A stretch of 64,000 nucleotides of DNA from Butyrivibrio fibrisolvens 16/4. GTDB taxonomy: Bacteria > Bacillota > Clostridia > Lachnospirales > Lachnospiraceae. Below the pieces are notes generated by a model, which did not search any database, had not been told where the DNA came from, and saw only the letters and a program-made list of their open reading frames with translations. This document shows positions 1 through 64,000 of the stretch, in pieces. Within the stretch, counting starts at the first letter, position 1, and every line of letters starts with the position of its first letter. The DNA lies in the NCBI GenBank assembly GCA_000209815.1, contig FP929036.1, positions 613,885 through 677,884 of the forward strand. Direction: 5' to 3'. Position numbers and translations under genes: made by a program.

Positions 1-1344
1 TACCTTTTTATACTCGCCTTTGGCACCAGTTACAGTCACTGTTTCACTTGCATACAGCTGAGTTCCTCTTGTAGGATTAGTTGCTGACGTTAAGTTCTTA
101 TAGGTATCTATTGTAAAGCTAATTGTACCTGCTGTAGGGAAGTATACATAGAAATATGCCTCCTCAAGGGTTGTATACTCGTTACTTCCCGTAGACCCTA
201 TCATGGCAAAATGCTCGTAAGACTCTAACATTTGTGTTGATGGATTTGAAAGACCAGTTGCAGCCGCTGCATAGATAGTAAAGTGATCTGCCTTAAATGA
301 AACGTTCTCACCATCAAGCTGACAGTCAATCTTTGTTACTGTGTCGTTATCTTCTATTCTATATACACTAACTTCCTCAGGAGCCAGCTCTTCTACCTCG
401 TCTACTCCTGCAAAACGTACATTAACAGAACCGCCATCCTCCTGTGGTTGATACTTCTCTCCACCACGACGGTATATATTAATATCAAATGCTACCAGGG
501 CAGTAACATTCTTTTCTTCTGTATTCTCATTGATTATATCTTCTACTGGTTTTGTTCCAGCATAGTAAATCTCTACATAAGAGCCTCTAGGCATCTTACC
601 TGATACAGTTACAACTGTTCCAAATATCTTCTTAGTGGTGCTCTGGTAAACCAGGCGCTCATCCTCATATCCGCAAAGATGACATACACCATTATCATCA
701 AGGAGACAATCCTCCTCTACTTCCTCATCACAAAGCTTGCACTTCTTAATATGTGTGCCATTGTTATTTGATGTGTAAGACCATTCGTGCTCACACTCTT
801 CTTCCTCGTCCTCCTCTAGCTCCTCTTCTTCTGCCAGTTCTTCATCTGTTAATTCATCTTCGTCTAATTCGTCTTCAGGGGTTGTCTCTATATCTGTTTC
901 ATCTGTAGGGGTTTCATCAGAATTCTCAGGCTTATCAATTTCAGTTTCAGCCGCAGTATCTCCTGTGGCTCCGCCTTCTGGCTCCTCTGCTGCAGGTTCT
1001 GGATTTGCTACCTCTGGATTAGTAGCTTCTGGATTTTGTACTTCACCTTCTGCTTCTGTTTCAGGCGCAGCTTCATCCACAGCTGCCGTTTCCTCTGCTG
1101 GTTCTGATGCAGGTTCTTCGTGAACGTGTGCCTGCACTACCTGTCCGCAGTGGTCACAGTAGCCATCTCCTTCTCCCACTGGCTGAAGTACGTTAGCCGC
1201 ATAGGTTTGCTCATCTACATACTCACTGCAGTGATTTTCTTCTGTGGCGATTACGAATACGTCATTCCATACAGTTGTTGCAAATAAGAACACTGTAAGG
1301 AAGAACGCCACTAATCTTTTGATTGCATTCAAGTTCTCTCTCAT
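1..1344 (-). CDS. Secreted surface protein, N-terminal part (C-terminus beyond window)
   Basis: The frame is open from the ATG at 1344 to base 1, giving 448 codons with no stop, so the gene runs off the left edge. An AAGGGG site lies 9 bases before the ATG. Residues ~1-33 form a signal peptide (RLVAFFLTVFLFATTVW core). Around residues 35-60 sits a CDHC pair, followed by ~120 residues very rich in Glu, Asp, Pro, Ala and Thr that look like an extended wall-spanning linker. Residues ~190-230 carry HEW then CKLC and CHLC pairs, a knuckle often repeated in Firmicutes surface proteins. The rest looks like beta-rich bacterial surface-repeat sequence. I do not recognise an enzyme domain. It is likely a cell-surface adhesin or binding protein; the anchor and function are not visible here. 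Confidence 0.75.
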   Translation of the reverse strand, partial: MRENLNAIKRLVAFFLTVFLFATTVWNDVFVIATEENHCSEYVDEQTYAANVLQPVGEGDGYCDHCGQVVQAHVHEEPASEPAEETAAVDEAAPETEAEGEVQNPEATNPEVANPEPAAEEPEGGATGDTAAETEIDKPENSDETPTDETDIETTPEDELDEDELTDEELAEEEELEEDEEEECEHEWSYTSNNNGTHIKKCKLCDEEVEEDCLLDDNGVCHLCGYEDERLVYQSTTKKIFGTVVTVSGKMPRGSYVEIYYAGTKPVEDIINENTEEKNVTALVAFDINIYRRGGEKYQPQEDGGSVNVRFAGVDEVEELAPEEVSVYRIEDNDTVTKIDCQLDGENVSFKADHFTIYAAAATGLSNPSTQMLESYEHFAMIGSTGSNEYTTLEEAYFYVYFPTAGTISFTIDTYKNLTSATNPTRGTQLYASETVTVTGAKGEYKKV

Positions 1345-1535
1345 AAGTCTTTACCCCTTTTCTGATAACCCTATTTTGCTTATTTTTGCACGCAAAAATA
1401 AACGCAGATATAGTACTACAATTTCAATATCGGCTTAAAATGTTATTAATTTTATAACGGGAAGTGGCCAGAACTATGAAATTACTGTGAATTAATTATT
1501 ATGGATTCTCAGGCTAAGACGTATATTTCAATTTG

Positions 1536-1544
1536 TGTTATAAT
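1536..1544 (+). promoter_or_regulatory. Extended -10 promoter for the antitoxin/Fic pair
   Basis: TGTTATAAT is a perfect TGnTATAAT extended -10 about 87 bases before the antitoxin ATG. No good -35 is present, as is usual for extended -10 promoters. The rest of the 1345-1630 gap between the divergent genes shows nothing else clear. Confidence 0.5.
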
Positions 1545-1630
1545 GTATAACATCAAGGTGGTTTTTACATTGTAATCGGGGAGCAGAGTTCAGAATTATG
1601 ATATTTTCGACGATAACTAAGGAGAGACTA

Positions 1631-1795
1631 ATGTCTACAGACGAGAAGATAGCTAGTGTTCAGGCATCATTTGCCATGGAAGACATGATTCTCACTGCCG
1701 AAGAACTTGAGCGTGGGAGAATGATAATTGAAAATAAAATCGATGTAGAAGATGTAGTTCGAGAGATTACATCCAGATATGTTTCTGTAGGATAA
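1631..1795 (+). CDS. VbhA-like antitoxin of a Fic toxin
   Basis: A 54-residue protein directly upstream of the Fic gene. I place the start at 1631 (MSTDEK) because AAGGAG sits 6 bases before it; the in-frame ATG at 1598 has no ribosome site. Residues ~10-50 follow the plan of the VbhA antitoxin: an inhibitory helix with SFAMED, matching the [S/T]xxxE[G/N] inhibitory motif except for a final Asp, then a helical stretch ending DVEDVVREITSRY. In this family the motif Glu enters the Fic active site and blocks productive ATP binding. Only 4 bases separate its stop from the toxin ATG, so the two are surely co-transcribed and probably translationally coupled. The final Asp is a conservative deviation worth noting. 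Confidence 0.8.
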   Translation: MSTDEKIASVQASFAMEDMILTAEELERGRMIIENKIDVEDVVREITSRYVSVG

Positions 1796-1799
1796 GCCT

Positions 1800-2411
1800 A
1801 TGATGGATGAATATTACCGTTATGAGTACGAGGATAACGGCCAGTACTGTTATCCACATACCCATATTCTCAAGAACAAACTTGATATTCACGACAAGGA
1901 CGAGCTCTTCAAGGTGGAGCAGGAGCTTAGCTCTGCCAGATATTTTGAACTGGTCAAACGTCCTATCCCAGGAGATTTTTCTTTAGACCATCTTTGTGCA
2001 ATTCACAGGTATCTGTTCCAGGATATATACGAATGGGCGGGCAAGATTCGCACCGTAGATATTTCAAAGGGCACCATATTCTGCCTTACTCAGTTTATAG
2101 AAATAGAATTTAAAAGAGTTCAGGATTGGCTGGTTGCCAATAATTATTTGATTGATGTTACAGACAAAAACGAAATGGCTAAAAAGCTTGCCTTTCTCAT
2201 AGGTGAAATCAATATGATTCATCCTTTCCGCGAAGGAAACGGCAGAGCACAGCGAGTTTACATTGAATATGTATGTAAAAACAGCAAAACCTTCGATATT
2301 GATTTTTCTAAGACTACTAAGAACGATATGATTTTAGCCAGCAAGGAATCTTCCGTTCTAAACTATGAACCTTTCGAAGAACTGCTTTTCAAATGTCTGG
2401 TTGATATCTAA
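1800..2411 (+). CDS. fic: Fic-domain toxin (protein adenylyltransferase)
   Basis: A 203-residue Fic/DOC protein. The catalytic loop HPFREGNGR near residue 140 is a perfect match to HPFxxGNGR, with the catalytic His and the nucleotide-binding Arg intact, so the enzyme should be active. Known Fic proteins of this class move AMP from ATP to a Tyr, Ser or Thr of targets such as DNA gyrase. The inhibitory motif is absent from this chain and lies instead on the small upstream protein, which makes this a class I, two-gene toxin-antitoxin pair. The start may be ATG 1800 or the adjacent ATG 1803. A hairpin with a T-run follows the stop. The target protein cannot be told from the sequence. Confidence 0.88.
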   Translation: MMDEYYRYEYEDNGQYCYPHTHILKNKLDIHDKDELFKVEQELSSARYFELVKRPIPGDFSLDHLCAIHRYLFQDIYEWAGKIRTVDISKGTIFCLTQFIEIEFKRVQDWLVANNYLIDVTDKNEMAKKLAFLIGEINMIHPFREGNGRAQRVYIEYVCKNSKTFDIDFSKTTKNDMILASKESSVLNYEPFEELLFKCLVDI

Positions 2412-2428
2412 TAATATGACGCATTTTT

Positions 2429-2465
2429 AAAGGAGCACCCCTCATATGAGAGATGCTCCTTTTTG
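2429..2465. terminator. Bidirectional intrinsic terminator
   Basis: Stem AAAGGAGCA / TGCTCCTTT with T-runs on both sides, between the convergent Fic and ABC exporter genes. Confidence 0.8.
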
Positions 2466-2470
2466 TATCT

Positions 2471-4381
2471 TTAAGCGTTTTGAATTTTTCCTGTGTAAAG
2501 CTGGTAGTATTTACCGCCTTCACCAATAAGCTCCTCGTGGCTTCCTCGCTCTATTATACGTCCCTGATCAAGTACCATAATACAGTCAGAGTTTCTGATA
2601 GTAGAAAGTCTGTGGGCGATTACAAATGTTGTACGTCCATGCATCAGCTTATCCATACCGTCCTGTACAATCTTTTCTGTACGTGTATCGATAGATGATG
2701 TAGCCTCATCCAGGATAAGTACTGGTGGATCTGCAATAGCTGCTCTGGCAATAGCAAGAAGCTGTCGCTGACCCTGTGAAAGGTTGCCACCGTCACCAGT
2801 GATAACTGTATCGTATCCCTGTGGTAATCTATGAATGAAGCTATCTGCATTGGCAAGCTTTGCTGCTGCAACAACCTCTTCATCTGTAGCATCCAGCTTT
2901 CCATAGCGGATATTATCAGCAATTGTACCTGTAAAAAGGTGTGTATCCTGAAGAACGATACCCAGTGATCTACGTAAATCGGCCTTCTTAATCTTATTAA
3001 TATTGATACCATCATATCGAATCTTACCATCAGCAATATCGTAGAATCGATTAATAAGATTTGTGATAGTAGTTTTACCTGCACCAGTAGCACCTACAAA
3101 GGCTATCTTCTGGCCTGGGGTAGCAAAAAGCTTGATATTGTGAAGTACTGGCTTGTCTGGGTTGTAACTAAAGTCAACATCGTCAAACACTATATCTCCA
3201 GTAAGCTTCACATATGTTGTAGTGCCCTCTGCCTTGTGGTAATGCTTCCAAGCCCACATTCCTGTATGCTCTTCACATTCTACGATTTCACCATTTACTT
3301 CCCTGGCATTTACAAGCATTACATAGCCATCGTCCACCTCTGGCTCTTCATCAATAAGATCAAATACTCGCTCTGCACCTGCCATAGCAAGTACAATAGA
3401 CTGGAACTGCTGTGAAATCTGGTTTACAGGCATGTTAAATGCACGGTTGAATGATAAGAATGCTGCAAGTCCACCAAGTGTAAGACCTGTCCATCCATTT
3501 ATGGCAAGTACGCCACCTACAACTGCACAGGCAAGGTAACTGATATTACCCATCTGCATATTTACAGGACCGATACAGTTTGCAAGGCGGTTAGCCTTAT
3601 AAGCATTGTTGTAAAGCTCTTCATTAAGCTCATTGAACTTCTCCATTACTTCTTCTTCATGGCAGAATACCTTTACAACCTTCTGGCCCTTCATAATCTC
3701 TTCGATATTACCATTTACCGCACCAAGGGCCTTCTGCTGCTTTCTAAAATAGCTGCCTGAACGTCCTGCAACTGCTGCAGTAGTAAATGTGATAAGCACA
3801 ATCATAAGGATTGTTACGATTGTAAGAGGCCAAGAAGTAAGTACCATATAGGTAAACACTGTTACGATAGTAATTGCACTATTGAGAATCTGTGGGAAAC
3901 TCTGTGAAATCATCTGACGCATAGTGTCAATATCGTTAGTGTAGATAGACATCACATCGCCGTGAGCGTGTGTATCGAAGTAGCGGATTGGCAAATCCTC
4001 CATCTTCTCAAACATATCATCTCTAAGATTTCGAAGTGTGCCCTGACCTACAAAAATCATAGTGTAGTTGTAAACAAATGTAGCAATAGCACCAAGTGCA
4101 TAATAGAATATAAGGTCTTTAATGGCTGCTGCAAGTGGTCCAAAATCAGTGCTTCCTGACTGTAACATTGGCACAATGTAGGAATCGATAAGGGTCTGCA
4201 TAAAGGCTGTTCCCTTTGCATTACAGATAACTGCTGTAAAGATACCTACAACTACAACGATAAGGTGAAGCCAATAATTAGCTCCGATGTATTTGAACAG
4301 GCGGCCAAGGACTCCGCGTCTTTTTGCCTTCTGCTCTGCTGTCAATTTAGGAACTGATCCAGGTTGTGGTCCTCTAGGCAT
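2471..4381 (-). CDS. Heterodimeric ABC exporter, catalytic-site subunit
   Basis: A 636-residue half-transporter: six membrane helices (~residues 40-340), a ~50-residue acidic insert, then an ATPase domain (~395-630). The Walker A GATGAGKTT, Walker B VLILDEATS with catalytic Glu, and the H-loop His (IAHRLST) are all canonical. The signature is LSQGQ rather than LSGGQ. It overlaps the upstream partner gene by 8 bases. In heterodimeric exporters such as TM287/288, LmrCD and BmrCD, this subunit supplies the intact Walker site and the altered signature. Likely role: export of drugs or other amphipathic compounds. The linked MarR gene suggests induction by a toxic ligand. Substrate unknown. Confidence 0.88.
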   Translation of the reverse strand: MPRGPQPGSVPKLTAEQKAKRRGVLGRLFKYIGANYWLHLIVVVVGIFTAVICNAKGTAFMQTLIDSYIVPMLQSGSTDFGPLAAAIKDLIFYYALGAIATFVYNYTMIFVGQGTLRNLRDDMFEKMEDLPIRYFDTHAHGDVMSIYTNDIDTMRQMISQSFPQILNSAITIVTVFTYMVLTSWPLTIVTILMIVLITFTTAAVAGRSGSYFRKQQKALGAVNGNIEEIMKGQKVVKVFCHEEEVMEKFNELNEELYNNAYKANRLANCIGPVNMQMGNISYLACAVVGGVLAINGWTGLTLGGLAAFLSFNRAFNMPVNQISQQFQSIVLAMAGAERVFDLIDEEPEVDDGYVMLVNAREVNGEIVECEEHTGMWAWKHYHKAEGTTTYVKLTGDIVFDDVDFSYNPDKPVLHNIKLFATPGQKIAFVGATGAGKTTITNLINRFYDIADGKIRYDGININKIKKADLRRSLGIVLQDTHLFTGTIADNIRYGKLDATDEEVVAAAKLANADSFIHRLPQGYDTVITGDGGNLSQGQRQLLAIARAAIADPPVLILDEATSSIDTRTEKIVQDGMDKLMHGRTTFVIAHRLSTIRNSDCIMVLDQGRIIERGSHEELIGEGGKYYQLYTGKIQNA

Positions 4382-6146
4382 TGTCCTTACCTCCTTCCTC
4401 GTCTACTTTATCAAAATCACCGCTTCCGGCACCTGTCTGCTGCTCGAAAATCTCACGATAAATCTGATTTCTAGCTAACAATTCATCATGTGTACCGAAA
4501 TCGTTAAGCTTTCCATCATCCATAACGATGATTCTGTCTGCATCCATAACAGATGAAATACGCTGTGCAATAATAAGCTTTGTTGTGTTTGGTATCTCCT
4601 CACGGAAAGCCTTTCTAATCTTTGCATCTGTAGCTGTATCAACTGCTGATGTAGAATCATCAAGAATAAGAATCTTTGGCTTCTTAAGAAGAGCTCTTGC
4701 AATACATAGTCTCTGGCGCTGACCACCTGAAACGTTGCTTCCGCCCTGCTCGATGTATGTGTCGTATCCATCTGGGAAGCGCTCGATAAACTCATCTGCG
4801 CAAGCAAGATGTGCTGCGTGTCTTACCTCTTCGTCTGTTGCATTCTTATCGCCCCAGCGAAGGTTCTCTGCAATAGTTCCTGAGAAAAGAACATTATTCT
4901 GAAGTACTACTGAAACCTCATTTCTGATTGTTTCTACATCATAATTCTTAACGTTCTCTCCGCCTACAAGAACCTCGCCCTCATTTACATCATAAAGACG
5001 TGAAATCATTGATACCAGTGTAGACTTAGCAGAACCTGTTCCACCAAGTACACCGATGGTCTCTCCCAAATTAATCTTAAGGCTGATGTGGTCAAGTACT
5101 GGACGGTCTGCTGTCTTGTTATAACCAAACACTACATCCTTAAACTGGATTGAACCATCCTTAACCTCGTAGATTGGATGCTCAGGATTTGTAATTGTAC
5201 TCTTCTCCTCAAGAACCTCATAAATACGCTGCATGCTGGCGATTGACATTGTAATCATAATGAAAATCATAGCAAAGAACATAAGTGAGAAAAGGATGTT
5301 CATACAGTAGCTGAAAAGTGAAAGTAACTCACCTGTAGTAAGTGTTCCATCTAATACGATGAACTTTGCACCAAACCAGCTGATAAGAATAATACATGTG
5401 TAAACGACCACATTCATAAATGGCATTGTAAATGCCACCATCTTTTCTGCTGATGTTGCTGCCTTGTAGATACCGTGGCTACCATCTGTAAACTTCTTCT
5501 TTTCAAACTGCTCACGTACATAAGCCTTAACAACACGCATTCCAGTAATGTTTTCCTGAACTGAAGCATTTAAAGCATCGTACTTTTTGAATAATGTATC
5601 AAATAATGGACGCGCCTTTGCCATTACGAAGCCCATAACTGTAAGTAAAACAATCATAGCTACAAGGTAAATAGAAGCTAGACGTGCATTTATTTTGAAT
5701 GAAAGAATCATAGCAACTGCAACTGTAACAGGTGCTCTAAATCCCATTCTAAGTATCATAATGAAAGCATTCTGTACATTTGTTACGTCTGTTGTAAGTC
5801 TTGTAACAAGTCCCGCTGTGGAAAACTTATCTATATTCTCAAATGAGAAGGTCTGAATGTTCTCAAACATCTTCTTACGAAGATTCTTTGCCAAACCTGC
5901 GGAAGATTTACTTCCTAAGATAGCTCCCATAATACCGCCAAAAAGACCAATAACTGCACATATAAGCATCTGGCCACCTATACGGTAAATTGATGTAAGG
6001 TCTCCATTTTCAACGCCCTTATCCACAAGGTCTGCAATAAGAAGTGGTATAAGCATTTCCATGGCAACCTCAAGAATCATAAATACAGGAGTCATAATCG
6101 CTGCAAGTTTGTATTCTTTAATTTCCTGCAATATTCTCTTGACCAA
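4374..6146 (-). CDS. Heterodimeric ABC exporter, degenerate-site subunit
   Basis: A 590-residue half-transporter with an N-terminal membrane domain (~1-320) and an ATPase domain (~335-570). The signature VSGGQ is canonical, but the hydrolysis residues are not: Walker B ends LILDDSTS (Asp for catalytic Glu), the H-loop reads IAQRISS (Gln for His), and Walker A is GGTGSAKST. Together with LSQGQ in the partner this makes one dead and one live ATP site, the hallmark of TM287/288-type exporters. It lies between the MarR gene (23 bases upstream) and the second subunit (8-base overlap), so all three form one operon. These changes are family features and not damage. Confidence 0.88.
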   Translation of the reverse strand: MVKRILQEIKEYKLAAIMTPVFMILEVAMEMLIPLLIADLVDKGVENGDLTSIYRIGGQMLICAVIGLFGGIMGAILGSKSSAGLAKNLRKKMFENIQTFSFENIDKFSTAGLVTRLTTDVTNVQNAFIMILRMGFRAPVTVAVAMILSFKINARLASIYLVAMIVLLTVMGFVMAKARPLFDTLFKKYDALNASVQENITGMRVVKAYVREQFEKKKFTDGSHGIYKAATSAEKMVAFTMPFMNVVVYTCIILISWFGAKFIVLDGTLTTGELLSLFSYCMNILFSLMFFAMIFIMITMSIASMQRIYEVLEEKSTITNPEHPIYEVKDGSIQFKDVVFGYNKTADRPVLDHISLKINLGETIGVLGGTGSAKSTLVSMISRLYDVNEGEVLVGGENVKNYDVETIRNEVSVVLQNNVLFSGTIAENLRWGDKNATDEEVRHAAHLACADEFIERFPDGYDTYIEQGGSNVSGGQRQRLCIARALLKKPKILILDDSTSAVDTATDAKIRKAFREEIPNTTKLIIAQRISSVMDADRIIVMDDGKLNDFGTHDELLARNQIYREIFEQQTGAGSGDFDKVDEEGGKDNA

Positions 6147-6169
6147 AATCTAATCCTCCTTACAAATTT

Positions 6170-6628
6170 CTACATAGGATTTGTATTCCTCTGCATTTTT
6201 CTTAGTTTTTCAAGAATTTCTACTACCTTGTCCATTTCCTCTGTAGAAATATCCTTTACTATATAATCATCTACTGCCAGAATCTGAGATTCCGTCATAT
6301 TAACGTATTTCTCACCTTCTTCAGTAACGACTATCTGTTTTTTCCTTCCATCTCCGTCAACTGGGGCCTTTGCTATATATCCAGACTTCTCCAACATTTG
6401 AATCATATCAGCAAGTGTGGATTTAGGAAGATGAAATAGCTTTTCCAGGTCTTTTTGGAAAACTGGCTCTGTCTGACGCTCCAAAAAACCTAACAACCAG
6501 CCGTTCTTTACGTTGCAAGTATCTGCATTTATCTCACAAACTCCACGGCCTACGGCCTTTTTTATTTCTCTGGATACGCAATCACACAAAAATCCTAAGT
6601 GTATTCTGCTATCAAAATCTTCTAACAT
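6170..6628 (-). CDS. MarR-family transcriptional regulator
   Basis: A 152-residue winged-helix protein and the first gene of the exporter operon. The recognition region around residues 60-105 (FHLPKSTLADMIQMLEKSGY, then a wing with DGRKKQ) fits MarR. An AAAGGAG site lies 8 bases before the ATG. A 10-bp inverted repeat overlaps its own promoter, so it probably represses itself and the two ABC genes until a ligand releases it. The two Cys residues in the N-terminal third (FLCDC) could be redox-sensing, but that is only a possibility. The ligand is unknown. Confidence 0.85.
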   Translation of the reverse strand: MLEDFDSRIHLGFLCDCVSREIKKAVGRGVCEINADTCNVKNGWLLGFLERQTEPVFQKDLEKLFHLPKSTLADMIQMLEKSGYIAKAPVDGDGRKKQIVVTEEGEKYVNMTESQILAVDDYIVKDISTEEMDKVVEILEKLRKMQRNTNPM

Positions 6629-6651
6629 TTATTCACTCCTTTCTTCCAAAA

Positions 6652-6722
6652 ATTTAGTTCGCTTCCGTATTGTTCGATTCCGAACTAAATCGTATTATAC
6701 ACTCTAAAATGTGTTCATTCAA
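6652..6722 (-). promoter_or_regulatory. MarR-exporter promoter with overlapping inverted-repeat operator
   Basis: On the minus strand the -35 TTGAAT (6717-6722) and -10 TATAAT (6694-6699) are exactly 17 bases apart. Directly downstream lies the first half of a perfect 10-bp inverted repeat, ATTTAGTTCG (6652-6661) and CGAACTAAAT (6681-6690), with a 19-base spacer. The half at 6681-6690 covers the expected start of transcription, so binding there should block initiation. This is the probable MarR operator. Confidence 0.7.
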
Positions 6723-6772
6723 CAAACAAATTATAAAAAATCTATTAAAATTTCCCGTGGAACCTTTTTCCG

Positions 6773-6781
6773 TGGTATAGT
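6773..6781 (+). promoter_or_regulatory. Extended -10 promoter for the TetR gene
   Basis: TGGTATAGT, an extended -10 about 120 bases before the TetR start. The -35 region is weak. The same TGGTATAGT occurs at the small-RNA promoter near 37355. Confidence 0.4.
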
Positions 6782-6902
6782 AGACAATGAACTAAGCAAT
6801 ATTAAGAAGTAAATAGTTCATTTATTATGGGTTTTAGACGACATCATGTGCATACTTCAAATATAAATGTTAGAGGGGAAAAATATTAGAAGGAGTACAA
6901 AT

Positions 6903-7463
6903 ATGAGAGAAAGAAGTAAGGATCTAAGAGTTAGAAGAACTATTAATTCTATTAGGAGGGCATTCTTCGAACTCGTACTAGAAAAGAATTACAATGAGAT
7001 TTCTATTACTGAACTTACTGAAAGAGCTGGCATCAATAGAAAGACTTTCTATTTACATTTTTCATCATTAGACGATTTTGTAGCAGAAATTGAAGAAGAA
7101 ATTGTCGCTGATATTCTCGATCACATTGGCGAAAATGCTGAAGCATTTGATTTAGCTGGATGTATCACAAACTTCTACCTATATCTTGAATCTTGTAATG
7201 AGGTTCAGCAGAAGCTTCTTTGTGACGAGCATTACTCATTCTTCTATGAGTCAGTTACTGAAGGTGTTTTACGTAGCGTTCCATTCTCTAAATTCTTTGA
7301 GCGCACAGAATATCCTTCAATCGTTCGTTCTTACACAATTTCTATTACATTTATTTATAGAGATTGGCTTAAGAGCGGCAAGCAGATTCCATTTGATGTT
7401 CTCACAGCCCAGGCTAGTAAGATTGTTGAAAATGGATATGCTGGAATAATCAAAAAGAAATAG
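6903..7463 (+). CDS. TetR/AcrR-family transcriptional regulator
   Basis: A 186-residue regulator. The N-terminal helix-turn-helix (~residues 25-50, ISITELTERAGINRKTFYLH) is classic TetR, ending in the typical FYxHFSSLDDF stretch; the C-terminal ligand domain is not assignable to a ligand. The start at 6903 is chosen because AAGGAG lies 7 bases before it, while the in-frame ATG at 6867 has no ribosome site. It is transcribed away from the MarR/ABC operon and stands alone, followed by a strong terminator, so its target may be itself or the adjacent exporter. Confidence 0.85.
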   Translation: MRERSKDLRVRRTINSIRRAFFELVLEKNYNEISITELTERAGINRKTFYLHFSSLDDFVAEIEEEIVADILDHIGENAEAFDLAGCITNFYLYLESCNEVQQKLLCDEHYSFFYESVTEGVLRSVPFSKFFERTEYPSIVRSYTISITFIYRDWLKSGKQIPFDVLTAQASKIVENGYAGIIKKK

Positions 7464-7475
7464 CTTAACAAGCAT

Positions 7476-7506
7476 AAAAAATGGTCCCGATTTGGGACCA
7501 TTTTTT
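7476..7506. terminator. Bidirectional intrinsic terminator
   Basis: Stem AAAAAATGGTCCC / GGGACCATTTTTT with a 5-base loop between the convergent TetR and glucokinase genes. Confidence 0.85.
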
Positions 7507-7519
7507 ATTAGGCTATATA

Positions 7520-8458
7520 TTAAAGAATCAATTTCATTGCTCCAAAGATTCCTGCATCATTTCCAAGTGTTGCAAGAGTAATCTTTGTATTCTTACATCC
7601 GTGGAAGGCGATTTCGTTGAATCTGTATTCAACTTCATCGATAAGATACTGTCCAGCCCTAGAAACTCCGCCGCCGATAACAAATGCTTCAGGGTTTACT
7701 ACGCAAGAAATAACCTGTAATCCCTGTGCAAGATACTCACAAGCACGTTTTACGATTTCCTTTGCTACAACATCACCCTTCTTAGCCTCATCGAATACTG
7801 CCTTAGCATCAAGAGACTCAACCTCTCTAAGTGTGCTGGCATCATCATTTTCTGCAAGACGAATTCTTGCAAGACGAGCTATACCTGTTGCTGAACAATA
7901 CTGCTCAAGACATCCACGATTTCCGCAACCGCAAGTATTCTCCTCAGTGTAGTTTACTCTAATGTGGCCAATCTCTCCTGCTGCACCTGCTGCACCACTA
8001 ACGATATCATCATTGATGATTACACCACCACCAACGCCTGTACCAAGTGTTACCATAACTGAGCTGGAATATTCCTTAGCTGCACCCATCCAAGCCTCAC
8101 CAAGAGCTGCAACGTTAGCATCGTTTCCAGCCTTTACCTTGAGACCACCAAGGCACTCTGAAAACTCTTTTTCTACATTGAACACGCCCCAACCAAGGTT
8201 TACACAACGGTTTACAACACCATCCTTTGAAATAGGGCCAGGAATTCCGATACCTACACCTGAAACATCATCAGTACTAATTCCCTTTTCTTCCATCTTC
8301 TTGATAACTGCCTGTGCAAGGTTCTTTAAAATGTTTACACCGCCATTAGATGTATCTGTAGGAACTTCCCACTTCTCAACTAATTCTCCCTCTGTTGTAA
8401 ACAAACCGCACTTACATGTTGTACCGCCCAAATCAAGGCCAAATCCATACTTTGCCAT
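7520..8458 (-). CDS. glk: ROK-family glucokinase
   Basis: A 312-residue cytoplasmic sugar kinase that phosphorylates glucose with ATP to glucose-6-phosphate. The N-terminal phosphate-binding loop DLGGTTCKCGL, the LGTGVGGG loop near residue 138, and the ROK zinc site (CGCGNRGCLEQ, ~residues 175-185) are all present; the length is typical. An AAAGGGAG site precedes the ATG. In this setting it would trap glucose released by the beta-glucosidase, phosphorylases and MalQ encoded later in the window. It may be co-transcribed with the PBP gene 31 bases upstream. Confidence 0.88.
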   Translation of the reverse strand: MAKYGFGLDLGGTTCKCGLFTTEGELVEKWEVPTDTSNGGVNILKNLAQAVIKKMEEKGISTDDVSGVGIGIPGPISKDGVVNRCVNLGWGVFNVEKEFSECLGGLKVKAGNDANVAALGEAWMGAAKEYSSSVMVTLGTGVGGGVIINDDIVSGAAGAAGEIGHIRVNYTEENTCGCGNRGCLEQYCSATGIARLARIRLAENDDASTLREVESLDAKAVFDEAKKGDVVAKEIVKRACEYLAQGLQVISCVVNPEAFVIGGGVSRAGQYLIDEVEYRFNEIAFHGCKNTKITLATLGNDAGIFGAMKLIL

Positions 8459-8489
8459 TTTAAAAATATCTCCCTTTCAATAAATATCT

Positions 8490-10706
8490 TTACTCGACTA
8501 CAGTCGTAATCTCAATATCAGTAGCACCCTCAGGTATTGCCCCCGCTGGGATGTCCGTTCCTTCAAAAGTCTGTGTGACAATCCTGTAAGTCTGCTTTGG
8601 TTCTTCCTGCACTTCTCCCTCAGGATTCTCCTCATCAAAGACACCAAATGGCTCCTCGCCATCTTCGCCTTCTACGTAATCCTCTGGAAATTCGATCTCA
8701 TCCGTCTGCTCTTCTGTGCCAATATACTCCACAGGTTTCTTAAATGGAACAGGCGTAAGCCCCTCATGTAACTGAGCCATAAACTCGTTCCATATCTTAG
8801 CCGGATATGTAGAACCCTTTAAACCAGGAACTTCTTTTGGTATATCGTATCCCACCCAAACACTGGTTGTATAGTAGCTGGTATATCCAACAAACCAACC
8901 ATCTCTATTGCTATTTGTGGTACCGGTTTTACCTGCAACTGGTATCTCCCCTAGGTCAATACCCTTCGCCGTTCCGTCAGTCACTACAGATTGTAGCATA
9001 TCTGTCATTGTTCGTGCAGCATTTTCTTTATAAACTTCAATTTCTTCCTCGTCTGATTCGTAAATAACATTTCCCTTGGCATCAGTTATCTTACTAATGC
9101 AGGTTGGGTTTCTCATATAACCATCATTGCAGATTGTTCCATATGCCTTCGCCATCTCCAGTGGGCTTACACCTACTGTCAATCCACCGAGGCATGCAGC
9201 CATTCCATAATCATCCTTTTCTATATGGCTAAATCCTAACTTCTTGAGGTATGCAATACCATTTTGTGGCGTTAATTCCTCGTATAGCTTCCAGGCTATA
9301 GTGTTCTTTGACCAGGCCACAGCCTCCCTAAGTGTAATCTCTCCTGCATAGCTATTTCCTGCGTTCTTAGGACCATCCTCTATCTCTTCGTCTACAACTA
9401 ATGTATCTGCCCGATAGCCTCTTTCCAGGGCTGGAGTGTACACAATTATAGGCTTTATTGCACTGCCTGGCTGTCTAAAGCTCTGATAGGCTCTATTTAA
9501 TGTGTATCCATTTACCTCCTGGCTTCTTCCACCTACTATAGCCTTTGTTCTACCGGTCTTGTTGTCTATACATACTGCTGCACCCTGCAGGGCATAGATA
9601 CCTTCATCATTTAAATCTGTGAATTCCTTTAGATTTTCATCTATAACCTGCTGCAGCTGCTCCTGAATATTTAAATCTATTGTGGTATAAATCCTATATC
9701 CTGATGTAAATAAACTCTTATTCCACTGATTATAGGCCTCCTCATAGGTCTTATCATATGCCTGCTGGCCTTCCTTTGTAGTAAAATCAGTTTTAAATTC
9801 AAAGCCATTCTTTTCCATCAATGCCCTTGTAGCGCAGTAATAGATATATGTTTCTACATAATTATTCTTTGTACTGCTTGTCCTGTTTAGTATAATCTCC
9901 TCTGCTACTGCACTATCATAGGTATTCTGGCCAATTACCCCATCATTTAGCATAGCTTTTAGTATCAGGTTTCTTCTGGTTAATGTATTCTCCGGGTTCA
10001 CTACCGGGTCATAATATGTTGGGCTGTTTGGTATAGCTAGCAGATAGCAAATCTCAGATAATGTGAGCTCACTTATATCCTTGCTAAAATAGCCTTTTGC
10101 AGCCGCCTGGATTCCATAATATCCATTTGCGAAATATACGTTATTTAAATAGAATTCCAAAATCTGATCCTTGGAATACTTTTTCTCCATTTCTGAGGCA
10201 ATATAAATCTCTTCAACCTTTCTCTGCCAGGTTTTTTCGCTAGTCAGAAAGATTGTCCTAGCCAGCTGTTGAGTAATAGTGCTTCCGCCCTGAGTAATCT
10301 CCTTGTCTCGCATTACAGCAATAAGGGCTCTGGCAATAGCCTTATAATCAACGCCATCATGCTGATAGAACTTTTTATCCTCTATTGATATTATGGCCTG
10401 TGTGACATAAGTTGGAATTTGGCTAAAGGTAATGTAATAAACATCCTTCTCGCCCTTAAGAACTGATATTGTGGCTCCATTATCTGCATACACCTCGCTG
10501 GTCTCTGTCTGCCTAAAGGTTTCTGGGCTAGAATGCCGCACGATAGCTACAGCCTCCTTTTTTAGATTGGAGACTATAGATGCATAGCCACTCACATAGT
10601 AGAATGTAACCCCCGCTACAACTATGAGTAGTAATACGATTTGAAATTTCAGCAACCGTATAATCTTTCGATCAACAGTCTTTATTTTCTGCGCAGTTCC
10701 ACTCAT
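8490..10706 (-). CDS. Class A penicillin-binding protein (PBP1A type)
   Basis: A 738-residue bifunctional peptidoglycan synthase. A short cytoplasmic start is followed by one membrane helix (~residues 18-40). The GT51 glycosyltransferase domain (~75-250) carries EDKKFYQHDG with the catalytic Glu, then QGGSTITQQLART and the EFYLNNVYF motif. The transpeptidase domain (~370-640) has the three active-site motifs SAIK, SKN and KTGTT. The C-terminal ~100 residues are acidic and Pro-rich, outside the enzyme fold, as in many Firmicutes PBP1 proteins. It polymerises and cross-links the cell wall at the outer face of the membrane. Confidence 0.9.
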   Translation of the reverse strand: MSGTAQKIKTVDRKIIRLLKFQIVLLLIVVAGVTFYYVSGYASIVSNLKKEAVAIVRHSSPETFRQTETSEVYADNGATISVLKGEKDVYYITFSQIPTYVTQAIISIEDKKFYQHDGVDYKAIARALIAVMRDKEITQGGSTITQQLARTIFLTSEKTWQRKVEEIYIASEMEKKYSKDQILEFYLNNVYFANGYYGIQAAAKGYFSKDISELTLSEICYLLAIPNSPTYYDPVVNPENTLTRRNLILKAMLNDGVIGQNTYDSAVAEEIILNRTSSTKNNYVETYIYYCATRALMEKNGFEFKTDFTTKEGQQAYDKTYEEAYNQWNKSLFTSGYRIYTTIDLNIQEQLQQVIDENLKEFTDLNDEGIYALQGAAVCIDNKTGRTKAIVGGRSQEVNGYTLNRAYQSFRQPGSAIKPIIVYTPALERGYRADTLVVDEEIEDGPKNAGNSYAGEITLREAVAWSKNTIAWKLYEELTPQNGIAYLKKLGFSHIEKDDYGMAACLGGLTVGVSPLEMAKAYGTICNDGYMRNPTCISKITDAKGNVIYESDEEEIEVYKENAARTMTDMLQSVVTDGTAKGIDLGEIPVAGKTGTTNSNRDGWFVGYTSYYTTSVWVGYDIPKEVPGLKGSTYPAKIWNEFMAQLHEGLTPVPFKKPVEYIGTEEQTDEIEFPEDYVEGEDGEEPFGVFDEENPEGEVQEEPKQTYRIVTQTFEGTDIPAGAIPEGATDIEITTVVE

Positions 10707-10912
10707 ACCTTTATTTTATGCATTTGTCATTTTACCTACAATACACCTCACTTATTCCTCACAAAAAATTCAAATGTCCTTTGTTTTTGATTCGCTTCTT
10801 AAAATCATACAAGAAGTCAAATCTTTTACTTCTTTGATAATAAAGATTGCTTAAATCTTCCTTAAACCTTGTTTTCGTATGGCTAGACCATTATCATATT
10901 TATTGTCTAATA

Positions 10913-10940
10913 TTGCCCATTATATCTATATGGGTATAAA
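10913..10940 (+). promoter_or_regulatory. Candidate promoter for the epimerase gene
   Basis: TTGCCC (10913-10918) and TATAAA (10935-10940) are separated by 16 bases, just ahead of AGGGAGG at 10957-10963. The remaining sequence from 10707 is AT-rich with no other feature I can support. Confidence 0.4.
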
Positions 10941-11043
10941 TCATTTCATATAATCTAGGGAGGTTTATCGTAGAAAAGGAAAAATTGGTGTAACCAAAAA
11001 TAATGAAGACATTATTGCCTACACTCTCGTTAATAAAAACGGT

Positions 11044-12003
11044 ATGCAGGCTAAAATTATGAATTTTGGATGTAATCTTTTAGAGCTTTGGGTTCCTGAT
11101 AAGGAAGGAATTCTTTCAGATGTAGTTCTTGGATATGAAAATATCGAGGATTATTTTGTAAATGGCCCTGGTTTCGGTTGCTGCATCTGCCCTAACGGCA
11201 ACCGTATTGGTGATTCTAAATTCACATTAAACGGAGTTGAATACAAGCTTGATGCAAATGATGGCAAGAACAATCTTCACTCAGGCTTCAATCCAATGCA
11301 CAAGCGTATTTGGGATGTTGAATCTGTTGATGATGGACATATCACATTTACTTGTCATAAGGCTGATATGGAATGTGGTTTCCCAGGAGAAATGGATATC
11401 ACTATCACATATACTCTTTCAGATGACAATGCCTTAAAGCTTGAGTATTCAGGTATTTCAGATGTTGATACTATTTTCAACCCAACTAACCATAGCTATT
11501 TTAATTTGAATGGACACGACTCTGGCAGCGTTATGAATCATATTGTTTGGATTGATGCTGATCGCTATACTCACACAGATTCAGAATCTATTCCTCACGG
11601 AGAATGCCGTGAAGTAAAGGGCACACCTATGGATTTCACTACTCCAAAGGCACTTATTAAGGATACTGATGCTGATTATGATCAGCTTAACTGGGCAGGT
11701 GGTTTTGACCACAATTACTGCTTAAATAACCCATCTTTAACTAAGCCAAGTTGTACACTTGAAGATCCTGAGAGCGGCAGAAAGATGGAAGTTTATACTG
11801 ATTTACCTGGCGTTCAGCTATATGCTGGTAACTATCTTGATAACTCACACCTTGGTAAGGGAGAATTCCCATACGACAAGAGATACGGAGTATGCTTCGA
11901 GTCTCAGTACTTCCCAAATGCTATCAACGTACCTTCATTTGCTCAGCCAATCGCAAAAGCAGGCGTAAAAGCTCACTCAACTACAATTTACAAATTCGTA
12001 TAA
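11044..12003 (+). CDS. galM: Aldose 1-epimerase (mutarotase); start unresolved
   Basis: At least 319 residues of an aldose epimerase, which interconverts alpha and beta anomers of sugars such as glucose and galactose. NPTNHSYFNLNGH holds one catalytic His and DHNYCLN the substrate contact; the C-terminal FESQYFPNA contains the catalytic Glu region. ATG 11044 is the first possible start codon, but the family consensus continues upstream: the frame back to 10954 reads on through ...EDIIAYTLVNKNG, which matches the usual N-terminal strand. No ATG, GTG or TTG is in that frame, although AGGGAGG sits at 10957-10963. The true start is therefore near 10970, obscured by a sequence error or an unusual codon. 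Confidence 0.8.
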   Translation: MQAKIMNFGCNLLELWVPDKEGILSDVVLGYENIEDYFVNGPGFGCCICPNGNRIGDSKFTLNGVEYKLDANDGKNNLHSGFNPMHKRIWDVESVDDGHITFTCHKADMECGFPGEMDITITYTLSDDNALKLEYSGISDVDTIFNPTNHSYFNLNGHDSGSVMNHIVWIDADRYTHTDSESIPHGECREVKGTPMDFTTPKALIKDTDADYDQLNWAGGFDHNYCLNNPSLTKPSCTLEDPESGRKMEVYTDLPGVQLYAGNYLDNSHLGKGEFPYDKRYGVCFESQYFPNAINVPSFAQPIAKAGVKAHSTTIYKFV

Positions 12004-12010
12004 CAAAGTA

Positions 12011-12040
12011 GGCAGCCCCATTAAAGGGACTGCCTTTTTT
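12011..12040 (+). terminator. Intrinsic terminator
   Basis: Stem GGCAGCCCC / GGGACTGCC (one G-T pair) followed by TTTTTT, 8 bases after the epimerase stop. Confidence 0.8.
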
Positions 12041-12067
12041 AATGCGCTTGAGAGTGTAACCAGCGGA

Positions 12068-13006
12068 CTATATAAATGCTTTAATCTGCTTGTAGATACC
12101 TTCAGCATCAAGCTCATACTTAGCAAGAAGCTTAACGGCTGGGCCTGACTCGCCGAATGTATCCTTTACACCGATGCGAAGCATCTTTGTAGGGCACTTC
12201 TCTGAAAGAACTTCTGCTACTGCTCCACCAAGACCACCGATAATTGAATGCTCCTCAACAGTAACAACCTTGCCTGTCTTTGATGCGCTTTTTACGATAA
12301 GGTCTGCATCGATAGGCTTGATTGTATGGATGTTGATAACCTCTGCATCAATTCCATCCTCAGCAAGCTTCTTAGCAGCCTCAAGAGACTCGTTAACCTC
12401 AAGACCTGTAGCGATAATTGTAAGGTTCTTACCTTCCTTAAGAACAACGCCCTTTCCAATCTCAAACTTATAATCTGGTCTGTCGTTGATTACAGGTACT
12501 GCAAGACGTCCAAATCTAAGGTAAACTGGACCATCCATCTTGTAAGCAGCCTCTACTGCAGCCTTTGCTTCTACATCATCAGAAGGGTTGATGATTGTCA
12601 TTCCTGGGATTGTACGCATAAGAGCGATATCCTCGTTACACTGATGTGAAGCACCATCCTCACCTACTGAAATACCAGCGTGTGTAGCACCAATCTTTAC
12701 ATTAAGGTGTGGGTAACCAACTGAGTTACGTACCTGCTCAAAAGCACGTCCTGCTGCAAACATAGCAAATGAAGAGCAGAATGGAACCTTTCCTGTAGAT
12801 GCGATACCAGCAGCGATACCAACCATGTTTGACTCAGCAATACCACAGTCAATGTGACGCTCTGGGAAAGCCTTCTTAAAAATACCTGTCTTAGTAGCTT
12901 CTGCAAGGTCTGCATCTAAAACTACTAAATTGTCATATTTCTCACCTAAAGCAACAAGAGCATTACCGTAGCTCTCACGAGTTGCGATTTTCTTAACGTC
13001 TGCCAT
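12068..13006 (-). CDS. Transketolase, C-terminal subunit
   Basis: A 312-residue subunit carrying the pyrimidine-binding and C-terminal domains of transketolase (ATRESYGNALVALGEKYDN start; GIAESNMVGIAAGIAS with the conserved catalytic Glu near residue 58; VEEHSIIGGLGGAVAE near residue 250). It moves two-carbon units between sugar phosphates together with the subunit encoded just upstream; their genes are 2 bases apart. Split transketolases are common in clostridia. The pair links the pentose pathway with glycolysis and can feed pentoses from plant cell walls into central metabolism. Confidence 0.9.
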   Translation of the reverse strand: MADVKKIATRESYGNALVALGEKYDNLVVLDADLAEATKTGIFKKAFPERHIDCGIAESNMVGIAAGIASTGKVPFCSSFAMFAAGRAFEQVRNSVGYPHLNVKIGATHAGISVGEDGASHQCNEDIALMRTIPGMTIINPSDDVEAKAAVEAAYKMDGPVYLRFGRLAVPVINDRPDYKFEIGKGVVLKEGKNLTIIATGLEVNESLEAAKKLAEDGIDAEVINIHTIKPIDADLIVKSASKTGKVVTVEEHSIIGGLGGAVAEVLSEKCPTKMLRIGVKDTFGESGPAVKLLAKYELDAEGIYKQIKAFI

Positions 13007-13008
13007 TA

Positions 13009-13833
13009 CTACTCACCAGCCTTTCTTAATTCTTCCATAGCGATAGCGTACTCCTCATCATTTGGAGCCTTTCCATGCCATCCTACCTGGTTCTCCATAA
13101 ATGAGATGCCCTTGCCTTTTACAGTCTTCATAACGATAGCTGTTGGCTGGCCCTTTGTCTCTCTAGCCTCTTTGAATGCAGCTCTGAGCTGATCAAAATC
13201 GTTACCATCAGCAACCTCTACTACGTGGAAGTTGAAAGCTCTAAACTTGTCAGGGATTGGATATGGGCTGTTTACATCCTCGATACGTCCATCAATCTGA
13301 AGACCATTGTTATCAACGATTACACAAAGATTATCAAGCTTCTTAGCAGCTGCAAACATAGCAGCCTCCCATACCTGACCTTCCTGGATTTCACCATCAC
13401 CAAGAAGTGTATATACTCTATAGCTCTCGTTAGAAAGCTTAGCTGAAAGAGCCATACCAGTTGCAACAGAGATTCCCTGTCCAAGCGAACCAGAAGATGC
13501 ATCAATACCTGGTGTATGCTGTACACATGGATGTCCCTGAAGGTGTGATCCAATACTACGGAGAGTCTTTAAATCCTCTACTGGGAAGAATCCTCTCTGT
13601 GCAAGTGCTGAATAAAGTCCTGGTGCTGTGTGACCCTTTGAAAGTACAAATCTGTCTCTATCTGCCTTCTTAGGATTCTTAGGATCGATATTCATCTCCT
13701 CGAAATAAAGGTATGTAAATACCTCTGTTGCTGATAAAGATCCGCCTGGATGTCCAGCCTTAGCTGCATGAACACCTTCAATGATACCTTTGCGGACCTC
13801 AATCGCTGTTGTTTTAAGCTCTTGATTTGTCAT
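13009..13833 (-). CDS. Transketolase, N-terminal (ThDP-binding) subunit
   Basis: A 274-residue subunit holding the thiamine diphosphate-binding domain. The ThDP motif GDGEIQEGQVWEA followed ~20 residues later by VDNNG is clear, as are KAGHPGGSLSATE near the N-terminus and LSKGHTAPGLY. A GGAG site precedes the ATG. It must pair with the C-terminal subunit to make an active enzyme, and the two genes form an operon. A gap of only 24 bases separates it from the DUF234 ATPase gene upstream on the same strand. Confidence 0.9.
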   Translation of the reverse strand: MTNQELKTTAIEVRKGIIEGVHAAKAGHPGGSLSATEVFTYLYFEEMNIDPKNPKKADRDRFVLSKGHTAPGLYSALAQRGFFPVEDLKTLRSIGSHLQGHPCVQHTPGIDASSGSLGQGISVATGMALSAKLSNESYRVYTLLGDGEIQEGQVWEAAMFAAAKKLDNLCVIVDNNGLQIDGRIEDVNSPYPIPDKFRAFNFHVVEVADGNDFDQLRAAFKEARETKGQPTAIVMKTVKGKGISFMENQVGWHGKAPNDEEYAIAMEELRKAGE

Positions 13834-13857
13834 TTTTCTCCTCCTAATTTCTTATCT

Positions 13858-15279
13858 TTATCGCATTTCATCTAACGTTATAAGCATAATATTTTTAATA
13901 GCTGATGAAATGGTAATAGCATTTTCGTGGAAGCCTGCATTCGAGAATACTAAATAGAATGCGTCTCCCTGTCTGTGAAGCTGCTTTGTTTTTCTATAAG
14001 AAGCTTCAGCTGTGCAACCTCTATTGGCTCGTGATTGTAATAGCATTGAGCAAATATAGTCGCAGACTTGCCATCACACTTTCCAAGAGATACTAAATCA
14101 AAGCCGTCTGTAGTGCCAGCTTCATCATCATTAACCCACCAATTACCAATCTCCTCAACAGTGAATGGAAGCATATTTTTATTACTTCTATCAACAAGAT
14201 ATTCACCACAAATCTTAATGAATACTGTCTCCATATATTCATCCATAGATGCCTCTACAGCATCCCACAGCTTATCAACTTCACCTGAAATATACGCATC
14301 GTAATTTGGAACTACGAACTTGTACCAGAAAAGTGTGCTTGGATTTACAATTGAATATCTTGTTTTTTGCGATTTGTAAGCTCTGTAATTGCAGTATCTT
14401 TTCTACACACTCCTATAGCCATAAGAGAATTAAGATATGGTACAACTACATCCTTTGGCTTTTCTACTTCAGCAGAAATCTGATTTACTCTGTTGAGCCC
14501 CTTAGCCAATGTAGCCAGCATATAATTATAATATGCAAGCTCTCTAAGCTCTGTGGCCATTACCTTTTCAGGATTAAGGCCTAAGCTAATATTTTTATCT
14601 AAAAACAGTTTGGTTGCAATTTCTTTAATTTTGTTTTCTCCTGTAATAGGAGTAAGCCCGTAGCTATCAAATCCCTCTAGACCTAAAAGGGCAGCTACCC
14701 TAACCAGATTATGAGGTATACCTCCTGTGATACCATATAAGAATGCCGCCTCACTAGGACTAGCATCTCCAAAAAACTGGCAGGAATCATAAAATCCTAA
14801 AGGCTTAACCTCTAAATCTAATGAAATATCTTTTTTCCAGATTGCCCTATTTCCTTTTACATATTTATCAATGAGAACAAAGGCATCTGAACACAGTATT
14901 AATTTGATTGGCAAATCCTTCCAAATACCATTTACAGCTTCGTGTAGAAGCTTATCAAACTCTGGATCCGCCTTAACAAAGTTAGGATATTGATCGATAA
15001 TAATGAGCTGCTTAGTACTAGACGCACGTTTTGCAATCTCATCGCAGAAATTAGAAGCATCTAAAGATTTTTACCCATTAATTTGGCTAATCTTTCTAGC
15101 TGATGCTTTCCTGTAGTTTCGTAGGCCTCAAAAAATAAAGCCTGCTTGTCCTTGGAAAATTCCTGTAAAAGTGCTGTTTTGCCAATACCGATAGAACCTG
15201 ATACAACGGCAACAGAAACAGTATTTCCCTCGAAAAAACCATTTAATTGCTGAATTTCATTCGTTCTTCCTTTAAACAT
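13858..15279 (-). CDS. AAA ATPase with C-terminal DUF234 domain (three frameshifts as assembled)
   Basis: Reading across three one-base shifts gives a 474-residue protein of the ATPase_2/DUF234 family. The start at 15279 (MFKGRTNE) has AAAGGAG 7 bases before it. The N-terminal ATPase has Walker A GSIGIGKTAL (~residue 33) and a Walker B-like LIIIDQYPNF; the middle holds a helix-turn-helix-like segment (ISAEVEKPKDVVVPYLNSL); the end (FWYKFVVPN ... YLVFSNAGFHENA) is the DUF234 nuclease-like fold. Breaks lie at 15068-15072 (T5), 14363-14368 (T6) and 13989-13993 (T5); one extra base at each restores the frame. The cellular function of this family is not established. Probable sequence errors, though true decay is not excluded. 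Confidence 0.78.
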
Positions 15280-15483
15280 AACACCTCTCCTTTGCAGCAC
15301 TTATTAGCGCGTGCAAATCTATGGTATCACGTTTCAACTATTACTGCAATATTATCGAATTCTTCCTATTTAGTTTTATATATTTTAAACTATTTTAGTT
15401 TATTCTATAAACATCCTCTTTACTTTAGCATTATCCCTCAATTAATACAATAATGTATTCCTATTTTTTACCTTTTAATGGTC

Positions 15484-15518
15484 AAAAAAAGACCTGAGGC
15501 ATTCCTACCTCAGGCCTT
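15484..15518 (-). terminator. Intrinsic terminator of the radical SAM gene
   Basis: On the minus strand: CCTGAGG / CCTCAGG stem with an 8-base loop, then a run of seven T. It lies just after the radical SAM stop. The rest of 15280-15483 is AT-rich with no gene. Confidence 0.8.
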
Positions 15519-15551
15519 ATTAAAAGGAAACTTGTATGAATGTATTATATG

Positions 15552-16984
15552 TTACTCAACTTTGTAGGCATAACCTTTTTCTTTGGCGTCCGCATAGTTG
15601 ATATAACCTTTTTGTCTGTATGGATGTGCCATCCAAAGTCTGTCAGCTGTCTCTTTCCAGTTAGCCGCATATTCAGCACATTTACCGCAAAGATGCTCTA
15701 CAGGCTCTGCCTCCTGAACATCAGTAGAATGTGCACCAGAACGCTTTACCATTTCCTGTAAAAGCTCTGGATTTTCAAGCATTGGACAAGGGCGAAGCAT
15801 ATTATCATTAAATGGCTGGCCCTTTCTATATTCCATAAACAGTGGCTGCTGTAAGCACTCAAGCAATGTCTTTTCTCTAATGTTTGCTCCTGAATAATGT
15901 ATAAATACGCAAGGCTCCACATCACCCTTTGGATTAATATGGCAGTAATTTCTTCCGCCAGCAATACAACCTCCCACAAACTCGCCATCGTTCTGGAAGT
16001 CCATTACATAGATTTCTTTTCCGCCTCTTCTTGCTCTTACTTCACGAATTCTATGATAAATGTACTCTCTCTGCTCTGGAGTAGGCATAAGCTCTGGTGT
16101 TGCACTCATTCCTACTGGCATCAAATGGAAATACCAAGCGAAGCGTGAACCATGCTCAATTAACAAATCAAAGAACTCATCTGATGTAACTGAATCCATA
16201 TTCTTTGTTGTATAGCATACAGAGTTACCAAAGATAAGGCCGTTTTCATGCAGTAAATCCATAGCCTTTAATACCTTTGCGTATACACCGTCTCCACGTC
16301 TAAAGTCATTGGCATCCTCAAATCCCTCTAATGAAATAGAAAGTGTAAGGTTTCCTACACGCTTCATTTCATCACAGAAGGCCTGGTCTACAAGAGTACC
16401 GTTTGTGTAACTGTGAAATGCACAATCATTATGCTTCTCACAAAGCTTTATAATATCATCTTTTCTTACAAGTGGTTCTCCACCTGTAAGCATATAGAAA
16501 AATATGCCCAGCTTCTTACCCTGAGTTACAATGCTGTCTAACTCTTCAAATGTAAGGTTAAGCTTATGACCATACTCTGCAGCCCAACAGCCCTTACATC
16601 TTAGGTTGCAAGCACTTGTAGGGTCCATAAGTATCAGCCAAGGAATGTTGCAGTTATACTTTTCTCTGTTTTCTCGAATCATCTTTGTACCCTTAAAGGC
16701 TGCCTGATATCCAAGATTAAGAGCTGTCATCTTAGCAACATGAGGATCTGTTTCAGTAAGTAGTCTTGTAACATAGTTCATCCACTTACCATTTTCCTCG
16801 TTAATTAAATCGCGAGCTCCAGCAAAAGCAGCTGTACGGAAACCCTTACTAGAGTCTCCCATCATTTTTTCTGTTAAATCTACTATTTTTAGTAAGTTAT
16901 TTTTAGGGTCTTTTTAATATTCTTTAATACACCATCAATCGCTACCGCAAAGGCTGCGCGTTCAACATTATCCTTTACTTCCAT
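15552..16984 (-). CDS. Radical SAM enzyme with C-terminal cysteine cluster (one frameshift)
   Basis: The CxxxCxxC motif ACNLRCKGCW (~residue 125 of the restored chain) binds the SAM 4Fe-4S cluster; FYMLTGGEPLVRK follows as the GGE motif. The C-terminal part has Cys in CIAGGRNYCH, EPCVF, RPCPM and HLCGKC, fitting an auxiliary cluster as in SPASM-like proteins. The continuous part starts at ATG 16865, but the frame continues upstream across a T5 run (16911-16915) to ATG 16984 behind GGAGG; adding one base gives 477 residues with an added N-terminus (MEVKDNVERAAFAV). The substrate is unknown. It is divergent from the phospholipase-like gene, so the two may share control. Confidence 0.8.
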
Positions 16985-17151
16985 TTTAAGACCTCCATAT
17001 CTTTTAGTTCCTAATATTAGTATAGATACTGTTTTTTTTAATTGTATATACATTGATTTTTTATGTTATCATTGTTTATACATAATTTTTTGCTGTTATA
17101 GATATTTATACAATTTTTTCTTTTGTATAGATTTCTAGGATAGGAGAGGTA

Positions 17152-18125
17152 ATGCCGGGGTTTATTACACATCTTTCATTTGGAGAACAATCATTATCAT
17201 TTATTGAATCAAGCTATACAACAGATCTTTTAGAAAAACATATGCATTCCTACGGGCTAGGGCTTCAAGGTCCTGATATTTTCTTTTATCATATTCCTGC
17301 ATACCTTTTTATAAGAAAAATATCGGAAACGTAATGCATCGCCAAAGGGTCATGCTTTTCTTCGAGTCCTTATTTAACGCTAGAAATGTCTTTGAAGACA
17401 CACATTCTCGTTGTATTTGTGATGCTTATATACTTGGCTTTATTGGTCATTATTCTTTGGATATTGTCTGTCACCCTTATATTTATTATAAAAGTGATCA
17501 TTTCAACAATCTTAAAAGAGGTGGCGTTTACGACTTTGGAAGACATGTTTCTTTAGAAACAGATATTGATCATGAAGTACTTATGCATTATAAAAAGCTT
17601 TTACCTAGTCAGTTTGATTATGCAAAGGCTATATGCCCATCAGATAATGAAAAACGTGTAATAGCAACTTTATTATTTAATACTATTTCTCAAACATTTC
17701 CTGAGTATCATATTCGCTTTGGTACTATTCTCCATGCAATTGATTCAATTATCAGGCTCAACCATGCAATGAATGACCCAAAGGGTAGAAAGAAAAAGCA
17801 CATCCGAAGAATAGAGCAAGTATTCTTCAAATGTGCCGTAATATCATCAATGATACCTAGCGATACCATTATTAAATACCAGGACCCTTGTAATAATGAG
17901 CATGCAAAATGGTATAACCCATGGGACCCTGAAAAAATCCGCGAAGATAGCATTTTTGATTTAATAAATAAAACCATGCCTAAATATATAGAACGAATCA
18001 ATCTCTATATGAACTGCGTCAATGAAACAACAGAAGACACAGACCAGATTTTGCACTATAGAAATAGGCTTTTATCAAGCTTAAGTGACCTTAGCTATTT
18101 GAGTGGCCTACCATTATTAATATAA
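17152..18125 (+). CDS. Zinc-dependent phospholipase C-like protein (one frameshift)
   Basis: The restored 324-residue chain begins MPGFITHLSFGE and contains GPDIFFYH and GFIGHYSLDIVCHPYIYY, the His/Asp-rich motifs of the bacterial zinc-dependent phospholipase C superfamily (first His, then HxxxD and H). No signal peptide is present, so it may be cytoplasmic and its substrate need not be a phospholipid. The frame breaks at an A5 run (17316-17320); one extra A joins YLFIRK to NIGNVMHRQRV. It is divergent from the radical SAM gene; the AT-rich gap 16985-17151 between them holds several TTTATACA-like repeats that may be shared promoter or operator elements. Confidence 0.72.
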
Positions 18126-18157
18126 AAAATACCCTCTAGATTATTCTCTAGAGGGTA
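18124..18157 (-). terminator. Terminator of the minus-strand tRNA cluster
   Basis: On the minus strand an 11-bp perfect stem (TACCCTCTAGA / TCTAGAGGGTA) is followed by TTTTTT. It ends the tRNA Asp-Val-Tyr-fMet-Phe transcript and may also stop the convergent phospholipase-like transcript. Confidence 0.8.
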
Positions 18158-18166
18158 AAATAATAG

Positions 18167-18239
<73 letters not shown>

Positions 18240-18245
18240 ACAGAG

Positions 18246-18319
18246 TTGCGGGAGATGGATTTGAACCACCGACCTCCGGGTTATGAGCCCGGCGAGCTTC
18301 CAGACTGCTCCATCCCGCG
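18246..18319 (-). tRNA. Initiator tRNA-fMet (CAT)
   Basis: Anticodon CAT. The first base C faces A at position 72 (unpaired) and the anticodon stem has three G-C pairs (GGG/CCC), both hallmarks of the initiator tRNA. Confidence 0.93.
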
Positions 18320-18332
18320 ATATTAAAAAAGA

Positions 18333-18414
18333 TGGGCGGTGGTGGATTCGAACCACCGAAGCAATTTGCAGCAGATTTACAGTCTGTCCCCTTTGGCCAC
18401 TCGGGAAACCGCCC
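18333..18414 (-). tRNA. tRNA-Tyr (GTA)
   Basis: 82-base class II tRNA with a long variable arm, acceptor GGGCGGT / ACCGCCC, anticodon GTA. Confidence 0.94.
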
Positions 18415-18439
18415 ATATTATTAACAATATTCAATTAAA

Positions 18440-18512
18440 TGGGACCTACAGGGCTCGAACCTGTGACCCCCTGCTTGTAAGGCAGATGCTCTCCCAGCTG
18501 AGCTAAGATCCC
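18440..18512 (-). tRNA. tRNA-Val (TAC), minus-strand copy
   Basis: 73 bases, acceptor GGGATCT / AGGTCCC, anticodon TAC. Identical to the plus-strand copy at 19285-19357; with the Asp gene it forms an inverted duplication. Confidence 0.95.
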
Positions 18513-18534
18513 ATAATAAATATAAAACTGGAAA

Positions 18535-18608
18535 CGACCCCAGAGGGACTTGAACCCTCGACCTCCGCCGTGACAGGGCGGCGCTCTAACCAACTGAGCC
18601 ATGAGGCC
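18535..18608 (-). tRNA. tRNA-Asp (GTC), minus-strand copy
   Basis: 74 bases, anticodon GTC. First gene of the minus-strand cluster and identical to the plus-strand copy at 19190-19263. Confidence 0.95.
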
Positions 18609-18634
18609 ATATTTAAGTAAATAGTAATCTATAA

Positions 18635-18661
18635 TCCTCGATAGCTCAATGGTAGAGCACT
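18635..18661 (+). pseudogene. 5' fragment of tRNA-Asn
   Basis: These 27 bases (acceptor 5' strand, D-arm and start of the anticodon stem) exactly repeat the start of the tRNA-Asn gene at 18709-18735. The sequence then diverges and no anticodon or T-arm follows. It is a partial duplication lying 74 bases upstream of the intact gene. Confidence 0.8.
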
Positions 18662-18708
18662 GCGGCGAGTTCCCTGTTTTACTGTTGGTTTGATGGAAAT
18701 ACTACTAA

Positions 18709-18780
18709 TCCTCGATAGCTCAATGGTAGAGCACTCGGCTGTTAACCGAGTTGTTGTAGGTTCGAGCCCTACTCGGGGAG
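18709..18780 (+). tRNA. tRNA-Asn (GTT)
   Basis: 72-base cloverleaf, acceptor TCCTCGA / TCGGGGA, anticodon GTT, first complete gene of the plus-strand cluster. Confidence 0.94.
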
Positions 18781-18862
18781 TTTATACAAGTTGATTATTT
18801 TTGATTTGTATGTTATTATTAGCAAGTCGCTGAAGCACAGGCGTTGTGAGTTCAGCCAGTTT

Positions 18863-18934
18863 GGCTCCGTGGTCAAGCGGTTAAGACATCGCCCTTTCAC
18901 GGCGGTAACACGGGTTCGATTCCCGTCGGAGTCA
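18863..18934 (+). tRNA. tRNA-Glu (TTC)
   Basis: 72 bases, acceptor GGCTCCG / CGGAGTC, anticodon TTC. Confidence 0.95.
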
Positions 18935-18958
18935 TTTGTTTTGTAAATTTATTAGTAA

Positions 18959-19031
18959 GCCGATGTGGCTCAATTGGCAGAGCAGCTGATTTGTAATCAG
19001 CAGGTTATCGGTTCGAGTCCGATCATCGGCT
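18959..19031 (+). tRNA. tRNA-Thr (TGT)
   Basis: 73 bases, acceptor GCCGATG / CATCGGC, anticodon TGT. A short T-run follows directly. Confidence 0.95.
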
Positions 19032-19096
19032 TTTTTCTATTAAATAGAAAGAGGCCAATTTTTTTTATAAAGGTCTTGCTTGTATATACACAATAT

Positions 19097-19170
19097 GGAC
19101 CTTTAGCTCAGTTGGTTAGAGCAACCGGCTCATAACCGGTCGGTCCAGGGTTCGAGTCCCTGAGGGTCCA
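19097..19170 (+). tRNA. tRNA-Met (CAT, elongator-type)
   Basis: 74 bases, acceptor GGACCTT / AGGGTCC fully paired, anticodon CAT. It lacks the initiator features, so it is elongator Met or possibly the lysidine-modified Ile tRNA; the sequence alone does not decide. Confidence 0.9.
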
Positions 19171-19189
19171 CTTTCTTATATTTTAATAT

Positions 19190-19263
19190 GGCCTCATGGC
19201 TCAGTTGGTTAGAGCGCCGCCCTGTCACGGCGGAGGTCGAGGGTTCAAGTCCCTCTGGGGTCG
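19190..19263 (+). tRNA. tRNA-Asp (GTC), plus-strand copy
   Basis: 74 bases, anticodon GTC, identical to the minus-strand copy at 18535-18608. Confidence 0.95.
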
Positions 19264-19284
19264 TTTCCAGTTCTTTATTATTAT

Positions 19285-19357
19285 GGGATCTTAGCTCAGC
19301 TGGGAGAGCATCTGCCTTACAAGCAGGGGGTCACAGGTTCGAGCCCTGTAGGTCCCA
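19285..19357 (+). tRNA. tRNA-Val (TAC), plus-strand copy
   Basis: 73 bases, anticodon TAC, identical to the minus-strand copy at 18440-18512. Confidence 0.95.
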
Positions 19358-19363
19358 TTTGAT

Positions 19364-19425
19364 GTAAATCGCAAGCGATTTACTAGCATACTTTTTTCTT
19401 TCATTTCATTCAGAAAAAAGCATGC
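19364..19425 (+). other. Two hairpins between tRNA-Val and tRNA-Leu
   Basis: A 9-bp perfect stem GTAAATCGC / GCGATTTAC (19364-19383) is followed by a second, 14-bp stem (19386-19399 with 19412-19425, one G-T pair). The T-rich tract after the first stem makes a weak terminator or a processing site plausible. Confidence 0.45.
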
Positions 19426-19429
19426 GTTT

Positions 19430-19513
19430 GCCGTAGTGGCGGAACTGGCAGACGCGCGGGACTTAAAATCCCGTGGTGGCGACATCGTACCGGTTCGATT
19501 CCGGTCTACGGCA
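19430..19513 (+). tRNA. tRNA-Leu (TAA)
   Basis: 84-base class II tRNA, acceptor GCCGTAG / CTACGGC, long variable arm, anticodon TAA. Confidence 0.94.
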
Positions 19514-19541
19514 TTACTCTTAGGAGTAAATTTAATAATGT

Positions 19542-19615
19542 GTGTGCGTAGCTCAGCTGGATAGAGCACTTGGCTACGGACCAAGGTGTCGGGGGTTCGA
19601 ATCCTCTCGCGCACG
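19542..19615 (+). tRNA. tRNA-Arg (ACG)
   Basis: 74 bases, acceptor GTGTGCG / CGCGCAC, anticodon ACG (normally edited to ICG). Confidence 0.94.
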
Positions 19616-19626
19616 CTTATTAGAGA

Positions 19627-19656
19627 AGAGATAGGAAATTTCCTATCTCTTTTTTT
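19627..19656 (+). terminator. Terminator of the plus-strand tRNA cluster
   Basis: Perfect 12-bp stem AGAGATAGGAAA / TTTCCTATCTCT followed by a T-run, 12 bases after tRNA-Arg. Confidence 0.85.
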
Positions 19657-19769
19657 CGTTGAACATTAATATTTGTTTCTTAAGAAGTCTAAAATTAGGT
19701 TGAAGAGAGATAGGAAAGATTTATAATACTATAGTAAGATTTGTATGATAGGAGTGTATTTTAGCAATT

Positions 19770-20525
19770 ATGAAAAGAAGAAATAAAAGAATAATATCAA
19801 TTATTACAATAGCAGTGGCATTGGTTTTAGTAGTTGCATGTGGTGCATGGTTTGTGCTTAAAAACAATACGTTAGATAATAGTGAAAATGAAATCAGTAC
19901 TGTTGAAAATAATGAAAATGAATCAGCAAAGACTGAAGATGTAGCTAATTCAGAATCTGAAAATACTGTAAATAAGGATGAGCAAAAAGACACAAATGAT
20001 ATGACACCAGAGGAATTATTCCAGGCATTCTGTGATGGAAAGATTACTGCAGAGGCTCGTTCATATTATGATGATACAACCTGGACTATGGACAATACTA
20101 GTTTTCAATTAGAGGAGACTACTCCAGAAGAAGATTTAGATCCTACTATAGCAGTTAAAAAGCTTGAGCCTGTAGATTTAGACAATGATGGAGAAGTTGA
20201 ATTCATACTTGAAAGCGCATTTTATGGAGACATGTGCTTCGATTGCAAAGATGGCAAGGTAGTTTGCTTTGCTCAGGGCGAAGGTACTGCAGCAATGTGT
20301 TCTTACACTCAGTATGATGGAGCATATTGGATAGTTCATAGTGATACAACTCATGCTGGAAGATGTACATACGAATTAACCAAGTTTAATGGTGATTTAC
20401 AGGTTGTAGACTCATTCAAATTTGGATGGGAAGATTGGGAAGATACAGGAGTAAAGACTTATTATCAGGATGATAATGAAATAACTGAAGCAGATTATGA
20501 AGCCTTATATGATAAGGTATTTTAA
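19770..20525 (+). CDS. Membrane-anchored hypothetical protein
   Basis: A 251-residue protein not recognised by motif. Residues ~8-30 form one hydrophobic segment (IISIITIAVALVLVVACGAW) after a very basic start, so it is either a membrane anchor or a signal peptide; the Cys is not in a clean lipobox. Residues ~35-80 are an acidic, Asn/Glu/Ser-rich linker. The remainder is an extracellular acidic domain with DLDNDGEVEFIL, which resembles a calcium-binding loop of dockerin or FG-GAP type, and several Cys and Trp. The only ribosome-like site (AGGAG) is 15 bases upstream, further than usual. It stands alone between two terminators. Confidence 0.65.
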   Translation: MKRRNKRIISIITIAVALVLVVACGAWFVLKNNTLDNSENEISTVENNENESAKTEDVANSESENTVNKDEQKDTNDMTPEELFQAFCDGKITAEARSYYDDTTWTMDNTSFQLEETTPEEDLDPTIAVKKLEPVDLDNDGEVEFILESAFYGDMCFDCKDGKVVCFAQGEGTAAMCSYTQYDGAYWIVHSDTTHAGRCTYELTKFNGDLQVVDSFKFGWEDWEDTGVKTYYQDDNEITEADYEALYDKVF

Positions 20526-20564
20526 ACATCCTTCAAATTAAATTTATGCAAATATTTCAGCAAG

Positions 20565-20590
20565 AAAAGGACACTTCGGTGTCTTTTTTT
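20565..20590 (+). terminator. Intrinsic terminator
   Basis: GACAC / GTGTC stem with a TTCG loop, extended by A-T pairs, then a T7 run. Confidence 0.8.
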
Positions 20591-20704
20591 GTTCACAGAA
20601 AATAAACAAACTAAGCGCTGTAGATTGTTATAATTTACATACACTTAATTTGGGTTTAATTCTTATCAAAGGTAATACAGTCAAGCAGGAGTAATTGTAA
20701 ATAT

Positions 20705-21557
20705 ATGAAACAGGGTGAAGCAATGAAAAAAACACAAGGTTTTCTATCATATATTTTTATAATTATAGGCGCAATAATGGCCAGCTTTTCTGTTGCATTA
20801 ATATTATTACCAAATGATGCAATCGATTATGGTACAGCAGGTGTGGCTATCATATTAAGCAAGCTTACAAGAATCGATTTGTCAGTTTGTGTAATAATAG
20901 TTTTCCTGCCATTTATTCTTGCAGGCTTTATATTTCTTGGCAAGAAGTTTACATTAAAAGCAGCTATCGGTTCTATTTTTTATACGTTAGGATTAGATTT
21001 CTTCGAAAAAAATTCCCTTTGAGCTTAATACAGAACATTTCTTGGCTGTAGCATTTGGTGGAGCAATTCTTGGAGCTGGATTATCGCTTATATTAAGAAA
21101 CGGAGGCTGTATTGATGGGTCAGAAATACTTGCGAATATAATAGTAAAAAAGTTATCTGATAAGACAGGACGAAACTATAGCATGACGCCTGTACTTCTG
21201 GCATTTAATGCACTTGTTTATGCTACTGTATTTATTGTAATTGATGTTAATGCAGCGCTTCTTAGTTTGCTGGTTTATGTAGTAGCCACTGCCATAATTG
21301 ATCACTATACAGATCACTTTGAATCTATAAAACAGGTAACAATTATTACCCAAGATCCAGATGGTATAATAGCTGATATAAAAAGGCAGTTAAACAAAAC
21401 AGTTACTATTATGGATTCTAGAGGTGCCATAGCAGGAGAAAATAATACGCTTATATGCTATATTAGTTATTTTGAGCTTCCAGTCATGAAGGATATAATT
21501 TCTACTCATACAGGAAGTTTTAGCACTGTATCTACCATTGATGAAATATTAAGATAA
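20705..21557 (+). CDS. YitT-family membrane protein (one frameshift)
   Basis: Restored length 283 residues. The N-terminal two-thirds hold about five membrane helices of the YitT (DUF161) type; the C-terminal ~80 residues (VTIITQDPDGIIADIKRQLN onward) are the soluble DUF2179 domain. The frame breaks in an A7 run (21006-21012), where removing one A joins DFFEK to IPFELNTEHF. Members of this family are integral membrane proteins of uncertain role. Starts at 20705 or at ATG 20723 are both possible. It is followed after 9 bases by the Nudix gene, so the two are likely co-transcribed. Confidence 0.82.
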
Positions 21558-21566
21558 GGAGTTTTT

Positions 21567-22055
21567 ATGGCAGAAATTTGGGATGCCTATAATAAAGACT
21601 TTACAAGAATTGAAGGAATGTCACTTGTAAGAGGTCAGCATATTCCCGACAATATCTATCATTTGGTTTGCGATATTATCGTAAGGCATGTAGATGGAAG
21701 TTACCTGATAATGCAAAGAGACCTTGAGAAAACTCATGGTGGTCTGTGGGAGCTTTCAGCTGGGGGATCTGCGCTACAGGGGGAGGACCCTGAAGAAGCT
21801 GCAATTAGAGAACTTAAGGAAGAAACAGGAATAATAGGAAATCTTGTAGAAGTGGGTAGAACGGTTCAGGATAAAAATCATTCCATATATGTAATATATT
21901 TGTGTCAGACTGAATGCGCTAAGGATTCAATTAGGCTGCAAGAAGGCGAGACTATTAATTACAAATGGATTTCAAGGAATGAGCTTCTCGAAATGACAGA
22001 TGAAACACTTATAACTCACAGGGCACTTAAAATATTAAAGGAACAGAATTTATAA
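21567..22055 (+). CDS. Nudix hydrolase
   Basis: A 162-residue protein with a perfect Nudix box near residues 70-92: G-x5-E-x7-REL-x-EETG-I (ends AAIRELKEETGI). The early part (WDAYNKDFTRIEGMSLVRG) resembles the subgroup related to isopentenyl diphosphate isomerase, which often acts on nucleotide or sugar diphosphates. A GGAG site lies 6 bases before the ATG. The substrate cannot be read from the sequence. Confidence 0.87.
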   Translation: MAEIWDAYNKDFTRIEGMSLVRGQHIPDNIYHLVCDIIVRHVDGSYLIMQRDLEKTHGGLWELSAGGSALQGEDPEEAAIRELKEETGIIGNLVEVGRTVQDKNHSIYVIYLCQTECAKDSIRLQEGETINYKWISRNELLEMTDETLITHRALKILKEQNL

Positions 22056-22070
22056 AATCAACAGTTTGTA

Positions 22071-22099
22071 TTGACTGATGATTATATAACATATATACT
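22071..22099 (+). promoter_or_regulatory. Promoter of the leader-MFS unit
   Basis: TTGACT (22071-22076) and TATACT (22094-22099) are exactly 17 bases apart, one of the best promoters in the window. It starts a ~210-base leader before the MFS gene. Confidence 0.75.
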
Positions 22100-22133
22100 A
22101 AGCAAGACTATTTTGATTGAAAGGAGCACAAGA

Positions 22134-22232
22134 ATGACCTGGAAAACAACTAACATTCATCTTATGAAAGGTTCGATTTTAGCTGTTTACGGGGATAGTG
22201 CGCTCTTTTTGCATCAATTCAGGGAAAAATAA
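22134..22232 (+). CDS. 32-residue leader peptide of the MFS gene
   Basis: A small open frame with an AAAGGAG site 7 bases before its ATG, beginning MTWKTTNIHLMKG and ending FLHQFREK, then TAA. It lies between a strong promoter and an intrinsic terminator that precedes the MFS gene. The coding end overlaps both left arms of the alternative hairpins at 22191-22200 and 22213-22222, so a ribosome on this frame would control which structure forms. By analogy with leader peptides of clostridial and streptococcal resistance genes, it is probably an attenuation peptide that senses a ribosome-targeting drug. No homology search was possible. Confidence 0.6.
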   Translation: MTWKTTNIHLMKGSILAVYGDSALFLHQFREK

Positions 22233-22316
22233 AAAATAAGGTCTGAATTGATAAATATAAATAAAGTACACTATCTCCTTAATTTTGTTAAAACAAATGA
22301 TTAAGGAGATTTTTTT
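22191..22316 (+). promoter_or_regulatory. Attenuator: mutually exclusive hairpins and terminator before the MFS gene
   Basis: Three pairings can be drawn. GGGGATAGTG (22191-22200) pairs with CACTATCTCC (22269-22278), enclosing a perfect 10-bp stem ATCAATTCAG / CTGAATTGAT (22213-22222, 22243-22252). Alternatively ATCTCCTTAAT (22273-22283) pairs with ATTAAGGAGAT (22300-22310), followed by T7: an intrinsic terminator that also buries the MFS ribosome site AAGGAG. The first and last share bases 22273-22278, so only one can form. Confidence 0.68.
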
Positions 22317-23422
22317 ATGGAATTATTTATAGATAAAAATAAAGCAAGAAAGCAAATTAGAAAATTATATTTAATAGATAGCCTAGGCGGATTGATGATA
22401 GGTGGTGCAGCCTGGGTGGCGCTTTTGGCAGCCAGAGGATTTAGCACAGTAGAGATAGGTTTTGCAGAAAGCATTTTCCATGTGGCAAGCATGATTTTTG
22501 AAATCCCATCAGGGGCATTGGCAGATGTGTTCGGAAGAAAAAGATAATGATACTAAGCAGTATTATGACCATTATTTCTTCTACATTTATGATATTATCA
22601 AGGTCTTTTGTTGGCATAGCGGTCACTATGATTTTTAGTGCACTTAGCTACAATCTGGCCTCTGGAACAAGGGAAGCCTTAGCCTACGACAGCCTAAAGG
22701 ATGCTGGGATAGAGGACGAATATCAGAAATTTGCATCAAACGATTTGATGATTTATCAGATTTTCAGCTCTACTGGAACCCTACTAATAGGTGTAGCACT
22801 AATGCTAGGGTATAAGAAGGCAAATTTGGTGGATATCATACTTGCTATTATTTGCGTAGGAATTGCCGGTACCTTTTTTGAAATCAAAACAAATTTAAAT
22901 CAAAAGAAAAGTGTAATTGGTAGATTTAAAGAAGTTGCAGTGGAGAGCACCAGATTTATAAAGAACAATAGAAAAGCCAGATTTATAATCTTTTTCAATG
23001 CTCTTACAGGTGCTATATCCATCCTTATATTGTTCTTTTTGCAGGCGAAGCTTCCTGAATTTGGTCTACCTAAAATATGGCTTGGACCAGCCCTCTTCAT
23101 CATGGGATTAGGAGCAGCACTTGGTGCAAAGGTGATTCAGTATTTCTCAAAGCTTAGATATATGATTATCGGAAGTGTGAGTATCATGGGCGTACTTTTA
23201 GCCTTTGCTTCTATATTTACAGGAAATGTATGGTTAATTATCATCGGTGGATTCATTGGCGCATTCTTCGATAATTTTTTAGAGGTACGTACGGATGTGT
23301 TATTAAATGATATGGTGCCATCTGATCAAAGAACTACATTGATGTCCATTAATTCATTTACATTTTCAGTTATTATGATTGTGCTTTCACCGATATTTGG
23401 ATGGATTTTCTCAGCGATATAA
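22317..23422 (+). CDS. MFS transporter, probable drug efflux (one frameshift)
   Basis: The restored 368-residue chain has about 12 hydrophobic segments of the major facilitator superfamily. The loop between helices 2 and 3 carries the family signature (GALADVFGRKK). An A5 run at 22538-22542 breaks the frame; adding one A joins VFGRK to KIMILSSIMTI. Translation begins at ATG 22317, 8 bases after AAGGAG, which lies inside the terminator hairpin. The leader peptide and attenuator upstream suggest induction by an antibiotic that slows ribosomes, as for many efflux genes. The substrate is not known. Confidence 0.8.
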
Positions 23423-23589
23423 GAGATATGAAAGATACTCATTTATATATTTCTTAATCAAATCTTAAAGATTTACATACTTGGAACTTAAAATAATAAC
23501 CATTACAATGAATTTGTGATTAATCATAAAGAAAATCGAGTTGACAAGATACTTTGACAAACTCAGTTCCAAAAGGAATCGGGAGAAAA

Positions 23590-24297
23590 ATGAACAATAT
23601 TCTAATATGTGATGATGAAAAAGATATTATTTCTGCCCTTCGCATTTACCTTGAAAGTGAAGGTATGAATGTCACTGCAGCTTCAAACGGAAGAGAGGCC
23701 GTGGACATTATGGCAGGGCCAAATGGAAAAGATATGCAGCTTATCCTTATGGATGTGATGATGCCAGAGATGGATGGAATAGCTGCTATGGCAGAAATCA
23801 GAAAGACTTCCAATGTACCTATCATAATGCTCACAGCAAAAAGCGAGGATGCTGATAAGGTGATTGGCCTTACTGTGGGAGCTGATGATTATGTGACAAA
23901 GCCATTTAATCCTGTAGAGTTAATGGCAAGAGTGAAGTCTCAGCTTCGCAGATACACTATGCTTGGCTCACAGAACAATGATAATATCGTAAATACGAAC
24001 ACTATTTCCATAGGCGGCATTGAGTTAAACGACAAGTCAAAAGAAGTAACATTGGATGGAAATCCGGTATCCCTCACCCCATTAGAGTATGACATTTTAA
24101 AGCTACTTATGACCCACAAGGGTGAAGTTCTCTCCCCACGCGATATTTATGAGAGTGTCTGGAATGAGACAGGACTTGGAGCAGAAAGTACCGTAGCAGT
24201 TCATATCCGACATCTCAGAGAAAAATTGGAATATGACAGTGCCAACCCTAGACATCTTAAGGCTGTTTGGGGACACGGTTACAAATTTGAAGGCTAA
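23590..24297 (+). CDS. OmpR-family response regulator
   Basis: A 235-residue two-component regulator. The receiver domain (~1-120) has acidic DDEK near residue 8, phosphoacceptor Asp in LILMDVMMPEMDG near 55, and Lys in VTKPFNPVEL near 105; the winged-helix output domain (~135-233) ends with the usual HIRHLREKLE and VWGHGYKFEG. I start at ATG 23590 (MNNILICDDE) because GGGAG precedes it; the TTG start at 23554 has no site. Its stop overlaps the next gene's region, so it forms an operon with the histidine kinase. The signal is unknown. Confidence 0.9.
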   Translation: MNNILICDDEKDIISALRIYLESEGMNVTAASNGREAVDIMAGPNGKDMQLILMDVMMPEMDGIAAMAEIRKTSNVPIIMLTAKSEDADKVIGLTVGADDYVTKPFNPVELMARVKSQLRRYTMLGSQNNDNIVNTNTISIGGIELNDKSKEVTLDGNPVSLTPLEYDILKLLMTHKGEVLSPRDIYESVWNETGLGAESTVAVHIRHLREKLEYDSANPRHLKAVWGHGYKFEG

Positions 24298-24314
24298 TGC
24301 CTTTGGAGGATGAT

Positions 24315-26796
24315 ATGAAAATATTTTATAAAAGTTCCAGGAGATTAATTCTTGCCATATGTAGTTCTGTGTTTGCAGTACTTTTTGTGATTAGTGCAGT
24401 GCTTGGTCTCATATTAGGCGAGCTGGGATTGTACGATAGTGATACAGACAGATTTAAGGATGAAATATATCAATATGCAGGGGATAGCTATGCTCCTATG
24501 ATTTTTTTCATCTAAGGATTTTAAGCCCCAGGGAATAGAGACAACCAACTGCTACTATGGGGTGATTGAAGGAAGCAGGGAAACCTATCTTAATAAGGAA
24601 CAAAATTACATTTATAAAAACTTCAATAATGTGGAAGTTCCTAAAAATGCATATGTTGGCCATTACTCTATAAGTGATGATACAACTTTTATTACAAGTC
24701 CAAAGCTTTTCGATTTGTTTTCAACAAATAGCATGGACACTAGAAACGAGCCAATGTACAAGGAATTTAGCATAGATGGCATTGGTTATGATTTAGTAGA
24801 TCAGACAGCATACATATATGCAAATGATCATTTTTATACATTAAATGAAGGAAATTATAATTATTCAAGCGGATCTGATGATTCAGGAACTTACAATACA
24901 AATTTAATTTATGAAAAAATCTGGGCGAATAACAAACCTGATATAGAATCTAATAAAAAGTTACTTGAAGATACAGTACAGGATGAAGAATTAATGGAGT
25001 CTGCTGATTCAGCAGAAACATTTATTCCAAACGCATCCGGTGATAACGTTGATAAGTTGTTGTATATAAACGATGTAGGATTTATGCCATTATCAAATAC
25101 TGTGGATAAGTATTCGCTAACCCTGCAGACTCCTGGTGGATCATATGGAGTTCTAAATTTGAAAAATGTAGCAGATTTATCTCCAATACATAATAAGCTT
25201 ACTAGCGATAAGAGTATGGATGTAGCATACCTGGAAGAGATTTCCAAGGTTGGAATATATCTGCCTGATATAAGTGCAAAGCAATATACACTTGTATGCT
25301 TTCCTAATGAAGAGAAACTTTCTTCAAATACCTACACAAATGATTTCTATGGCCAGGCAAAAGCATTTATAGCAGTGGCTAATACATTGAAAATCATTAT
25401 TCCGTTTGTTGCTATATTTTCCTTTGTTCTGTTTTGGGTTACTCTGATACTTTTTATTCGTGCAGCAGGACATAGGAAAGGCGAGGCAGAAATTACAGCT
25501 TCATTAACGGATAAGATTCCTACAGATTTAGCCTTCGTATTGATGTTTACAATCGTAACACTTTCATTGTCAGGCTTTGTGTTATTTATATATAAGATTA
25601 GGGAGTATTCGCCAATAATCACAATCACTGGAATGGTTAGCATGATGATAATAGGATTTGCAGCAGGTTTCATCTGGCTATCAAACATTTCAGTAAATGT
25701 AAAGCTTCACCAGGTATGGAAAAATAGCTTACTACATAAATTAATTGGGTTATTAAAAAAATGGCTAAACATTTTAAGTAGAGAAACAAAATATATACGC
25801 TCCACAATAAAGTGGACTTATAGAATCTGGGCTATATTTGCAATCCTTGTATTCATAGAGTGGTTTGGAATTATGGCTTTTAATGCGGAGGATATTTTAT
25901 TCCTTTGGTTTATAGAAAAAGTTCTTTTTGGAATTGCTTTGTATATTCTTTTAAAAAACTATGCAAAAGTAAAAGGAGCAGCCATTGCATTAGCTAAAGG
26001 AAATACTGATGTTCACGTGGATGTAAAGGGAATGCCGCTTTTCCTTGAAGAACATGCAAAAGCTATGAATGATATTCAGTCAGGTATCTCAGTGGCGTTG
26101 GAAGAGCGTACAAAGAGTGAGCGAATGAAGACAGAGCTTATCACAAATGTTTCTCATGATATTAAGACTCCTCTTACTTCTATAATTAGTTACGTAGATT
26201 TGCTTGAAAAAGAAGAAATTGAAAATGCAAAAGCTAAAGAATATCTAGAGGTGCTTGATAGACAGTCTAAGAGATTGAAAAAGCTTATTGAAGATTTGAT
26301 TGAGGCTTCAAAGGTTTCAAGTGGCAATATTAATTTCAATATTGAAACTGTAAATGCTGTGGTCCTTTTGAATCAGTCTCTAGGAGAGTTTTCAGATAGA
26401 CTTGATGCAAATAATATAAGCGTTGTAGCAAACCTTCCCGAAAAAGATGTTTATCTTAAGGCTGACAACAGATATTTATGGAGAGTTTTCGATAATCTTA
26501 TGAGCAATATTGTAAAGTATGCTCAGCCAGGCACTAGGGCTTATGTTGATTTAGATCAGGATGAGAATAAGCTTCGCTTTGTTTTCAGAAACACATCAAA
26601 AGAAGAGCTTAATATCTCTGCTGATGAATTAATGGAAAGGTTTGTCCGTGGGGATAAATCCCGCTATACAGAAGGTAATGGCCTTGGACTTTCCATTGCT
26701 CGTAGTCTTACAGAGGCAATGGGAGGCACATTAAAGCTTTCTATTGATGGAGATTTGTTTAAGGCTATTGTGGAATTTAATAAAATTGCTGAATAA
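24315..26796 (+). CDS. Sensor histidine kinase with large extracellular domain (one frameshift)
   Basis: Restored length 826 residues, start at ATG 24315 behind GGAGG. One membrane helix (~residues 10-35), an extracellular sensor of ~330 residues without recognisable fold, then four to six membrane helices (~360-560), and a kinase core. The H-box NVSHDIKTPLTSI contains the phosphorylated His; the N-box (NLMSNIVKYAQPG) and the ATP lid GNGLGLSIARSL are intact. A T7 run at 24502-24508 breaks the frame near residue 65; removing one T joins APMIFS to SKDFKPQG. It is paired with the OmpR-type regulator directly upstream. Confidence 0.82.
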
Positions 26797-26803
26797 AAAT
26801 CGG

Positions 26804-26841
26804 CCTGTGGCTATTTTGCATAGCCACAGGTCTTTATTTTT
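26804..26841 (+). terminator. Intrinsic terminator of the two-component operon
   Basis: Perfect 10-bp stem CCTGTGGCTA / TAGCCACAGG, then a T-rich tract. Confidence 0.8.
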
Positions 26842-26962
26842 GTGAAAAATGCTTTGAATGGATTTGATAAAAAATGTTGTTTTTCGATATAAATCTGACA
26901 ATCATTTTCCTAATCTATATGTATAGTTCAGGAGGCCTATGGCCTACGAAAGGAGAAATAAT

Positions 26963-29900
26963 ATGAAAAAGGGAAAATGGTTCAACGCCCTGGCTATGGC
27001 AATGACAGCCTCACTTGCGGTTACAAGTGTGCCTGCTATTGTACAGGCCAAGAGTAGTGAGGGCTTCGCGAATAAGTATTCCGACGAAGGTTATAGTCTT
27101 GTTTGGAATGACGAGTTCGACGGGGAATCACTTAACACATCAGATTGGAACGTGGAGCAGCACGAGCCAGGATGGGTTAATTCAGAGTTACAACGCTACA
27201 CGAGTCTTGATGAGGGGAATATTCAGGTAAAAGATGGCAAGCTATCTCTAAAGCCACACGTTACAGAGACAGAATCAACAGATGACAATGATGCACAAGT
27301 AGAGGAGAAGGTAACAAATGTTTCGTTTGATTTTAGTTTTGATGCAGAAGATTCAGACACTATTGCTGTTCAGTTAAACTTTGGTAAAATCGATTCTTTA
27401 GGAGATGCTGGTGTTGCACAGGCAACTGTTAAGCTCTCTAACTTATCTCTTGTAGATACAGAAGATGATACACAGATTTTTACAGATAGAAATTTTGAAA
27501 ACGGTGGTTGGAGCTGTGGCATTAGTGCTCCAGGAAAAGGTTCATACTCATTTGAGGATGGAAAGGCCGTTATTAATATTGAAGATTCAGGTGATGCAAA
27601 CTGGAATATTCAGTTGCAGCAGACAGGCATTAAATTGCAGCAGGGACATCATTATAAGTTCTCAGCAGATGCTGTAGCCAATGCTGACAGAGGTATTGAG
27701 GTAAGTGTACTTGATCCAGAAAAAGGATGGGCATGGTATGGCGGAGCAACAGCCACTATCGAAGGTTCCGCTATTTCAGGAGGCTCTTCTTCATCAGGTA
27801 AGAGAGAAATCACATCAGGTCGTATCACAACACAAAACAAGCACGACTTTACATATGGTAGATTTGAGGCCAGAGCAAAGGTTCCAGCAGGAAAAGGATA
27901 CCTTCCAGCTTTCTGGCTTATGGCAACAGATGAGGGACTTTATGGCCAGTGGCCAAAATGTGGCGAGATCGACATTATGGAAGTAATGGGTCAGGACACA
28001 TCAAAGTCTTATCATACAATTCATTATGGCTACAGTGCGGGAAGTGGTCATAAGGAGAATCAGGGCAGCAAGACATTGAGGGAGAATGACTTCGCTGACG
28101 AATATCATGTTTTCAGAATGGATTGGGAGCCAGGAAAGATTACATGGTTCGTGGATGATGAGCAGGTTTACACTACAAGCGATTGGTACACAGGCGCAGA
28201 TGATGCAAGCCAGCTCACATATCCAGCCCCATTTGATCAGAATTTCTACGTTATCTTAAACCTTGCTGTAGGTGGTAGCTGGGTAGGATATCCAGATGAT
28301 GACGTATATGGACATATGAATGATGACAGCTATGATGTAGATTATGTTCGTGTATATCAGAAGTCTGAGGAAGAGTACGAAAAGGAAGAGGCAAAAGCTA
28401 AGCGTCCTGAAAAGGAACCAGTAAAGTTTAGAGAGCCAGATGAAGATGGAAATTTCGTAATCAACGGAGACTTTGCAAAGAACATCGCTATTGATGGGGC
28501 AGAGGATGCTGATAAGGACAATTGGGTTCTTCACCTTGAAAGCGATGCTAAGGAAACTACATACAAAGTAGCAGATAACAAAATCAAGATTGAGCCATCA
28601 GCGGTAGGTTCACAGAATCACAGTGTACAGCTTAAGCAAGCTGGAATTCCAATGTACAAAGGCTGGGAGTACGAGCTTACTTTCGATGCAGTAGCTGATG
28701 AGGAAAGAGACATTATCGTAGATGTTGAAGGTCCAGACAGAGGATGGACCAGATATATGCAGGATACATCAGTAAGGGTTGGTACAGAAAAGAAGTCTTA
28801 TACATATACATTTACAATGAATGATAAGACAGATCCTAACACAGCTCTTGAGTTTAATCTTGGAAAGCAGAAGTCAACAGCAGCTGTTACTATCTCAAAT
28901 GTAAAGCTTGTACATAAGTCAGGTGAGACAGTAGCTGATGAGAATTTAAAGGAAATCCGTCCTGATGGAAACTATGTCTACAATGGTGGATTTGACCAAG
29001 GCGAAGGAAGACTTGGCTACTGGGATATTGATGACAAGGATAAGTCAGCCGTTTCAGTTACTAATAAGAAGAATTCACGTGTTCTTAAGGTGGTAGCACC
29101 AAAGGGCACATCAGCAAAGAAGCCAGTTAAGGTAAGCCAGGGAGAGCTTTCTCCACTTGTAGCTGGCCAGTATGAAATTAGTTTTGATGCATATACAGAA
29201 GAGGGTTCTAAGGATGGAATCACAGTAAATGCAGCAGGTCATACATTTACACCAGAGCTTACAGAGAATTCAAAGCATTTTGCTAAAAAGATTGTTGTAG
29301 AAAAGAACTTAAGCCGTGAGGAGTCAAATGTAGAGCTTCTCTTTACAAAGCCAGGAACATATTATGTTGATAATGTATTTTTAACAGAGGCAGCACTTAT
29401 TAAGAATGGTTCATTTAATGCAGGCCTTACAGGCTTTAATCCATACATTTATGATTCCGTAAATGCGAATTACGTAATCGATAATATGAATGGCAATGAC
29501 AATACATTTGCAATCACTATTGATGATACAGTGGCAGATACAGATGATAACTGTTGGTATATTCAGCTTAATCAGGATGGTGTAACACTTGAAAAGGGAA
29601 AAACCTATACCGTATCATTTAAGGCTAAATCATCTATAGATAGAGTTATCAAGTACTCTTTACAGGAGTTTGAAGGAAACTGGACAAACTACAGTGATAC
29701 AGGCTCAGTAGAAATCGGTCCAGAGTGGAAGATATTTACAAACACATTCACTATGGAAAGTGATACAGATACAAACACAAGATTTAACATCACTATGGGT
29801 TCAGTTGATGGAATCAGAATCACAGAAAAACATGACGTATTTATTGATGATATTGAGTTAATCGAAGTAGGAGCAGATGAGCCAACACATACAGATGAGC

Positions 29901-30394
29901 CTGCACAGCCTGAGGTTAAGCCAGCACCAAAGCCTAGTCAGGGAGGAGCGCCATCAGGAAGCTCTTCAAGCCGTCCATCAAGTAGCTCATCAAGTAGCTC
30001 ATCAAGTAGCTCATCAAGCCGTCCATCAAGCACAACAGTTTCTCCAACCCAAACACCAAATGTTGTAATAGCTGATGCTCAGGTTCCTACAACAGGAAAG
30101 ACTGAGGCTAAGCCACAGGCAAAGAAGATTGATTCAGGAAAGACAAAGAGCAACACAAAGGTAGCTCAGGCAGCTGAATCTGATGAGGAGTCAGAAGAGG
30201 CAGAAGCTGAAGATGCTGAAACAGAAATCGAAGATGAAGAAGCTCCAAAGGCAGCTGAAGAGGCAGTTGAGGAGCCAGCCACAGAAGAAGAGACAGAGGA
30301 AGCAGAGCAGCCAGAAGAGAAGACTGGCTTCTGGGCAGCTATTGTAAACTTCTTTAAGGCTATTGCAGATTTCTTCCGTAGTCTATTTTCCTAA
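26963..30394 (+). CDS. Secreted multimodular GH16 beta-glucanase with CBM4/9-like modules
   Basis: A 1143-residue secreted enzyme; start ATG 26963 follows AAAGGAG. Signal peptide ~1-30. The GH16 fold begins at ~37 (VWNDEFDGESLN), is interrupted at ~105-280 by a CBM-like insert, and resumes with the active site GEIDIMEV (~335), whose two Glu act as nucleophile and acid/base. Laminarin, lichenan or mixed-linkage beta-glucan are likely substrates. Three further CBM4/9-like modules follow (~490-655, 665-810, 810-965), then a Ser/Pro linker (~985-1025), an acidic stretch, and an amphipathic tail WAAIVNFFKAIADFFRSLFS. In the insert, the half usually at the module's end comes before the half usually at its start. 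No sortase motif is present; the tail may bind the surface. Confidence 0.88.
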   Translation: MKKGKWFNALAMAMTASLAVTSVPAIVQAKSSEGFANKYSDEGYSLVWNDEFDGESLNTSDWNVEQHEPGWVNSELQRYTSLDEGNIQVKDGKLSLKPHVTETESTDDNDAQVEEKVTNVSFDFSFDAEDSDTIAVQLNFGKIDSLGDAGVAQATVKLSNLSLVDTEDDTQIFTDRNFENGGWSCGISAPGKGSYSFEDGKAVINIEDSGDANWNIQLQQTGIKLQQGHHYKFSADAVANADRGIEVSVLDPEKGWAWYGGATATIEGSAISGGSSSSGKREITSGRITTQNKHDFTYGRFEARAKVPAGKGYLPAFWLMATDEGLYGQWPKCGEIDIMEVMGQDTSKSYHTIHYGYSAGSGHKENQGSKTLRENDFADEYHVFRMDWEPGKITWFVDDEQVYTTSDWYTGADDASQLTYPAPFDQNFYVILNLAVGGSWVGYPDDDVYGHMNDDSYDVDYVRVYQKSEEEYEKEEAKAKRPEKEPVKFREPDEDGNFVINGDFAKNIAIDGAEDADKDNWVLHLESDAKETTYKVADNKIKIEPSAVGSQNHSVQLKQAGIPMYKGWEYELTFDAVADEERDIIVDVEGPDRGWTRYMQDTSVRVGTEKKSYTYTFTMNDKTDPNTALEFNLGKQKSTAAVTISNVKLVHKSGETVADENLKEIRPDGNYVYNGGFDQGEGRLGYWDIDDKDKSAVSVTNKKNSRVLKVVAPKGTSAKKPVKVSQGELSPLVAGQYEISFDAYTEEGSKDGITVNAAGHTFTPELTENSKHFAKKIVVEKNLSREESNVELLFTKPGTYYVDNVFLTEAALIKNGSFNAGLTGFNPYIYDSVNANYVIDNMNGNDNTFAITIDDTVADTDDNCWYIQLNQDGVTLEKGKTYTVSFKAKSSIDRVIKYSLQEFEGNWTNYSDTGSVEIGPEWKIFTNTFTMESDTDTNTRFNITMGSVDGIRITEKHDVFIDDIELIEVGADEPTHTDEPAQPEVKPAPKPSQGGAPSGSSSSRPSSSSSSSSSSSSSSRPSSTTVSPTQTPNVVIADAQVPTTGKTEAKPQAKKIDSGKTKSNTKVAQAAESDEESEEAEAEDAETEIEDEEAPKAAEEAVEEPATEEETEEAEQPEEKTGFWAAIVNFFKAIADFFRSLFS

Positions 30395-30418
30395 TGCTAT
30401 AAAACCATATAAAAGTCT

Positions 30419-30511
30419 AATATAGTAGGTTCGTACCCCATACTCCCTACTATATTTGGACGCCCTAAAGACTATTGGTATTCCATACAGGAATACCAAT
30501 AGTCTTTTTTT
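30419..30511 (+). terminator. Two tandem hairpins, second a strong terminator
   Basis: AATATAGTAGG / CCTACTATATT (30419-30456) is followed by a perfect 18-bp stem at 30467-30484 and 30490-30507 with a 5-base loop and T7. It cleanly separates the GH16 gene from the importer operon. Confidence 0.88.
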
Positions 30512-30601
30512 GAATGAATCATAGGAGCCGGATGGCTTGATTGCAAGGAAACTGAAATGTAAAATTAAGTTTTGTAAGAAGGAAAATAGAGAGGTATTCT
30601 T

Positions 30602-31545
30602 TTGAGATATAGCATAAAACGTATTTTACAGTTAATCCCAATACTGTTTGCCATAACGTTTCTTTCATATGCAATGATGAGACTGGCTGGTTCGGACGTA
30701 GTGGAGCAGAAAATGCTTAATACAGGCCAGGTAGTTTCTGAAGCTCAGCTTCAGGCGGCTAAGGCGGAATTGGGATTGGATAAACCATTTTTAGTTCAAT
30801 ATTTTGTATGGTTAGGCAATCTTTTACAGGGGGACATGGGCATAAGTTATGTCTCTGGAAAAGATGTATTTGAAACCTTTATTTCAAAGTTGCCTGCCAC
30901 TTTGTTTCTAACAGTTACATCTATTTTACTTACAATCATAATATCCATACCTCTTGGAATAATTTCAGCGGTTTATAAAAACAAAATTTGGGATTACCTT
31001 ATTAGATTTGTAAGCTTTGTTGGAAATAGTATGCCTAATTTTTTGTCTCTTTGGTATTGATGTATCTTCTTGGAATACGACTAGGATTATTTCCTATTAT
31101 TTCAAAAGATGTAAGCATCACAAGTGTTGCAATGCCTACCTTGACACTTGCAATCGCTATGAGTGCAAAGTACCTAAGACAGGTTCGTGCTACTGTTTTG
31201 GACGAGCTTAGCAAGGATTATATTGTGGGAGCCAAAGCCAGAGGTGTGAAATTCTCTGTAGTTCTTTGGCAAAGTGTAATGCGAGAATGTCTTGTAACAA
31301 TCATCACATTATTGGCCCTTTCAATAGGAAGTCTTCTAGGTGGTACAGCAATAGTTGAATCTATATTTATGTGGGATGGAGTAGGAAAGATGGCAGTTGA
31401 TGCTATCAACTTGCGCGACTATCCAATCATCCAGGCATATGTTATGTGGATGGCTATTATTTATGTTACCGTCAATTTGATTACAGATTTGTCTTATAGA
31501 TTATTAGACCCAAGAATCAGATTGGAGGGTAACATCAATGAATAG
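30602..31545 (+). CDS. ABC importer permease, nickel/peptide type, first subunit (one frameshift)
   Basis: The restored 314-residue chain is a DppB/NikB-like inner-membrane permease: N-terminal helix (RILQLIPILFAITFLSY), about six helices and the coupling motif near the end (ATVLDELSKDYIVGAKARG). The TTG start at 30602 is preceded by AGAGAGG 7 bases upstream; no ATG fits. A T6 run at 31039-31044 breaks the frame; one more T gives SMPNFFVSLVLMYLLG. The gene overlaps the second permease by 8 bases. With the binding protein and two ATPases downstream it completes a five-gene importer. Confidence 0.82.
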
Positions 31546-32344
31546 GAAACCTAGCAAAAAGCTTATCGTATTTACGGTATTAGCTGCCTCACTGATTCTT
31601 GCTTCAATATTTGCAGACTGGCTATGTCCATATGATCCTTATGAACAGGATTTATCTCTTAGCTACAACGCACCAAGTCTTGCCCATATTATGGGAACAG
31701 ATACATATGGCCGAGATATGTTTTCTCGTGTAATCATTGGTGCAAGAGCCAGCATTTTATCTACACTGGCACTTGTAGGAGTTATTACTGTTTTGGGCAC
31801 CATTGTAGGCGTTATTTGCGGTTATTTTGGAGGCAAAGTAGATTTAGTGGTAATGCGTATATCAGATTTCTTTTTGGCATTTCCAGGGCTGGTTTTCGCC
31901 CTTGCTGTGGCTGCTCTTTTAGGAGGCGGAATATCAAATGCTGTAATAGCCCTTGCTGTTATCAGCTGGCCTAAATATTCCAGAGTAGCAAGAAGTCAGA
32001 CCTTATCTGTGAAGGCACAATCATTTATTCAGGCTGCTAAACTGGCAGGAGATAATCCAGGTCAGATTATCATTCGCCACATATTGCCAAATATATTTGG
32101 ACCAATATTAGTTACATCTATGCTAGACATAGGGACTATGATGATGGAGCTTGCAGGTCTTTCATTTTTAGGACTTGGAGCACAGCCACCTATAGCAGAG
32201 TGGGGAAGCATGATGAGTAATGGTAGAAGTATGCTTCAGACATATCCTTGGGTAGTATTATCCCCTGGAATAGCTATTTTTATTTCGGTGGTTATTTTTA
32301 ATTTGTTGGGCGATACGGTTAGGGATTATCTAGATCCTAAATAA
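31538..32344 (+). CDS. ABC importer permease, nickel/peptide type, second subunit
   Basis: A 268-residue DppC/NikC-like permease with an N-terminal helix, the MGTDTYGRDMFSR motif after it, about five further helices, and the coupling motif QAAKLAGDNPGQIIIRHILP. It pairs with the permease encoded just upstream to form the membrane channel. GGAGG precedes the ATG. Whether the substrate is a peptide, an opine-metal complex or free nickel is not visible in this subunit. Confidence 0.88.
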   Translation: MNRKPSKKLIVFTVLAASLILASIFADWLCPYDPYEQDLSLSYNAPSLAHIMGTDTYGRDMFSRVIIGARASILSTLALVGVITVLGTIVGVICGYFGGKVDLVVMRISDFFLAFPGLVFALAVAALLGGGISNAVIALAVISWPKYSRVARSQTLSVKAQSFIQAAKLAGDNPGQIIIRHILPNIFGPILVTSMLDIGTMMMELAGLSFLGLGAQPPIAEWGSMMSNGRSMLQTYPWVVLSPGIAIFISVVIFNLLGDTVRDYLDPK

Positions 32345-32380
32345 CCGAGCTATATATATTTGAAAGGAGTATTAAAAATT

Positions 32381-33964
32381 ATGAAGGGAATAAAAAAGTC
32401 GATTGCTTTTGTTATGGCTATGGCACTTACTTTAAGTGTATTTACAGGCTGTGGAGCAAAGAATTCAGATTCTGAATCTGCTTCTACTGAGACAAATAAA
32501 TCAGTAGACGGTAAAAAGACATTTACATTTGGTGATACAACCTTTAATGCTGAAAACGAGGAGGCAAACATTGATCCACACGATACATATTGTGGATGGG
32601 CTTGTATTCGTTACGGTATTGGTGAGACACTTTTTAAGTTTAATGACAATATGGAACTGGAGCCTTGGGTTGCAGAGAGCTATGAAAACGTAGATGAGCT
32701 TACCTGGAAGGTTGTTCTTAAGGATGGAGTAACATTCTCAAATGGTAAGGCTTGTGATGCAGCAGCAGTTAAGGCTTGCATTGAAGATCTTGTAGCTGTT
32801 CATGAGCGTGCAGCAGGTGATTTAGCTATCGATTCTATAGAGGCTGATGGTAACACTCTTACTATTAAGACCCAGACACCAAAGCCTACTCTTATAAATT
32901 ATCTTTGCGATCCATATGGATGTATTATCGATGTAGAGTCAGGTAATGCTGATGGTATTGTTGTAGGCACAGGCCCATTTGTATGTACAGAGCTCGTTAC
33001 AAGTGATCATCTAAATCTTGTAAAAAACGAGAACTACTGGAATGGTGATGTAAAGATTGATGAAGCTACAGTACTTACAATCTCCGATGGTGATACACTT
33101 GCTCTTGCACTTCAGAATGGTGATATAGATGCAGCTTATGGTATGGCATATGCTAATTACCCATTATTTGAAAATGATCAATACACATTTACTGGAACAC
33201 CTACAAGCCGTGCTTTCTATTGCCAGATGAATTACAATTCACCTATTATCAAGGATGATGCAGTACGTAAGGCACTTGCTCTTGGAATAGATAAAGAGGG
33301 ATTCGTAAATACATTATTAAATGGCTACGGCTATATTGGTGTAGGTGCGTTCCCAGACAATTTTGCATTTGGTGGCGATGTAGTTAAGACAGAAAGCTAT
33401 GATCCAGAGGCTGCAAAGAGCCTTTTAGAGGAAGCAGGCTGGGTTGATAGTGATGGAGATGGAATCAGAGAAAAAGATGGAAAGACTCTTACAATCAGAT
33501 GGATTAGCTATCCAAGCCGTCAGGAGCTTCCACTTCTTGCTGAAAGTGCACAGGCTACATTAAAGGATATTGGCTTTGACGTTCAGCTTAATGTAACAGC
33601 AGACCACGGTACAATCGTAGCAGAGAAGGATACTTGGGATGTATATGCAGCAGCATTCGTTACTTGCGGTATCGGCGACCCAATGTACTTCTTCACAACA
33701 CATTGTTTAGATGATTCATCTAAGAACCGAGGTGGATATCATAACGATAATATTCAGGCTCTTGCAGAGGAAATGAATAATACTTTTGATTCAGCAGAAA
33801 GAGGCGATATTGCTGTAAAGATGCAGCAACAGATTCTTGATGATAATGCATTTATATTCTGCTCATTCCTTCGTATGAGCATGATTGCAAAATCAAATGT
33901 AACAGGACTTGTGGCACACCCAAGTGATTACTACGAGTTCACAGCAGATTTAGATATTCAGTAA
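32381..33964 (+). CDS. Solute-binding lipoprotein, family 5 (nickel/peptide type)
   Basis: A 527-residue lipoprotein; start ATG 32381 follows AAAGGAG. The lipobox VFTGC fixes the lipidated Cys near residue 21. The rest has the family 5 pattern (ETLFKFNDNMELEPWVAESYE early, KDDAVRKALALGIDKE in the middle). Early NIDPHDTYCGWACIRYGIGE is like the clostridial binding proteins commonly annotated as nickel-type. The two neighbouring methyltransferases and nearby HypB favour nickel or a nickel chelate, but an oligopeptide cannot be excluded. It would deliver ligand to the two permeases encoded upstream. Confidence 0.82.
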   Translation: MKGIKKSIAFVMAMALTLSVFTGCGAKNSDSESASTETNKSVDGKKTFTFGDTTFNAENEEANIDPHDTYCGWACIRYGIGETLFKFNDNMELEPWVAESYENVDELTWKVVLKDGVTFSNGKACDAAAVKACIEDLVAVHERAAGDLAIDSIEADGNTLTIKTQTPKPTLINYLCDPYGCIIDVESGNADGIVVGTGPFVCTELVTSDHLNLVKNENYWNGDVKIDEATVLTISDGDTLALALQNGDIDAAYGMAYANYPLFENDQYTFTGTPTSRAFYCQMNYNSPIIKDDAVRKALALGIDKEGFVNTLLNGYGYIGVGAFPDNFAFGGDVVKTESYDPEAAKSLLEEAGWVDSDGDGIREKDGKTLTIRWISYPSRQELPLLAESAQATLKDIGFDVQLNVTADHGTIVAEKDTWDVYAAAFVTCGIGDPMYFFTTHCLDDSSKNRGGYHNDNIQALAEEMNNTFDSAERGDIAVKMQQQILDDNAFIFCSFLRMSMIAKSNVTGLVAHPSDYYEFTADLDIQ

Positions 33965-34044
33965 TAATGATTTATGTGAGTTATTTTATGGAATAGCCAC
34001 AAGAAGTTTTTAGGAGATTAATTAGTAGGAGAAGCTTTTGTTTT

Positions 34045-34829
34045 ATGAGCCAGGAAATTTTAAAATATGATTCAGTAGAGATTTCATTTGAGAAGTGTCC
34101 TGTAGTTCAAGACATTAGCTTCTCTTTACATGAGGGGGAAATATTAGCCCTGGTTGGAGAATCAGGCAGTGGAAAGAGCTCTCTTATTCGCTCTGCCCTA
34201 GGGATTTTAAATGATGATGGTAAGGTTACAAAGGGAGAAATACTATATAGGGGTACGAATCTCTTACAACTAAAGGAAAGAGAAATGCGCCAGATTCGTG
34301 GAGCAAAGATAGGTATGATTTTCCAGGACGCTAAAAGTTCTTTATGTCCAATCAGAACAATTGGTGACCAAATATTGGAAAGTCTTTCGGCTCACGGGAA
34401 AACAAACAAGGCTGAAGCAAAGAAAAATCCCTGGAGCTTTTTGATAAGCTTGGTTTTAAGGATGGAGAAAAAATTTGGAATAGCTATCCATTTGAATTAT
34501 CAGGGGGTATGAACCAGCGTGCAAGCATAGCTATTACAATGCTTTTAAATCCTTCGATTCTATTGGCTGATGAGCCTACAAGTGCATTAGATGTAGCTGT
34601 TCAGAAGCAGGTTGTTGATGAAATGCTAAAGCTTCGTGAGATTTTTGGAGCAGCAATAATAATTGTTACTCATGATATTAGTGTGGCAGCTGCAATGGCA
34701 GATACAGTACTAGTATTGAAAGAAGGCCGTATGATGGAATATGGACCTGCCAAAAAGATTTTCGAATCACCAGAGAGCGAATATACCAAGCTTCTTCTTT
34801 CAGCAGTTCCAAAGCTAAAAAGGAAATAG
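34045..34829 (+). CDS. ABC importer ATPase, first (one frameshift)
   Basis: Restored length 261 residues. Walker A GESGSGKSSL (~residue 37), Q-loop IGMIFQDAKSSL, signature LSGGMNQRASI, Walker B ILLADEPTSALD and the switch His VTHDIS are all intact. The frame breaks at an A5 run (34423-34427); one extra A joins AEAKK to KSLELFDKLGF. DppD/NikD-like. The site AGGAG lies 13 bases before the ATG, a rather long spacing. It pairs with the second ATPase directly downstream to drive the importer. Confidence 0.82.
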
Positions 34830-34839
34830 GAGATAACCT

Positions 34840-35597
34840 TTGGAAGAGATAATAAAAGTTGATAATTTAAGTAAAAATTTCATAAGTCGTGGAAAGAGTG
34901 AAACTGCGGCGGTTCAAAATGTTTCTTTTTCGCTAAAAAAGGAGAAACTCTTGGAATTGTTGGGGAGTCTGGTAGTGGAAAAAGTACAGTTGCAAAACTG
35001 ATTACCGGACTTATTTCTCCTACAGATGGCAATATTCGTATATACGATAATGAGATTAACGAATTGCTTAAAAAAAGCCCGCTTGAATTCTACAATAAGA
35101 TTCAGATGGTATTTCAAAATCCAAATGAGTCTTTTAATCCAAGAAAAACATTAGGCTATGCAATTGGAGAACCCCTTAGAAACAGAGGATTATCTTCTGC
35201 TGATGTTGATGCAAAAGTTGTAGAACTTTTGGAAAAAGTGGGACTTACCTCAGATTTTGCGCAAAAGTATCCTCATCAGGTTAGTGGAGGTCAGTGTCAG
35301 AGAGCAGCTATTGCAAGAGCTCTTGCAGTGGAACCTAGTATTCTGGTTTGCGACGAGGCAACAAGTGCACTTGATGTTACAGTGCAAAAGCAGATTATTG
35401 AATTACTTGATAGCCTTCGCCAATCAAAAGATTTAAGTATTGTTTTCATATGTCACAATCTTGCCCTGGTACAGTCATTTTGTGATAGGGTTATTGTGCT
35501 ATACGATGGGCAAATAGTTGAAGAGGGAGAACCAGATAATATCATAATGAATCCAAAGGCTGAATATACAAGGCTTTTAGTAGACTCAATCCTTTAA
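34840..35597 (+). CDS. ABC importer ATPase, second (one frameshift, TTG start)
   Basis: Restored length 252 residues, DppF/NikE-like. It begins at TTG 34840 (MEEIIKVDNLSKNF) with TAGGAG 7 bases before. An A6 run at 34935-34940 breaks the frame; one extra A restores FSLKKGETLGIVGESGSG, the Walker A. Downstream come the Q-loop IQMVFQNPNES, signature VSGGQCQRAAI, Walker B ILVCDEATSALD and switch His FICHN. The start and Walker A lie in a different frame from the remainder, so the gene is easy to miss. It is the last gene of the importer proper. Confidence 0.82.
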
Positions 35598-35622
35598 CTG
35601 TGGTTTGGATTAGTGGGTTATT

Positions 35623-36417
35623 ATGATATACTTTACCGGTATGGATAACAGTTTAATTAAAGAAAACAGGGCCTACTGGCTCCAGAGAGCCGCAGGCTAT
35701 TCGGAAGTTAATAAAGAAGAATTGTCAGGCGTCCAAAGAAGTAATTGGACGTCTTTTTTGACTAATGAGATTTCAAAGGCATTTCCAGAGAAAGAACCTT
35801 CTGAAATCAGCATTATAGATATTGGGGCAGGGCCAGGCTTTATTTCTATTATTCTGGCCGAGGCTGGATACAAGGTCACTGCTTTTGATTTCGCAGATAC
35901 TATGCTTGAGGAAGCAAAGGCTAATGCAAAAGAATTAGCAGACCGTATTCAGTTTATTCAGGGCGATGCCATGGACACATCACTAGCACCAGAAAGCTAT
36001 GATGTTGTTATCTCACGAAATCTTACCTGGAACCTTCCAAGACCTGATAATGCATACAGAGAATGGCTTAGAATCCTTAAAAAGAATGGTCTTATGATGG
36101 TATTTGATGCCAATTGGTACAGATATCTTGTTGATGAAGATAAGAAGGCAGCCTACGAGGCAGACAGACAAAATGTGGTCCAGGAAGGCTACGGCGATTA
36201 CAACATAGGAGAAAACTTCGACCAGATGGAAATTATCGCAAGCCAGATGCCTCTTACCAAAATGATTAGACCTGAGTGGGACAAACAATTCCTTACAGAA
36301 AACCATGCAGGGCAGGTTTTTGTGCAGGAGGATGTGGGAAGTATTCTCTATTCACAAAAGGAATTAATAAATTATAAATCTACACCTATGTTTATGGTGA
36401 AGGTAATAAAGGAATAG
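35623..36417 (+). CDS. Class I SAM-dependent methyltransferase, paralogue 1
   Basis: Up to 264 residues with a Rossmann methyltransferase fold. Motif I is IIDIGAGPGF (~residue 66), followed by the acidic AFDFADTML. The later ISRNLTWNLP block is shared with the next gene. The start may be ATG 35623 or ATG 35641; neither has a strong ribosome site. It lies 25 bases after the importer ATPase and before a second, related methyltransferase, so the three are probably one operon. A role in modifying a metal chelator or its imported form is possible but is inference; no substrate can be assigned. Confidence 0.82.
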   Translation: MIYFTGMDNSLIKENRAYWLQRAAGYSEVNKEELSGVQRSNWTSFLTNEISKAFPEKEPSEISIIDIGAGPGFISIILAEAGYKVTAFDFADTMLEEAKANAKELADRIQFIQGDAMDTSLAPESYDVVISRNLTWNLPRPDNAYREWLRILKKNGLMMVFDANWYRYLVDEDKKAAYEADRQNVVQEGYGDYNIGENFDQMEIIASQMPLTKMIRPEWDKQFLTENHAGQVFVQEDVGSILYSQKELINYKSTPMFMVKVIKE

Positions 36418-36463
36418 TATAAATCTCCACATAGAAGTGGAGTTAGATAGGAAATAATTAATA

Positions 36464-37228
36464 ATGGGTGAACTACATCACATTGCCTTCGAGGATGAGG
36501 CTGACAATATTAAAGAGAAGGTGGAGAGCTACTGGACAAAACGTGCCCAGGGCTTTTTCGAGCTTCGTCACGATGAAATAGAAAGCAATAAGGCTGCTCG
36601 CTGGACTAAAGCATTAAACGAGCTTCTTCCAAAGAAGGAGTGCCTAAATATATTAGATGTTGGTTGTGGAACAGGGTATTTTGAGGTCCTACTTGGAAAG
36701 CTGGGACATAGAGTAACTGGCGTTGATCTGACAGAAGAGATGATTGTTAAAGCCAATGAAATGATTCAAATGTACGGATTAGATACAGAAAATATAAAAG
36801 CAATCATTGGAGATGCAGAAAAACTGGATTTTGATGACAATACATTTGATGCTGTTATTACCCGCAATCTTACCTGGACATTGCCACATCCAATCGAGGC
36901 CTATAAAGAATGGAACCGAGTACTAAAGAAGGGCGGTATTCTTATTAATTTTGATGCAGAATATGCTAAGGGAGCTCATAATCTGAAAAGCCCTGAAAAT
37001 TTAGCTCACAGTAAAATATCAGACAGCTTAAAGGATGAATGTCATGATATTTATCACATGCTTACCATTAGTACACTTGATAGACCAGAGTGGGACAAGG
37101 CTGTTTTATTACGAAACAATTACGAAAATATTACGGTAAATTTGGATTTTGGAAGCCACATTTTTATCGAACATGATGAATTTTACACACCTGAGAAAAT
37201 GTTTTGTTTAACTGCCTTTAAGCCTTGA
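36464..37228 (+). CDS. Class I SAM-dependent methyltransferase, paralogue 2
   Basis: A 254-residue paralogue of the preceding protein. Motif I is ILDVGCGTGYF (~residue 62), then VTGVDLTEEM; the shared block ITRNLTWTLP and the following EWNRVLKKGG match the first copy, so the pair arose by duplication and has since diverged. A small hairpin CTCCAC / GTGGAG sits between the two genes. AGGAAA precedes the ATG. The substrate is unknown. It ends the importer/methyltransferase unit; a 1-kb non-coding region follows. Confidence 0.82.
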   Translation: MGELHHIAFEDEADNIKEKVESYWTKRAQGFFELRHDEIESNKAARWTKALNELLPKKECLNILDVGCGTGYFEVLLGKLGHRVTGVDLTEEMIVKANEMIQMYGLDTENIKAIIGDAEKLDFDDNTFDAVITRNLTWTLPHPIEAYKEWNRVLKKGGILINFDAEYAKGAHNLKSPENLAHSKISDSLKDECHDIYHMLTISTLDRPEWDKAVLLRNNYENITVNLDFGSHIFIEHDEFYTPEKMFCLTAFKP

Positions 37229-37334
37229 TTATGCGGAATTGTAAACATTTATACACACCTGTGTATTAGGTTAGGATATATGAACTTAAAAACAAGAAAA
37301 ATACAATTTTGTGAAAAAAATATGAAAAAATATC

Positions 37335-37363
37335 TTGCGGAAACGTTTTTCACATGGTATAGT
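37335..37363 (+). promoter_or_regulatory. Promoter of a candidate small RNA
   Basis: TTGCGG (37335-37340), 17 bases, then TGG-TATAGT with extended -10. The spacer holds GAAACGTTTTTC, which resembles a LacI/CcpA-type half-palindrome. Confidence 0.6.
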
Positions 37364-37369
37364 ACTTAA

Positions 37370-37475
37370 CGTACTAGCGAAAAGCTAATACCAAATTTTT
37401 CATAACTCAGCGACCAAGGGCAACTTTGGTCGCACTCCCCGAACTTTCAGCCAGCGTTTCGACGCTGGCTTTTTA
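37370..37475 (+). ncRNA. Candidate small RNA of about 105 bases
   Basis: Between a strong promoter and an intrinsic terminator there is no open frame. The sequence can form GCGACCAA / TTTGGTCGC near 37411-37435 and ends in a 9-bp stem AGCCAGCGT / ACGCTGGCT with a TTCG loop, then TTTTT (about 37449-37474). I do not recognise an RNA family. It lies just left of the large palindrome. Confidence 0.5.
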
Positions 37476-37498
37476 ATTCTCACGCACATTTTCGGTGC

Positions 37499-38187
37499 CA
37501 CTATCCACACATCCACGAGTCTTATCAACAGGCCCTCTGCCCACCTAGTTATTTGACATTGCCGCCCCGCCAGCCCTGGCCCAGCCCCTGCCACTGCTTG
37601 GGAAACATCGCAAGAATATTATGTTTTCCATATATGCAAAGACTCGCATTCTTATTAGCAAGTGTCTTTTGTAAGCCTTTACAATTTTGAGAAATGTAGT
37701 CAATGGGCGGACAATATTTGAACTTAGTAGGATTTTCAAGTTTAATGAGCAACTTGTGTGAGTTTGAAATGAACTTAGAAAAATAAAGAGCAGGTTTTGT
37801 AATGTATAGGCAGCAGCCGCTAGGACGGCGGCTGCAGTGGTCACTTGAAACACGATGTTGAATGTGCCACGGTGACTATACATACAAAACCTGCTCTTTT
37901 AATTTTTCTTAGTGAATGGAGCAGGAACACAAGTGCTCATTGAACTGGAAAATCCTAATATAATTAACCTAGATTGTCCGCCCCTTGTTCTACATTTCTC
38001 AAAATAGTTCATTCTTCAAAAGACACTTGCGAATGCTCGCTTTTTGCATATTGGAAAACTATAATATTCGCGAAATCATTTCCTAAGCAGCGGCAGGGGC
38101 TGGGCCAGGGCTGGCGGGGCGGCAGGGGAAGGAGTGCAAGGTGGGCAGAGGGCCTTTTGCCCTAATGTTTAAAATGTGTGGATAGTG
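37499..38187. repeat. ~690-bp imperfect palindrome with GC-rich arms
   Basis: Two arms of about 300 bases face each other around a centre near 37843. Matching blocks: 37499-37512 with 38174-38187 (14 of 14), 37530-37546 with 38139-38155 (17 of 17), 37561-37592 with 38092-38123 (32 of 32, very GC-rich), and 37785-37809 with 37876-37899 (24 plus one gap). Weaker similarity joins the blocks. A further stem GCAGCCGC / GCGGCTGC (37813-37835) lies in the centre. Open frames inside are by-products of the repeat and lack ribosome sites. Nature unknown: inverted repeat copies, a fold-back element or a very long RNA hairpin. Confidence 0.85.
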
Positions 38188-38198
38188 ACGCCGGGGAC

Positions 38199-38227
38199 TT
38201 GTGGGGGCGCGGAACTGTATGTATAAT
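38199..38227 (+). promoter_or_regulatory. Promoter of hypB
   Basis: TTGTGG (38199-38204) and TATAAT (38222-38227) are 17 bases apart, directly outside the right arm of the palindrome and ahead of AAAGGAG and the hypB ATG. Confidence 0.65.
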
Positions 38228-38253
38228 TAGAAGCTGTAAAGGAGTATAAATAG

Positions 38254-38925
38254 ATGGGTGAAGTTAAGGTAATTGAAATAGGAGAGAGTGTATTTGCTGA
38301 GAATGATGCAGCAGCTGAGGCTATTCGTCAGCAGATGAAAAAACAGGGTACATTTTTTGTTAATGTAATGTCAGGCCCTGGTTCAGGTAAGACTACTACA
38401 CTTTCAGCTATTATTAACAGGATGAAGGATAAATATAAGATTGGCGAGATGGATGTGGATATTGAGACTAGTATCGATGCCCAGCGTGTAGCTGATGCCA
38501 CTGGTGTTCAGTCTATCCAGATTCATAATATGGGCTTGTGCCATATTGATGCTGATATGACTAGCCGTGCTCTTATGGAGTATGATACAAATGATTTCGA
38601 TCTTCTTATATTAGAGAATATTGGTAATCTTGTTTGCCCTGCAGAGTTTGATGTGGGTGCAAATAAAAATCTTATGCTTTTGTCTGTCCCAGAGGGGGAC
38701 GACAAGCCTCTTAAGTATCCTCTTATGTTTGAGATCAGTGATGTTGTTCTTATTAATAAGATAGATACATTGGATTATTTTGATTTTAGTAAAGAAAAGG
38801 TTACAGAAAGAATTCTTAAGCTTAATCCTAATGCAAAGATTTTCTTTGTAAGTGGAAAGACAGGCGAGGGCTTAGATGATGTAGTTGCCTGGTTAGAGGA
38901 AGAAATTGCAAAAGCAAAGGCCTAG
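38254..38925 (+). CDS. hypB: Hydrogenase nickel incorporation GTPase HypB
   Basis: A 223-residue G3E-family GTPase. Walker A is GPGSGKTT (~residue 42), the family's Asp/Glu block DVDIETSIDAQR follows, IENIGNLVCPAEFDVG holds the metal-site Cys, and NKID near residue 168 gives guanine specificity. There is no His-rich N-terminal nickel-storage stretch. AAAGGAG lies 9 bases before the ATG. HypB, with HypA, inserts nickel into NiFe hydrogenase, but the gene stands alone here without hypA or hydrogenase genes in view. A nickel-type importer lies 2.5 kb upstream. Confidence 0.92.
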   Translation: MGEVKVIEIGESVFAENDAAAEAIRQQMKKQGTFFVNVMSGPGSGKTTTLSAIINRMKDKYKIGEMDVDIETSIDAQRVADATGVQSIQIHNMGLCHIDADMTSRALMEYDTNDFDLLILENIGNLVCPAEFDVGANKNLMLLSVPEGDDKPLKYPLMFEISDVVLINKIDTLDYFDFSKEKVTERILKLNPNAKIFFVSGKTGEGLDDVVAWLEEEIAKAKA

Positions 38926-38976
38926 TGCAGTAAATATCTAGGTTTGGGCGTATATAATAAACAGAAAATGATTTTT

Positions 38977-39010
38977 TAGGTTCAAGGTATTTTCCTTGGA
39001 CCTATTTTAT
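38977..39010 (+). terminator. Intrinsic terminator of hypB
   Basis: TAGGTTCAAGG / CCTTGGACCTA stem (one G-T pair) with a 6-base loop, then a T-rich tract. Confidence 0.7.
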
Positions 39011-39147
39011 TATTGATATATTTCTGTGTTATATTTTGAGAGTTCAAATAAATTTCACACATTTTTCTATAATTATATTGTATAGTGATTACACTCCCCT
39101 TTTGTGGGGAGTGAGAATGTGTATATCCGTGAAAGGAGTTTTGGTTT

Positions 39148-40737
39148 ATGAAATTGTTTAAGAAAATTACAACCATCGCAATGGCATTGGCAGTTATGAT
39201 TACAGCCATCGCAGGTACATCAGGTCTTAGCATTAAGGCTGAGGCAGCCGGTGGCGTAGCCATTGGTGGAGTTGTTATTAGTGGAGGCAATGTTGTTGTT
39301 GCAGCATCTGGTCAGACTGCATCAGATGATGGTGTTTATCATCTTATTGCTTCTGATGCTAATCAGGCAGGAAATACAGGTGTAGAGGTAGCTCAGGCAC
39401 CAGTTTCTGCAGCAGCTAATTTTACATTCCCTCTTAATAAAAATACAGCTGATTCTGTTCTTTTTAAGAAGTTTACAGTATGCGTTATGAAGGGCGGAGC
39501 TCTTACAGCTGCATCAAATAGTATGTATATTACAAATCCAGAGGCTTGTGCTACACGTACAACACCTCGTATGGATAATGGTAAGAAGGGTCTTCTTACA
39601 GATGCCAGCTCAGCAAACCTTGGTATGCGTACACTTGCAGATTTAGGTGTAAAGCAGGCAACTGTATCACTTCCACTTTCAAAGATTTCAGATGGAAATG
39701 GTGTTCCATATGTATATAATGGAAAGACTTATAACTTTAACACAAAGATAATTGCTAATTTTGATAACTATCTTGGAAGACTTAATGCTCAGGGTGTTCA
39801 GGTTACAATGATTCTTCTTGTAGACCAGGGCGCAAAGAGAGAGTTTATCAGCCCATATTCATATGATGGATTAGGCGCACATAATTATTATGGATTAAAT
39901 GCTACAACAACAGAGGGTATTGAATTACTTGCAGCAGCAGGTTCATTTATTGCCAGCCGTTGGAGCAGCTACTCATACTTTGGTATGAATGCAAAGGTAG
40001 ATAACTTTGTAATTGGTAACGAGGTTAATGCTTGGAACGAGTGGAACTACATGAATTGTGGTCCTAATTTCGAAGTATATACACAGGAATATGCAAAGGC
40101 ATTCCGTATTCTTTACAATGCTATTAAGTCTGAGAATGCTAACTGCAACGTATATACTTGTACAGATCATCACTGGGCATTAAATGAAAGAACAGTTTAC
40201 GGTTCAAAGAAATTCCTTACACAGTTTAATAATATAATTAGAAGCCAGGGAAATATCGACTGGAGATTAGCATTACATGCTTACGATTATCCATTAACAA
40301 ATGTACAGTCTTGGGCACCTACAGCAAATATTCAGCGTAACCAGAATACAAAGTTCATTTCTGTATATAATATTGATGTAGTAACAGATTTCCTATGCCA
40401 GAAAGAGTTCCTTTCACCATCAGGTGCTGTTCGTACAGTTAAGCTTTCAGAGCAGGGTTATACTTCATCACAGGGTGAAGAAGTACAGTGCGTAGCAATT
40501 ACATATGCTATGCTTGTTGTTAATAACAATAGCCATATTGATGGATTCATTCTTTCACGTGAGAAGGACGATCCACATATTGAGATGCCACAGGGATTAG
40601 CTAACGGACTTCTTCGTTATGATAATACTGCAAAGCCATCTTATGAGTTCTATAAGCACGCTGGAGAGCCTGAGTATACAGCTAAGGCTGGTGCATTAAT
40701 TGGTATTGATTTAAATACTCTTCTTGCACCTAGATAA
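39148..40737 (+). CDS. Secreted DUF5722-type glycoside-hydrolase-like protein
   Basis: A 529-residue secreted protein; signal peptide ~1-32 (LFKKITTIAMALAVMITAIAG), AAAGGAG before the ATG. A small beta-rich region (~35-125) precedes a barrel-like domain (~140-525) of the DUF5722 type. FVIGNEVNAWNEW (~residue 288) resembles the beta-4 end of clan A hydrolases with the acid/base Glu after Asn, and KLSEQGYTS (~432) is a candidate nucleophile Glu. This is suggestive of a plant-polysaccharide hydrolase, but no activity can be assigned. It stands alone, upstream of a LacI-regulated sugar locus. Confidence 0.7.
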   Translation: MKLFKKITTIAMALAVMITAIAGTSGLSIKAEAAGGVAIGGVVISGGNVVVAASGQTASDDGVYHLIASDANQAGNTGVEVAQAPVSAAANFTFPLNKNTADSVLFKKFTVCVMKGGALTAASNSMYITNPEACATRTTPRMDNGKKGLLTDASSANLGMRTLADLGVKQATVSLPLSKISDGNGVPYVYNGKTYNFNTKIIANFDNYLGRLNAQGVQVTMILLVDQGAKREFISPYSYDGLGAHNYYGLNATTTEGIELLAAAGSFIASRWSSYSYFGMNAKVDNFVIGNEVNAWNEWNYMNCGPNFEVYTQEYAKAFRILYNAIKSENANCNVYTCTDHHWALNERTVYGSKKFLTQFNNIIRSQGNIDWRLALHAYDYPLTNVQSWAPTANIQRNQNTKFISVYNIDVVTDFLCQKEFLSPSGAVRTVKLSEQGYTSSQGEEVQCVAITYAMLVVNNNSHIDGFILSREKDDPHIEMPQGLANGLLRYDNTAKPSYEFYKHAGEPEYTAKAGALIGIDLNTLLAPR

Positions 40738-40801
40738 GAAATAAGGTTGTTAAAATTGTACGACACCAGTATATTAAATTTGTTATAAAAAGCGAAATAT
40801 A

Positions 40802-40843
40802 CATAGCCTATTGACTGAGTGAGGTCGATAGGCTATGATTTTT
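40802..40843 (+). terminator. Intrinsic terminator
   Basis: 14-bp stem (CATAGCCTAT / ATAGGCTATG core, 40802-40837) followed by ATTTTTAT. Confidence 0.75.
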
Positions 40844-40851
40844 ATATGAAC

Positions 40852-40877
40852 TGGAAACGTTACCAGAAACGTTTCCA
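40852..40877 (+). promoter_or_regulatory. Tandem LacI-type operators
   Basis: TGGAAACGTTACCA and GAAACGTTTC lie side by side, 100 bases before the LacI gene. Both have the central ACGT of LacI/GalR-family palindromes, so they are likely bound by the regulator encoded downstream. Confidence 0.6.
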
Positions 40878-40977
40878 AAAATAACATGGATTAGGCCCCA
40901 TGTAAAAAAGTATTTATATGACTTTTGTGAGCTACAAAATGAGTTTGCAAAGTCATTGGGATATGGAAGGAAAACAA

Positions 40978-41988
40978 ATGACAATCAAAGACATAGCTAA
41001 ACTGGCGGGAGTCAGCGTTAGCACGGTTTCACGCGTGCTCAATGATCATCCAGATGTTAGTGAAAAAGCAAAGGAAAAGGTCCTTGCTGTAGTAAATGAA
41101 TACAACTATATACCTAATACCAGTGCAAGAGACTTGGGAAAGTCTTCTTCGGATAACATTGGTTTGATAGTAAGAGGTATTTCAAACCCTTTCTATACAA
41201 AGATTATTACTGAAATCGGAGACAAAATCGAAAAAGCTGGATACACAATGGTTATGCAGCAGATTGGTACTTCCGATGATGAGATTTTGACAGCAGCCAG
41301 AATGGAAAGAGATAAGCGACTCCTTGGGGTGATTTTCCTTGGAGGAAGGTTGGATTATACAAAGGAGCAGGTTTCAGCTATAAATGTTCCATTTGTATGC
41401 TGTACTTTTAACAATCAGTACGGAACATTGGATAAATCAGATTACTCCAGTGTTTGCATAGATGATAATCAGGCTGCTTACGAAGCAGTTGAGTATCTTT
41501 ATAAAGAGGGACATAGAAGAATTGCAGTTCTTCTATCGGGCCCGGATGATGGCTCTGTCAGCCAGGTAAGATTTGCTGGCTATGTACGAGCACTCAATGA
41601 TTTTGGAATACAACTTGATGATGAACTCATCATTCCTATAGATAGCTATAACATTGCTGATGCCTATGAAGGCATGAAGGCTTGGCTAAAACAGAATAAA
41701 GACTTTTCGGCGGTATTTGCCATCTCGGATAATATGGCTATGGGCGCAATGAAGGCCCTTAGAGAGGCTAAAAAATCTATACCAAAGGATGTAGCAGTAA
41801 TTGCAATTGATGGTATCGAGGCTTCTGAGTATATGAATCCGGTTTTGAGCACACTCTGTCAGCCTATGGAAAAAATGGGAGAAGAGGCAGTGAAGCTTGT
41901 GGTTGATATTATTAATGGAAAGAAGAATCATAAGCACATTTTATTGCCTACCATTTTACGAGAAGGTGAATCCTTAAGAGAAGTTTAA
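40978..41988 (+). CDS. LacI-family transcriptional regulator
   Basis: A 336-residue regulator. The N-terminal DNA-binding domain MTIKDIAKLAGVSVSTVSRV is canonical, followed by the hinge and a sugar-binding domain (GLIVRGISNPFYTKII ... VAVIAIDGIEASEYMNP). I start at ATG 40978, behind AAGGA; the upstream in-frame ATG 40918 has no site and adds an unrelated stretch. It is the first gene of a unit with the sugar importer and malQ, so it probably represses it until a maltodextrin-like sugar is present. Confidence 0.9.
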   Translation: MTIKDIAKLAGVSVSTVSRVLNDHPDVSEKAKEKVLAVVNEYNYIPNTSARDLGKSSSDNIGLIVRGISNPFYTKIITEIGDKIEKAGYTMVMQQIGTSDDEILTAARMERDKRLLGVIFLGGRLDYTKEQVSAINVPFVCCTFNNQYGTLDKSDYSSVCIDDNQAAYEAVEYLYKEGHRRIAVLLSGPDDGSVSQVRFAGYVRALNDFGIQLDDELIIPIDSYNIADAYEGMKAWLKQNKDFSAVFAISDNMAMGAMKALREAKKSIPKDVAVIAIDGIEASEYMNPVLSTLCQPMEKMGEEAVKLVVDIINGKKNHKHILLPTILREGESLREV

Positions 41989-42069
41989 AAATTCGGTTTT
42001 AACATTCTGGCAATCATTGTTGGAATGAAAAACATAAATTTTTAACTTCAAAAAAGGAGAGTGTAAGAA

Positions 42070-43380
42070 ATGAAGAGAAAGAAAGTATTGGCACTGGGGT
42101 TAATCGCAATGATGTCTGCAATGACATTTGCAGGTTGCGGTTCAAGCGCATCTAAGGATGGCGCAGGGGATTCAGCATCAGCAGATGGTGCTTCAGGAAA
42201 GGTTTACTACCTTAACTTCAAGCCAGAGGCAGATGAGGCTTGGCAGAAGATTGCAAAGCAGTACACAGAAGAGACAGGTGTTCCTGTAACAGTTATAACA
42301 GCAGCTTCTGGTACTTACGAGGAGACTCTTTCATCAGAAATTGTAAAGGATGAGGCTCCTACTTTATTCCAGGTGAATGGTCCTGTAGGTTTGGCAAACT
42401 GGGCAGATTACTGCTATGACCTCAAGGATTCATCACTTTACAACGAGCTTACAAGTGATTCCTTTGCTCTTTATAACGATGATGCAGTAGCAGGTATTGC
42501 ATATGTTATTGAGTCATACGGTATCATTACAAACACAAAGCTTCTTGAGGAGGCTGGTTACACAACAGACGATATTCAAAGCTTTGATGATTTAAAGAAG
42601 GTAGCTGAGGATATTACAGCAAGAAGCAGTGAGCTTGGCTTCTCAGCATTTACATCAGCAGGTATGGATGGTTCTTCTGACTGGAGATTTAAGACACACC
42701 TTGCAAACCTTCCAATCTATTTCGAGTATCAGGATAAGGGCATCGATTCTACAGATGCAATCGAGGGCAAGTACCTTGATAACTACAAGGCAATTTGGGA
42801 TCTCTACATCAACAACTCAACTTGCAAGCCAGCAGACTTAGCAGGAAAGACAGGCGATGATGCTGAGAACGAATTTGTAGAGGGCAAGGCAGTATTCTTC
42901 CAGAATGGTTCTTGGGAGTACGCAAACCTTACAGATAAGGGTATGACAGATGATGAGCTTGCTATGATTCCAATTTATATTGGTGCAGGCGATGAGAAGA
43001 ATCAGGGACTTTGCACAGGTACTGAGAACTTCTGGTGTGTAAACTCAGAGGCTTCTGAGGAAGATATTCAGGCAACAATTGACTTCCTTACATGGATGGT
43101 TACATCTGAGGCAGGCACAAAGATGCTTTCAGAGCAGATTGGCGTAATTCCATTCAAGAAGGCAGCAGATACAACAAATCTTTTTGTTCTTAATGATAGA
43201 GCTTATACAGAGGCAGGAAAGACTCCAGTTTCTTGGAACTTTACAACAATGCCTTCTGAGGAGTGGAAGAACGGTGTAGGTTCTGCACTTACAGCTTATG
43301 CAGCAGGTACAGGTTCTTGGGACGATGTAGTTTCAGCTTTCGTAGATGGCTGGGCTTCAGAGTACGCTGCAAGTCACTAA
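42070..43380 (+). CDS. Sugar-binding lipoprotein, family 1 (maltodextrin-type)
   Basis: A 436-residue lipoprotein with lipobox TFAGC near residue 19, then a Gly/Ser/Asp linker and a two-lobed family 1 binding fold. AAAAGGAG precedes the ATG. With two permeases and malQ downstream and LacI upstream it probably binds maltooligosaccharides, but the substrate is inferred only from context. No ATPase gene is nearby. Confidence 0.85.
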   Translation: MKRKKVLALGLIAMMSAMTFAGCGSSASKDGAGDSASADGASGKVYYLNFKPEADEAWQKIAKQYTEETGVPVTVITAASGTYEETLSSEIVKDEAPTLFQVNGPVGLANWADYCYDLKDSSLYNELTSDSFALYNDDAVAGIAYVIESYGIITNTKLLEEAGYTTDDIQSFDDLKKVAEDITARSSELGFSAFTSAGMDGSSDWRFKTHLANLPIYFEYQDKGIDSTDAIEGKYLDNYKAIWDLYINNSTCKPADLAGKTGDDAENEFVEGKAVFFQNGSWEYANLTDKGMTDDELAMIPIYIGAGDEKNQGLCTGTENFWCVNSEASEEDIQATIDFLTWMVTSEAGTKMLSEQIGVIPFKKAADTTNLFVLNDRAYTEAGKTPVSWNFTTMPSEEWKNGVGSALTAYAAGTGSWDDVVSAFVDGWASEYAASH

Positions 43381-43495
43381 TTTTATAAAGATGTTAACTA
43401 CTCTAAACTCATATGAGAAGGGTGGTTTACATAGAAGAGTTTTTCTTCCCGAATTCGTGGTTCTTGCTTTTAAGCATAACGCGGATGCTATCTTT

Positions 43496-43602
43496 GGAGG
43501 GCGAGGCCTAACGCCCTCCATAATTTTGGAAAAATAATCATAGCCAAGTAATTTTTAGTAAAAATATTTGCTGGCAAAAATTTTTTACTAAAAATTATTT
43601 GG
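43496..43602 (+). other. Intergenic hairpins between binding protein and permease
   Basis: GGAGGGCG / CGCCCTCC (43496-43519) and a long AT-rich stem beginning CCAAGTAATTTTTAGTA (43544-43602) lie in a 307-base gap. No T-run follows the second, so RNA processing or protection of the binding-protein mRNA is more likely than full termination. Nothing coding is seen here. Confidence 0.55.
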
Positions 43603-43687
43603 TGGGTAAACCCACATGAACAAAAGTAAAGCAGTGAAACTGCGATTTTGTGAATGGGGTATGATTATTTTTAGAGAGGATCATTTT

Positions 43688-44539
43688 ATGGAAAAAGCAA
43701 TAAGAAGGTATTGGCCAATTTTTGTGTTGCCTACGTTGGCTGCATTTTCAGTTGGATTTATTTATCCCTTTGTTCAGGGGTTATATTTATCATTTTGTAA
43801 ATTTACTACTATAAAGAAATCAACTTTTATTGGATTTGGAAATTACGCCTATGCTATTACTGATGCAGATTTTTGGCATTCGTTCTGGTTTACAGCGCTT
43901 TTTACTGTAGTTTCTACAGTACTTATAAATGTAATAGCATTTGCTATTGCTCTTGCACTTACAAAGGAGATTAAAGGCTCCAATTTCTTTAGAACAGTAT
44001 TCTTTATGCCAAACCTTATTGGTGGTATTGTGCTTGGTTATATTTGGCAGATTCTAATCAACTGTGTGCTTTCAATAGCTGAGAAGCCACTACTTGCATT
44101 AGATGCCACTTATGGTTTTATAGGTTTGACAATACTTATGTGTTGGCAGCAGATAGGATATATGATGATTATCTACATCGCTGGATTGCAATCAATTCCA
44201 GATGATTATATAGAGGCTGCCAAAATTGATGGAGCAACATCAGGACAGATTCTTTTCAGAATCAAGATTCCTAATGTTATGCCTTCAATTACAATTTGTT
44301 CATTCTTAACTATTACAAACGGATTCAAGCTTTTCGACCAGAACCTGGCACTGACAGGTGGTGAGCCAGCACATGCATCAGAAATGCTTGCTCTAAATAT
44401 TTATAATACTTTCTACAGCCGTACAGGCCCACAGTGGAAGGGCTACGGTCAGGCTAAGGCAGTTATCTTTTGTATTATGGTTATTTTGATCTCCATGATT
44501 CAGTTAAAATTCACTAAATCAAAGGAGGTGCAGCAGTAA
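43688..44539 (+). CDS. Sugar ABC permease, MalF type
   Basis: A 283-residue permease with about six helices and the EAA loop EAAKIDGATSGQILFRIKIP (~residues 177-196). The start ATG 43688 (MEKAIRRYW) has GAGAGG 8 bases before it; an earlier in-frame ATG at 43616 lies in the intergenic hairpin zone without a site. It forms the channel with the next gene, whose ATG overlaps its stop (TAATG). No ATPase is encoded, so a shared MsmX-like ATPase elsewhere is likely. Confidence 0.88.
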   Translation: MEKAIRRYWPIFVLPTLAAFSVGFIYPFVQGLYLSFCKFTTIKKSTFIGFGNYAYAITDADFWHSFWFTALFTVVSTVLINVIAFAIALALTKEIKGSNFFRTVFFMPNLIGGIVLGYIWQILINCVLSIAEKPLLALDATYGFIGLTILMCWQQIGYMMIIYIAGLQSIPDDYIEAAKIDGATSGQILFRIKIPNVMPSITICSFLTITNGFKLFDQNLALTGGEPAHASEMLALNIYNTFYSRTGPQWKGYGQAKAVIFCIMVILISMIQLKFTKSKEVQQ

Positions 44540-45381
44540 TGAAGACAAAAGAAAAAGTTGCTAGAGTTGTAGTTTTTATTGTATTGTGTCTTTTAGCAAT
44601 TTTCTGGATTTATCCAGTGTTTATGATTTTGATAAATTCCCTTAAGGGAGATACATTTATCAGCACAAATACAGTATTTCAGCTTCCAAATGTAAAAAGC
44701 TTTGCAGGTGTAGAAAATTACGTTAATGCTCTTACAGCAAAGGGCTTTGCAGCAGCATTTGGATACAGCTTTGTTATTACAGTATCATCTGCAGTATTAA
44801 TACTGCTTTGTACATCAATGTGTGCCTGGTACATTACCAGAGTTCACGGAATACTCTCAAAGGTATGTTATGCTTTATTTGTATTTTCAATGGTAGTACC
44901 ATTCCAGATGCTTATGTTTACACTGGCATCTACGGCGGATAGAATGGATCTTGATACTCCATTTAATATCTGTATTATTTACCTTGGATTTGGTGCGGGA
45001 CTTGCAGTATTTATGTTTACCGGATTTATGAAATCCATACCTCTTGAGATAGAAGAGGCAGCTATGATAGATGGCTGCAATCCTATACAGACATTTTTTA
45101 GAATAGTTCTTCCAATTTTAAAGCCAACACTTATTTCAGTTGCTATATTGGAAACAATGTGGTTATGGAACGATTATCTTCTTCCATATCTTGTACTAGA
45201 TAGAAAGAAATATATGACCATCCCAATTCTTATTCAGTATTTCCGTGGAAGTTACGGACATGTTGAAATGGGACCAATGATGGCTTGTATTATGATGACA
45301 GTATTACCTATCATCATTATGTATATTTGCCTGCAGAAATACATCATCAAAGGTGTAATAGCAGGTGCGGTTAAAGGATAA
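44539..45381 (+). CDS. Sugar ABC permease, MalG type
   Basis: A 280-residue permease with six helices and the coupling motif EEAAMIDGCNPIQTFFRI (~residues 173-190). Its start overlaps the previous stop, so translation is coupled. It pairs with the MalF-type subunit. Confidence 0.88.
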   Translation: MKTKEKVARVVVFIVLCLLAIFWIYPVFMILINSLKGDTFISTNTVFQLPNVKSFAGVENYVNALTAKGFAAAFGYSFVITVSSAVLILLCTSMCAWYITRVHGILSKVCYALFVFSMVVPFQMLMFTLASTADRMDLDTPFNICIIYLGFGAGLAVFMFTGFMKSIPLEIEEAAMIDGCNPIQTFFRIVLPILKPTLISVAILETMWLWNDYLLPYLVLDRKKYMTIPILIQYFRGSYGHVEMGPMMACIMMTVLPIIIMYICLQKYIIKGVIAGAVKG

Positions 45382-45464
45382 GGAGGATAATTTCAAAACT
45401 TGATTTTGAAATTATTCTCCCACGGAACACCCCATTGCCGAAGGCAATTATTTATGGGTGTTCC
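45382..45464 (+). other. Two intergenic hairpins before malQ
   Basis: A long stem starting GGAGGATAATTTCAAAA (45382-45420) and GGAACACCC / GGGTGTTCC with an inner ATTGCC / GGCAAT (45424-45464). No T-run follows, so partial read-through or RNA processing is likely, lowering malQ relative to the importer. Confidence 0.55.
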
Positions 45465-45494
45465 TTCCCGAAAAAATTTATAGGAGATTAAATC

Positions 45495-47054
45495 ATGAAA
45501 AGAAGTAGCGGAATATTGCTCCCTATATCTTCATTACCATCCCCATATGGTATTGGTACCTTTGGAAAGGCTGCTTATGATTTTGCAGATTTTTTAAAGG
45601 CATCTGGCCAGAAGTATTGGCAGGTACTTCCACTGGGGCCTACTAGTTACGGAGATAGTCCATATCAGAGTTTTTCAACTTTTGCAGGAAATCCATATTT
45701 CATTGATCTGGAAACTCTTATAGAAGAAGGTCTTCTTACAAAGAAGGAAGTAGAGGCTGAAAACTGGGGCACCAATCCTCGTTATGTTGACTATGGTCAA
45801 ATCTATGAAAGTCGTTTCAAAATTTTAGAAAAGGCTAAGGAAAGAGGATGCAAGGATTCTTTAGGCGATATTGCCTTATTCAGAAAGCAAAATGCGTGGG
45901 TTGAGAATTATGCTTTGTTTATGTCTATAAAAAAGCATTTTGGACAGCTGAGCTGGCAGGAATGGCCAGAGGAAGATATTCGTCTTCACGAGAAAAAGGC
46001 TGTTGAAAAATATACTAAAGAGCTGGCTGAGGATATTGAATTTTATATTTACATTCAGTATCTGTTCTTCAAACAGTGGGCAAAGCTAAAGACCTATATT
46101 AATAGCCTTGGCATAGAGGTAATTGGAGATTTACCTATATATGTTGCCCTTGATTCCTGTGATGTTTGGGCCGAGCCAGAGTTTTTCAGTTTAGATGATG
46201 AAAACTACCCTGTAGAGGTAGCTGGTGTTCCACCAGATTATTTCAGTGAAACAGGCCAGCTTTGGGGCAATCCTTGCTACGATTGGAAGGCTATGAAAAA
46301 AGACAACTATCGTTGGTGGATTCGCAGAATCGATGGAGCTTCAAAGCTCTATGATGTTCTTAGAATTGATCACTTTAGAGGTTTTGATGAGTACTGGGCT
46401 GTTCCAGCAAAGGAAAAGACAGCTAAAAGAGGAAAGTGGAAGAAGGGACCAGGAATGGATTTGGTGGGCCTTCTTTCAAAGACCTTCCCTAACATAGAGT
46501 TTATTGCAGAGGATTTAGGTGAGCCTTCTCCTACAGTTGTAAAGCTGCTTCAGGATAGTGGCTGGCCAGGAATGAAGGTCCTTGAATTTGCGTTTGACTC
46601 AGGTGAGGCAAATAATTATCAGCCTCATAGCTATGATAAAAACTGTGTCTGCTACACTGGTACCCATGATAATGCAACAGTTATGGAGTGGTATGAGGAT
46701 GCAGACAAAAAGGACAGGGATTACGCCTCCAAGTATTTAGGAATCTCAAAATCAGAGGGATTCAACTGGGGACTTATAAGAGGTGGAATGTCATCTGTAG
46801 CCGTTTTATTTGTGGCACAGATGCAGGATTTCTTAGGCCTTGGCAAGTACAATCGTATTAATGTGCCTGGTACAGATAGTGGTAACTGGCAGTGGAGATT
46901 ACTTGCAAAGGAGCCAACTACAGAGCTGGCTAAGAAAATTTTTGATATGTCTCTTCTTTACGAGAGAACAACAAAACCACCAAAGCCAAAGAAACCGGAA
47001 AAACCACAAAAACCACAAAAGAAACAAGCAAAGAAAGCTTCTTCAAAAAAATAA
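45495..47054 (+). CDS. malQ: 4-alpha-glucanotransferase (amylomaltase, GH77)
   Basis: A 519-residue cytoplasmic GH77 enzyme that transfers alpha-1,4-glucan segments between maltooligosaccharides, releasing glucose. RSSGILLPISSLPSPYGIG opens the barrel; LRIDHFRGFDEYWA holds the nucleophile Asp, FIAEDLG the acid/base Glu and YTGTHDNATV the third acidic residue. The last ~30 residues form a Lys/Pro tail (PPKPKKPEKPQKPQKKQ) not part of the usual enzyme. The gene ends a LacI-importer-malQ unit, consistent with maltodextrin use. Confidence 0.92.
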   Translation: MKRSSGILLPISSLPSPYGIGTFGKAAYDFADFLKASGQKYWQVLPLGPTSYGDSPYQSFSTFAGNPYFIDLETLIEEGLLTKKEVEAENWGTNPRYVDYGQIYESRFKILEKAKERGCKDSLGDIALFRKQNAWVENYALFMSIKKHFGQLSWQEWPEEDIRLHEKKAVEKYTKELAEDIEFYIYIQYLFFKQWAKLKTYINSLGIEVIGDLPIYVALDSCDVWAEPEFFSLDDENYPVEVAGVPPDYFSETGQLWGNPCYDWKAMKKDNYRWWIRRIDGASKLYDVLRIDHFRGFDEYWAVPAKEKTAKRGKWKKGPGMDLVGLLSKTFPNIEFIAEDLGEPSPTVVKLLQDSGWPGMKVLEFAFDSGEANNYQPHSYDKNCVCYTGTHDNATVMEWYEDADKKDRDYASKYLGISKSEGFNWGLIRGGMSSVAVLFVAQMQDFLGLGKYNRINVPGTDSGNWQWRLLAKEPTTELAKKIFDMSLLYERTTKPPKPKKPEKPQKPQKKQAKKASSKK

Positions 47055-47069
47055 TTTTTTCTTCTTCTT

Positions 47070-47107
47070 AAGAGCTTGCAAGAGTAAATCTCTCGCAAGC
47101 TCTTTTA
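47070..47107 (+). terminator. Intrinsic terminator of the malQ unit
   Basis: AAGAGCTTGC / GCAAGCTCTT stem, followed by TTTTAA. Confidence 0.75.
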
Positions 47108-47208
47108 ATGTTTATCAAAAAAATACCACTATAGAAAAATAAAAATACTTTAAAACTATTTTGATTAAGTTATTATTGAAGAAGTAGATTTTATTCAGGA
47201 GGTGTGTT

Positions 47209-49612
47209 ATGCAAAAATGGTCCAGATTATTATATCAGCCAGCTTTACCTTTATATGGCGATAGAAGGGTGACTGGCTGCGAGGAACATATAAAGCTTTC
47301 AAGAAAAGCAGCTAGTGAGGGAATGGTTCTCCTTGAAAATGATGGGGTGCTGCCACTTTCAAAGAAACAGCCACTTGCACTTTTTGGTAAAGGCAGCGTT
47401 GATTATGTAAAAGGTGGCGGTGGCTCAGGAGATGTATATTGCAAATATGTACATAGCTTATATGATGGCCTGAAGGCTAAAGGGGTGTCAGTATACGAGC
47501 CACTTATCAGCTATTATAAAGAGGATTTAAAGGAACAATATGGTAAGGGAAGAGTTCCTGGAATGACCTCTGAGCCAGAAGTATCTGAAGAGCTATTAAA
47601 GGGGGCTATCGCATATACGGATACAGCTGTTATTGTAATCTCCAGATTTTCAGGAGAGGGCTGGGATAGAAGCGATGTTGAATGCAACAACGAATATAAT
47701 CCTTGGGAATCAGAGACCTCTATGCCAAAGATTTCAGGAGAGATTTTCCCTAATGGAGATTTCTATCTTACAGACGAAGAAAAAAAGCTTGTAGATATCG
47801 TAAAAGCGAATTTCAAAAAGTAATTGCGGTAGTAAATATTGGCGGAATCATCGATTTGAGATGGATCAAGGAATATGGTATTAACGGTGCGCTTTATATG
47901 GGACAAGGTGGAATGGAAGGCGGCGATGCAGCAGCTGATATTCTTCTTGGAGATGTGAATCCATCCGGAAGACTTGTAGATACTTTTGCAGGTACCTTGG
48001 AGGATTATCCATCTACAGAAGGATTCCATGAGTCCTTTGATTATGTAAATTATAATGAGGACATTTATGTAGGTTACAGATATTTCCTCACTATTCCTGA
48101 AGCTGAAAAGAAGATTGTTTATCCATTTGGATATGGAAAAAGCTACACAAGCTTTGAAAGCAATATAGTGGCAATGTCACTTTGTGATGATACATTTTAC
48201 TTTACTGTAAAGGTTACAAACACTGGCAGCATTCCAGGAAAGAATGTTGTACAGCTATACTATAGTGCGCCACAGGGCAAGCTTGGAAAGCCAGCCAGAG
48301 AGCTGGGAGCTTTTGCAAAGACCAGAGTTTTGGGCCCAAATGAGAGCCAGGTTATAACACTATCCGTTAGCAAATATCAGATTTCATCTTATGATGATTT
48401 GGGCAAGGTTAAGGAAGCTTGCTATGTATTAGAAAAAGGCGAGTACAAATTCTTCCTTGGAAATGATTCTTTGGATGTGGCAGCTACAAACCTGGTATGG
48501 AACAACGAGGAAGATGAGGTTGTGGCAACACTTTCTCATAAATTAGCTCCAGTTGAGCTGGAAAAAGAATGCTTGCAGATGGTAGCTATGAGGAATTACC
48601 ACAGGGGCAGCATAAGGATATAAATGAAAGCATCATTAAGAAAATGGAGCCAGGAACAGAGGAGGGACTAACACCTTCTGTTAGGGCAAGGGATAGCTAT
48701 TGCTTGATTTACCCATACAAGGAAGGGGCCCATCCACTATCCGATGTGGCAGAGGGAAAGATTACTCTTGATGAATTTATGGAGCAGTTATCTACAGAAG
48801 ATTTGATGAATCTTGTAGGTGGTCAGCCAAATACTGGTGTTGCCAATACTTTCGGTTTTGGTAATCTCCCAGAATATGGCGTGCCTAGTGCTATGACAGC
48901 TGATGGACCTGCCGGAGTAAGAATTGCCCCAGAAACGGGAATCCTCACCACAGCCTTCCCTTGTGCTACACTTTTAGCTTGCACTTGGAACACGCATCTT
49001 ATTGCTCAGGTAGGTAAAGCCGGTGGCGAAGAGATAAAGGAAAATAATCTTGCAGTTTGGCTTACCCCTGCAATCAATATTCATCGTAGTCCACTTTGCG
49101 GAAGAAACTTTGAGTATTATTCTGAGGATCCGCTTTTGGCAGGAAAGCTTGGAGCAGCTCTTGTAGATGGTATTCAGTGCAATCATGTAGGTGCTTCTGT
49201 AAAGCATTTTGCTTGTAATAATAAGGAGACAAATAGAAAGCACAGCGATTCAAGAGTATCTGAGAGAGCCTTGAGAGAAATCTATTTGAAGGCCTTCGAG
49301 ATTGTTGTAAAGGAAGCACAGCCATACACTATTATGAGCGCTTATAATGCTGTAAATGGCGAGAGAGCTTCTGAAAGTCACGATTTACTTACAGGAATTC
49401 TCCGAGAAGAGTGGGGCTATGAAGGAATGGTTACATCAGATTGGTGGACCAGAGGAGAGCAGTACAAGGAAGTAAATGCAGGAAATGACCTGAAGATGGG
49501 AAATGGCTTTGTTGATAGGTTGAAGCTGGCGGATGAAAAAGGTGCATTAGACCATGACCAGTTAAAACTTAATGCAAAGAGAATTCTTAATACTATCCTG
49601 AAGTTCGATTAA
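47209..49612 (+). CDS. GH3 beta-glucosidase with reversed domain order (two frameshifts)
   Basis: Restored length 801 residues, behind AGGAGGT. The alpha/beta sandwich usually at the C-terminus comes first (RKAASEGMVLLENDGVLPL near residue 25), then a fibronectin-like domain (~330-450), and the catalytic barrel last, with KHFACNN and nucleophile Asp in GMVTSDWW. This permuted order is known in Butyrivibrio fibrisolvens BglA. A5 runs at 47815-47819 and 48562-48566 break the frame; one A at each restores ANFKKVIAVV and LEKRMLADGSYEELP. There is no signal peptide, so it hydrolyses imported beta-glucosides inside the cell. It opens the beta-glucan gene set. Confidence 0.85.
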
Positions 49613-49632
49613 TTGAAAATAAGAAGAAATAT

Positions 49633-49669
49633 AAAAAGGACACCATCCTAAAAAAGGTGTCCTTTTTTT
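49633..49669 (+). terminator. Intrinsic terminator
   Basis: AAAAAGGACACC / GGTGTCCTTTTT stem with T7. Confidence 0.85.
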
Positions 49670-49750
49670 AGTGTCTTGCCTTTTCTAAGATTAAATGAAG
49701 TAAGTTACAGGAATATGAAATTTGCAGAAGAAAATTTAGAAGAGGTAAAT

Positions 49751-52466
49751 ATGAGCAAGATAAATTACGTGGACAAAAATGGAACCTTTGAACTAAAGAA
49801 TCCAGAGCACACTAGTGGATTATATTTGCCGATGGCAAGTAAAAAGGATTAAAAAGTGCAGTTACGCCTGATTTTGGTGGTGATGCAAAAACAGACCAAA
49901 ATCATTTTATGATTGCACCTAAAAGCATATTAAATCTAAGCAATGACAGAGATACCAGAAATTTCTTTCTAGTGATGGATGGGAAATTATGGTCCGTAAC
50001 AGGTGTTTCTGCTGAACAGGAAGCTAATAGATTTACAGATAAAGAGGACAGTACAAAGCTTACAGCAGGAAGAATGTGGCAGAGGGTAGAGAGAAATCAC
50101 ACTTCAGGTAGGCTGAAAAGCTCTACAACTATTTTTGATACCCTCGACCATAATGCGGAGATAATGCTTGTAACTATTGAAAATCTTTCTGATGAGGATT
50201 TGTTTTTTGAGCCTGTGGCAGCCATACCGCTATATGGCAGAAGTGCTGACAATCTAAGGGATCATAGACATGTTACATCCCTGCTAAATCGTGCAGTGAT
50301 TACTGATGATGGCGTGGTTATGCATCCAACTCTTTCTTTTGATGAGAGAGGACATCAGAAAAATGACATGTCTTATTTCGTGTTTGGAAGAGATGAAAAT
50401 GGCAATAAACCAAATAGATTTATTGCGGATGTTGAGGATTATCTTGGAGCAGGTGGTACATTCCTCAGACCTCGTAGCCTGTTAGATAAGAAAAGTAAGG
50501 ATACTATCTGGAAAAAGCCCACAGAGGCTATTGATGGCAAAGAGATTGTAGCTGTTCTTCGATTCCCTAAGTGCACCTTGAAAAAGAGTGAAAGCTGTAG
50601 CTTTCAGATAGTTACAGGAATGGTTGACGATGAAAATATCGCAGAAATGGATATTATCAGAAGATTAATTTATTCCAAAACTCAGGTGGAAAATCTTTTT
50701 GAAACCACAAAAATTACTGGAATAGTGTTGCTGATATTATTTTTGAAACTGGCAATGAAAGATTCGATGGATTTATGAAATGGGTGTCTTTTCAGCCAGA
50801 GCTTAGACGCATATTTGGCTGTTCATTCCTGCCTCATCACGATTATGGAAGAGGTGGAAGAGGTTGGAGAGATTTATGGCAGGACTGTCTGGCACTTCTT
50901 CTTACAGACCCTACCCAGGTTAGGGATATGCTTGTTAACAATTTCAAGGGAGTGAGACTGGATGGAACCAATGCCACAATAATTGGAGATAAAAAAGGCG
51001 AATTCAAGGCAGATAGAAACGGAATTCCTAGAGTTTGGATGGACCACGGCTTTTGGCCATTTTTGACGGTAAAGCTATATATGGACCAGACCGGTGATTT
51101 GGATATCTTAAATGAAAAGGTGTCATACTTTAAGGATGCACTTATAAATCGAGTGACAAAAAGAGATGAAGAGCATTCTAAAGAATATGGATTAGAACAG
51201 AAGAATGCAAAGGGTGAGGTATACAAGGGAACAATACTGGAACATATTCTGCTGGAAAATCTATGCGCCTTTTATGATGTTGGGGCACACAACGAAATAA
51301 GGATACTTAATGCAGATTGGAATGATGCTTTGGATATGGCACCAGATAAGGGGGAGAGTGTCGCTTTCACCTGTGGTTATGCTGGAAATCTAAAGGAGCT
51401 TGCTACGTATTTACGAATTTATAAAGCAAAGACTGGCCGTAGCAAGGTTTCAATTTTGAAAGAACTATTAATTCTTTTGGAGGAGGATTCTATTTTAGTA
51501 TATGGAAATCCTGCCAAGAGAAGGAAAGTGCTGGAGAAATATGTTCAGGCGGTGTCAGACGAAATCCTAGGGGAGACCGTCCTGGTAGAAATAGAGAAAA
51601 TATCTGTTTTGTTAGAGCACAAGGCGGACTTTATGATGAAGCAAATCCGCGAAGAGGAATGGGTGACAGATAAGGAAGGAAATGGCTGGTTCAACGGCTA
51701 CTACGACAATAATGGTATCAGGGTAGAAGGAGATTTTGAGAATGGCGTCAGAATGATGCTGACAGGTCAGGTTTTCTCCATTATGAGTGGAACAGCTAAA
51801 AAAGAGTCTGTGGCATCCATTGTAAAATCCTGCGATAAGTATTTGTACAAAAAGGGTCTTGGAGGCTATGCCTTAAATACCGATTTTAAGGATCTTCGCC
51901 TGGATTTAGGAAGAATGTTTGGTTTTGCATATGGTGAAAAAGAGAACGGAGCGGTGTTCTCTCATATGGCTGTTATGTATGCTAACGCACTCTATAAAAG
52001 AGGTTTTGTAAAAGAGGGATATAAAGCTATAAATGAGCTTTTTATGGCATCGGATAATTTTGAAATCAGCAATATCTATCCTGGAGTTCCTGAATATTTT
52101 AACGAAAAGGGGAAGGGCCTTTACAGCTATCTTACAGGAGCTGCCAGCTGGTACCTGCTTACTATGGTGACAGAAGCTTTTGGTGTACGTGGAAATGCAG
52201 GAGATTTGTATATAGAGCCAAAGCTTTTAAAAGAGCAATTTGATGAGGAAGGAATAGCTGCTATTCAGGTGCCATTTAGAGGACATCGATTTAAGGTTGT
52301 TTTCAAAAATACGAAGCACAAGGATTATGGAGATTATTCAATTTCAAATGTAATTATTGACTCCACAAGCAAGGTGAAGCCTCAGAAAAATCAGGTGATA
52401 ATTCCAGAAAAACTGTTGATAGATTGGAATGAAAAAGATCATATTGTGGAAATCGAATTGAAATAG
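49751..52466 (+). CDS. GH94 phosphorylase (cellobiose/cellodextrin-type, two frameshifts)
   Basis: Restored length 905 residues. GH94 enzymes split beta-glucosides with phosphate to give glucose-1-phosphate, saving ATP. The N-terminal domain runs LPMASKKGLKSAVTPDFGG ... DQNHFM, and the (alpha/alpha)6 domain contains LPHHDYGRGGRGWRDLWQD and RVWMDHGFWPFL, NADWNDALDM and YPGVPEYF, which cover the active site. A5 runs at 49841-49845 and 50709-50713 break the frame; one A at each restores it. The exact linkage cannot be assigned. GH3 upstream and a second GH94-like gene 14 bases downstream support beta-glucan use. Confidence 0.83.
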
Positions 52467-52480
52467 GGAGGATTAATTAA

Positions 52481-55400
52481 ATGCAGATAAATACTGAAGT
52501 TAAGGATGAGATATTTGACTATGGAAGAAAGACTCCTTTTGCCAGCTTCCTTCCAGGCATATCTGGTGTGGAAGGTATACCAATGTGGTGCTATTACGTG
52601 AATAGAGGGCAGGCAGTTGTATCCTTCGGTGTTCAGGACAAGGACCATAGCATTATGGAATTTTATCCAGCCCATACAGCATATCAAAATGTGAAGCGCA
52701 CAGGTTTTAGAACCTTTATAAAGGTAGATGGAGAGATTATAGAGCCTTTTTCGAAGGAAAACGACTCTAATAAAATGAGCATTTATATGAATGTTTTAGG
52801 TTTGGAGGATGTGGTTCACGAAAAAGGTATAAAGGTGAATGTAAACTACGGAACACTGCCAGGGGAAAAGATTGGGGCATTGATGCGTGTAGTTGAAATA
52901 ACAAATGAGAGCGATGGAGACAGAGAACTTGAAATAATAGATGGTATGCCTTGCCTTATTCCATACGGTGTAAATCAGGAAAGCATGAAAATGATGGCCC
53001 AGACCACAAAGGCCTGGATGCAGGTAGAGGATGTTGAAAACAAGCATCCATATTACAGAGTCAGGGTAAGCATGGAGGACTCCGCAGAGGTATCGAGGGT
53101 TGAGGGCGGAAATTTTGCAGTAGGATTTTTGGCTGATGGCACTCCTCTTGATGTAATCGTGGATCCTGGTGTGGTATTTGATTATGACCTTTCTTTAGAA
53201 AATCCAATGGGCTTTGTAAGAAAGAGCATAGATGCGTTGTTTGAAAAAAAGCAAAACACATCAAACGAGTTGCCTTGTGCCTTTTTTGGAACAAAAAAGC
53301 TTCTAAAGAAAAATGAAATTATCACTTTGTATGAGCTTATAGGTCAGGTTAGAAATAAGGATATTCTAGGCAGATTCCTAGGACAGAAAATCGACAGAGA
53401 GTATTTCCAAAAGAAGTTTTTTGAAGCAGCTGAACTTACTGAAAAGCTAACAGCTGTTGTAAATACAAAAACAGCAAATAGGGTTTTTGACAACTACTGC
53501 AGATATAACTACATGGATAATGTTCTTCGTGGGGGTACTCCTATCAGATTGACAGATAATCATACATTTTATGTGTACTCTAGAAAGCATGGAGATTTAG
53601 AGCGAGATTACAATTATTTTGCCATGTCACCTGAGTTTTATTCACAGGGAAATGGTAATTTCAGAGATGTTAATCAGAACAGAAGATGCGATACCTTTTT
53701 CAGTCCAGAGGTTATGGAAGACAACATTAAGATGTTTTACAGCCTTATTCAGCTAGACGGATACAATCCTTTATCTATTGAGCAAATGAGATATCAGGTC
53801 TCTGAGGATTCATTAGATGGACTTTGTCTCAAGCAACCTTTTACGCCAGGTGAGCTTGCAGCAGCATTAATGGATACAGGTGATGACAAGTTTGACAAGG
53901 AGCAAAAGGACAGATTTGTTCAAATAATGAGTGCGGCTGAAAAGACAGCAAATGCCAGATTTGGAGAGGGATATTGGAGTGATCATTGGACCTATAATCT
54001 GGATTTAATAGAAGAATATTTGGAAATATATCCAGATAAGACTGAGGACCTTTTATATAACACATCAGTAAAATCCTTCAATGCAAATAAAAAGGTATTG
54101 CCAAGATTTGAAAGATATACAAAAACAGAAAATGGCATCAGACAATACAATTATCTAGTAAATAGAACTGAAGTGGAAAATGCTTCTAGCTTTGAGTGCT
54201 ACAAAAATGGCAGGGAAATAGATATGAGCCTTATGGCTAAATTGATTTTGATGTGCGCTGTAAAGTTTGCCACATTGGATGCCTACGGCCTTGGTGTAGA
54301 GATGGAAGGTGGTAAACCAGGCTGGTATGATGCCTTAAATGGTCTTCCAGGTCTTATGGGTTCATCTATGAACGAAACCTATGAGCTTGCCAGAATGGTT
54401 GAATTTACAAAGGATATGCTTGGCAAATTTGATAACAATATCGTATTTCCGAAGGCGGTTTTAGAATTCGTTTCGGAGGTAAAGGATGTCACTCTTAAAG
54501 CTACTTCTGAGTTTGAATGCTGGAATCGCAAAAACGATATTAAGGAACAGTATCGAGCAAAAGTATATTCAGGTCTTGATGAAGAAAATAAGGAAATCAA
54601 TTCAGATGATTTAAAGCAGATTTTGGAGGTCTTTAGCAATAAGTTAAATGATTCAATCCAAAAAGCCGTAGAGCTTTCAGATGGTATTGCCCCTGCATAT
54701 TTTACATATGAAATCCATGACTATGAATGCAAGAAAAACGGAATTATTCCAAAGCATTTCAGTATGGTTAAGGTTCCATACTTCCTTGAGGGACCAGTGC
54801 GTTACTTTAAGCTTGGAAATGATGTAGAAGCTAAAAGAAATATGTATTCAAAAATCAAAAATAGTGATTTATATGATGAAAAGCTATCTATGTACAAGGT
54901 TAATGCATCACTTCAGGATGCCAGCTTTGAAATCGGTCGATGTAGAGCTTTTACACCAGGCTGGCTAGAGAATGAATCTATCTGGCTACATATGGAATAT
55001 AAGTATCTGCTGGAGCTTATTAGAAGTGGATTATATGAAGAGTTCTTTTTAGATTTCAAAAAGGCTGCCATACCATTTCTTGATAGGGAAGAGTACGGAA
55101 GAAGTACTCTTGAAAATTCATCCTTTATTGTAAGCTCTAAAAATCCAAACGAGAGTATTCACGGCAAGGGCTTTGTAGCCAGACTTAGTGGTTCTACTAT
55201 AGAGTTTATCAGTATGTGGAAGCTCATTTTCTTTGGAAAAGACATATTTAAATATGATGAAGAAAATGGATTGATTTTTGCTTTATCTCCAGCTATTCCA
55301 GAGTATTTGATTTCAAGTGGAGATTTAAAACACACTGTAAGCACTACATTACTTGGAAAGACAGAGCTGGTTTATGAAATGACAACACATTGCGATTACA

Positions 55401-55552
55401 TTCCAGGTGAATACGTAATTACGGATATAGAAGTTGAGCTTTTTGACGGGACTATTTATAGATTTAATAGGGAATACGTTACTGGAGAGGTAGCAAAGAA
55501 AATTAGGGATAGATTAGCTAAAAAAGTAACTGTAAAAATGACACCAAAATAA
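52481..55552 (+). CDS. Large GH94-like phosphorylase, possibly 1,2-beta-oligoglucan type
   Basis: A 1023-residue cytoplasmic protein without signal peptide. The N-terminal half is a beta-sandwich with GIPMWCYYVNRGQAVVSFG, followed by a helical region (YNYFAMSPEFYSQGNGN, RDVNQNRRCDTF) and the C-terminal LSPAIPEYLISS. The overall plan fits the large GH94 subgroup that includes the 1,2-beta-oligoglucan phosphorylases of Listeria innocua and Lachnoclostridium, whose genes lie beside a GH3 gene and an ABC importer as here. GGAGG precedes the ATG. The subgroup assignment rests on my memory of the family and of that gene order. Confidence 0.62.
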   Translation: MQINTEVKDEIFDYGRKTPFASFLPGISGVEGIPMWCYYVNRGQAVVSFGVQDKDHSIMEFYPAHTAYQNVKRTGFRTFIKVDGEIIEPFSKENDSNKMSIYMNVLGLEDVVHEKGIKVNVNYGTLPGEKIGALMRVVEITNESDGDRELEIIDGMPCLIPYGVNQESMKMMAQTTKAWMQVEDVENKHPYYRVRVSMEDSAEVSRVEGGNFAVGFLADGTPLDVIVDPGVVFDYDLSLENPMGFVRKSIDALFEKKQNTSNELPCAFFGTKKLLKKNEIITLYELIGQVRNKDILGRFLGQKIDREYFQKKFFEAAELTEKLTAVVNTKTANRVFDNYCRYNYMDNVLRGGTPIRLTDNHTFYVYSRKHGDLERDYNYFAMSPEFYSQGNGNFRDVNQNRRCDTFFSPEVMEDNIKMFYSLIQLDGYNPLSIEQMRYQVSEDSLDGLCLKQPFTPGELAAALMDTGDDKFDKEQKDRFVQIMSAAEKTANARFGEGYWSDHWTYNLDLIEEYLEIYPDKTEDLLYNTSVKSFNANKKVLPRFERYTKTENGIRQYNYLVNRTEVENASSFECYKNGREIDMSLMAKLILMCAVKFATLDAYGLGVEMEGGKPGWYDALNGLPGLMGSSMNETYELARMVEFTKDMLGKFDNNIVFPKAVLEFVSEVKDVTLKATSEFECWNRKNDIKEQYRAKVYSGLDEENKEINSDDLKQILEVFSNKLNDSIQKAVELSDGIAPAYFTYEIHDYECKKNGIIPKHFSMVKVPYFLEGPVRYFKLGNDVEAKRNMYSKIKNSDLYDEKLSMYKVNASLQDASFEIGRCRAFTPGWLENESIWLHMEYKYLLELIRSGLYEEFFLDFKKAAIPFLDREEYGRSTLENSSFIVSSKNPNESIHGKGFVARLSGSTIEFISMWKLIFFGKDIFKYDEENGLIFALSPAIPEYLISSGDLKHTVSTTLLGKTELVYEMTTHCDYIPGEYVITDIEVELFDGTIYRFNREYVTGEVAKKIRDRLAKKVTVKMTPK

Positions 55553-55572
55553 AAAAGTATCATTTTTTCAGA

Positions 55573-55629
55573 AATCCTCCCAACCTATAATTTACATATA
55601 ACAAATCAACTACAAATGTTGGGAGGATT
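55573..55629 (+). promoter_or_regulatory. Hairpin burying the ribosome site of the binding-protein gene
   Basis: AATCCTCCCAAC (55573-55584) and GTTGGGAGGATT (55618-55629) pair perfectly over 12 bases and include the whole GGGAGG site (8 bases before ATG 55635). The 33-base loop holds TATAAT (55586-55591), so a transcript begun inside the loop would lack the left arm. Confidence 0.7.
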
Positions 55630-55634
55630 GAAGA

Positions 55635-57032
55635 ATGAAGCTAAAAAAATTATTAGCAACAATTCTCGTAGGCGCTTGTGCTTTATCACTTGTTGCTTGC
55701 GGAAGCGATGGCAATGATGCCGTATTAGAAGGCGAGAACGTAGATTCAGCAACAGTAGGTAGCGAGGACGGAGAGAAACTTGTTATCTGGACACTTGCAA
55801 AGGATCTTCAGACCTTCGCAGAGAAATATGCTGAGGAGAATCCTGATGTTCAAATTGAAACAGTAGTAATCGAACCAGCAGATTATGTAACAAAGGTGCA
55901 GACAGCTCTTAACGGCGGTCAGACAACACCAGATATCATCGTAGGTGAGCCACAGATGCTTGAGGATTTCTACGATGCAAACTACTTTGAAGATTTAAAT
56001 CAGGCACCATACAATGCACAGGATTATGCAGATCAGATTGTTGATTATGTATGGAAGGTTGGTCAGGATTCAGAAGGAATTCAGCGTGCAATTTCTTACC
56101 AGATTACACCAGCAGGTATCTACTATCGTAGAGACATAGCTGAGAAGGTATTTGGAACAGAAGATCCTGAAGAAATCGGAAAGCTTTTTGCTGATTATGA
56201 CACAGTTCTTAATACAGCAAAGACACTTAAGGATGCAGGCTATAGAATCTTTGCTTCAGATGCTGAGATTAATTATTTTTCGGGGGATAGTGCGTGGGTC
56301 GTTGATGGAAAGCTTAACGTAAATCAGGCAAGACTTGACTATATGGACCTTGTAATTGATCTTTATCAGAATGACTATACTGCATATGCCAACCAGTGGT
56401 CTACACCATGGTATCAGGCTATGGCTGGCGAGGTACCTATCCTTACAGCTGACATCCAGAACTATGCAGATGATTCTGTAAACGTTTGGGATGCAGAACA
56501 GTTCGAGGAAGCTACAAAGGACCTTGACAAGACAGAGGTATTTGCATTTGGTCTTCCTAGCTGGGGCGTTCTTACACTTAGAGACAATGTAGGCGAGACA
56601 TCAGGTAAGTGGGGCGTTTGCTCAGGACCTGCATCAGGCTTTGGTGGTGGTACATTCATCGGTATCTCATCTCAGTCAGAGCACAAGGATCTTGCTTGGG
56701 ATTTCTTAAAGTGGGTAACACTTGATGAAAAGACAGCTGAGTGGTGGATTGAGAAGTCTGAAGGTGACACAGTTTCACTTGTATCAGTTCTCGAGAAGCA
56801 CAAGGATGATGAGAATTCAGTATATGGAAATCAGCATATGTACTCATTCTGGCAGGCACAGGCTGAGAATATCGACTACTCTAAGGTAACTCGTTATGAC
56901 AAGGTTATCAACGATGCTTGGGGTGCTGCTATTACAGCTATCAAGACTGGCGAGAAGAGCAAGGATGATGCAATCGCAGAGTTCTACGATGTAGTTGAAT
57001 CTACATATCCAGATATTACTGTTGAAAGATAA
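55635..57032 (+). CDS. Sugar-binding lipoprotein, family 1
   Basis: A 465-residue lipoprotein, lipobox SLVAC near residue 22, then an acidic linker and a family 1 fold. Its ribosome site is inside a hairpin, which suggests controlled translation. It lies between a phosphorylase and two permeases; the probable ligand is a beta-glucan oligosaccharide, inferred from context. Confidence 0.85.
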   Translation: MKLKKLLATILVGACALSLVACGSDGNDAVLEGENVDSATVGSEDGEKLVIWTLAKDLQTFAEKYAEENPDVQIETVVIEPADYVTKVQTALNGGQTTPDIIVGEPQMLEDFYDANYFEDLNQAPYNAQDYADQIVDYVWKVGQDSEGIQRAISYQITPAGIYYRRDIAEKVFGTEDPEEIGKLFADYDTVLNTAKTLKDAGYRIFASDAEINYFSGDSAWVVDGKLNVNQARLDYMDLVIDLYQNDYTAYANQWSTPWYQAMAGEVPILTADIQNYADDSVNVWDAEQFEEATKDLDKTEVFAFGLPSWGVLTLRDNVGETSGKWGVCSGPASGFGGGTFIGISSQSEHKDLAWDFLKWVTLDEKTAEWWIEKSEGDTVSLVSVLEKHKDDENSVYGNQHMYSFWQAQAENIDYSKVTRYDKVINDAWGAAITAIKTGEKSKDDAIAEFYDVVESTYPDITVER

Positions 57033-57048
57033 TATTTGATGATGAAAT

Positions 57049-57069
57049 GGGGCTGGCTTTGCTAGCCCC
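57049..57069 (+). other. Short GC-rich hairpin between binding protein and permease
   Basis: GGGGCTGGC / GCTAGCCCC with a TTT loop (one G-T pair) and no T-run. Probably a stabilising or partial-termination element that raises binding-protein mRNA over permease mRNA. Confidence 0.6.
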
Positions 57070-57090
57070 TATATTAAAAGGGAGGAAAGG

Positions 57091-58013
57091 ATGAAAGCGT
57101 TTTCTTTTAAGAATTTGATGAAGAATAGGAATAATGCAGCATATCTATTTGTGCTCCCATTCGTCATCGTTTTTTTGATTTTTAGTGTTTATCCTGTTTT
57201 TAGAACACTTTACCTAAGTTTTACAGAGTACAAGGGCTATGGTGACCCTACTCTCGTTGGATTAGATAATTACAAGCGTGTTATAGGAGATAAATTCTTC
57301 TGGCGTTCGCTTTACAACACAGTAAAAATGTGGGGCTTAAACATTGTTTTACAGCTTGGTCTAGCTTTTTACTTACTATCGTATTTTCGGATATTAAATA
57401 CAAGATTTCTGGGCTTCCAGTTTTCAGAGCAGTTTACTATCTTCCAAATCTTATTGCAGCCACATCGGTAGCATTTCTTTTCAAAACACTATTAGATTGG
57501 AAATATGGTACCTTCAACCAGATTCTCCTTGCAGCAGGCATTATTGACCAGCAGGTAAACTGGCTTGGACAGCGCTCTACAGCCTGGGCAGTAGTAGCCG
57601 TAATTCAGGCTTGGATGTGGTTTGGAAATTCATTCATTATGCTTATGGCTGGCGTTCAGGGTATTCCACAGGATTACTTTGAGGCAGCAGCAATCGACGG
57701 AGCCGGCAGATGGAAAACATTTGGAAAAATAACTCTACCACTGCTTCGACCAATTCTTTTATATGTAGCAGTTACATCACTTATCGGTGGTTTACAGCTC
57801 TTTGATTTGCCATTCCTTATCAATGGTGTGGCAGGTGCATCTACAGCAGGTGAGCCAGGTGGAACACTTCAGACTGTAGTTATGTACATGTACAAATTTG
57901 GTTTTGAAACTCATCAGGTTGGATTTGCATCAGCAATTGCATACACCCTGTTTATCATAATTCTTATTGTATCTGTACTTGAATTTAAATTTATCGGTGG
58001 AAAGGAGGACTAA
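57091..58013 (+). CDS. Sugar ABC permease, MalF/UgpA type (one frameshift)
   Basis: Restored length 307 residues with six helices and the coupling motif FEAAAIDGAGRWKTFGKITLP. GGAGG precedes the ATG. A T5 run at 57366-57370 breaks the frame; one T restores LQLGLAFLLTIVFSDIKYK. It pairs with the next gene. Confidence 0.84.
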
Positions 58014-58016
58014 GCA

Positions 58017-58844
58017 ATGGCTACAAAAATCAAAAAAGTAATTCTTTATATAGCACTAATTGTGTTAGCCCTTGGATGTCTTCTTCCATTTTGGCTTATG
58101 ATTGTAAATTCCACCCGTTCCGGTGTGGAAATCACACATTCATTTTCATTTTTGCCAGGCCACAGCCTAAAGGACAACTGGGTAGTACTCTTCGATTATG
58201 TAAATCTATTCAGAGGTTTTGGAAACAGTATAAAAGTGGCTGTTCCTGCCACACTTCTTACAGCATATTTTTCAGCCATCACAGCATACGCTATGGCTAT
58301 GTATGAGTGGAAAGGAAACAACCTTTTATTCAAGGTAATCGTGGTATTTATGATGATACCAGCACAGCTTTCTCTTATCGGATTCTATAATCTTTGCCAA
58401 AAACTTAGATTGATAGATTCATACATTCCTCTTATTGTTCCTGCCATAGCGGCGCCTGGAATCGTATTCTTCCTTCGTCAATACGTGAAATCAACCTTAT
58501 CAAAGGCGCTGCTGGAAGCAGCAAGAATCGACGGGGCATCGGAAATACATACTTTCCACAAGATTGTACTTCCAATTATGGCACCTGGTATTGCTACCAT
58601 GTCAATCGGAGCTTTCATTGGAAACTGGAATTCATACCTGACACCATTAATTCTCTTAAATACTCCTAAAAAGATGACTTTACCGGTTATGATTTCCACA
58701 CTTAATGCTGCTACCGACTTACAAAAGAATCAGGGCGCAATCTACCTTGGCGTTGCCATATCCGTAGTGCCAATCATGATTGTATTCGCATTCTGCTCTA
58801 AGTACATCATCAGCAGTATTTCCGCTGGAAGCGTAAAAGAATAA
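58017..58844 (+). CDS. Sugar ABC permease, MalG/UgpE type
   Basis: A 275-residue permease with six helices and the motif LEAARIDGASEIHTFHKIVL (~residues 166-185). It starts 3 bases after its partner's stop. No ATPase gene is present in the operon. Confidence 0.88.
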   Translation: MATKIKKVILYIALIVLALGCLLPFWLMIVNSTRSGVEITHSFSFLPGHSLKDNWVVLFDYVNLFRGFGNSIKVAVPATLLTAYFSAITAYAMAMYEWKGNNLLFKVIVVFMMIPAQLSLIGFYNLCQKLRLIDSYIPLIVPAIAAPGIVFFLRQYVKSTLSKALLEAARIDGASEIHTFHKIVLPIMAPGIATMSIGAFIGNWNSYLTPLILLNTPKKMTLPVMISTLNAATDLQKNQGAIYLGVAISVVPIMIVFAFCSKYIISSISAGSVKE

Positions 58845-58845
58845 A

Positions 58846-58971
58846 CCACCTGGGCTGGCGCCGTTTGGCGTCAGTCCTTGTTTGCTATCGGCCCTAGACT
58901 ACAAAGGCAGGATGGGACGGGCGGCGGCAGAGGAAGAGGGGGCAAACAAGGATTGATTGAAAGACAGGTGG
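58846..58971 (+). repeat. Nested inverted repeats with GC-rich loop
   Basis: Outer CCACCTG / CAGGTGG (58846-58852, 58965-58971), inner TCCTTGTTTGC / GCAAACAAGGA (58875-58885, 58942-58952), and a local hairpin CTGGCGCC / GGCGTCAG. The loop contains GACGGGCGGCGGCAG, GC-rich in contrast to its surroundings and similar in composition to the 37-kb palindrome. Confidence 0.6.
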
Positions 58972-58991
58972 GTAATTAGTATAATGGGAAA

Positions 58992-60579
58992 ATGGAAACT
59001 AAATTGAGTACAATTAAAAGAATAATAGCAGCAAGTCTAGTAATGACAACGTTTGTGGGCTGCGGAAAGGAAACTGTAGATAATACACCAGCATCAGAGG
59101 ATTCGATTACTTTGGACTGGTATATTAATTATTCCTGGTTTAATACAGGCTGGGGAAGCAGTGTGGTTTCCAGGGCTATTACAGAGAACACTGGGGTCAA
59201 TATTAATTTCATAACGCCACAGGGTAATGAAGAGGAAAAGCTTAATGCTTTGATAGAGTCGGGATCTCTGCCTGATTTGATTACTTTGGGATGGTGGGAG
59301 CCTCAGGTCAACGAGATGATACAGAAGGATATGGTGTATGCCATAAATCAGTTGGCAGATGAGTATGACCCATATTTTTATCAGGTGTGCGATAAGCAGG
59401 CTGTTAGCTGGTATACCCAAAGTGATGGAAATATCTATGGTTATCCTTGTTCTAGTGTCACTCCTCAGGACGTGGAGAGCAACGATAACATAGGCTCGAA
59501 TCAGACTTTTTTGGTAAGGAAGGATATTTACGAGGCTATCGGAAGTCCGGATATGACCACCATTGCAGGTTTTGAGAGAGCTGTTAGAAAGGCAAAGCAG
59601 ATGTTTCCTGAAGTGGATGGAAAGCCTCTTATCCCAATAGGTGCACATCTTTTTGATGATTCGGGAAATGTATCCTTTGATCAGTATATACAGAATTTTT
59701 TTGGCTGTGCCATACGAAAAGGATGGCAAGCTCTATGATAGAAATACAGACCCTGAGTACATCGAGTGGCTAAAGATGTTTAGACAGCTAAACGAGGAAG
59801 GGTATCTTGCTACAGATATTTTTATCGACCAGAGAATCCAGATGGAAGAAAAGCTGGCTGAGGGAAGGTATTTTTGCATGCTATATCAGTATACGGATAT
59901 GGCAGCCCAGCAGAAGCTACTTTACTCCAGAGACCCTAATAGCATTTATATAGCTGTGGATGGTCCGAAGAATAAAAATGGGGATGACCCTGTGCTTCCT
60001 ACAAACACAGTCAGTGGATGGACTGTTACTATGATTTCTAAAAACTGCAAAAATCCGGATAGGGCTATTCAGTTTATGGATTACCTGATTTCGGAGGAGG
60101 GGCAGAAGTTAGTGTATCTGGGAGTGGAAGGAATCACCTACGAAATGGTGGATGGCAAGCCAGTGATAAAACCAGAGGTGCTGTCATTGCTTAATTCTGA
60201 TAGGGTCACCTACGACAAGATTTATGGGGCAGATGATGCATATTGGATGCTGCAGGATAACGTAATGCAGCTAAAGTGGCGGCCAGAGAATACTTCCCCT
60301 ACTACTCAACTGGAGGAGTGGACCTATGATTATGCCAGCTATACAGGTCAGTATGATGTTATTTTGCCAGCGGATACTGAGGATGCTTATATAGATAGTC
60401 AGATAAAGGCACTGTGGGCGCAGACTTTACAGGAGTTGCTTATTTCTGAAAGTGAAGAAGAGTTTGATGATATTTTAGAAAGATATAAAGAAGAGCGTAA
60501 CGCGTTAGGCTACGAACAGCTTCAGGAGAAACGATATCAATATGTTGCAAAAGCAAAAGAAAAATTGGGAATCGATTAA
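58992..60579 (+). CDS. Second extracellular solute-binding lipoprotein (one frameshift)
   Basis: Restored length 528 residues. The lipobox TFVGC puts the lipidated Cys near residue 23. The fold resembles the large sugar-binding proteins that partner with LytS/YesM-type systems. A T7 run at 59696-59702 breaks the frame; removing one T joins QYIQNF to LAVPYEKDG. The start is uncertain, with no strong ribosome site before ATG 58992. The sensor kinase gene overlaps its end by 38 bases, so it may work as the sensory binding protein of that system rather than for transport. No permease of its own is nearby. Confidence 0.72.
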
Positions 60580-62368
60580 AGGCGTAAAACTGAATATTAA
60601 ATTGACCGCCATTATCCTGGTTTTTGTTATGGTGCCTATTGCTATCCTAAGCGGAATAATGTTTTTCAATATTGAGCAGTCTACCATCAATGAAAATGTT
60701 TCATATCTTTCTTCCACAATGGCTAGAAGGCAGGATAGTATTAGAAATAACGTGGATTCAATCAATATGACTACACAGTTTTTTCTGTCAGATGAAACCA
60801 TGAACAAGGTACTTCTTAATGCGAAAAACGGTGGAGAATATACTACAAAAGAGTGGATAAAAATATATCGCAATGACGTGGCAGCTCTTGAAAGACTTAT
60901 CAATACAAACCCGGTACTTGGAGGAGCAAGATATTATGCCTCCACAGATAATGTGCAGGAGATGATGCCGGTAATGTATTCTGCCAGCCGTCTTCAAAAA
61001 CAGGCATGGACTCCTATGCTAGAAGAGGGTGGATGGATTTTTGATTATAAAGATAATCTGTTTTCCGGTGGAGATAATACTCCAATGATGGCACTGATTA
61101 CACCTGTTAAAAATCGTAAATACGGAGAGCTTGGTGTGATTGAGGCCAATATGAAAATGGAGACAATGTTCCCATCTTTGTATGAAAATGTTGCCGGTGA
61201 AATCAGCTGCTTTGTTACAGCTGAGGGTAGAGTTATTTTCGGAAAGAACACTAATGAGGCTGTTAGAAAGATTGCTATTTCTCTGGCAAGGCAGATGCAG
61301 GAAATTGCAAAAAAAGGCGAGACCCCGGATATTAAAACCTATTACAGCAAGAATGATAAAAGTGTTATTTCGGGAATGTACATTAATGAGCTTTCAGGAA
61401 CGCTTGTCTCTGTAAAAAATATTTCAGAAAATATTGATGAGGTTCATAGTCAGCGAAATGCATTTGTATTTTGGATGATTTGCATTCTGGTTGTTTTGTA
61501 CTTCTTGGTTAATCGCGTAGTGCTTAATCTTTTAAAGAACTTCTATGATGTTTTGCGTACAATCAGACAGGTACGTGCAGGAAATCTGTATGTAAGAGCT
61601 ACTGATGTGGGCAGAGAAGATGAAATGGGTGAGCTGGCTCACCAGGTTAATCGAATGCTTGACAACATTCAGACTCTTATGCAGCAGAATATCGACAGAG
61701 AAATTCTGGCAAAGGATAGCCAGATTAAGGCTTTACAGAATCAGATAAATGCCCATTTTATTTACAACGTTTTGGAATCCATAAAGATGATGGCGGAGAT
61801 GCAGGAGGAGTATCAGATTTCTGATTCCATAACAAGTCTAGGAAAGCTCCTGAGATATAGTATGAAGTGGAGCTCTAATACGGTGCTTGTGGCAGATGAG
61901 CTGGAATATATAAAAAATTATATGGCACTTATAAATCTTAGATTTGATTATGTCATATATCTGTCTTTGAATATTCCGGAAGAAATTTTAAGTCAGAAAA
62001 TACCTAAGATGTCCCTTCAGCCAATCATTGAAAATGCCATAATTCATGGTGTGGAGGAGATTGCAGAGGACACAACTATTTATATCAAAGGTATTGTCAT
62101 TGATTCCGACTGTATCATAGAGATTACAGATAATGGCCGTGGCATGAATGAAGAAGAACTGGAGATGCTCAGAAAAAAGATAGCAGGTGAAATAGAAACC
62201 AGCGGTAGTTCAAGTAACGGTATTGGATTAAAGAATGTTGAGGATAGATTAAAAATGGCCTATGGCCCAGGCTACGGAATAGAAGTGGCTGCTATGGAAG
62301 GATGCTATACGAAGGTAAGCATCAAAATTCCTATGATTGAGATAGATGTAAACGAGGGTAATTCATGA
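60542..62368 (+). CDS. Sensor histidine kinase, YesM type
   Basis: A 608-residue kinase. Two membrane helices (~residues 18-42 and ~310-330) flank an extracellular sensor; a HAMP domain (~330-385) follows, then the His_kinase domain with NQINAHFIYNVLESI holding the phosphorylated His, an N-box (LQPIIENAIIHG), DNGRGMNEEE and the ATP lid NGIGLKN. The gene begins inside the lipoprotein gene and overlaps the regulator by 4 bases. YesM/YesN systems commonly control uptake genes for plant sugars. Confidence 0.87.
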   Translation: MLQKQKKNWESIKGVKLNIKLTAIILVFVMVPIAILSGIMFFNIEQSTINENVSYLSSTMARRQDSIRNNVDSINMTTQFFLSDETMNKVLLNAKNGGEYTTKEWIKIYRNDVAALERLINTNPVLGGARYYASTDNVQEMMPVMYSASRLQKQAWTPMLEEGGWIFDYKDNLFSGGDNTPMMALITPVKNRKYGELGVIEANMKMETMFPSLYENVAGEISCFVTAEGRVIFGKNTNEAVRKIAISLARQMQEIAKKGETPDIKTYYSKNDKSVISGMYINELSGTLVSVKNISENIDEVHSQRNAFVFWMICILVVLYFLVNRVVLNLLKNFYDVLRTIRQVRAGNLYVRATDVGREDEMGELAHQVNRMLDNIQTLMQQNIDREILAKDSQIKALQNQINAHFIYNVLESIKMMAEMQEEYQISDSITSLGKLLRYSMKWSSNTVLVADELEYIKNYMALINLRFDYVIYLSLNIPEEILSQKIPKMSLQPIIENAIIHGVEEIAEDTTIYIKGIVIDSDCIIEITDNGRGMNEEELEMLRKKIAGEIETSGSSSNGIGLKNVEDRLKMAYGPGYGIEVAAMEGCYTKVSIKIPMIEIDVNEGNS

Positions 62369-63785
62369 ATAAAATTCTAGTTGTTGAAGATGAAAAGCTA
62401 ATAAGACAGGGAATCTCTGCAATGATCAAAAGAAGTGGGGTCCCATATGAAGAGGTAATAGAGTGCAGTAATGGCTTGCAAGCCTTGGATATACTGAAGA
62501 CTACCAGGATTGACGTGATGCTGACGGATATTAGAATGCCAAAGATGAATGGCATTGAATTGGTTCAGGCGGTGCAGGAGCTGGATAATCCTCCTCTTTC
62601 AGTGGCAGTCAGCGGCTATGATGATTTTTCCTACGCAGTAGAAATGATGAGACAGGGAGTGAGGGAGTATATCTTAAAGCCTGTTGAAAGAGATAAGCTG
62701 AAGGAAGTTCTTACAAAGCTTGATGAGGAACTGAATAATCGAAGACTAGACGAGGAAAAGACAGAGCTTACTGATACAAAGCTTTTGAAGTATTTTCTTC
62801 AGGATAGTGGAACAACCTCTGATGACATCAAGCTTATAGCAAAAAAATAAAGGATGAGGTTGGGCAGCAGTTTAATGTGTATGTTGCTCCTATTGGCAGT
62901 CTTCCAGAAGAAAAGTGTGGAATTCTTCTAAAAAACGTTTTGGGGTCCAATGTTATGATAGTTTCATCAGAGAGAACTATTCATAATGTTAGATATGTTG
63001 GTGTCAGTGATTCCTATTCAGATGCATCGGATTTAAAAAAGGCATACACTCAGGCAAGGGATAGAAGAATGGAAGCTTTTTTGCAGAATATGAGTGTAGT
63101 AGATGAGGACTTACCTGAAATTCCGGAAATGCTATTGCAATCAGCTCAGAAATACACAGATAAAAAATCCATATCTGCCCGAGTGCAGTTGATGGGTACA
63201 GATAGAGCAAAAGACCTTAAAAAGGAGTGGGATGGCTTTTTTATTGCTGCAATAAGAGGACAGATTCCAGCTTCTGATTTTTTAGATTCGATTGAATTTT
63301 TTATTACTGAGTTCACGGGAACTTTTAGAGAAGAAGTACCTGTAGAGCTTAAAAATGTAATGGAGATTGATTGCCTTGATATTTACCGTGAGAAATTTAT
63401 GAGCTTTATTTTGGAGAGACAATCAGAGTTTATGCTAAAAAATGATTCTGATAATACCTCTTCAAAAATGCAGGAAGCCATTAAATACATAAAGGAAAAT
63501 TATTCAACAGATTTGAATATGGCAGTTGTAAGCAACCATATATCAATGAACTATTCATTGTTTTCCACTGAGTTTAAAAACTTTACAGGCACTAATTTTG
63601 TCACCTATGTAAAGGATCTTAGAATGGCAGAGGCAAAGGAACTTTTGGCCAATACAGACTTAAAGGTAAATGAGATTTCTGCCCAGGTCGGATATGACAA
63701 TGAAAAACATTTTATGAAAAGCTTCAAATCCTATGTGGGGGTGTCACCAACCGAATATAGAAAGAATGCAAGTGCTTTGCGATAA
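62365..63785 (+). CDS. AraC-type response regulator, YesN type (one frameshift)
   Basis: Restored length 473 residues. The receiver domain has VVEDEKLIRQG and LTDIRMPKMNG with the phosphoacceptor Asp, and YILKPVERDKL with Lys. A middle linker follows, and the C-terminal AraC domain (~365-470) ends with IGYDNEKHF-like VGYDNEKHFMKSFKSYVGVS. An A7 run at 62841-62847 breaks the frame; one extra A joins IAKK to IKDEVGQQFNV. With the kinase it probably activates the sugar genes of this region. Confidence 0.84.
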
Positions 63786-63836
63786 GGTTTATAATGTGTT
63801 AAACTAAGGCAGACTTTTGAGGAGGGATTTTAAGAA

Positions 63837-64000
63837 ATGAAAAAAAGATTATTAGCATTAGTTTTAATATGCACAATGGCCTTTTCTCTTTCTGCCTGTG
63901 GAAAGAAAGAAGACAAAGCTGAAACTAAGACAGAGAAGACAGATAAAACCAGCAAAAAGAAGGTTGCTGATATCGAATATGATGTAGACGAATTTGTTAA
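63837..64000 (+). CDS. Lipoprotein, N-terminal part (continues beyond window)
   Basis: Begins MKKRLLALVLICTMAFSLSAC with a lipobox, then a Lys/Glu/Thr-rich linker. GGAGG lies ~12 bases before the ATG. Likely another binding lipoprotein regulated by the YesM/YesN system, but only 54 codons are visible. Confidence 0.75.
   Translation, partial: MKKRLLALVLICTMAFSLSACGKKEDKAETKTEKTDKTSKKKVADIEYDVDEFV

What the first reader, a model, noticed from the sequence alone, without database searches (positions are those of the whole stretch)
37499..38187. A ~690-bp imperfect palindrome with GC-rich core arms, upstream of hypB
Four collinear blocks, the best 32 of 32 bases and nearly all G/C, face each other around 37843 in AT-rich DNA. 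Arms differ elsewhere, so this is old or under selection only at certain blocks. It is bounded by the terminator of a candidate small RNA on the left and the hypB promoter on the right. It carries no transposase. It may be two inverted copies of a repeat, a fold-back element, or template of a very long double-stranded RNA.
Basis: seen in the sequence. Interest (0 to 1): 0.72.

Follow-up and report, generated by a model that had tools for sequence, protein, structure and literature searches.

The report
Mobile DNA palindrome tipped by TwoAYGGAY
The long palindrome is one copy of a scattered, transposon-like DNA element of rumen bacteria whose tip is what databases list as an RNA family, but whose pattern of change looks like a DNA hairpin rather than an RNA.

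Summary
The palindrome is real: by its ends 37497-38189; RNA fold -410 against -202 kcal/mol in shuffles. It is one copy of a dispersed element: 25 of 29 genomes of the genus match, with up to 25 matches each. The 159-bp tip (37763-37921) matches Rfam TwoAYGGAY (RF01731): window 54.5 bits, and 19 of 19 further element loci pass the cut-off, own-genome copy 2 does not. Some copies keep terminal repeats GTTACYATTCACA; of 21 such, 6 have target duplications of 6-9 bp, so it is MITE-like. Relatives show sites without it. Arms differ between copies yet stay complementary. In the tip 37 of 51 pairs occur as more than one Watson-Crick pair, while G-U (7) is no commoner than A-C (6); in the arms wobble mismatches sit at composition-expected levels on both strands; tRNAs give GU 28, AC 0. 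The hairpin therefore looks maintained as DNA. One copy's arm holds an inverted 20-bp copy of the target's other flank, suggesting fold-back copying. No mobilising enzyme was established. 'Fold-back element' is right; long dsRNA is not supported.

The parts
37497..38189 (+). whole palindromic element, 693 bp, oriented by its core
37497..37509 (+). left terminal inverted repeat GCCACTATCCACA, diverged from GTTACYATTCACA
38177..38189 (+). right terminal inverted repeat TGTGGATAGTGAC, diverged from TGTGAATRGTAAC
37526..37605 (+). left outer arm: C-rich blocks 37526-37546 and 37560-37605, paired but differing between copies
38079..38159 (+). right outer arm: G-rich blocks 38079-38124 and 38139-38159
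37614..37762 (+). left inner arm with recurring unpaired bulges
37922..38069 (+). right inner arm
37763..37921 (+). conserved core (tip); Rfam RF01731 TwoAYGGAY match 37763-37924, 54.5 bits, gathering 43
37813..37835 (+). tip hairpin 1; the loop carries TAGGAC where 7 of 24 aligned copies have AYGGAY
37837..37870 (+). tip hairpin 2, followed by a CGG conserved in nearly all aligned copies
58875..58952 (-). site in the same window without the element, where relatives G027 and G028 carry a copy (L149, L151); it keeps one outer arm and a flanking inverted repeat TCCTTGTTTGC/GCAAACAAGGA, so more likely a deletion scar than a never-occupied site

Best explanation
The palindrome is a non-autonomous, MITE-like mobile element of about 600-700 bp. 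Shown: it is dispersed in intergenic DNA, more often at 3' ends of genes than between divergent genes. Shown: copies with recognisable ends carry GTTACYATTCACA...TGTGAATRGTAAC, and some have target duplications of 6-9 bp, most of them 8. Shown: almost all of it folds into one hairpin with a T-shaped tip (two small hairpins) that is the Rfam TwoAYGGAY motif. Inferred: the hairpin matters and is maintained as DNA (a cruciform or folded single strand), because paired positions change together but without a surplus of G-U intermediates and without strand bias. Inferred: the arms stay complementary, and at times grow outward, by fold-back copying of one arm and its flank onto the other during replication, plus exchange between copies; the unpaired tip and bulges are kept by selection, perhaps as the recognition structure of a trans-acting enzyme. 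The enzyme was not established. The window copy is an old one with diverged terminal repeats and no target duplication found.
For: Matches in 25 of 29 genomes of the genus. Terminal motif (up to 2 mismatches) on both arms within 60 nt of the same offset in 23 of 92 copies; of the 21 under stricter matching, 6 have a flanking direct repeat of at least 6 bp, shuffled mean 0.43, 0 of 5000 shuffles as high. Nine sites compared with and without it: L149/L151 against the window; L148/L214 (639 bp against 7 bp), L203/L216, L195/L215, L202 and L198/L217, WIN/L218; L157_13431/L287 (575 against 11 bp, 98% flanks), L154_3300/L288, L157_3467/L289. Rfam: 19 of 19 loci. Tip: 51 pairs, 177 cells with another Watson-Crick pair, GU 7, AC 6. 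Arms: 2176 mismatches, wobble on the + strand 13.8% (12.9% expected), on the - strand 18.9% (19.7% expected). Control: 16 distinct tRNAs, GU 28, AC 0. Arm growth: L157_3467 has a 20-bp inverted copy of the right flank in its left arm, absent from the 95-97% identical site without the element; 15 bp of a gene's 3' end is mirrored in L156/L122 (by eye). Context of 89 copies with both neighbours: 55 codirectional, 27 convergent, 7 divergent. Same tip, long arms and terminal motif in another genus, G295.
Against: 15 of 21 copies with recognisable ends show no target duplication of 6 bp or more, and 69 of 92 lack the motif on both arms at matching offsets. No autonomous partner was established: L322 (G028) does hold an IS4-type transposase between inverted copies of the motif 1.7 kb apart, but its sister L321 suggests the IS jumped into the motif, so this candidate is neither shown nor excluded. 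In 13 pairs of copies (11 orthologous) changes are mostly one-sided: 5-46 per pair against 0-8 compensated, so arm correction is seen in few places. In the alignments of the two arm groups GU exceeds AC (93/66 and 98/66), and with the loop-closing pair left in, the tip gives 21/6; both under a program that favours GU. 13 of 92 copies have short paired arms (under 150 columns). The inverted flank copy in L149/L151 may instead reflect a deletion in the window genome.
Confidence: 0.72

Rival explanations
1. The tip is a genuine structured RNA, a CsrA-sequestering small RNA as proposed for TwoAYGGAY, and the arms merely stabilise it.
For: The Rfam family is classed as RNA; PMC4333381 (passages) proposed CsrA binding for it; loop 1 carries GGA in all 24 aligned copies; CsrA is found in 28 of 29 genomes.
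Against: GU 7 against AC 6 in the tip and no wobble excess in the arms, whereas tRNAs give 28 against 0. The four genomes without an element match (G012, G014, G017, G021) have CsrA too. Copy number, target duplications and empty sites are those of a mobile element.
Confidence: 0.13
2. The arms are purely a by-product: replication template switching turns a quasi-palindrome into a better one, and no selection acts on the hairpin apart from the terminal repeats.
For: Template switching is proposed to create and maintain hairpins with compensatory changes (PMC8794818, abstract and passages). Inverted flank copies and the lack of wobble surplus fit it.
Against: Recurring asymmetric bulges and the unpaired tip are seen in different genera; copying alone should erase bulges.
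Confidence: 0.2
3. The element has been kept as a bidirectional transcription boundary between genes.
For: 27 convergent against 7 divergent placements; in 13 of 27 convergent copies the two stop codons are equally far (within 10 bp) from the core; some outer arms contain paired terminator-like hairpins (L203, L202, L198, by eye), and one copy stands where the relative has a terminator (L154_3300/L288, by eye).
Against: The window copy and L005 sit after intact terminator-like hairpins (by eye); 25 of 26 hypB loci compared show no such element upstream (one of them too short to tell). Equal distances also follow from insertion into very short spacers (7 and 8 bp in L214 and L216).
Confidence: 0.12
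4. A REP-type element mobilised by a Y1 (RAYT/IS200) transposase.
For: Palindromic, extragenic, dispersed, and a target for insertion sequences, as reported for REPs (PMC1525189, abstract).
Against: PF01797 is found in only 10 of 29 genomes and not in G001, G002 and G007, which have many copies; REPs are 20-40 bp (PMC3733652, abstract start in the listing).
Confidence: 0.03

Closest known systems
TwoAYGGAY RNA (Rfam RF01731)
   Same: The tip matches the full 168-position model over the cut-off in the window and in 19 of 19 further loci, with the two-hairpin layout; of 24 aligned copies 7 have strict AYGGAY in loop 1, 3 in loop 2, 2 (L122, L199) in both (read).
   Different: It is the tip of a 600-700 bp mobile palindrome, multi-copy, without RNA-type wobble surplus; the window copy lacks a strict AYGGAY in either loop; own-genome copy 2 is below the cut-off.
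MITEs (miniature inverted-repeat transposable elements; definition recalled)
   Same: Non-coding, short, terminal inverted repeats, target duplications in some copies, dispersed in intergenic DNA.
   Different: Palindromic along nearly its whole length with a conserved T-shaped tip; autonomous partner not established; outer arms unrelated between many copies.
Mitochondrial repetitive hairpin-forming and double-hairpin elements
   Same: Dispersed, potentially mobile hairpins in intergenic regions with scattered distribution (PMC2800124, passages).
   Different: Organelle elements, the two described there with arms of 15 and 18 bp; here 600-700 bp bacterial elements with terminal repeats and target duplications.
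REP elements
   Same: Extragenic palindromes that are targets for insertion sequences (PMC1525189, abstract).
   Different: Far longer; no link with Y1 transposases.

Membership tests
TwoAYGGAY (RF01731) | covariance model score at or above 43 bits | tested here: met
   window 54.5 bits; 19 of 19 chosen loci of the genus; 8 of 11 loci of other genera; own-genome copy 2 not
TwoAYGGAY (RF01731) | AYGGAY in both terminal loops | tested here: inconclusive
   window loops read TAGGAC and ACGATG, so not met there; 2 of 24 aligned copies have it in both loops
TwoAYGGAY (RF01731) | works as a transcribed RNA | not testable with these tools
   no transcript data; the wobble pattern speaks against it
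MITE | terminal inverted repeats | tested here: met
   23 of 92 copies on both arms; window copy diverged
MITE | target-site duplication | tested here: met
   6 of 21 copies, 0 of 5000 shuffles as high; none at the window copy
MITE | no transposase of its own, multi-copy | tested here: met
MITE | autonomous relative with the same ends | tested here: inconclusive
   L322 holds an IS4-type transposase between inverted motif copies but may be an IS inserted into the motif; the 1.26-kb motif pair of G004 has no open frame of 120 codons; one search's list was cut short and one search covered two genomes
REP/RAYT | Y1 transposase in host genomes | tested here: not met
   10 of 29 genomes, none in G001, G002, G007
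CsrA-sequestering sRNA | CsrA in the host | tested here: met
   28 of 29 genomes
CsrA-sequestering sRNA | strand-specific RNA structure | tested here: not met
   GU 7, AC 6 in the tip
integron attC site | integron integrase and cassette array | not tested
   considered only because attC sites are folded single-stranded DNA (recalled)

The most novel reading that the evidence does not exclude
TwoAYGGAY is not an RNA class but the folded-DNA recognition tip of a new kind of transposable palindrome that moves through, or is recognised as, a hairpin, and that lengthens its arms by copying the target's flank in inverted orientation, so that insertions come to carry arms of their own.
Probability: 0.27. 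Interest if true: 0.85.

Novelty: new variant of a known kind. Interest (0 to 1): 0.62.

Why it matters
Compensatory change is usually taken as strong evidence for a functional RNA. Here it is abundant but lacks a wobble surplus and strand bias, so an Rfam family may be DNA; counting G-U against A-C is a simple test that could be run over other candidate RNA families. The elements also offer many natural, closely related copies, with and without neighbours, for watching how very long palindromes arise, grow and survive in bacteria, where such palindromes are expected to be unstable (recalled).

Tried and rejected
Inverted target duplication at the window's own site (58875-58952): first read, then doubted because the site keeps an outer arm and a flanking inverted repeat, which a never-occupied site should lack; the claim now rests mainly on L157_3467.

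Autonomous partner: L321 and L322 carry an IS4-type transposase next to GTTACTATTCACAG. At L321 a direct repeat ATTCACAGT lies on both sides of the IS (by eye), as if the IS had jumped into the motif; at L322 the motif is inverted on both sides. Doubted as partner, not excluded. L323's 451-aa ORF is butyryl-CoA:acetate CoA-transferase, a chance neighbour. The 1.26-kb motif pair of G004 has no open frame of 120 codons.

Y1 transposase as mobiliser: rejected. Phage or plasmid origin: no match in phages or plasmids and no exact match to one core pattern in viral contigs. The Rfam family search over the own genome found nothing, although cmscan of the same locus does: a filter loss, so not used as evidence of absence.

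Comparisons that gave no clean site: L203 against G028 (L219, about 800 bp of other sequence between the flanks) and WIN against G028 (L223, right flank only); L161/L290 (one flank only) and L123/L291 (relative is filled).

RNase P as wobble control is weak: RNAalifold found only 19 pairs and gave a similar GU/AC ratio on the wrong strand, so the tRNA control is preferred.

Equal stop-codon distances were first read as palindrome growth up to coding sequence; insertion into 7-8 bp spacers explains them as well.

Papers: listings only; one search found none. Passages seen of PMC2864571 (with outline), PMC4333381, PMC8794818, PMC11661157 and PMC2800124; outline and abstract of PMC1525189. In these searches, and among the 7 papers that hold the word TwoAYGGAY (5 listed, passages of 3 seen), I saw no statement that it is mobile or DNA; the other papers were not opened.

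Full report
What is there. The palindrome of 37497-38189 is real and far beyond chance. It lies between a methyltransferase gene (36464-37228, Pfam Methyltransf_11) and hypB (38254-38925, CobW/HypB/UreG domain), after a terminator-like hairpin that relatives without the element share. The genome is a Pseudobutyrivibrio by its hypB relatives (96% identity to named Pseudobutyrivibrio).

It is a repeat. The own genome has one further copy (89%; two core places). Within the genus 25 of 29 genomes match, with 1 to 25 matches each; a copy can be counted on both strands, and the list of places was cut short. From the listed places I chose loci by hand, not at random, and analysed 92 copies in 83 sequences (82 loci and the window) from 23 genomes. 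In 79 of 92 the paired arms span at least 150 columns; 13 have shorter arms, one of them cut by a contig end. By similarity of the middle part 88 copies with enough flank fall into groups of 51 and 32 and six singletons or fewer than that in a group (89 entered), all sharing the same tip.

The tip. The 159-bp core is the Rfam family TwoAYGGAY: 54.5 bits in the window (gathering 43), 48-83 bits in 19 of 19 loci given to (chosen because they hold the element), and 8 of 11 loci of other genera (L298, L303 and L304 not). Own-genome copy 2 does not reach the cut-off. The name-giving loop motif is strict in loop 1 of 7, loop 2 of 3 and both loops of 2 of 24 aligned copies, and in neither loop of the window copy.

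It moves or has moved. The terminal motif TGTGAATAGT (up to 2 mismatches) occurs on both arms at matching offsets in 23 of 92 copies; outside control stretches of 400 bp on both sides of the 92 copies hold 55 single hits. Of 21 copies with stricter ends, six have flanking direct repeats of at least 6 bp: ACTATTAT, TCTTACTC, AAGAGCTGG, CAATAAATT, AAAAATCC, TTTAAA; shuffled pairing gives 0.43 on average and never six in 5000. Counted outside GTTAC...GTAAC most are 8 bp (my reading). Genome pairs show nine sites with and without the element; four further attempts gave no clean site. In G007, 17 motif pairs lie 604-626 bp apart in the list, of which not each was checked for a core; one 692-bp pair of G008 (L331) shows no core.

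DNA or RNA. In 24 diverse tips RNAalifold finds 52 pairs, 37 with changes on both sides. Leaving out the loop-closing pair, 51 pairs give 1008 common cells, 177 other Watson-Crick cells, 7 GU, 6 AC, 24 other. GU and AC are the same mismatch seen from the two strands; a transcribed RNA should favour GU, as the tRNAs do (28 against 0 in 16 distinct tRNAs; ARAGORN itself tolerates GU). Copies are related, so cells are not independent. Results the other way: in the two arm-group alignments GU exceeds AC 93 to 66 and 98 to 66, and the uncorrected tip count is 21 to 6, both under a program that favours GU.

How arms stay complementary. In 13 pairs of copies, 11 of them orthologous, compensated changes are 0 to 8 per pair and one-sided ones 5 to 46; L182/L184 has six compensated changes bunched within 12 bp near the core, more like exchange with another copy than point changes. 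L157_3467 against L289 shows the clearest arm growth: the site without the element reads CAAGGGGGATTAGGTGGATGGTGGC; the filled site has the element plus, in its left arm, GCCACCATCCACCTAATCCC, an inverted copy of the right flank. L156/L122 mirror 15 bp of a neighbouring gene's end (by eye). L149/L151 show a 22-bp case, but the window's counterpart may be a deletion scar. Template switching is a published way to make and maintain hairpins (PMC8794818, passages). It does not by itself explain the recurring bulges and the tip, hence the inferred selection on a DNA hairpin.

Where they sit. Of 89 copies with both neighbours held, 55 are codirectional, 27 convergent, 7 divergent, by simple ORF calls of at least 100 aa. 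Thirteen of 27 convergent copies have their core within 10 bp of equal distance from both stop codons.

Spread. A covariance model of the tip finds 17 of 396 genomes of the family, 14 of 307 genera, own genus included. Outside the genus G307, G295, G057 and G265 score 80-152 bits at their listed places, 7 each, which is the number scored per genome; the remaining ten genomes reach 34-62 bits and may be chance. Of the loci held from these four, L260, L261, L277, L278 and L286 have arms of 205-253 nt, L263, L276, L279 and L285 of 31-113, and L262 could not be measured. In G295 the ends read GCTGTGAACGGTAA/GCTGTGAATGGTAA (L261) and GGCTGTGAATGGGAA/GGCTGTGAATGGTAA (L286); L260 and L278 show no such end.

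Verdict. A MITE-like mobile palindrome carrying the TwoAYGGAY tip; known kinds combined in a way I saw no report of in the searches named under Tried and rejected. How it moves is unknown. The DNA-level reading is the main claim of interest.

Noticed in passing
L307-L310 (G000, G020, G027, G028): A second, about 192-bp palindromic element with the same ends GTTACTATTCACAG and two hairpins with variable stems and similar loops (four read); about 21 such motif pairs 190-195 bp apart in the rows listed.
   Followed up: partly
L194, L195, L196 (G028): A DDE insertion sequence (Pfam DDE_Tnp_1 at L195) with ends AATGTCATTTAGATA sits in the core hairpin of L195 and L196, with a repeated GGAAGGCGGC on both sides at L195; L194 has the same half core beside a related, rearranged transposase frame.
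   Followed up: partly
L034 and L035, just upstream of hypB: A different hairpin of about 90 bp (AACTAACAA...TTGTTAGTGTAACT) with variable stem and similar loop sits in the same gap (by eye); attC-like at a glance, not tested.
   Followed up: no
window 37297-37474: A stretch conserved at about 82-89% upstream of hypB in many Pseudobutyrivibrio whatever lies between; a candidate small RNA, no Rfam match up to E 1 there.
   Followed up: no
L303 and L304 (G041): Very long, nearly perfect palindromes (135-nt arms, 97% and 92% complementary), repeated at L304, with a ...TTTTACTTAGCG... segment like the core's; no TwoAYGGAY match.
   Followed up: partly
G002:C1 245-442 kb: Copies cluster: 6 of the 10 listed places of G002 lie within 200 kb.
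   Followed up: no
L331 (G008): Two exact end motifs 692 bp apart, facing inward, with no recognisable core between.
   Followed up: no
window 18167-19615: A dense cluster of 13 tRNA genes on both strands.
   Followed up: no
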